25,844 nucleotides of DNA from a virus: IMG/VR virus record IMGVR_UViG_3300042006_000233, positions 1 to 25,844 of that record; one strand, written 5' to 3'. The notes under the pieces were generated by a model. The model worked only from the letters and a program-made list of their open reading frames with translations. It did not search any database and was not told the origin of the DNA. Below, in pieces: positions 1 to 25,844 of this stretch (positions are counted from its first letter, which is position 1; every line of letters begins with the position of its first letter). Position numbers and translations under genes: made by a program.

Positions 1-4
1 CGTT

Positions 5-94
5 GGAGAGATGCCAGAGTGGCCGAATGGGACGGATTCGAAATCCGTTGTACCTTCACCGGTACCTAGGGTTCGAATCCCTATCTCTCCGCCA
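5..94 (+). tRNA. tRNA-Ser (anticodon CGA)
   Basis: The acceptor stem pairs GGAGAGA (5-11) with TCTCTCC (84-90), followed by G91 and an encoded CCA at 92-94. The anticodon stem 32-36/44-48 closes a seven-base loop with CGA at 39-41. The T-arm shows the usual GGTTCGAATCC. The long variable arm is typical of a class II serine tRNA. The gene is complete, and the prophage starts downstream, so it is the probable integration target. Confidence 0.96.
61..94 (+). other. presumed attL core in the 3' half of tRNA-Ser
   Basis: Tyrosine-recombinase phages commonly recombine within the 3' part of a tRNA and rebuild it. The integrase gene is the first phage gene of the leftward operon pointing at this tRNA. 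The exact core cannot be fixed because attR is outside the window. This is inference from position, not from an observed duplicate. Confidence 0.4.
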
Positions 95-110
95 TTATTG
101 AACAAGACGA

Positions 111-146
111 AGCCCCCGTAATCATTGATGATTACGGGGGCTTTTT
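111..146 (+). terminator. rho-independent terminator after tRNA-Ser
   Basis: A perfect 15-bp stem pairs 111-125 with 128-142 around a two-base centre, and the T-run at 142-146 follows. It lies 16 bases after the tRNA and ends its transcript. It could belong to the host or have been carried in by the phage. Confidence 0.85.
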
Positions 147-162
147 CGTTTCTAGCGTTTGG

Positions 163-183
163 TTTAGGGCATTTTTAGGGCAT
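163..183 (+). repeat. direct repeat TTTAGGGCAT x2 next to presumed attL (possible integrase arm sites)
   Basis: TTTAGGGCAT occurs at 163-172 and again at 174-183, a period of 11 bp, about one helical turn. Short direct repeats beside a core site are typical of the arm-type sites bound by the N-terminal domain of tyrosine integrases, so that role is proposed. The rest of 147-339 holds the 12-bp palindrome CGGCCTAGGCCG (202-213) and no recognisable gene. Confidence 0.4.
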
Positions 184-339
184 ATATTCAGTCTCACGGA
201 CCGGCCTAGGCCGATCTATGCCGTGCTAATTTCCTCAACTCAGATTTCTCCCTCTCAGTTTCGTCTAGCATGATGGCGGGCTGGCACCGTTGTGCCGGAC
301 TTGGACGTTTTTCACTGGACTGAAACCTGGAGAAAGGAA

Positions 340-885
340 ATGCCAACCGTAATCGAAAAACTGACCATCGCAATGCTCTGCGATCTTCATAAGAAGCTAG
401 GTGTTGAAAGCCGGTATGACGTAGACCTGGTAGCTCAAGCAGTCGGCGAAGATGATTTGTGGATCTTGAGGTGGGCCTATAACGATTTCAATGAAATCGA
501 TAATCCTGAAGAGGTAGTTTTTGTAGGGGATGTTTTCGACATGTTCTCTTTTATTGGAAGGGGATATGCGGCGCTTTCACAAGATGACAAGGAGAAGGTA
601 GATCAATCGAGTGACCATGTAGCCGCCTGGCTGTCCTTCTCTGGATATGATGGTAACAATGAAAGCCGGTACCGGAGCATCGCCCACACTTTGGTGAATC
701 GTTTGGATCGCTTCACTGATTTCAAAGATGTCGCGAACAACAACTCTCATTGCCCTATGGTTAACACCTATGCGCGTATGTACGCCGCATTTGAGCCGAT
801 CCGAAAAAACGTGATCATGCGTGAAATGACGGCAGATGAAATTATTCAAGTAGTCAGCGAGGCCGTTCATCCAGACAATCGCTAA
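340..885 (+). CDS. YfbU-family protein (prophage cargo gene)
   Basis: This 181-residue protein resembles the YfbU family. The C-terminal half carries the family-like pattern of FSGYD, an E-x-RY segment, a V-x-R-x-x-R-F-T-x-F segment, NSHCPM and a Y-x-RM segment. The molecular role of YfbU is not well established; E. coli yfbU has been linked to cell death upon overexpression, so no function is claimed. The ATG at 340 is preferred over a GTG at 292 because GGAGAAAGGAA sits just upstream of it. The gene lies between the presumed attL and the integrase, points toward the integrase, and is isolated from the phage operons. This is the usual place for accessory cargo (moron) genes. Its base composition is less GC-rich than the late genes. 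Confidence 0.75.
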   Translation: MPTVIEKLTIAMLCDLHKKLGVESRYDVDLVAQAVGEDDLWILRWAYNDFNEIDNPEEVVFVGDVFDMFSFIGRGYAALSQDDKEKVDQSSDHVAAWLSFSGYDGNNESRYRSIAHTLVNRLDRFTDFKDVANNNSHCPMVNTYARMYAAFEPIRKNVIMREMTADEIIQVVSEAVHPDNR

Positions 886-902
886 CCGTCGTCTTTCCTG
901 CT

Positions 903-922
903 TGGGGAGGCGTTCCTCCCCA
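903..922. terminator. hairpin between convergent genes, possible terminator
   Basis: TGGGGAGG (903-910) pairs perfectly with CCTCCCCA (915-922) around CGTT. It lies between the convergent ends of the YfbU-family gene and the integrase gene. There is no strong T-run on either side, so termination activity is uncertain. Confidence 0.4.
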
Positions 923-926
923 CGTA

Positions 927-2144
927 TTAGTCTTCGCGAAACCCCAACATTTTCGACACGATCCCTGCCATGCTCTTGGTGTCCTTCGGTATCCATCTGC
1001 CGTAATGCTTTCTCACCATCGTTGTGTCGGCATGTCCAAGCTGTCTGGCCACCCATTCGACTGGTACATAGCTCGACAGCATCTGGCTAGCGAAAGTGTG
1101 TCGGCACTGATTAGCACCTCGGTGGCGGACTTCGGCCTTTTTCAGATGCGCGGTGAACCAATTGCTGAGTGTCTTACCGCTCCACATCAAGCCGCTGGTA
1201 GAGCTGCGGAAAAGAAACCTGACTTTCATCTTCTTCGACGTGATGTTGTCGCGCTGGATAATGGTGATCTCTTCGACGGGTGCTTCCCTGGCCGCAGCAA
1301 CGATCTCTCGCATCAGTTCCAATGCAGGGTCTATCAGCTCGACGACTCTCACCCTGGAGCGTTCTTTCGGGACTTTGAACTCGCCCACGACTAGCGCGCG
1401 TCGGACCTGCACCAAGCCGGCATCAAGGTCGATGTCCTCGACAGCGAGTGCGATGAGTTCGGATAGCGATAGTCCGGCCCAGCAGTTGAACTCAATCATC
1501 CTGGTATCAGATCGTCGGTCCGGATCCGCTTTGCCGATCAACTCAATTTCGGTGCGACTGAAGGGATCGGCGTGCTCGAGGTCGACGTCCGAGCCGACGT
1601 TGCTGATTCGATCCAGTGGGTTAGCTTTCAAAATGCCGTCGCCGAAGGCGTCAGCCCAGACGCCTCGGACGACGGTGAAGATGTCGTTTACTGTCTTTGG
1701 GGATAGGCCTTGCTTCAGCAGTTGTGCTTGAAACAGCTCTATATCGCTCTTGCTGATGTCCACGATTCGGCGTTTGCCAAATTTGTTTTCGACGTGCTTG
1801 GCCTTGCTGACATAGTTAACGACGGTACTTGATGCTTTGAGTGCGCGCTGAACCTCCAGCCATCGATCGATACCTTCCTTCACGGTGCGCTTCAGAGATG
1901 GCCCGCCAGTTCCCGTGAACATTGCTGCCCTGGGAGAGTTGGGGAAGTGAGCCGCATAGTCGAAGCGGCCCTCTTTGATCTCTGCAAGGATTGTGCGGCG
2001 TTTGTTGTCGGCATAGGCAATCGCAGCTTTGTTTACCTTCGAGATCCCATCCAGTGGTTCCCGGCACCGCTGGCCATTGAAGATGAACCAGATGCGCAGC
2101 TGTTTGCCGTTCATCTCGACACCTGTGGGCATCTTGTCACTCAT
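927..2144 (-). CDS. int: phage tyrosine-recombinase integrase
   Basis: This 405-residue site-specific recombinase inserts the phage into, and with excisionase removes it from, the chromosome. The N-terminal part looks like an arm-binding domain (GKQLRIWF..GQRCREPL), followed by a core-binding SAM-like domain at about 85-180 and a catalytic domain from about 190. Visible active-site elements are a beta-hairpin Lys in EFKVPKERSR (about 257), RHTFAS (Arg about 348), LGH (His about 371) and the nucleophile Tyr in HYGRW (about 381). The box I Arg appears to be Ser (AGLSLSEL, about 226), and the H-x-x-R His is Asn (NQCR, about 345). The ATG at 2144 is chosen because it overlaps the excisionase stop as ATGA and has an AGG upstream. 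A GTG at 2162 is the alternative start. Confidence 0.93.
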   Translation of the reverse strand: MSDKMPTGVEMNGKQLRIWFIFNGQRCREPLDGISKVNKAAIAYADNKRRTILAEIKEGRFDYAAHFPNSPRAAMFTGTGGPSLKRTVKEGIDRWLEVQRALKASSTVVNYVSKAKHVENKFGKRRIVDISKSDIELFQAQLLKQGLSPKTVNDIFTVVRGVWADAFGDGILKANPLDRISNVGSDVDLEHADPFSRTEIELIGKADPDRRSDTRMIEFNCWAGLSLSELIALAVEDIDLDAGLVQVRRALVVGEFKVPKERSRVRVVELIDPALELMREIVAAAREAPVEEITIIQRDNITSKKMKVRFLFRSSTSGLMWSGKTLSNWFTAHLKKAEVRHRGANQCRHTFASQMLSSYVPVEWVARQLGHADTTMVRKHYGRWIPKDTKSMAGIVSKMLGFRED

Positions 2145-2356
2145 GGTTGACCTGCCATCCACTTCTCAATTGCTTCCTTGTTGTACACCAGCACATTGGC
2201 GGGGTCTGTACGGTAGTGCTTGCCCTCCAGCCACAGTCCGCGAGAACGATACTTTCGAACAGCTTCTGTGCTGAGTCCGAACACCGGATAAAGCAGGTCT
2301 TGGCGGAACCAAGCGCCTGGTGTTATTTGAAAATCAATTTTCTCTGCAGCGCTCAT
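2141..2356 (-). CDS. xis: excisionase-like DNA-binding protein
   Basis: This 71-residue protein has a winged-helix look: a helix-turn-helix-like stretch (PVFGLSTEAVRKYRSRG) followed by WLEGKHYRTDPA and a C-terminal YNKEAIEKWM. Small proteins of this pattern next to phage integrases act as excisionases or recombination directionality factors, bending att DNA. It sits between the methyltransferase and the integrase. Its start overlaps the methyltransferase stop as ATGA (2356-2353), and its stop overlaps the integrase start as ATGA (2144-2141), so the three are probably translationally coupled. The function is inferred from size, fold pattern and position. It could instead be a related AlpA-type regulator. 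Confidence 0.75.
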   Translation of the reverse strand: MSAAEKIDFQITPGAWFRQDLLYPVFGLSTEAVRKYRSRGLWLEGKHYRTDPANVLVYNKEAIEKWMAGQP

Positions 2357-4035
2357 GCTGCCTCCTCCATCTGACTCACGCTCAATCCAACTGCAACAGG
2401 GCGCACCCACACCGGCATGTTGCTCAGCATGAATGTTTCGCCGGCTTCGGCCAGCAGTAGGGTGGTGCCCATCGCATGGGCGATTGCTTCGGCGGCTGCC
2501 GGCGGTACTGCGTTGCCGATCCGCTCGCGCCATGCCTGATCGCTCAGGCCGTCCAGCTCTAACTGCTCTTCCGGTTCAACCAGACTTTGCAGCGCAGCCA
2601 GCTCCAGCGTGGTGAATGGTCGGTGCCAAGTTCCATCAAGGCTCTCAATCACGCAGGTCAACCGGTCGTTGGCTTCCGGCATGCGGGGATCTGCAACCGA
2701 CCAGCGACCGTTGTCCTGCTTGGCGCTGGCCGACACGGCGCCGCATTGCTCGTTCCAGCCGACGACGCCGTAGTGGCCGCCAGTCAGGTAGGCATCACCC
2801 TTCGTGCGTTTCATGCCTGGGCGCGGATCGGCGATCGATAGTTGTCCACCCTGAACGCCTTTTCCACCGGCGATGATGGTGGAGCTGTGGCGATCAAACC
2901 TCATGACGGCCAAATTGTTGCTGTGCCGTTTCCAGTTCGGCCGTGGATCTGCGACGCTGAACGTCCCTTGCCCGGGCGATTTGACGCCGATCACCGCTCC
3001 GCTTGTTTCGTCCCAGCGACGCACGCCGTATTGCTGGTACTGCAGGGCGCCTGCCTTGGCGCGCGGATCCGCAACCGAGAACGCGCCGTTCGTTGGGCTG
3101 CTGCGCCCAGCTACGGTACCGGCGGTGTCCAGCCATTCATGCACACCGAGATAACTGGCGCGGTATTCCGGCACGATCACCAGGTCACGCAGGTAACCGT
3201 CCTCGATCGCTAAATCGTTCAGGCTGCGCCAGTCCTTGCCGGCGGTAACCAGGGCGAGGCGAACCCACGTTTTCCATTGCAACGCTGGCACCCGGTGCAT
3301 TGGGCCAGCGGCTTCGATATCGCCGGCCGGCGGCATGCGGCCGAGGATCGAGCCGACAGACTTGAGCGTCTTCTTTTCAGGCTCGTACAGGAACGGCGGT
3401 ACCTTCCCGATATGGCGGGCCACCAGCAGGAAGCGCTTGCGGCTCTGGGCCAGGCCACCGATGACGCCGCAGTCGTGAGTGGTTTCGGCGACCGCGTATC
3501 CGTAGTGGTTCAGCAGCTTGTTGATCTGGTCCAGTAAGTGGCGGCCACGTGTGGCGAGGCGCGGCACGTTCTCGAAGACGATCAGCGACACCGGGTCGTC
3601 CTTCCACGCCTCACACATCAGCCAGATGCAGCGCAGCGTCAGTTCGTTCAGGGCTTGATACTTCGGTGTCAGGCTCATTGTTTCGGACAGCAAGCCCGAC
3701 GCCCCTTTGCATGGGCTGGAAATAAACACGGCGTCCGGACGCTCGTTGCTGGCAGCGCGGTGCAGGTCGTCGGCGCTCGCCTCAGTCCAGCCGGCTGGCG
3801 GCTCTTTACCGTGGAAGCGGGTGTACTGGTCGCGGGTGAACAGATCCATTAGCGTGCCAGGAACGCCGGACAGTCGCTCGAAGTCGCGTAGGCCTGCCGG
3901 ATCTACGTCCACGCCACCGATGCACTGCCACTCGGCTTGTATGTGCCCAACGATAGGTTTGGCCCGGTTGAATCCCTTAGCGCCGCCGCCCAGGCCGCAG
4001 CACATATGAAAGTGCTTGAGAATGCGCTTGATCAC
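2353..4035 (-). CDS. DNA (cytosine-5-)-methyltransferase
   Basis: This 560-residue enzyme is expected to transfer a methyl group from SAM to C5 of cytosine in a specific DNA sequence, probably protecting phage DNA from restriction. C5-MTase motifs appear in order: motif I CCGLGGG (about 12-18), motif IV with catalytic Cys in SSPCKG (Cys about 109), motif VI ENV (about 155-157), motif VIII QSRKR (about 197-201), motif IX RPFTTLELAALQ (about 472-483) and motif X GNAVPP (about 507-512). Between VIII and IX the target-recognition region is long and built from repeats (separate entry). The GTG at 4035 is chosen because it overlaps the upstream stop as GTGA and has AAGGAG seven bases away. A start at 4098 would overlap the upstream gene by 67 bases. 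No restriction endonuclease is seen, so it is an orphan enzyme. Confidence 0.92.
   Translation of the reverse strand: MIKRILKHFHMCCGLGGGAKGFNRAKPIVGHIQAEWQCIGGVDVDPAGLRDFERLSGVPGTLMDLFTRDQYTRFHGKEPPAGWTEASADDLHRAASNERPDAVFISSPCKGASGLLSETMSLTPKYQALNELTLRCIWLMCEAWKDDPVSLIVFENVPRLATRGRHLLDQINKLLNHYGYAVAETTHDCGVIGGLAQSRKRFLLVARHIGKVPPFLYEPEKKTLKSVGSILGRMPPAGDIEAAGPMHRVPALQWKTWVRLALVTAGKDWRSLNDLAIEDGYLRDLVIVPEYRASYLGVHEWLDTAGTVAGRSSPTNGAFSVADPRAKAGALQYQQYGVRRWDETSGAVIGVKSPGQGTFSVADPRPNWKRHSNNLAVMRFDRHSSTIIAGGKGVQGGQLSIADPRPGMKRTKGDAYLTGGHYGVVGWNEQCGAVSASAKQDNGRWSVADPRMPEANDRLTCVIESLDGTWHRPFTTLELAALQSLVEPEEQLELDGLSDQAWRERIGNAVPPAAAEAIAHAMGTTLLLAEAGETFMLSNMPVWVRPVAVGLSVSQMEEAA
2683..3147 (-). repeat. 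four tandem protein-level repeats in the methyltransferase target region
   Basis: Between motifs VIII and IX the motif S(V/I)ADPR occurs four times, at residues about 320, 360, 400 and 446. The spacing is 40, 40 and 46 residues. Each copy is preceded by a similar block with an aromatic residue, an acidic or polar turn and a small hydrophobic strand (such as GVRRWDETSGAV and GVVGWNEQCGAV), then a Gly-rich turn. The DNA copies have diverged, so this is a protein-level repeat rather than a recent duplication. Confidence 0.75.
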
Positions 4036-4640
4036 GGGCGAACTCCTTTGGCTTGCTGGCCAACGAGTGCGGCGTGCTTCCACGCTCTGCGCTTCCAAGC
4101 GGCGAAGCCGGCCCGGTACGCGTAATGCTCACGGGCGAACGAGTCGGATGTCTTCGTGCCTGGTGCGGTGATGTACGTGCCTCGCTGGGCGCAGTACTGC
4201 AGGCCTTCGGGGACCGTGAACTCTTTCTCGAACTCAACGCGCTCGTCGATCTGGTTCTCGTCGACGGCTTCCTGTGATGGCCCTTCAGAGTTGCTGTCAG
4301 GGTACGTATACCCCACAACAGGCTGCGCGGGCGGGCGATTCTGAGCGATTAGCGTTGCATTGGGTGTGGCTGCCTCGCGCAGCTTTTGGTGGGATATAAG
4401 CGCCTCGGTGGTGCTGCTGGAAGGAGTAATAATGCCTGCTGCTCCGCAGCAGAGGCTGTTTGTTTCTAGTGTGTCGACGCTGGTTTCCTTGCGGAGCAAA
4501 GCGGTCGTGGATTGGGTGTTGTGCTGGTCCTTTTGCATGCCGCTTTCCTCCGAGGTTCGAATGCGCGTTGGTTCATCGGCCGCTGGTGGGGCGTGAGCCG
4601 GGTTGCGGTGGGTATTGGATTGGGGGCAGATCTGGCTCAT
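4032..4640 (-). CDS. hypothetical phage protein
   Basis: This 202-residue protein was not recognised. The first 115 residues or so are rich in Ser, Thr, Pro, Gln and Asn and look disordered. The C-terminal 85 residues appear folded: an acidic stretch (DENQIDERVEFEKEF) is followed by a basic, aromatic tail with HYAYRAGFAAWKRRAWKHAA. No membrane segment or signal peptide is seen. Its start overlaps the upstream gene's stop as ATGA, with GGAG eight bases upstream. Its stop overlaps the methyltransferase start as GTGA. It is therefore co-translated with the methyltransferase and may be an accessory protein of it, though nothing in the sequence proves that. Confidence 0.7.
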   Translation of the reverse strand: MSQICPQSNTHRNPAHAPPAADEPTRIRTSEESGMQKDQHNTQSTTALLRKETSVDTLETNSLCCGAAGIITPSSSTTEALISHQKLREAATPNATLIAQNRPPAQPVVGYTYPDSNSEGPSQEAVDENQIDERVEFEKEFTVPEGLQYCAQRGTYITAPGTKTSDSFAREHYAYRAGFAAWKRRAWKHAALVGQQAKGVRP

Positions 4641-5068
4641 GCCGCGTTCTCCTGATCTGCTGGCTCCAGTAGCGCTGCGATGGCGAGTGCTTCATCACGC
4701 AGGGCGCGGGTTTCGCGTTCGAGTTTTTTCCCCGTTCGGAAGGCGGCGAACGTCTCGGCCGCGATCCGCAGTTTCTCGGCAATCTCCAGCAGGGTGATCC
4801 GTGTCGGTTCTCCAAGTCGCGAGACCTCTACGGCGCGCTTGTAAAAGTCGTAGAGTTGTTCGTGTTTGTTTTGAACCTGCTTGAGCGATAGCGTGAGGTT
4901 GCGGATCTCTTCAGATTTGTCAGCGCTCTGAACTGCTATGCCTTCGCTGAAGCCTTCTGAATGGCCCTCAGTGAGGCCGTTGCTGAATCCGTTCCGGTAG
5001 GCGAGCCAGTAACCGCCGGCGATCATGAGGACGATTGCTATCAGCGCGTAGATTTGAACTGCAGTCAT
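4637..5068 (-). CDS. small membrane-anchored coiled-coil protein, function unknown
   Basis: This 143-residue protein has one N-terminal membrane helix (about 4-24, IYALIAIVLMIAGGYWLAY). A short Gly/Ser/Glu repeat follows (NGFSNGLTEGHSEGFSEG), then a long charged helical region with heptad-like spacing that probably forms a coiled coil. The ATG at 5068 is chosen because AGGAG lies eight bases upstream and the membrane segment then starts at once; an ATG at 5182 would add a low-complexity, non-conserved-looking leader. The stop overlaps the next gene's start as ATGA. No family is recognised. The topology suggests an inner-membrane anchor with a cytoplasmic coiled coil. It is not placed like a spanin, since it lies in the early operon. 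Confidence 0.7.
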   Translation of the reverse strand: MTAVQIYALIAIVLMIAGGYWLAYRNGFSNGLTEGHSEGFSEGIAVQSADKSEEIRNLTLSLKQVQNKHEQLYDFYKRAVEVSRLGEPTRITLLEIAEKLRIAAETFAAFRTGKKLERETRALRDEALAIAALLEPADQENAA

Positions 5069-5126
5069 GTGGTGTGCTCCTGGTGATGTCATTGGCTGGT
5101 GGTGGCAGCCGCTCGGTTTGTGGTTA

Positions 5127-5444
5127 TTACTCGTTGGTGTCGTCCTGCTGTCGCTGCATATCTTCGTCGGCCTTATAGGCACGGATGTCGATCAGTGAGG
5201 CGACGTGCCGGATATGGGCGTACTTCGGTGCCTTGCGGCTGGTGTCCAGCGTGGTGATGGGGAGCTGGATGCGGCCGCTGCTGATCTCGGCCACGAACGA
5301 TTGCTCATTGAGATTGCGGAAGTACTGCTCGCGTACTTTGTCCAGCGGGATCAGGACGTCGCCGAAGATGCGGTAGAGCAATTCGACGGTGGCTGACTCT
5401 GGTGCCGGGAGCAGGCGGAGCGGGTTTTGTGCTGTGTTACTCAT
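5127..5444 (-). CDS. prtN: PrtN-like (pyocin activator) transcriptional regulator
   Basis: This 105-residue protein resembles the pyocin activator PrtN family. It has an N-terminal segment of the type LLYRIFGDVLIPLDKVREQYF, then a G-x-I-x-LP strand and a block with SRKAPKYAHIRHVASLID that looks like the DNA-binding part. In P. aeruginosa PrtN activates pyocin genes by binding P boxes and is itself held off by PrtR until DNA damage. Here it sits in the leftward early operon of a prophage, so it may activate late phage genes or host pyocins. It overlaps the upstream 59-residue gene by 8 bases, with an AGGAGG about 12 bases before its ATG. The assignment is from motif pattern only. Confidence 0.78.
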   Translation of the reverse strand: MSNTAQNPLRLLPAPESATVELLYRIFGDVLIPLDKVREQYFRNLNEQSFVAEISSGRIQLPITTLDTSRKAPKYAHIRHVASLIDIRAYKADEDMQRQQDDTNE

Positions 5445-5616
5445 GGCTTTGTTGGGCCTCCTTGCGTTGTTTTCTGGACGGGTGGTTCCAGGCGTTCAGG
5501 CAGTGCGTTCTGGTCAGCTCGCGCAGATGTTCGGGCACTTCGAGGAGCGCGGCGTTGCGCTCCTCTCGTGTCCGCATGGCGATGATCTGGCGGGCGTATT
5601 CCCTAGGCCACGTCAC
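5437..5616 (-). CDS. small conserved-type phage protein, 59 residues
   Basis: This short gene starts at a GTG (5616-5614) inside the end of the KilAC-like gene and ends at a TAA that overlaps the PrtN-like start by 8 bases, so it fills an otherwise empty 158-base gap in a tightly packed operon. The protein begins VTWPREYARQI and contains REERNAALLEVPEHLRELTRTH, an amphipathic helical protein with no membrane segment. Small proteins with this (W-P-R-E-Y-A)/(R-E-E-R-x-A-A-L-x-x-V-P-E-x-L-R) pattern are common in Pseudomonas prophages and have no known function. The start lacks a clear Shine-Dalgarno sequence, which suggests coupling to the upstream gene. Confidence 0.7.
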   Translation of the reverse strand: MTWPREYARQIIAMRTREERNAALLEVPEHLRELTRTHCLNAWNHPSRKQRKEAQQSHE

Positions 5617-5887
5617 GGTTGTCTGCCGGTATGGCAGGTAGGTCGATGCCCAACTGTTCCGCCAGCCAGCGGATGCCAGGTTGTTTCACCTTGGTCGACT
5701 GGCTGTACTGCATGCCGAGCTGGTCGTGATACCACTGGCCGTCCTTGATCCGTAGGTAGTCGCGATCACGGTTGGGGTAGGCCGGCAGGTTCCGCTCGGT
5801 GAGCAGGCCTTTTTCCCGCATGCGAGCGATGAGCTTGGGCCGGGTCAGTCCGAGTTGGGTTGCTGCCTGGGCGAGGGTGCGTTCCAT
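5603..5887 (-). CDS. KilAC-domain-like DNA-binding protein (phage antirepressor C-terminal type)
   Basis: This 94-residue protein starts MERTLAQAATQLGLTRPKLI, a helix-turn-helix. It then has R-x-K-G-L-L and N-L-P-A-Y-P-N-R-D-R-D-Y-L-R, and ends with a segment of the type QSTKVKQPGIRWLAEQLG. This is the layout of the KilAC domain found at the C terminus of phage antirepressors, here as a stand-alone protein without a BRO or Rha N-terminal part. The ATG at 5887 is chosen for the GAGGGGGA upstream; an in-frame ATG at 5908 would overlap the previous gene by 11 bases. It may modulate repressor or late gene control, but that is family-based inference. Confidence 0.75.
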   Translation of the reverse strand: MERTLAQAATQLGLTRPKLIARMREKGLLTERNLPAYPNRDRDYLRIKDGQWYHDQLGMQYSQSTKVKQPGIRWLAEQLGIDLPAIPADNRDVA

Positions 5888-5897
5888 GGCGTCCCCC

Positions 5898-6488
5898 TCA
5901 TGCCGCATGCGCGGCAGGGGTTGCCGCAGCTGCGAGGTGGTTGATGGACTCGGTTACCTTGCCGTAGATCTCGACATCGCTGCCGTACACGGTGAAGCAC
6001 CGGGTGTGCGGGCTTGTGTTGCCGATGCTCAGGATGGTGGTGACACCTGAGCGCGATTGGGTGCGGTGCAGCGCAACCTGTAGGGGGTAATCGAAGCCCA
6101 TGTCGAGGTTCAGCACGCCGCCAGTGCGTACCAGTTCGAACACTCGTTGTTTGTCCGATGCTTCGAAGCGGCCGTATTCGCGGCTGGCGTGCGGCTGATG
6201 CACCAGGTCGCTGGTGTTACTCGCGTCGAATGGACCGTTGGCGATCTCTTCGATGAAGTCGGCTAGCTTGAGATGCGTTTTCTTGTCGTTCTGCAGGGTC
6301 AGCGTGTGGCGTTCGCTGCCCAGCTCGACGACGAAGGTGCTTTCCGTAGTCCCGCGTTCAGTCTTCAAGCGGAACGCCAGACATTCGCGCTTGGGTGCTG
6401 TGCGGAGTAAGTGGTTGAAGGTCTCGGTCAGGTTGACCTGGGCGTTGAGCAACTGCAGTGTGCGGTTGTCGATTTTGTACTTGATCAT
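5898..6488 (-). CDS. hypothetical phage protein
   Basis: This 196-residue protein was not recognised. It is mixed alpha/beta with no membrane segment: an N-terminal MIKYKIDNRTLQLLNAQVNL, then alternating strands (CLAFRLKTE, STFVVELGSERHTLTLQ), an acidic helix (LADFIEEIANG) and a C-terminal beta-rich part with TTILSIGNTSPHTRCFTVYGSDVEIYGKV style strands. The tail is Ala-rich. Its ATG overlaps the stop of the 58-residue leader gene as ATGA, and it is followed after nine bases by the KilAC-like gene, so it is an early operon member. Confidence 0.7.
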   Translation of the reverse strand: MIKYKIDNRTLQLLNAQVNLTETFNHLLRTAPKRECLAFRLKTERGTTESTFVVELGSERHTLTLQNDKKTHLKLADFIEEIANGPFDASNTSDLVHQPHASREYGRFEASDKQRVFELVRTGGVLNLDMGFDYPLQVALHRTQSRSGVTTILSIGNTSPHTRCFTVYGSDVEIYGKVTESINHLAAAATPAAHAA

Positions 6489-6661
6489 GCCGCGTGCCCT
6501 CCGCCGTTCGGATCGAACGGGTTGGGGACGGTGCGAGCTTGCTGCTTCGGTTTGCTGGTGACAAACAAGCAGCCGCTCTCGCGGGCTAGGCGGCGGATCT
6601 CGAAGATTCGGGAGGGCTCAGCAGCGGCCGGGTGAACGTGCAGGGTTGCTGTGGTGTGCAT
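6485..6661 (-). CDS. hypothetical small protein, first gene of the leftward operon
   Basis: This 58-residue protein is the first coding region after the left operator-promoter. The ATG at 6661 has GAGG seven bases upstream; an in-frame ATG at 6697 would begin inside the promoter-operator area and is not preferred. The sequence contains IFEIRRLARESGCLFVTSKP and ends in a Pro/Gly/Asn-rich tail. No family is recognised. Its stop overlaps the next start as ATGA. In lambda-like phages the first leftward gene is often a small regulator, but nothing here shows that directly. Confidence 0.6.
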   Translation of the reverse strand: MHTTATLHVHPAAAEPSRIFEIRRLARESGCLFVTSKPKQQARTVPNPFDPNGGGHAA

Positions 6662-6698
6662 GGTTTTGCCTCGCTCTGTGGTGGAAGAGTAAGACAAA

Positions 6699-6736
6699 TG
6701 TCAACTGTTGGTTGTTAAATGTCAACTGCTGGTTGA
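6699..6736 (-). promoter_or_regulatory. left operator pair (OL-like) with TTGACA boxes for the leftward early promoter
   Basis: Two 19-bp near-identical direct repeats lie at 6696-6714 and 6717-6735, spaced 21 bp apart. Within them are the interrupted palindromes TCAACTGTTGGTTGT (6701-6715, one mismatch) and TCAACTGCTGGTTGA (6722-6736, perfect TCAAC-N5-GTTGA). Read leftward, each repeat contains a consensus -35 TTGACA (6704-6699 and 6725-6720). No good -10 is visible at 17 bp, so the exact start is open. The same palindrome occurs beside the repressor gene. Confidence 0.75.
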
Positions 6737-6740
6737 TATT
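6712..6740 (+). promoter_or_regulatory. weak candidate rightward promoter for the Abi-like gene
   Basis: TTGTTA (6712-6717), a 17-bp spacer and GATATT (6735-6740) match four of six consensus bases in each box. The boxes overlap the left operator pair, so transcription of the Abi-like gene could be repressed by, or compete with, the leftward promoter. The remaining leader 6741-6858 is AT-rich with no other feature seen. Confidence 0.3.
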
Positions 6741-6858
6741 TTTTTCGTTCTTTGGTCCCTTTGCATTGAGTCATAGACTGTGTGGTGGCTTTTCGATAGC
6801 ATTTATGGTTTTTTGCTGAGTGCTTATCTTCTATTGAAGAAGAATTACAGGAGTTAGT

Positions 6859-7071
6859 ATGTTGCTTGAGAAAAGGCTGGCCGCTGAATATAGGAGAAAG
6901 CTTCGAAACGAGAAAATATCCATTTTCTTTCGCAAGATCCTTATAAATTTTTATGATAAATGTTCATGGATGCGTTTTGGGCCGACCTTTCTAGCTGTTA
7001 GCCTTTTCCTTATTTCCTTATTTCCTTATTTCCTTTGTCGCATTTATTTTGTGGTTGAAAGTCTCGGTTAA
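6859..7071 (+). CDS. N-terminal part of a split AbiC-like abortive infection protein
   Basis: This 70-codon reading frame has the only good translation start in the locus: AGGAG (6849-6853) five bases before ATG 6859. It encodes a basic cytoplasmic N terminus (MLLEKRLAAEYRRKLRNEK) and then one membrane helix rich in Leu, Phe and Ile. It stops at 7071, just after an 8-bp repeat tract at 7005-7035. The downstream 316-codon frame continues with the parts expected next in the putative abortive-infection family but is in another frame and has no ribosome site. One extra repeat unit (+8) or two fewer (-16) would fuse both into a single open frame of 382 or 374 residues. It is read as the 5' part of one gene. 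Confidence 0.65.
   Translation: MLLEKRLAAEYRRKLRNEKISIFFRKILINFYDKCSWMRFGPTFLAVSLFLISLFPYFLCRIYFVVESLG
7005..7035 (+). repeat. 8-bp tandem repeat tract (TTATTTCC)
   Basis: TTATTTCC occurs three times at 7010-7017, 7018-7025 and 7026-7033. The period-8 identity extends from 7005 to 7035, 31 bases or 3.9 copies. It lies in the coding part for the membrane helix of the split Abi-like gene. Tracts of this kind change length by slipped-strand mispairing, and 8 is not a multiple of 3, so each change moves the frame. Confidence 0.9.
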
Positions 7072-7999
7072 TCTTGATTTTCCATTGTTGAAGTTTTCGA
7101 ACGTTACTCAGCTTGCGTACATGGGCCAGATCGGAGATTTCTTTGGTGGTGTTCTCAATCCTCTTCTTAGCTTTATGGCTCTCATAGCTGTTTTATTCAC
7201 TATTAAAATGCAAAGTAAAGAGCTTAAAGAGGCAAAGGAAGAGACTCGGATTGCGAACCGTATTCAAGATAAACAAACGGCGGTGTTTGAACGGCAAAAT
7301 TTCGAATCAGTCCTTTTTCGATTGTTAGATGTCCATGGACGGTTATCGGAAAGAATGCGGATTAAAAACAAGTTGGGAGATGGTGATGTTTTTAAGTGCG
7401 TTGTTGATAACGTACTCGACTTGGTGAACGAAAATGAACCAAGTGTGAAAGATGCTTATATTCCTGAATTAGACTCTTGGGCGGAACGTCGAGAAGAGCA
7501 AAAGCGGCGTGACACCGATGGTCTGAGAAGGCTGGTTGTAGCTGTGGGGGAAGTTATTGATAGTGACTATAAAATATTGCTGTCACAATATTTTCGTAAT
7601 ATGTATCAAATACTAAAGTTGATTGATAATTTCAAATTAGAAGTGTATGAAGATGGGGCGGATAAAGGGAGAAAGTCTAAGAGGCAGTTGAGGATGGAGT
7701 ATTTTCAGAGGAGGCAATACTGCAATATTTTAAGAGCGCAAATCTCGGATGATGAATTGAAAGTTTTGTACTTAAATTGTCTTATGCGCACTGGTTACGG
7801 ACTTAAATATTATGTCGAAAAATATTCATTGTTGAAGCATATGGATAAGGGTGACTTTCTTCACGTTTCCTGGCAGTGGACAGCTGTATACGAAGAAACC
7901 GCGTTTGCCGATTATGAACAGATATCCGACTTTCAAATTAAAGAGTTTCAGAAAATGCGAAGCTCAACGAGCTTTTCTCACATGTTTCCACATCATTGA
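7049..7999 (+). CDS. AbiC-like putative phage abortive infection protein (main body)
   Basis: The frame encodes up to 316 residues resembling the putative phage abortive infection (AbiC-like) family. It has YMGQIGDFFGGVLNPLLSF followed by a membrane helix (about 23-50). A charged coiled segment (KELKEAKEETR) and the QNFESVLFRLLDVH motif come next. The C-terminal domain includes YCNILRAQISDDELKVLYLN and GYGLKYYVEKYSLL. Such proteins are membrane-linked and thought to stop infection by other phages. Possible starts TTG 7049 and ATG 7121 lack a Shine-Dalgarno, so expression probably needs the upstream frame (ATG 6859) and a repeat-length change, frameshifting or reinitiation. The locus is clearly AT-richer than its surroundings, suggesting separate acquisition. 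It runs toward the repressor gene and ends 21 bases from it. Confidence 0.75.
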   Translation: MWLKVSVNLDFPLLKFSNVTQLAYMGQIGDFFGGVLNPLLSFMALIAVLFTIKMQSKELKEAKEETRIANRIQDKQTAVFERQNFESVLFRLLDVHGRLSERMRIKNKLGDGDVFKCVVDNVLDLVNENEPSVKDAYIPELDSWAERREEQKRRDTDGLRRLVVAVGEVIDSDYKILLSQYFRNMYQILKLIDNFKLEVYEDGADKGRKSKRQLRMEYFQRRQYCNILRAQISDDELKVLYLNCLMRTGYGLKYYVEKYSLLKHMDKGDFLHVSWQWTAVYEETAFADYEQISDFQIKEFQKMRSSTSFSHMFPHH

Positions 8000-8020
8000 T
8001 ATAGTGCTTTTAGGATGTAG

Positions 8021-8752
8021 TTACTCTGGGATAAAAGAGCCAACGACTTTTCCGCAGATATGAGTTTCTTCCGTGATATCAATTATTGGATATTGCGGAT
8101 TGATAGGTCGTAGATATTGTCTGCCGGCGTCCTCTACTAGAATTTTAAAGGTAGCCTCATTAGTCCTAGGAACCCTTGCAATGACACGATCACCAGTCTT
8201 GGTTTCTGCCTCAGGATCAACAAAAATGATACATCCTGTCGGATAGCTGCGCCCAGGCCCAGGATTAGTCATCGAGTCCCCGAGAACCTTCAAAGCATAC
8301 CCATGGTTGCTAATCGGAACAGGGCACGATAGCCAAGAGTCAGCGTCATAGTTCTCAAAGTTTGAGATCGCCTCACACCAAGCCCCAGCTTGAACCCACG
8401 AGATCAATGGAACCTTACCAAAGCGCTGATTGATTTCACTGACGTTGCTTACGTCAGCAATGGCTAACTTGCGAACGTTATTCTCACCGGTCTGCTCTTT
8501 CGGCAGCACACCGTACTCAAGCCACTCTCTTCTTACCTTTAGCCATGAGCAGAGCGCAGACATGCTATCAGCCTCTGCCATTGCTTCGCCATTGAGCCAT
8601 TTGCTAATGGCCTGAGTGGTCTTATTCACGCCCACGCTTTTCAACTGCCGATGAATATCGACCCCGCGACCCCGGCTACGTACGCCGGCATCGTCGAGGG
8701 CTTCGTTTAGGCGCTCGCTGAAAGCTGCGCGGAGAGAATTTTTATCAACCAT
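8021..8752 (-). CDS. cI: CI/LexA-type phage repressor (S24 self-cleaving)
   Basis: This 243-residue repressor keeps the prophage silent. The N-terminal helix-turn-helix region spans about 8-75 (RLNEALDDAG, TTQAISKWLNG). The C-terminal S24 peptidase domain spans about 112-240. The predicted cleavage site is Ala122-Gly123 (WVQAGAW), the nucleophile is Ser160 in GDSM and the general base is Lys203 in ATFKIL. With these residues intact it should self-cleave when RecA is activated, so the prophage is probably SOS-inducible. It is transcribed leftward, divergent from the Cro-like gene. A TCAAC-N5-GTTGA operator spans its own start codon. It ends 21 bases from the oppositely directed Abi-like gene, with no clear terminator between them. 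Confidence 0.93.
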   Translation of the reverse strand: MVDKNSLRAAFSERLNEALDDAGVRSRGRGVDIHRQLKSVGVNKTTQAISKWLNGEAMAEADSMSALCSWLKVRREWLEYGVLPKEQTGENNVRKLAIADVSNVSEINQRFGKVPLISWVQAGAWCEAISNFENYDADSWLSCPVPISNHGYALKVLGDSMTNPGPGRSYPTGCIIFVDPEAETKTGDRVIARVPRTNEATFKILVEDAGRQYLRPINPQYPIIDITEETHICGKVVGSFIPE

Positions 8753-8759
8753 GAGTTGA
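8745..8759. promoter_or_regulatory. operator overlapping the repressor start codon
   Basis: TCAAC-CATGA-GTTGA is a perfect copy of the shared interrupted palindrome. Its centre contains the repressor ATG (8752-8750 on the minus strand). Binding here would block the repressor's own transcript just after initiation, a simple negative autoregulation. Confidence 0.7.
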
Positions 8760-8773
8760 GAGTCTCACAAAGG

Positions 8774-8800
8774 TTGCGCAATAGTCAGTTGATCTATAAC
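8774..8800 (+). promoter_or_regulatory. candidate PR promoter for the Cro-like gene
   Basis: TTGCGC (8774-8779) and TATAAC (8795-8800, five of six consensus) are 15 bp apart. An alternative -10, TAACAT (8797-8802), gives 17 bp. Operators at 8778-8792 and 8802-8816 cover the spacer and the start region, as expected for a repressed early promoter. Confidence 0.5.
8778..8792. promoter_or_regulatory. middle right operator (imperfect)
   Basis: GCAAT-AGTCA-GTTGA matches eight of the ten defined bases of TCAAC-N5-GTTGA. It lies between the -35 and -10 of the candidate PR promoter. Its weaker match suggests a lower-affinity site. Confidence 0.5.
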
Positions 8801-8801
8801 A

Positions 8802-8816
8802 TCAACCGCAAGTTGA
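8802..8816. promoter_or_regulatory. right operator next to the Cro-like gene
   Basis: TCAAC-CGCAA-GTTGA is a perfect copy of the palindrome, directly downstream of the candidate PR -10 and 16 bases before the Cro-like start. Repressor or Cro binding here would block early rightward transcription. Confidence 0.7.
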
Positions 8817-8831
8817 TAAATGGAGGTTGTC

Positions 8832-9092
8832 ATGTTGGACCCCACAGATTTTCCGAGCGCTATTGCGTTTGCTTTCGAAGCAGTGGGCGGCATTGGGGCT
8901 GCTGCCAAGGTATGCAATCGAAGCTATCAGGCTCTGAACAAATGGAGACAGGCTGCCTGCCTGCCACGAACGGATTACACCGGTGAAACCAAATACGCTG
9001 AGCTTTTAGCTGCTGCAGCAGAGCGGAAAGGCAACGCCTTTCAAGCCACTTGGCTGTTGAACGCCTCGGCTCCCCAGAAAGCTGCAGCGTAG
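8832..9092 (+). CDS. cro: Cro/YdaS-like transcriptional regulator
   Basis: This 86-residue protein has a helix-turn-helix of the YdaS/Cro type: AIAFAFEAVGGIGAAAKVCN followed by the recognition-like SYQALNKWRQ, then LPRTDYTGETKYAELLAAA. It is the first gene of the rightward early operon, divergent from the repressor, the position of lambda cro. It is expected to bind the same operators and favour lytic growth. The ATG at 8832 is chosen because GGAGG lies five bases before it; the ATG at 8820 would overlap the operator region and lacks a ribosome site. Confidence 0.85.
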   Translation: MLDPTDFPSAIAFAFEAVGGIGAAAKVCNRSYQALNKWRQAACLPRTDYTGETKYAELLAAAAERKGNAFQATWLLNASAPQKAAA

Positions 9093-9096
9093 ATAG

Positions 9097-9121
9097 AAAA
9101 AAGGCGACCCAAAAGGTCGCC
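9097..9121 (-). terminator. leftward rho-independent terminator
   Basis: On the minus strand GGCGACC (9121-9115) pairs with GGTCGCC (9109-9103) around a five-base loop, followed by six T (9102-9097). On the plus strand no T-run follows, so the direction is leftward. It lies just past the end of the Cro-like gene, where no leftward protein gene exists. Confidence 0.75.
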
Positions 9122-9325
9122 CAGTTCCTCCCGGCACGCACCACCACAGCGCTGTCGGGTCGCGATAAAGGTAGGCGGGCACACCACATGCAACCACCTC
9201 TCTTTATCGTGCTTTTCCAAGGCTCGGAAGCCTTGGTGTTGCTGCCTTTTCCACCACAGATTGGGCAGCTGTTGCGCCAGGGGTGAGCAACGGATTGCTC
9301 GCCCCGGCACGGTGCCGGTATCGAT
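9097..9325 (-). ncRNA. candidate leftward structured small RNA between cro and cII
   Basis: The 332-base stretch 9093-9424 has no convincing gene but strong structure that makes best sense on the minus strand. A possible promoter is TTGAAA (9359-9354), 16 bp, TAGATC (9337-9332). Reading leftward come a 7-bp hairpin (9318-9304), an 11-bp hairpin with loop TCCG (9305-9280), an 8-bp hairpin with loop TCCG (9236-9217), a long-range 8-bp stem (9209-9202 with 9170-9163) and a terminator (9121-9097). The first two hairpins share two bases and could not form fully together. Its position between cro and the CII-like gene, antisense to the early transcript, recalls lambda OOP RNA. No known RNA family is identified. 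Confidence 0.4.
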
Positions 9326-9424
9326 CCCTAAGATCTAGCCGGCGTTTGGGCCCTTTCAAGCCACGCGGCAAATGTATCACCACTGCATGTCGCGCGGCAC
9401 TGGCAACTTACAAGGATTAATGCC

Positions 9425-9943
9425 ATGAGCCGCATCATTCTGAGCTCTGTCGAGCGAGCGCAGCGGGAAGTTTTGCCGCTTGATCTCGCGCTTTACCACG
9501 CTGCCCGGGACTACCCCGGCGGCGCGGCCGCCATCGCCGCCACCACCGGCCGCAATGCGACCACGCTGCAGCACAAGCTGTCTCCAACACACCCCAGCCA
9601 CACGGTGAATATTCAAGAATTCGGCGAAATTCTTGAGCTGACCAAGGATCGCCGCATTCTGGATGCGGTGCATGCGTTGGTAGGTGATACGACTTGGCAG
9701 GAGCTGGCTGAGGCGTACACCAACGACATGCCCGAGACGTTGACCACTGGGATCGCCGAGTACTTCCGGCAGGTCGCGGATCTGGCGGATACCTGGGCCA
9801 AGAGCATTGGCGACGGTGTGGTTTCTGATAAGGAACTGGCAGCGATTCGCCTGCAGGTGTTCCGTGGGATTCAGGGGCTGTTGGGGTTGTTCAACCGCGC
9901 CACGTATGTCAACCAGACGACGCGAGGTGTTGATCGTGGCTGA
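9425..9943 (+). CDS. phage regulatory CII-family protein
   Basis: This 172-residue protein resembles the phage regulatory CII (CP76-like) family. The N terminus has a DNA-binding type segment (DLALYHAARDYPGGAAAIAATTGRNATTLQHKLSP) with NIQEFGEILELTKDRRIL following, and the C terminus is helical. Family members act in lysogeny decisions of P2- and lambda-related phages. The ATG at 9425 has AAGGA eight bases upstream. It is second in the rightward early operon, after the Cro-like gene and the structured region, and its end overlaps the TraR-like start by 8 bases. Confidence 0.8.
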   Translation: MSRIILSSVERAQREVLPLDLALYHAARDYPGGAAAIAATTGRNATTLQHKLSPTHPSHTVNIQEFGEILELTKDRRILDAVHALVGDTTWQELAEAYTNDMPETLTTGIAEYFRQVADLADTWAKSIGDGVVSDKELAAIRLQVFRGIQGLLGLFNRATYVNQTTRGVDRG

Positions 9944-10163
9944 CATCGCAGATTTTGCAAATGACCTGGTGCAGGAGCGCATCGATCAAGCGCTCGCCGC
10001 ACGCAACGCCACCAGGCCTGCCTTGGTGGCGCATTCGTTTCTGTTCTGCGAAACGTGTGATGACCCGATCCCTGAGGCTCGTCGTTTGGCGCAGCCCGGC
10101 TGCACACAGTGCGTTGTGTGCCTTTCTCTCGTGGAACTGAAGAGGGCACACCATGCTCGATGA
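9936..10163 (+). CDS. TraR/DksA-family zinc-finger protein
   Basis: This 75-residue protein has an N-terminal helix (DFANDLVQERIDQALAAR) and a C-terminal zinc finger C-x2-C-x17-C-x2-C (Cys38, Cys41, Cys59, Cys62) with the family sequence DDPIPEARR and PGC between. TraR/DksA proteins bind the RNA polymerase secondary channel and adjust promoter use, here presumably during early phage growth. The GTG at 9936 is preferred over longer in-frame starts because GAGG lies upstream and the N terminus then matches family length. It overlaps the previous gene by 8 bases and the primase gene by 11 bases. Confidence 0.82.
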   Translation: MADIADFANDLVQERIDQALAARNATRPALVAHSFLFCETCDDPIPEARRLAQPGCTQCVVCLSLVELKRAHHAR

Positions 10164-12372
10164 TGTGTTGGGGCAATTCGCCGATTACGGGCTTGAGCCT
10201 GCGCAGCCCCTGGTGTTCGGCAAGCTGACACGGTGTAAGACCGCGCAGGACAAAGGTAAGGAAAAGAACGGCTGGTATGTCGTTCACGAGCAGCGTACGG
10301 AGAAGGGCGAGACGCTGATTTTCGGAGCGTTCGGTGATTGGCGCTCGGGCGAGTCGCAGAAGATCAAGGTCAAGGCCGGCCGGATGTCGCCGGAAGAGCG
10401 TGAGGTCATGCGCGCTCGGCAAGAAGAAGCCAAGCGCCGGGCTGCCGAGATCTCGGCCAATGCGGCACGTCGTGCGGCGAATCGGGCGGCGGGGATGTTC
10501 AAGCGCATGCCGGAAAAGGGCCGTAGCGACTATCTGGATCGCAAGCAGATCGTCGGCTTTGGCGTTCGGTATGCGCCGCGTACCGGCGCGTTCTTGGTGC
10601 CGATGAGTAATGTGCGTGACGAGATTGTCGGCCTGCAGGTGGTGTTCCCGACCAAGCAAGAGGACACCGGCCGGGACAAGTCCTATTGGCCTTATGGCAT
10701 GTCGAAGGAAGGTGCTTTCCATCTGATCGGGCCGCACCCGGATCCGGGCGAGCCTGTATTGGTATGTGAGGGCTACGCGACCGGGGCAAGCCTGCATATG
10801 GCCACGTCACTGACCGTGGCCGTTGCATTTGATGCGGGCAATTTGTTGGTGGTTTGCAAGGCCATGCGCGAGCGGTTTGCCGGTTGCCCGCTGATCATCT
10901 GCCGGGACGATGACTGGAAGACCACGAAGCCGAACGGCGAGACATGGAATCCCGGTGAAGAGAAGGCGAACAACGCAGCGTTGATCGTCGGTGGCCAAGT
11001 GGTCGCGCCGATCTTTTCCGGAGAGCGGGAAGCCAAGTGGACCGACTTCAACGATCTGCATGTCGCGGAAGGTTTGGAAGCGGTGCGCCGTCAGGTGTTG
11101 GCGGTGGTCAAGCCGCCTGCTGCTGGTGGTTGGAAGGATCTGCTGGCACGTAGCGAAAGCGGCGCGCTGATTGCGCACATGCAGAACGTCGAGTTGATCC
11201 TGGCCAATGATGAGCGATGGGCCGGAGTAATCAGCTACAGCGCGTTCAGTTCGAAGATCGTGAAGCTGCGTGCGGCACCCTATGGTGGCGGCACGGGTGA
11301 TTGGGCGGACATTGATGATGTGCGGGTGATGAAGTGGCTCGCGCAGCAGTACAACTTGCGGGTCAAGGCGTCTCATGTGATCGAGGCGGTGAGTGTGGTT
11401 GCGCATGACCATGCGTTTCATCCGGTGCGGCAGTACCTGCGCAAGCTCGAATGGGATCGCGTGCCGCGCTTGGAAAGCTGGCTCACGGACGTTATGGGTG
11501 TGAAGGCTACTGATTACTCGAGCAAGGTCGGTAAGCGCTGGATGTTGTCGGCTGTTGCTCGTGTGATGAAGCCGGGCTGCAAGGCTGACTCGGTGATGAT
11601 CCTTGAGGGTGCGCAGGGCGCCGGTAAGTCGACGGCGATGAGCATTCTCGGCGGAGAGTGGTTCATGGATACGCCGTTCGCCCTGGGCGACAAGGACGGC
11701 TTTCAGGCGATCCGGGGCAAGTGGATCGTCGAGCTGGGCGAGCTGGACAGCTTCAACAAGGCCGAGAGTACCAAGGCCAAGCAGTTTTTCTCGGCATCCA
11801 CTGACACCTACCGCGAGAGCTATGGCCGGCGGACGATGGACGTGCCGCGTCAGTGTGTGTTCGTGGGTACGACGAACCAGGACGAGTACCTTAAGGACGC
11901 GACCGGTAACCGGCGGTATTGGCCGGTGGCGTGTACCAAAGTGGATCTGGAGTTGTTGCGCTCGATTCGCGAGCAGCTTTGGGCTGAAGCGGTGTTCTGC
12001 TACGACGCGGGCGACCTTTGGTGGGTGACGCTAGAGGAGGCTTCGATGTTCGGTGAGGAACAGGACGAGCGCTTTGTGGTGGATGAGTGGGAAGGTCCAA
12101 TTCTGACCTGGCTCGAGGAGTCGCAGATCGGCGAGACCACCACAGGCAGCGAGGTGCTGGCCAATGCGCTGAAGTTGGACTTTGGGCATTGGGGCAAGCC
12201 GGAGCAGATGCGGGTCGGGGCAATCATGCATCGGTTGGGGTGGCGGCGTGTGCGGTTGCCTGCGCTGGTGAAAAGTGGGCAGCGGCCGTGGGCTTACAAG
12301 AAGCCGGCAGGCTGGGGTGGTGCCTCAACGTTGCAGCGCGAAGCGTTCGAGGAGCCTTGTTTCGATGATTAA
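10153..12372 (+). CDS. TOPRIM and VirE-type primase-helicase
   Basis: This 739-residue protein is the phage replication enzyme. Residues about 130-310 form a TOPRIM primase domain: CEGYATGAS (about 205-213), an acidic RDDD (about 251-254) and a later NDL. Residues about 430-640 form a VirE/VapE-type P-loop helicase domain: Walker A GAQGAGKS (486-493), Walker B-like WIVELGEL (524-531), a VGTTN sensor (about 571-575) and NRRYWP (about 586-591). The N-terminal 110 residues include a long charged helix. It is expected to prime and unwind phage DNA. It overlaps both neighbours (11 and 8 bases), so it is operon-coupled. No separate helicase or O/P pair is seen. Confidence 0.88.
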   Translation: MLDDVLGQFADYGLEPAQPLVFGKLTRCKTAQDKGKEKNGWYVVHEQRTEKGETLIFGAFGDWRSGESQKIKVKAGRMSPEEREVMRARQEEAKRRAAEISANAARRAANRAAGMFKRMPEKGRSDYLDRKQIVGFGVRYAPRTGAFLVPMSNVRDEIVGLQVVFPTKQEDTGRDKSYWPYGMSKEGAFHLIGPHPDPGEPVLVCEGYATGASLHMATSLTVAVAFDAGNLLVVCKAMRERFAGCPLIICRDDDWKTTKPNGETWNPGEEKANNAALIVGGQVVAPIFSGEREAKWTDFNDLHVAEGLEAVRRQVLAVVKPPAAGGWKDLLARSESGALIAHMQNVELILANDERWAGVISYSAFSSKIVKLRAAPYGGGTGDWADIDDVRVMKWLAQQYNLRVKASHVIEAVSVVAHDHAFHPVRQYLRKLEWDRVPRLESWLTDVMGVKATDYSSKVGKRWMLSAVARVMKPGCKADSVMILEGAQGAGKSTAMSILGGEWFMDTPFALGDKDGFQAIRGKWIVELGELDSFNKAESTKAKQFFSASTDTYRESYGRRTMDVPRQCVFVGTTNQDEYLKDATGNRRYWPVACTKVDLELLRSIREQLWAEAVFCYDAGDLWWVTLEEASMFGEEQDERFVVDEWEGPILTWLEESQIGETTTGSEVLANALKLDFGHWGKPEQMRVGAIMHRLGWRRVRLPALVKSGQRPWAYKKPAGWGGASTLQREAFEEPCFDD

Positions 12373-12724
12373 GGAGATCGATTCGCTGCTTAGGTCATGG
12401 GCTCAGGAGCTGCATTCGGATCTCTCAAGTGGAGGTCTCGCAGGTGGGAATATGGTCGCCATGATGATGGAAACTAATGGTCAACTGATTCGGGGGCGAC
12501 GTGCCTTCCGTGCGCCACTGGAGAGTTCGTTGGACATTGAGCTGATCGTGAACAAGCATCTCGCGCCCGAGCTGGTGACGGTCGTGCGGGAACATTACTG
12601 CACGCTCGACGTTGATATGCGTTTGCGGTACGCCCATTGCGGTTGCGGCCGCGACACGTATTACCAGCGCTTGCACGACGCGCACCTGCAGATCCTCGGT
12701 GTGATGATGGGGATGGCTGCGTGA
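12365..12724 (+). CDS. putative phage late regulator (antiterminator Q/RinA-like)
   Basis: This 119-residue protein starts MIKEIDSLLRSWAQEL and has a C-terminal DNA-binding pattern: VVREHYCTLDVDMRLRYAHCGCGRDTYYQRLHDAHLQILG, in which CGRDTYYQRLHDAH looks like a helix-turn-helix. Proteins of this length and pattern at this place in Pseudomonas phages are annotated as antitermination or RinA-type regulators. It is the last early gene, overlapping the primase by 8 bases. About 480 bases downstream lies a terminator and then the holin, the lambda Q-tR'-S order. Identification is moderate: pattern plus position. Confidence 0.6.
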   Translation: MIKEIDSLLRSWAQELHSDLSSGGLAGGNMVAMMMETNGQLIRGRRAFRAPLESSLDIELIVNKHLAPELVTVVREHYCTLDVDMRLRYAHCGCGRDTYYQRLHDAHLQILGVMMGMAA

Positions 12725-13251
12725 CCCCAGGCATTACTCCCGCTGTTGTTGTCCCACTGGCCCGTCTTGTCTCGCTGCGTTTTGATGCAGTGGGACAGGT
12801 GCGGGCCGTGTCGTTGTTGGGCTGTCCCACCGTCCCGCTTGCGACTGACACCCGCCCATGTATGCGTAGCGGGCAGCAGCACGCGCTTACGCGCGAACGC
12901 GTGTTCTTTAATTTTCTTCCTTTACACGAGAAAGGAGAAAGATAAGTAGGACAGTGGGGCGAAGCCCCGAATTTAGGCGCTCTCAGGTGTCCTACTTCAA
13001 TTCTGAAAAGTGGGACGAATGGGACACCGCTGAAACAACAGAATGCCGTGGTGGTGTATTCACCGACATTCGCTAGGCGTTCCCCCTGTGTTACCCACTT
13101 ATTCACCGGGTGGCATTAAAACAGGGTTGCTGCCACCGGAATCGACCTGTAAAAAGTAGTCATCTTCGATAGGTGCGACCGCAGAGAGCGGCAGGCACCA
13201 CACCACCAAACCCGGCCATTGCGCCGGGTTTTTGCGTTTATGGGGTAGGCG
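12725..13251. other. 527-base non-coding region with GTGGGAC-type repeats and a large inverted repeat
   Basis: No convincing gene is seen. GTGGGAC or a one-base variant occurs seven times in both orientations: 12751-12757 (-), 12790-12796 (+), 12824-12830 (-), 12946-12952 (+, GTAGGAC), 12989-12995 (-, GTCCTAC), 13010-13016 (+) and 13019-13025 (+, ATGGGAC). A perfect 10-bp inverted repeat, AAGTAGGACA (12944-12953) and TGTCCTACTT (12988-12997), encloses a GGGGC-GAA-GCCCC hairpin (12956-12968). Clustered repeats next to the primase gene could be a replication origin or a regulator-binding region. 13026-13207 holds nothing recognisable beyond a weak promoter-like TTGCTG-17-TAAAAA. Confidence 0.5.
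13208..13234 (+). terminator. rho-independent terminator before the holin gene
   Basis: AAACCCGGC (13208-13216) pairs with GCCGGGTTT (13223-13231) around CATTGC and runs into further T. It lies 17 bases before the holin start, so late genes would need antitermination or read-through past it. Confidence 0.85.
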
Positions 13252-13596
13252 ATGACAAACGAGCAACAAGCGCTGGCAGAGATGCCGATCTGGTTAGTGA
13301 TCGTCCTGGCCCTGGTCGGTGGCGTATCGGGAGAAATGTGGCGGGCCGACAAGGATGGGGCGCGAGGATGGGCATTGCTGCGCCGGTTGGCACTTCGGTC
13401 CGGTGCCTGCATTGTCTGCGGAGTGTCGGCGATGATGTTGATGATCGCCGCCGGCATGACGATCTGGACGGCGGGCGCCTTGGGATGCCTCACGGCGATG
13501 GCCGGCGCGGATGTGGCCATCGGATTGTACGAACGATGGGCCGCCAAGCGGCTGGGCGTCTGCGAAGTCCCGCCCGCCGGGGGCGAACAGGGGTGA
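13252..13596 (+). CDS. phage holin
   Basis: This 114-residue membrane protein has three predicted helices (about 11-28, 52-74 and 75-95) separated by short loops, with a charged loop (GEMWRADKDGARGW) after the first and a polar C terminus. This matches small phage holins, which form the inner-membrane lesion that ends infection. GGGGTAGG lies upstream of the ATG at 13252. It is placed between the putative late regulator and the packaging genes, right after a terminator, as in lambda. No endolysin or spanin gene follows it here; those may lie beyond the right edge, among or after the tail genes. Confidence 0.82.
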   Translation: MTNEQQALAEMPIWLVIVLALVGGVSGEMWRADKDGARGWALLRRLALRSGACIVCGVSAMMLMIAAGMTIWTAGALGCLTAMAGADVAIGLYERWAAKRLGVCEVPPAGGEQG

Positions 13597-13764
13597 TGCA
13601 CCGATCTGGGGCGCCGAAAAACCGCCGGGGACCCTAGGGGTATCTGAAGGACACGGGGTCGGAAACCCGCGGGAAAGTGTTAGCGGCAGGGTTGTCAGCT
13701 TACTGAAATTCAATCCATTGAAATTGAAAGGTTTCCATTGAAAAGCCGTTGAAAAGGAGGGCTT
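13597..13764. other. candidate packaging-start (cos/pac) region
   Basis: This 168-base gap between holin and small terminase holds the palindrome CCCGCGGG (13666-13673) followed by GAAAGTGTTAGCGG, a string often seen upstream of terminase genes. Four copies of TTGAAA follow at 13718-13723, 13724-13729, 13738-13743 and 13749-13754. GC-rich palindromes with adjacent short direct repeats are typical of terminase cutting and binding sites. The exact cut cannot be read from sequence. Confidence 0.4.
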
Positions 13765-14367
13765 ATGACAGAACCAATGTACCTGTCAAAGAGCGCCTTC
13801 GCGGCTCGGATTGGCAGGGCGCCTAGCTACATCACCTGGTTGAAAAACAACGACCGTCTGGTGCTGAGCGCCGATGGTAAACAGGTGGATGTGCTGGCCA
13901 GCGAAGCGTTGATTCGCGACACCGCTGACCCCAGCAAGACCGCCGTCGCTGACCGGCACCACCAAGACCGGCTTCAGCGTGACGTATACAGCCAGTTATC
14001 CAGTCAGGTCGAGCCGACTTCAATGGCTGCGCCGCCGCCCGCGATCACCCTTGCGGGGCAGTTGCCCGACTTCCAGAAAGCTCGCGCACTGCGCGAACAT
14101 AACCTGGCCCAGCTCGCCGAGATCGAATTGCACAAGGCCAAAGGCTCGCTTGTCGCGATGTCGGCGGTGCAGACCGGCGCCTACAACGCCGGCCGCATGC
14201 TGCGCGATCAACTGCTGGGGATGCCTCCGCAGCTGGCTCCCGAACTGGCCTCCATGACCGACCCTTGGGAAATAGAAAAACACCTCACGGCGGCGATCCG
14301 TCGCTCGCTGGAAGACGCCGAACGCATGTCTTCAGCGGACCTTGAACACGCACTGACCACGAGTTAA
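13765..14367 (+). CDS. terminase small subunit (Nu1-like)
   Basis: This 200-residue protein has an N-terminal winged-helix part (YLSKSAFAARIGRAPSYITWLKNNDRLVLSADGKQVDV, given as segments about 6-44), a linker rich in Pro and Ala, and a helical C-terminal half with RALREHNLAQLAEIELHKAKG. This is the layout of lambda Nu1-type small terminases, which bind the packaging site and recruit the large subunit. A strong AAGGAGG lies upstream of the ATG at 13765. It precedes the large terminase by four bases, as usual, and the TTGAAA repeats just upstream may be its binding sites. Confidence 0.85.
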   Translation: MTEPMYLSKSAFAARIGRAPSYITWLKNNDRLVLSADGKQVDVLASEALIRDTADPSKTAVADRHHQDRLQRDVYSQLSSQVEPTSMAAPPPAITLAGQLPDFQKARALREHNLAQLAEIELHKAKGSLVAMSAVQTGAYNAGRMLRDQLLGMPPQLAPELASMTDPWEIEKHLTAAIRRSLEDAERMSSADLEHALTTS

Positions 14368-14371
14368 GCCC

Positions 14372-16399
14372 ATGCCCACGGAAATTCCTGACGGTGCAGA
14401 GGTGTACCGCGAGGCGTATTTCCGTGGTCTACGGCCCGACCCGGACGTCTGGATCGATCAGTGGGCCGATGAATACATGCGGATTCCGCGTGACACCGGC
14501 GCCGCTGAGCCGGGCCAGTACCGCACCTCGCGCACGCCGTATGCCCGCGAGCCCATGCGTTGTCTGTCGCCGGCTCACCCCTGCAAGCGCGTGATCACCA
14601 TGGTCGCGTCGCAGCTGATGAAAACCCAGATCGGCCTGAACTGGATCGGCGGCCTGATGCACATGGCGCCGTCCAACATTCTGGCGTTGCTGCCAAGCCT
14701 CGGCCTGGCCAAACGGGTGTCGTCACGGATCGGCAAGACGATCAAAGCGACACCGGTGTTGCGGGAGCGCGTGGCGGCCAACCGCTCGCGGGATTCACGC
14801 AACACCATGGACACCAAGGAGTTCGAGGGCGGGACCTTGTACGTCACCACCGCCGGCTCGGCGGCCAACCTGTCGGAGCTCTCGGCGCGCTACGTGTACG
14901 GCGACGAGATCGATCGCTGGGAGGTGGACATCGGCGAGGAGGGTGACCCGATTGAGCTGGCGGAAACTCGGGGCAGCACCTTCGGCCGCAACGCGAAGTT
15001 CTACTTCTCCAGCTCGCCGACGATCAAGGGGGCCTCGCGGATCTCCGACCTGTTCGACGGCAGCGACCAGCGTCACTACTACGTGCCATGCCCGTATTGT
15101 GGTCACATGCAGACGCTTGAGTGGGAAAACCTTCTCTACTCGGCCGACTTCAGCGTAGTGCATTACAAGTGCGCGGCGTCCGGGATGGACTGTGACGTGC
15201 TTATCGAGGAGTACCACAAGGGTGAAATGCTCGCCAAAGGCGAGTGGCGTGCCCATGCCGAGGGTGACGGCGAGACGGTGGGCTTCCACCTCAATGCGCT
15301 GTACTCGCCGCTGGGCTGGATGGACTGGAAGTCCTTGGCCAAGCAATTCGAAAAGGCCAAGAAGGCCCAGGCCAAAGGCGATCTGGAACCGATGCAGGTG
15401 TTCTACAACACCCGACTGGCGAAGGTCTGGGACGCCGCTCAGGAGCAAACCAAAGCCGATGTGCTGAGACAACGGGCGAGATTGGAAGGCTTCAGCCTCG
15501 GCTCGATGCCGGCAGCGGTGTTGATGATCACCGGCGCCGTCGACGTTCAGGCCAACCGCCTGGAGTTCATGGCGATGGGCTGGGGTGTCGGCATGGAGCG
15601 CTGGGTCATCGACTACCAGGTGGTCTTGGGTGATCCCGCCGACGAGCGCACCTGGGCCGCACTGGACGAATTGCTCAAGGCCAAATATCGCCATCCTTGT
15701 GGTGTTGGCCTGGGCATTCTCGCGGTGGCTGTCGACTCTGGTGGTCACCACACCGATGAGGTCTACCAGTTCTGCCGGGTACGTCGCTGGCGAAATGTGT
15801 TCGCCATCAAGGGCGCGAGCAAGCCCGGCAAGCCGGTGATTGCCCAGCGGCCGTCGATGGTCGACGTGACTTGGAAGGGACAGACCGAACGTAACGGTGC
15901 CGAGCTGTGGTTCGTCGGTACTGACACGGCCAAGGACTGGATCTACAACCGGTACCCGTTCGAAGCCGGGCCGGGCGCGCTGCATTTTGCCAACGACCTG
16001 CCGGACGATTTCTTCGACCAGTGCGTCGCCGAGCGCAAGGTCGCCCGCTACGTGCGCGGACACAAGCGCATCGAATGGGTCAAGGGCAAGGCCGAACGCA
16101 ACGAAGCGCTTGACCTGATGGTGTACTGCCTGGCGATGGCGCACTACTTGGGCCTCAACCGTTACAAGGAACATGACTGGGAGCGGGTGCGTCAGTCCCT
16201 GGCGCAATCCGGTCTGTTTGACGAAGCATTGGGCATCAAGCCTGTTCAAGGCGAACGCGTGAGCAGTGCTGGTCATGCAATCCCCGTTGTCGCTCTACAA
16301 CCGACTCAGCAACCCGCTGCTCCGGTCGTGCCATCGCGACCCGCAGCCACACCACCTCAACGCCGCAGCTCCACCAGCGGTTACCTGAAGAGACGCTGA
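14372..16399 (+). CDS. terminase large subunit (lambda gpA-like)
   Basis: This 675-residue packaging motor belongs to the gpA-like terminase type. The ATPase part has a deviant Walker A, ASQLMKTQIG (about 79-88), and a Walker B YGDEIDRW (about 176-183), with TTAGSAANLSEL before it. A zinc-ribbon-like CPYC (240-243) follows. The C-terminal nuclease part shows GAVDVQANRLEF, AVDSGGHHTDEVYQF and NEALDLMVYCLAMAH segments with conserved Asp residues. It cuts concatemeric DNA and pumps it into the prohead. The Pro/Ala-rich tail is typical of the portal-binding end. The start at 14372 lacks a clear ribosome site but follows the small subunit by four bases. Confidence 0.95.
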   Translation: MPTEIPDGAEVYREAYFRGLRPDPDVWIDQWADEYMRIPRDTGAAEPGQYRTSRTPYAREPMRCLSPAHPCKRVITMVASQLMKTQIGLNWIGGLMHMAPSNILALLPSLGLAKRVSSRIGKTIKATPVLRERVAANRSRDSRNTMDTKEFEGGTLYVTTAGSAANLSELSARYVYGDEIDRWEVDIGEEGDPIELAETRGSTFGRNAKFYFSSSPTIKGASRISDLFDGSDQRHYYVPCPYCGHMQTLEWENLLYSADFSVVHYKCAASGMDCDVLIEEYHKGEMLAKGEWRAHAEGDGETVGFHLNALYSPLGWMDWKSLAKQFEKAKKAQAKGDLEPMQVFYNTRLAKVWDAAQEQTKADVLRQRARLEGFSLGSMPAAVLMITGAVDVQANRLEFMAMGWGVGMERWVIDYQVVLGDPADERTWAALDELLKAKYRHPCGVGLGILAVAVDSGGHHTDEVYQFCRVRRWRNVFAIKGASKPGKPVIAQRPSMVDVTWKGQTERNGAELWFVGTDTAKDWIYNRYPFEAGPGALHFANDLPDDFFDQCVAERKVARYVRGHKRIEWVKGKAERNEALDLMVYCLAMAHYLGLNRYKEHDWERVRQSLAQSGLFDEALGIKPVQGERVSSAGHAIPVVALQPTQQPAAPVVPSRPAATPPQRRSSTSGYLKRR

Positions 16400-16400
16400 A

Positions 16401-16607
16401 ATGTCATTTACTCAGAAGCACCTCGACGCGGTTGAGGCGGCCATTGCTCGTGGTGAGAAAACCGTGCGCTATGGTGATCGCACCGTGGAGTACCGATCCA
16501 TCGACGAGTTGCTCACGGCTCGCGACCAGATCCGCACTTCGCTGGTCAATTCGGCCGGGCCGCGCTCGCGTGTGGTTCGGCTGTACCACGGAGGCAAGGG
16601 AGTCTAA
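16401..16607 (+). CDS. head-tail connector protein, lambda gpW-like
   Basis: This 68-residue protein has the gpW layout: an N-terminal helix (KHLDAVEAAIARGEKTVRYGDRTVEY as consecutive parts), a beta hairpin around VRYGDRTVEYRS, and a second helix (SIDELLTARDQIR). In lambda gpW plugs the portal after packaging and forms part of the tail-joining surface. It starts one base after the terminase stop, and its TAA overlaps the portal ATG as TAATG. Size, fold pattern and place between large terminase and portal all agree. Confidence 0.9.
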   Translation: MSFTQKHLDAVEAAIARGEKTVRYGDRTVEYRSIDELLTARDQIRTSLVNSAGPRSRVVRLYHGGKGV

Positions 16608-18088
16608 TGGCCCGACACTTTCCTACGTTGACCCGTAATGGATTTGTCCTGCCGTCGAACATCAAGGCCAGTTACGAAGGCGCCGGAGAGGGCCGCCGAT
16701 CCACTGGCTGGGATGCTCCCGACAACGGGATCAACAGCATCAACACCCCGGCACTGCGCAACTTGCGCTCGCGTTCACGGGCAGCGGTTCGCAACGATCC
16801 GTATGCCTACAACGTGATCGACAAGCGTGTCAGTAACCTGATTGGCACCGGTATTACGCCGCGTCCCAAGACTGACGACGAAGCCCTGCGCAAGTTGCTG
16901 CAGGAACTCTGGGAGGACTGGGTCGACGAGTCGGACGCCGATGAGCGCACCGACTTTTACGGCCAGCAGGCGCTGATCGCCCGCACGGTAGAGACCTCCG
17001 GCGAATGTTTTGTTCGCCTGCGGCCGCGCAACCTGAATGAGGGCCTGGCGGTGCCGTTGCAGATCCAGGCGCTGGCGCCGGAATTTGTTCCGCACGACAA
17101 GTTCGAGACCACCCGAGACGGCAACATCATCCGTGCCGGGATCGAGTTCACTCCGGGCGGCAAACGAGAAGCGTACTGGATGTATCTGTCGCATCCGCGT
17201 GATGCGTCGTCGCTGAACGCCGGCTACAACCAGTTGGTGCGGGTGCCGGCCGCCCAGGTGCTGCACATCTTCGAGCCGGTCGAGCCGGGTCAGTTGCGCG
17301 GTGTGCCGCGATTGTCGCCGGTGCTGAAGCGCCTACGCAGTCTCGACAACTACGACGATGCCGTGTTGTTCCGTCAGGAGGTGGCCAACCTGTTTGCCGG
17401 CTTCATCAGTCGACCGCCGCAGGATTCTGGGCCGGTGCCTCGGGATCCGGTCACCGGCCAACCGTTGAGCCTTGATCGTGACGGCTTCACGCCGATGGTG
17501 GCGCTGGAGCCCGGCACCATGCAGGAGCTGGGGCCAGGTGAAGAGGTCGAATTCTCCAAACCGCCGGACGCCGGCAACAACTACCCGGACTTTATGCGGC
17601 AGCAGCTGATGGCCGCTGCGGCGGGGACGGGCACGCCCTACGAGATCCTCACGGGCGACATGCGCGAGGTCAATGACCGGGCGCTGCGCGTGGTGCTGAA
17701 CGAGTTTCGGCGTCGGCTGGAACAACTGCAATTCAGCGTTTACGTTCATCAGCTTTGCCGCCCGGTGCGGGCTGCCTGGATGGACATGGCGGTGCTGTCG
17801 GGCGCTCTGGTGCTGGAAGACTACGCACAGCGTCGTCGCGAATATCTGCGCACACGTTGGGTGCCGCAAGGTTGGGCCTACATCCAGCCGGTGCAGGACG
17901 TACAAGCCCGGCGGATGGAAGTGCAGGCGGGCTTTGCCTCGCGTAGCGAGATGGTCCTGCGCACCGGTTATGACGCGGAAACGGTCGACGCGGAAAACGC
18001 CGCCGATCTGGCCCGGGCCACAGCTCTAGGCCTCAATTACACCACTCTCGAAGCTTTCGTCCCCATCGACGACAAGGAGCAACCATGA
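16607..18088 (+). CDS. portal protein, lambda gpB-like
   Basis: This 493-residue protein forms the dodecameric portal ring at the head vertex through which DNA is packaged. Family features are seen: RSRAAVRNDPYAYNVID near the N terminus, NLIGTGITPRP, a SGECFVRLRPR segment, VLHIFEPVEPGQLRGVPRLSPVL, and the long C-terminal part with YPDFMRQQLMAAAAGTGTPYEILTGD and NDRALRVVLNEFRRRLEQLQF. Length is typical for lambda gpB-like portals. It overlaps gpW (TAATG) upstream and the protease gene (ATGA) downstream. Confidence 0.95.
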   Translation: MARHFPTLTRNGFVLPSNIKASYEGAGEGRRSTGWDAPDNGINSINTPALRNLRSRSRAAVRNDPYAYNVIDKRVSNLIGTGITPRPKTDDEALRKLLQELWEDWVDESDADERTDFYGQQALIARTVETSGECFVRLRPRNLNEGLAVPLQIQALAPEFVPHDKFETTRDGNIIRAGIEFTPGGKREAYWMYLSHPRDASSLNAGYNQLVRVPAAQVLHIFEPVEPGQLRGVPRLSPVLKRLRSLDNYDDAVLFRQEVANLFAGFISRPPQDSGPVPRDPVTGQPLSLDRDGFTPMVALEPGTMQELGPGEEVEFSKPPDAGNNYPDFMRQQLMAAAAGTGTPYEILTGDMREVNDRALRVVLNEFRRRLEQLQFSVYVHQLCRPVRAAWMDMAVLSGALVLEDYAQRRREYLRTRWVPQGWAYIQPVQDVQARRMEVQAGFASRSEMVLRTGYDAETVDAENAADLARATALGLNYTTLEAFVPIDDKEQP

Positions 18089-19239
18089 GCAAGAAAGCGC
18101 GCCCGCGCATTTATAACCGAGCGGGCCAACGCGTGCAGGTACAGGACAAAACCTGGTATGCCGTGCAAGCCAGCGGCGAAGCCGCCGAGCGAGTCATTGA
18201 AGTGTTCGTCTATGGTGAGATCGGCGCCTGGGGTATTACCGCCAATCAGTTCGTGCAGGATCTGCGCGCCATGGACGATGGCGTCTCGCCGGTAATCGCC
18301 GCGTTCAACAGCATCGGCGGCGATTTGTTTGACGGCTTGGCCATGCACAACGCGCTGTCGCGTTTGGGCGAGCGTTGCACCGGTCGGATTGACGCGCTGG
18401 CCGCCAGTGCGGCCAGCGTCGCAGTCTGCGGCGCACACAAGGTCGTGATCGCAGCCAACGCCATGTTGATGATTCACAACCCATGGACCTACGCGGCCGG
18501 GGATGCCGAAGACTTCCGCAAGGTGGCCGACGTCCTCGACCAAACCATGGAGGCGATCATTGCGGCCTACAAGGCGAAGGCGCCAGACATCGATGAGGTC
18601 GAGTTGCGCCGGTTGGTCGCCGCTGAGACCTGGCTGACGGCCAACGAAGCCGTGGACTTGGGACTGGCCGATGAAGTCGGTGACGGGATCAAGGTCAAGG
18701 CCTGCCTCGGCCAGGGCGGTGTGCTGCAGCGGTACCAGCACGCACCGGCCGAACTATTGGCTCAGCTCGACGAACCACCCGAGTCGGACCCGGAATCAGA
18801 GCCAGATGATCCGCCTCAGACGCCGCCGATAGTCGATGCCGCCAAATTAGCGCTGATGATCACCCAGCGTTGCGCCGAGGCGGGCATCAGCAACCTGGTC
18901 GCGCCGCTGCTCAGTTCGACCAATCTCGAAAGTGAGGACATCGTCCAGGCCGGCCTGACACGCGCCAAGGCGGTAAATGATTTGTGCGTGGCTGCGCGCT
19001 TGCCAGAGTTCAGTGTCGAGTTCGTCGCGGCCGGCCTGGATGCAGCGGCGGTTCGGGCGCGGTTGTTCGACAAGATCGTCGGCAGCGGCAAGGGCTTCGA
19101 AATCGACAACAGCCTACCGCTGGACGACGACCCAGCACCGAAGGTGCAGGCCAAGCAAATCGATCAACCCTCGATCTGGTCGGCGCGCCAAGCCGCGCGC
19201 ACCGCTAAACCCCAATCTGCTACAGGAGCAAGACGATGA
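18085..19239 (+). CDS. head maturation protease, ClpP/S49-like (lambda gpC-like)
   Basis: This 384-residue protein has a ClpP-like protease domain at about 35-205: FNSIGGDLFDGLAMHNAL, the nucleophile Ser108 in LAASAAS and the His131 in LMIHNPW, with an Asp later in the fold. It cleaves scaffold and portal during head assembly. The C-terminal third (after an acidic, Pro-rich linker at about 228-248) is helical and may act as the scaffold, as in lambda where Nu3 is nested in gene C; that is inference. The ATG overlaps the portal stop as ATGA, and its own stop overlaps the decoration gene start as ATGA. Confidence 0.92.
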   Translation: MSKKARPRIYNRAGQRVQVQDKTWYAVQASGEAAERVIEVFVYGEIGAWGITANQFVQDLRAMDDGVSPVIAAFNSIGGDLFDGLAMHNALSRLGERCTGRIDALAASAASVAVCGAHKVVIAANAMLMIHNPWTYAAGDAEDFRKVADVLDQTMEAIIAAYKAKAPDIDEVELRRLVAAETWLTANEAVDLGLADEVGDGIKVKACLGQGGVLQRYQHAPAELLAQLDEPPESDPESEPDDPPQTPPIVDAAKLALMITQRCAEAGISNLVAPLLSSTNLESEDIVQAGLTRAKAVNDLCVAARLPEFSVEFVAAGLDAAAVRARLFDKIVGSGKGFEIDNSLPLDDDPAPKVQAKQIDQPSIWSARQAARTAKPQSATGARR

Positions 19240-19580
19240 CGATTCAACGAGAGCCGATGCACGCGGGTGAGTTTCTGCTGTCCGAGGCCGCTGGCACCAT
19301 TTCCCGCGAAGCCATCAACGTCGCGGCAGGGCCTGCGCTGGAGCCGGGGCAGATCCTCGGTTTGGTCAGCCTGACCGGTGAGTTCGCGCCTTATAACCCG
19401 ACCGCCGAAGACGGCAGCGAAAACGCTATCGCCATTCTCTACGGTCCGCTGGGCGAATCCGATGTGGTCCGTCGCGGCCGTGCTGTGGTGCGCTTGGCGG
19501 AAGTCAGCGAAGCCCATCTCACCGGTCTGGATCCGGCCGCTGAAAAGGCGCTGGCCACTCATTTTCTGATCGTCCGCTAA
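19236..19580 (+). CDS. head decoration protein, lambda gpD-like
   Basis: This 114-residue protein matches the gpD-like decoration family. It has an N-terminal extended arm (EPMHAGEFLLSEAAGTISRE), LEPGQILGLV, AIAILYGPLG and VVRRGRAVVRLAEVSE segments and a short C-terminal helix region. In lambda the trimeric protein binds the capsid after expansion and stabilises it. It lies between protease and major capsid genes as in lambda, starts by an ATGA overlap, and is followed by a terminator-like hairpin. Confidence 0.92.
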   Translation: MTIQREPMHAGEFLLSEAAGTISREAINVAAGPALEPGQILGLVSLTGEFAPYNPTAEDGSENAIAILYGPLGESDVVRRGRAVVRLAEVSEAHLTGLDPAAEKALATHFLIVR

Positions 19581-19600
19581 GACGACCACCCTGATTACCG

Positions 19601-19623
19601 AACCCGCCGCGTGCGGGTTTTTT
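19601..19623 (+). terminator. intra-operon terminator-like hairpin before the major capsid gene
   Basis: AACCCGC (19601-19607) pairs with GCGGGTT (19613-19619) around CGCGT and is followed by T19620-19623. It lies inside the late operon, so it is probably read through by an antiterminated polymerase or tunes the ratio and stability of the flanking messages. Confidence 0.75.
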
Positions 19624-19642
19624 GCTTTCTGGAGATAGCTTC

Positions 19643-20638
19643 ATGGCTGACATTGAAATCTTTAACGATGACGCGTTTTCGGTCTCTTCGCTGACCGCCG
19701 CCATCAACGAGCAGGAATACTTGCCAGGCCGCATCAGCAGCCTCGGCCTGTTTCAGGAGGAGGGCATCACCACCCTGACGGTGCAGATTGAAAAGGACGG
19801 CGATACCCTGGCGCTGGTCCCGGCGGGTGAGCGCGGCACCTCTGGTTTGGTGGTCAGCGGCACCAAGCGCAACCTGATCCCGTTCAACACCGTGCACCTG
19901 CCTCAGCGCTTTGCGATCAAGGCCGATGAGATCCAAGGCATCCGTGCCTTCGGTACACGTTCCGAGTTGCAGGCGGTACAGGACGTGGTCAACAAACGCC
20001 TGGCCAAAGCGCGTCGACAGCTCGATGCCACCCACGAGTTCCAACGCATGGGTGCGCTCAATGGCCAGATCCTCGATGCCGACGGGTCGACGGTCCTGCT
20101 GGACATCTATAAAACCTTCGGCGTGACACGCAAGAAAATGTCAATGGGCCTCAACAGCGCCGATACGGAGCTGCGCGTCAAATGCGGCGAGGCGCTGGAC
20201 CTACAGGAAGACGCACTGGGCAGTGTCACCAGCAGCGGTTCGCGGGCACTCTGCGGCAAGAACTTCTGGAACAAACTGATCGTCCACAAGTCGGTCAAGG
20301 AAACGTTCCTCAACAGCCAGCAGGCGGCTGCACTGCGTGGCGATGCCCGTGAAAGCTTCGAATTTGGCGGCATCGTCTGGGAACGCTATCGCGGAAAAAT
20401 CGCGGGCGTGACCTTCATCCATGACGATAAGGCGCTGCTGATTCCCGAGGGCGTACCGGACCTGTACATCTCGGTGTTCGCGCCGGCTGACTACATGGAA
20501 ACGGTCAACACCGAAGGCGTGCCGTACTACAGCAAGATCGAACCGATGCCGTTCAACAAAGGCATGGCCGGTGAAGCTCAGTCCAACCCCTTGCACCTGT
20601 GCACTCGACCGTTGGCGCAGATCCTGTTGGAGCTCTGA
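19643..20638 (+). CDS. major capsid protein, lambda gpE-like
   Basis: This 331-residue protein forms the capsid shell. Recognisable gpE-type features are FSVSSLTAAINEQEYLPGRI, GLFQEEGITTLTVQIE, the KRNLIPFNTVHLPQ loop, DEIQGIRAFGT and a C-terminal FAPADYMETVNTEGVPYYSK. The ATG at 19643 has GGAG eight bases upstream and gives the family-typical N terminus; an earlier start at 19622 would lie within the terminator. It follows the decoration gene and precedes a head-tail joining gene, as in lambda. Confidence 0.95.
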   Translation: MADIEIFNDDAFSVSSLTAAINEQEYLPGRISSLGLFQEEGITTLTVQIEKDGDTLALVPAGERGTSGLVVSGTKRNLIPFNTVHLPQRFAIKADEIQGIRAFGTRSELQAVQDVVNKRLAKARRQLDATHEFQRMGALNGQILDADGSTVLLDIYKTFGVTRKKMSMGLNSADTELRVKCGEALDLQEDALGSVTSSGSRALCGKNFWNKLIVHKSVKETFLNSQQAAALRGDARESFEFGGIVWERYRGKIAGVTFIHDDKALLIPEGVPDLYISVFAPADYMETVNTEGVPYYSKIEPMPFNKGMAGEAQSNPLHLCTRPLAQILLEL

Positions 20639-20640
20639 CC

Positions 20641-20961
20641 ATGGGCTTTCGCGATCTGATCGCCGAGGTCGACGCGGTGGTGTTCGAGACCCTGGGCGAC
20701 ACCGCGCGGATCGAAGGCCGGGACGAGCCGGTGCTGGGTATGTTCTCGGCGCCCTGGCTGCAGCCGAAGATCGGCAAGCTCAACACCGGCCTGCGCGAGC
20801 CTCGATTCGAGATTCGCGTCAGTGATTCGCACGGACTGGAGCAAGGTTTGCTGGTCACCATCGAACTGCCTGAATTGGACGGTGGCGGCGAATACGACCT
20901 GCTGCAGCTAGAGCCCAGCGGTGACGGTCTGGTCGCCTTGATCCTGAGGATGCGCGCATGA
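20641..20961 (+). CDS. head-tail joining protein, lambda gpFII-like
   Basis: This 106-residue beta-rich protein matches the phage head-tail joining family: an N-terminal MGFRDLIAEVDAVVFETLGDTA, a GRDEPVLGMFSAPW segment, RFEIRVSDSHGLEQG and a C-terminal GEYDLLQLEPSGDGLVALILR. In lambda gpFII attaches to the filled head to make the tail docking site. The ATG at 20641, two bases after the capsid stop, is chosen over an upstream in-frame ATG inside the capsid gene. Its stop overlaps the minor tail Z gene start as ATGA. Confidence 0.85.
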   Translation: MGFRDLIAEVDAVVFETLGDTARIEGRDEPVLGMFSAPWLQPKIGKLNTGLREPRFEIRVSDSHGLEQGLLVTIELPELDGGGEYDLLQLEPSGDGLVALILRMRA

Positions 20962-21623
20962 GTGTCGGCAGCTACTTCAAACCGTCGGCGGGGGGCGGGA
21001 TGCTGTCTATTCAGTCCTCGGCGGCGGACCTGAAAGCGTTTCAGGACTTCGCCAATCTGGTACCGAAAGCCGCAGCGGCAGCGCACCGTCGAGCCATCAA
21101 CAAGACGCTGGGTTGGTTGCGCACGCACATTGCCCGAGCCGTCAGCCGGCAAGAGCGCATCGCCGTCGCGGCGGTGCGTCAACGTCTGCGCAGTTACCCG
21201 GTGTCCGGGGGAGCCACGAGCGGCAAGTTGTGGTTCGGTCTGAATGCCATCGAGTCCAGCCGGATCGGGCGAGCACGGCAGTCCGGCAGCGGCGTGTCGG
21301 TGGCTGGGCGGCGGTATCAAGGGGCCTTCCTTAAGAAGGTCTATGGCAACAAACCCGACATCTGGATTCGCACCGCGAGCAAGCACTTCAACGCGGACGA
21401 CTATCCCGACAGCACGGTGTCGGGAGGCGGTGGTGCCAGTTCGGGTTGGGTCGCGGAAAACGGCGATCGCTTTCCACTGGCCAAGGCCAAGGTGTCGCTG
21501 GAGCAAGCCCGTCCGCACTTCGACACCTGGGTCAAACGGGCCGACGCGCGCCTGCTGGAGATCCTGCAACAAGAACTCAACTTTGAGCTGCAGAAGTACC
21601 TGAAGGGGACGGCCCATGTCTGA
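20958..21623 (+). CDS. minor tail protein Z-like
   Basis: This 221-residue basic protein resembles the prophage minor tail protein Z (gpZ) family: an N-terminal SSAADLKAFQDFANLVPKAA, then AAHRRAINKTLGWLRTHIARAV, RLRSYPVSGGATSGKLWFGL and VAGRRYQGAFLKKVYG, with a helical C terminus ending in FELQKYLKG. In lambda gpZ is needed for tail completion and DNA positioning for ejection. It starts by ATGA overlap with the joining protein and ends by an 8-base overlap with the next gene. Confidence 0.85.
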   Translation: MSVGSYFKPSAGGGMLSIQSSAADLKAFQDFANLVPKAAAAAHRRAINKTLGWLRTHIARAVSRQERIAVAAVRQRLRSYPVSGGATSGKLWFGLNAIESSRIGRARQSGSGVSVAGRRYQGAFLKKVYGNKPDIWIRTASKHFNADDYPDSTVSGGGGASSGWVAENGDRFPLAKAKVSLEQARPHFDTWVKRADARLLEILQQELNFELQKYLKGTAHV

Positions 21624-22134
21624 CGAGCCTTTTAGCCTGGACCAGCTTTATCAGGCGATCGAGCAGCACCTGGTGAGCAATCTGTCCGGCATCAAAGCGG
21701 TCACAGCGTGGCCCAACATCAAGGACCGCATCGCATTGCCGGTGGTGTTTCTTGAAATGGCCGAGATGGAACCGGGAGTTGATATCGGTACCGGCGAGAC
21801 CAGCCTGATTTGCCGGTTTGAAGCACGAATCATCGTTGATCCGATCCGCCCGAAACATTGCCAGCAGGCCGCGCACCTGGCGGCGCAACTGGCCGTGTTA
21901 TTGCGCCTGCAAACCTGGGGTTTGTCGGTAGAGCCCGCCGAGTTCGTGCAGGCCACCCAGGATTGGACCAAGCCAGAGCTCGACGGTTACGTGGTCTGGC
22001 TTGTCGAGTGGACTCACCAGATTTATCTGGGCGTTGAGGAATGGCCATGGCCGGACGAACCGCCGGGTACGCTGATGGTTGGCATCAATGACGATGCCAA
22101 AGAGGATTTTGTAGCGCCGGAGGATCTGTCGTGA
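21616..22134 (+). CDS. putative tail terminator or neck protein
   Basis: This 172-residue protein has no certain family match. It starts with a helix (LDQLYQAIEQHLVSNLSGI), then VTAWPNIKDRIALPVVFLEMAEME, a strand-rich core (SLICRFEARIIVDP), a long helix (AAHLAAQLAVLLRLQ) and an aromatic acidic tail. The alternating helix and strand layout with a first helix of this kind is seen in tail terminator (gpU-type) proteins. It lies exactly between gpZ and the gpV spike, where a gpU-type protein is expected. It overlaps both neighbours (8 and 4 bases). Confidence 0.55.
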   Translation: MSDEPFSLDQLYQAIEQHLVSNLSGIKAVTAWPNIKDRIALPVVFLEMAEMEPGVDIGTGETSLICRFEARIIVDPIRPKHCQQAAHLAAQLAVLLRLQTWGLSVEPAEFVQATQDWTKPELDGYVVWLVEWTHQIYLGVEEWPWPDEPPGTLMVGINDDAKEDFVAPEDLS

Positions 22135-22736
22135 GCTATGTCACTGCTGAGCACGACCGCATGATTGCCGCCATGCTGATGCCTTGCGTGGTGGTCGGTG
22201 TGGATCTGGCGGCGGCAATGGTTCGGGTGTCCAATGGCGAATGGACCAGCGCCTGGGTACGCTGGCACAGCCTCGCCGCTGGCAAGGCGCGACACTGGCG
22301 CGCGCCGAGTCTGGGCGAGCAGGGGGTGTTGTTCAACCCCAGCGGACAGGCTGCCATGGGTACCTTTATCCCGGGTCTGTATGGCAATGCCGGCGCCCAG
22401 CCGGACAACCGTGATCATGTGGAAGTCTGGCGCTTTGATGATGGGGGCTCGCTGATTTACGACTGGCAGGCCAAGACCTACACCATCACGCTGCCCACCG
22501 GAACGGTAACGATCAAGGTCGGCAGCACCGAGGTCACCGCTACGGATAACGCCGTGACGGTGAAGATCGGCGGCACCGAGGCCGCGCTGACGCCCGATTC
22601 GGTGACGGTCACATCGGCCGCGATCAAGTTGGTCGCAGCAGTGGAAATCGACGGACCGTTACACGTAACGCAGGACATCACCGGTGGCGCCTCGATCCTC
22701 GCTGCAGGATCCAGCGACAACCATCACACGCACTAA
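22131..22736 (+). CDS. baseplate assembly/spike protein gpV (P2-like)
   Basis: This 201-residue protein matches the phage baseplate assembly protein V: a short N-terminal helix, an OB-fold region (CVVVGVDLAAAMVRVSNGEWTSAWVRW, segments about 18-44), WRAPSLGEQGVLFNPSG, and a C-terminal beta-helix with repeated strands (TVTIKVGSTEVTATDNAVTV then similar units). It ends NHHTH, and an H-x-H pair at the tip is known in P2-type spikes to bind a metal. It forms the trimeric needle that pierces the outer membrane and marks the start of the contractile-tail module. It starts by a GTGA overlap with the gene before. Confidence 0.9.
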   Translation: MSYVTAEHDRMIAAMLMPCVVVGVDLAAAMVRVSNGEWTSAWVRWHSLAAGKARHWRAPSLGEQGVLFNPSGQAAMGTFIPGLYGNAGAQPDNRDHVEVWRFDDGGSLIYDWQAKTYTITLPTGTVTIKVGSTEVTATDNAVTVKIGGTEAALTPDSVTVTSAAIKLVAAVEIDGPLHVTQDITGGASILAAGSSDNHHTH

Positions 22737-22752
22737 TCAACAACTCATCCGG

Positions 22753-22773
22753 CCCGCCCAGTGCGGGTTTTTT
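22753..22773 (+). terminator. intra-operon terminator-like hairpin after gpV
   Basis: CCCGC (22753-22757) pairs with GCGGG (22763-22767) around CCAGT and is followed by six T (22768-22773). As with the hairpin at 19601-19623, it lies within the late operon and is probably passed by an antiterminated polymerase. Confidence 0.7.
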
Positions 22774-22788
22774 ATGCCTGGAGAAAAC

Positions 22789-23004
22789 ATGGCCAAGACC
22801 ACCGAACAGCCTGCCTGCGATCCGTCGCCGGCGGATCTGCTGCTGACCTTTCGCGACAAGGTTTACACGTCGCGCACCCTGATCATCCCGGGCAGCGCTC
22901 GCACGCTGTCGGTGGCCAAGGGGCGCGTCGAGGTGTCCGTTTCCGATGAGCAGGCCGTCGCGTACCTGAAGGCCCACCCCGAGCTTGAGCCGCTGAAGGA
23001 GTGA
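22789..23004 (+). CDS. hypothetical small tail-region protein
   Basis: This 71-residue protein is not recognised. It has an N-terminal acidic/polar stretch, then DLLLTFRDKVYTSRTLIIPGSARTL, a beta-like core, and VSVSDEQAVAYLKAHPELEPL at the C terminus, a pattern resembling small proteins found beside gpV and gp25 in P2-like prophages, with no known function. The ATG at 22789 is chosen for the GGAG upstream; longer in-frame starts run back over the terminator. It precedes the gp25-like gene by five bases. Confidence 0.7.
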   Translation: MAKTTEQPACDPSPADLLLTFRDKVYTSRTLIIPGSARTLSVAKGRVEVSVSDEQAVAYLKAHPELEPLKE

Positions 23005-23009
23005 TGTAG

Positions 23010-23336
23010 ATGATCGGAATGGATCGCCACACCGGCCAGCCCATTTCCGGCATCGAGCATCTGCGCCAGTCCATGGGTGACGTTCTGGGCACGCCGCTGG
23101 GCAGCCGCCGGCACCGGCCGGAATATGGCAGCAAGGTCCGCTCCTACGTGGACTTGCCCGTCAATGAGGGTTGGAAAAGCTCCGTGCAGGCGGAAGCCAT
23201 CCGCGCCCTGGAACGCTGGGAGCCGCGGCTGAAACTGGAGCGCGTGCGCGTGCTGTCGGTACTGGCCGGGCAAATCAATCTGAGCATTGCCGGCGACTAC
23301 CTCGGTGACAGCTTTCTTGTGGAGGTCAGCGTATGA
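23010..23336 (+). CDS. baseplate wedge protein, gp25/P2 gpW-like
   Basis: This 108-residue protein matches the gp25-like family of baseplate wedge proteins: GMDRHTGQPISGIEHLRQSM, then RRHRPEYGSKVRSYVDLPVN, AEAIRALERWEPRLKLERV and a C-terminal strand pair. The R-x-E-Y-G-S and W-E-P-R motifs are characteristic. It links the central hub to the wedges of a contractile tail. AAGGAG lies eight to nine bases upstream of the ATG at 23010, and its stop overlaps gpJ as ATGA. Confidence 0.92.
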   Translation: MIGMDRHTGQPISGIEHLRQSMGDVLGTPLGSRRHRPEYGSKVRSYVDLPVNEGWKSSVQAEAIRALERWEPRLKLERVRVLSVLAGQINLSIAGDYLGDSFLVEVSV

Positions 23337-24220
23337 GTCTGCTGGATCTGTCGGCCCTGCCGGCACCGGATGTGCTGGAGCCTCTGGACTTTGAGACGAC
23401 CTATGAGGAAGGACTGGGCGTCTTTCGCGGCTACATGGGGAGCAACTGGACCGCGATGCTGGAAAGCGACCCGGTCACCAAGGTGATCGAAGTCGGGGCT
23501 TACATCAAGGTCGGGAACCGCGCCCGGGTCAACGACGGAGCCAAGGCGCTGTTACTGGCCCATGCCATTGGCAGCGACCTCGACCAGTTGGGGGCTAATT
23601 ACAATCTGAAGCGCTTGGTGATTCAGGCCGAGGATCTGACAGCGGTGCCGCCGGTACCGGAGATCAAGGAAAAGGACGATCCGTTTCGCGAGCGCATCCA
23701 GTTGGCCTTTGAAGGGTTGACCACGGCCGGCCCGCGTAACAGCTACATCCTGCATTCGCGTAACGCGTCGGGGCTGGTGGCGGATGCCACGGCGGAAAGC
23801 CCGGCGCCGTGCTGCGTTACGGTAACGGTACTGAGTTCGGAAGGGGAAGGCGAGGCCGGCCCTGAGTTGTTGGCCATCGTGGACGCGGCGCTGAATGATG
23901 AAGATGTGCGGCCGCTGACCGACTGGGTGACGGTGCAGAGTGCGGAGATTATCCGCTACCGCATCGACGCCATTTTGCACATGAGTAGCGCCGGGCCTGA
24001 AGGGGATGCCAGTTTGGCCGAGGCCATCAAGCGACTGGCGGCCTGGGTCAACCCGCGCAAGCGGTTGGGCGTTGAGGTGGCGCGTTCGGCGATTGACGCT
24101 CAGTTGCACGTTGCCGGCGTTTCCCGGGTCGAGTTGCCCGGCTGGGTCGACCTGGCCCCGACCAAGGCGCAGGCGGCCTGGTGCTTCGACTATAGCGTGA
24201 CGATGGCGGGGGCGACATGA
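23333..24220 (+). CDS. baseplate J-like protein (P2 gpJ)
   Basis: This 295-residue protein matches the baseplate J family: LLDLSALPAPDVLEPLDFETTYEE at the N terminus, VGAYIKVGNRARVNDGAKALLLAHAIGSDLDQLG in the first third, FRERIQLAFEGLTTAGPRNSYI in the middle, VTVLSSEGEGEAGPELLAIV and a C-terminal domain with ERVELPGWVDLAPTKAQA-like sequence. It is the edge protein of the contractile-tail baseplate. It overlaps both neighbours by 4 bases (ATGA). Confidence 0.93.
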   Translation: MSLLDLSALPAPDVLEPLDFETTYEEGLGVFRGYMGSNWTAMLESDPVTKVIEVGAYIKVGNRARVNDGAKALLLAHAIGSDLDQLGANYNLKRLVIQAEDLTAVPPVPEIKEKDDPFRERIQLAFEGLTTAGPRNSYILHSRNASGLVADATAESPAPCCVTVTVLSSEGEGEAGPELLAIVDAALNDEDVRPLTDWVTVQSAEIIRYRIDAILHMSSAGPEGDASLAEAIKRLAAWVNPRKRLGVEVARSAIDAQLHVAGVSRVELPGWVDLAPTKAQAAWCFDYSVTMAGAT

Positions 24221-24825
24221 GGAGTCTGCTACCCAGCAATAGCACGCAACTGGAGCGCGCCCTGGAGGCGACGTTTTACGAGCGCACGATTGTCCCACTG
24301 CGCACGCTCTACAACGCCGATACCTGTCCGGTTCATCTGCTGCCCCATCTGGCATGGGCGTGGTCGGTCGATCGCTGGGATTACCGGTGGCCTGAAGCGA
24401 CCAAGCGCGCCGCGATCAAGGCCTCATTCTACATCCATGCCCACAAGGGAACCATCGGCGCTTTGCGTCGGGTGGTCGAGCCCCTGGGCTACCTGATCGA
24501 AATCGTCGAGTGGTTCAAGACGGTGCCCAAGGGCGTGCCGGGCACCTTCGAGCTGAAGGTCGGCGTTCTGGATACTGGGATCACCGAGGAAATGTATCAG
24601 GAGCTGGAGCGCCTGATCGACGATGCCAAGCCCGTGACCCGGCACCTGACCGGGCTGGCGATCAGCCTCGAAACCCAAGGCAATCTGAACATCAGTGTCG
24701 CCCTGTACGAAGGCGACGAAATCGACGTTTACCCGCCGGTGATGCGTGACATCGAGGTCACGGGCCGCTTTGGCGTGGTGGGGCGCGAACACTCCATAGA
24801 CACCCTGGACGTTTACCATGATTGA
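24217..24825 (+). CDS. tail protein I (P2 gpI)
   Basis: This 202-residue protein matches the phage tail protein I family: LLPSNSTQLERALEATFYE near the N terminus, then PLRTLYNADTCPVHLLPHLAWAWSVDRWDYRWPEATKR in segments about 25-65, HKGTIGALRRVVEPLGY and VPGTFELKVGVLDTGI, with a beta-rich C-terminal part. P2 gpI joins gpJ to the tail fibre. It overlaps gpJ by ATGA and overlaps the fibre gene by 8 bases. Confidence 0.93.
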   Translation: MRSLLPSNSTQLERALEATFYERTIVPLRTLYNADTCPVHLLPHLAWAWSVDRWDYRWPEATKRAAIKASFYIHAHKGTIGALRRVVEPLGYLIEIVEWFKTVPKGVPGTFELKVGVLDTGITEEMYQELERLIDDAKPVTRHLTGLAISLETQGNLNISVALYEGDEIDVYPPVMRDIEVTGRFGVVGREHSIDTLDVYHD

Positions 24826-25844
24826 TGTGAATTCCCAGTTTTTCGCCATCCTCACGAACGTGGGCATGGCCAAGCAGGCGAACGCCGACGCGCTCGGCAT
24901 TCCCTGGAAGATCACCGAAATGGGCGTGGGCGATGCCAACAACACCGACCCGATCCCCAATGCCGCGCAAACCACCCTAATCAACGAATGGCGGCGCCGG
25001 CCGCTGAATCAGCTCAAGATTGATCCGATCAACCCGGCGGTGCTGATCGCCGAGCAGATTATTCCGGCCGATGAGGGCGGTAAGTGGATTCGCGAAATCG
25101 GCCTGTACGACGCGGACGGCGATCTGGTGGCGGTGGCCAACTGCGCGCCGAGCTTCAAGCCGATCCTGTCGCAGGGCTCGGGCCGCACGCAAATCGTGCG
25201 GATGAACTTCATCGTCACCAGCACCGGCAACATCACGCTCAAAATCGATCCGGCGATTGTGCTGGCCTCGCGGGCCTACGTTGACGCGGCCATTCTGGAA
25301 GTGCTGCCGAAGAACAAGACCCCTGGCGAATGGACTCGGGTCAAGACCAACGATCGAGGGATTGTGGTATCGGGTGACAATCCAAGCACGCTGGCCGGGA
25401 TGGGCATCACGGACAGCTACACCAAGGCCCAAATCGAGGCGATGATTGCGCAGGCCTCGGCGCTGCCGGTAGGGGCCACCGTGGCGTTTCCTGCTGGGAC
25501 AGCGGCACCGGGTTTTCTTGAACTCGACGGCAGTGTGAAGAGCATTGCGGTCTATCCGGACCTGGCCGACTACCTGGGGACGACGTTCAACCAGGGCAAT
25601 GAAGGTGCGGGTAACTTTCGCCTGCCGGAATCGCGCGGCGAATTCCTGCGTGGGTGGGATCATGGGCGTGGAGTGGATGCTGGGCGTGAAATCGGCACTT
25701 ATCAGGCGGACATGCTAAAAGCGCACAACCATCGTTTTTTTGATGGGACTGGCGCAACTATGGATCCGGCTGGCGGAGTTGCTTCCGCAGTAGTGAATGG
25801 AAATCAGCAAGCTATTTCGACTGGCGCATTTATTTCAAACGTCA
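24818..25844 (+). CDS. tail fibre protein (P2 gpH-like, collar domain), 3' end beyond the window
   Basis: The frame opens at ATG 24818, overlapping the gpI stop by 8 bases, and stays open for 342 codons to the window end. The N-terminal 150 residues (SQFFAILTNVGMAKQAN, TEMGVGDANN, WIREIGLYDADGDLVAVAN, FKPILSQGSGR) are the conserved baseplate-attachment domain of P2-type fibres. From about residue 216 a tail-collar domain follows (VGATVAFPAGTAAPGFLELDG, FRLPESRGEFLRGWDHG, then AHNHRF at about 302). It binds the host surface. The last 100 bases are less GC-rich, as is common for the variable receptor-binding part. Completeness cannot be judged. Confidence 0.9.
   Translation, partial: MIDVNSQFFAILTNVGMAKQANADALGIPWKITEMGVGDANNTDPIPNAAQTTLINEWRRRPLNQLKIDPINPAVLIAEQIIPADEGGKWIREIGLYDADGDLVAVANCAPSFKPILSQGSGRTQIVRMNFIVTSTGNITLKIDPAIVLASRAYVDAAILEVLPKNKTPGEWTRVKTNDRGIVVSGDNPSTLAGMGITDSYTKAQIEAMIAQASALPVGATVAFPAGTAAPGFLELDGSVKSIAVYPDLADYLGTTFNQGNEGAGNFRLPESRGEFLRGWDHGRGVDAGREIGTYQADMLKAHNHRFFDGTGATMDPAGGVASAVVNGNQQAISTGAFISNV

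Follow-up and report, generated by a model that had tools for sequence, protein, structure and literature searches.

The window, by which we mean the whole 25,844-nucleotide stretch that was analysed, is an IMG/VR virus record (IMGVR_UViG_3300042006_000233) from a temperate phage of Pseudomonas type. A tRNA-Ser gene at its left end is probably the attachment site; a tyrosine integrase gene follows, and a YfbU-domain gene (292-885) lies between the two. The window also encodes a lambda-type portal, a gpA-type terminase and baseplate genes. Operator-like palindromes (TCAACN5GTTGA), two per side, flank the immunity region on both sides. An earlier note on this DNA, made from the sequence alone, had placed an AbiC-like gene in the prophage immunity region, and the gene indeed lies between the two operator regions, among the following features:

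5-94, tRNA-Ser, left end of the record
927-2162, tyrosine integrase
6696-6736, no strand, OL, twin operator-like palindromes at 6701-6715 (one mismatch) and 6722-6736 (exact); marks the left edge of the cargo slot, since similarity to 84 related loci stops at a median position of 6737
6859-7071, plus strand, 5′ part of the AbiC-like gene, with the ribosome site, the N-terminal segment and the start of membrane helix 1
6995-7999, plus strand, body frame of the AbiC-like gene, with the rest of helix 1, the GQIGDFFGG motif, helix 2 and the putAbiC domain
7005-7035, plus strand, exact period-8 tandem array, 3.9 copies of TTTCCTTA, within the coding sequence for membrane helix 1
8021-8752, minus strand, cI-type repressor with an S24 peptidase domain, transcribed towards the AbiC-like gene; the cargo slot is bounded on the right by the cI stop codon (8021)
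8745-8816, no strand, OR, between the cI and cro-like genes, with operator-like palindromes at 8745-8759 and 8802-8816 (exact)
8820-9092, plus strand, cro-like regulator, assigned by a match to phrog_35 (E = 4e-6) and by position

The AbiC-like gene is divided between two reading frames. Its upstream open reading frame (ORF; 70 amino acids) begins at ATG 6859, with ACAGGAGTTAGT ahead of the start and AGGAG as the ribosome site; past the array it is out of frame and stops at 7071. The body ORF (7049-7999, 316 amino acids) lies in a frame that is +1 relative to the upstream frame, is already open from 6995 and has no ribosome site of its own. All this confirms the arrangement described in the earlier note. 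Both frames cross the array and they overlap by 77 nt (6995-7071), with body-frame start codons just ahead of the first stop. The exact period of 8 reported for the array also stands, but its proposed placement beside the join does not, as the array is inside the frame overlap, within the codons of the first helix. A change of two 8-nt units is enough to explain the +1 offset between the frames.

The body matches the Pfam family putAbiC (PF16872) with an E value of 1e-20 (74.4 bits, gathering cut-off 22) and, weakly, the PADLOC AbiC model (E = 4.8e-6, residues 35-252), both of which support the proposed AbiC-like identity; in NCBIfam it has no match above the cut-off, and a protein search of phage records with the body gave no match. 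Among 25 family members, the AbiC model is matched by 14 and the AbiP model by 14. Nearly every family member from 35 viral loci encodes a hydrophobic helix upstream of GxxGDFFGG within one ORF, which upholds the suggestion that a membrane helix before GQIGDFFGG is a family feature, normally encoded with it in a single ORF. The window copy has its helix codons divided between two frames, and no one ORF carries helix and motif in succession; we therefore read the gene as a broken copy of a putAbiC family member that does not work and that has lost the anchor which nearly all of the family retain. The same upstream helix rules out a natural start at GQIGDFFGG, with one apparent exception, L015, that looks frame-shifted itself. 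In this locus the N-terminal part of the AbiC-like prophage gene (2860-3120) is apparently frame-shifted without a repeat array; in another, L034, the AbiC-like gene is truncated.

Lactococcal AbiC and AbiP (PADLOC PDLC02343 and PDLC02351) share with this family a conserved C-terminal domain and an N-terminal membrane helix, but the relation is distant, the protein here is a prophage product of about 375 residues and the anchor in the window is out of frame. AbiP has been described as a nucleic-acid-binding protein anchored in the membrane (Domingues 2008, as cited in PMC10127798). An AlphaFold model of an intact relative, L002 (pLDDT 82), is all helical; as it has no significant match in PDB or BFVD and no solved structure related by sequence was found, the model adds no mechanism. 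The family names were not found in the papers that were searchable, so the anti-phage activity of the family is one that we infer.

In L002 (76% identical to the window) and L003 (74%) one uninterrupted ORF, of 373 and 374 residues respectively, begins at the corresponding ATG; as in the window, the gene and cI are convergent, and window residues 1-48 align to the N termini of the two proteins. Both relatives are exactly 16 nt, or two units, shorter at the array, which neither of them has; the window allele is therefore best read as a gain of 16 nt, and the older state is settled. This agrees with the claim that a change of unit number in the 8-bp array broke the gene. The array region of the window differs from these relatives in sequence as well as in length. 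The more distantly related L006, L007 and L008 also have the gene as one ORF. A scenario allowed for at the outset, in which all related loci would be equally out of frame and decayed, does not apply, as the relatives are in frame; nor, with the one apparent exception given above, does one in which family members begin at GQIGDFFGG without a helix. Beyond the array the body has no further stop or frameshift, and a pN of 0.14 against a pS of 0.84, with silent sites near saturation, indicates purifying selection. With no other lesion and a body under such selection, the break appears recent. Relaxed selection on the window lineage was considered and set aside, as the excess of replacement changes on it was not significant (15/46, compared with 24/111 for the lineages of the two relatives pooled; P = 0.16).

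The slot in which the gene sits is a stronger result than the split gene. A repressor-based search yielded 80 viral loci, and cI was present in 22 of 399 Pseudomonas genomes (E ≤ 1e-80). Similarity of the window to related loci, which stops just past OL, resumes at the stop codon of cI; between these points (6737-8020 in the window), the window and loci L042-L143 have 74 filled slots, of 776-3583 nt and with 38 protein clusters, whereas in 12 relatives the slot is empty and OL follows cI after 48-61 nt. Cargo includes Septu PtuAB, a CBASS-type cyclase, DRT5, a Lamassu LmuB protein, SIR2 proteins, KAP/PifA-like and NACHT proteins, a PDC-S28 helicase and AbiC-like genes. Fixed flanks, unrelated and interchangeable defence genes and empty alleles together mark the slot as a prophage defence hotspot, and we infer that its cargo is expressed in lysogens and acts against phages. 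The AbiC-like cluster in the slot has eight members, all convergent with cI, and seven of the eight are intact, the window copy being the sole split one. Of the 74 filled slots, that of the window is least covered by ORFs and is alone in having a split cassette gene and in having an array with a period of at least 4 and at least 3.5 copies. As the window alone combines a split with an array, we link the break to the array.

The array is unlikely to be a chance product of composition. It is unique within the window, where 100 shuffles gave an expectation of 0, and none of 20,000 order-1 simulations of a gene of equal length and composition produced an array of this size; the 1.04 Mb of fetched loci contain only five arrays with a period of 4-12 and at least 3.5 copies. 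The gene thus has a tandem array above chance whose unit number alters the frame, as phase-variable genes do. A Pseudomonas genome locus, L009, has a further 8-bp array, 4.9 copies of TTCGTAGG, at 6684-6722, downstream of an AbiC-like gene and outside the matched gene.

We consider it probable that the window holds a recently inactivated, membrane-anchored AbiC/AbiP-like gene, one of the interchangeable cargoes between OL and the cI stop, that was likely broken by two-unit slippage. Slipped-strand mispairing during replication would most likely have added two 8-nt units to the T-rich stretch that encodes the first membrane helix: the comparison with relatives demonstrates the additional 16 nt and the frame shift, and the repeat itself makes slippage their most likely origin. 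Slippage explains the break, given that, across the 74 filled slots, a split cassette gene and an array of this kind each occur once, and in one and the same slot. The only ribosome site would now yield a peptide of 70 residues; any cytosolic domain that is made would lack its anchor. Family membership and the other cassettes in the slot lead us to expect that intact relatives express the protein in lysogens and that it acts from the inner membrane to abort infection by other phages. On this reading the break is recent, arose by two-unit expansion and is reversible in principle. Slippage could undo the frame shift by contracting the tract, and in this respect the reversible reading of the earlier note is still plausible, with no sign of selection for reversibility.

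That note had gone further and proposed a phase-variable switch. Such a switch would be private to this phage lineage, with units gained and lost frequently and the membrane-anchored exclusion protein made by only some lysogens. The exact array of 3.9 units, with a frame-changing period, in the 5′ part of the gene and far above chance, speaks for this; the body is otherwise intact and under selection, and its freedom from further decay, taken above as a mark of recent inactivation, would be predicted by a live switch as well. PolyG tracts in Campylobacter phages are a precedent for phase variation of phage genes (as cited in PMC11868660). As in such simple-sequence-repeat systems, a change of repeat number in the window shifts the reading frame; unlike them, the window shows no copy-number variation, its tract is not conserved, and it has a period of 8 in fewer than four copies. 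L002, L003 and the other AbiC-like genes of the slot have no such tract (save for a 3.2-copy, 5-bp run in L089), the tract is short, a single state is known and one slippage event would look identical. Other repeat-number alleles were found neither in IMG/VR, with flanked and exact DNA patterns, nor by DNA search of the 399 Pseudomonas genomes, in which essentially only the leader and OL were matched; each result is weak evidence. Phase variation of the AbiC-like gene is possible but unsupported, and we judge an evolved switch unlikely. If the array does switch, the phage would carry a phase-variable defence gene.

Somewhat less likely again is an assembly or sequencing artefact, in which case the gene of the true phage would be intact and its array would have another number of units. 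The source is an IMG/VR virus contig, the gene is otherwise intact and no other one of the 74 filled slots has a split cassette gene, all of which would fit an error; however, it is general knowledge that ordinary short reads are longer than a 31-nt array and that a gain of 16 nt is not a homopolymer error, and the array departs from the relatives by sequence, not by length alone. Programmed +1 frameshifting or re-initiation, which would join the frames into one chain or deliver the protein in two parts, has in its favour the 77-nt overlap and the body-frame starts just before the first stop. It is nonetheless very improbable: no relative is split (L002, L003, L006, L007 and L008 are single ORFs), on which ground programmed frameshifting was rejected, and a product of re-initiation would be without the anchor helix.

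Taken as a recent inactivation by slippage, the AbiC-like gene is a modest case, but it draws attention to a defence slot with sharp boundaries and exchangeable contents in a family of Pseudomonas temperate phages. Defence genes beside cI are known from lambda (rexAB), Salmonella BTP1 (bstA) and Pseudomonas putida (RexABpp) (PMC8585504, PMC12894663). These too adjoin the repressor in a prophage immunity region, whereas the slot described here runs from the OL operators to the stop codon of cI, its cargo faces cI in convergent orientation and many unrelated systems take each other's place. Hotspots at which related prophages carry interchangeable defence systems at one locus have been described for P2-like phages, P4-like satellites and, between cI and integrase, K139-like vibriophages (Rousset 2022, PMC9122126); the present slot differs in phage group (lambda-type portal, gpA-type terminase) and in position (cI to OL), and we found no description of it in the papers searched.

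Many of the 38 slot clusters are without a known system and are placed where known defence systems sit. Cassettes without a PADLOC match include a HIT-domain protein with a second protein (L064, 4747-5938), a membrane-like protein (L076, 4715-5785), a 591-amino-acid protein (L047, 4759-6534) and a DUF2806 protein (L054, 4743-5780). We regard these four as candidate unnamed defence systems, and their shared position with known systems makes them ready candidates for testing.
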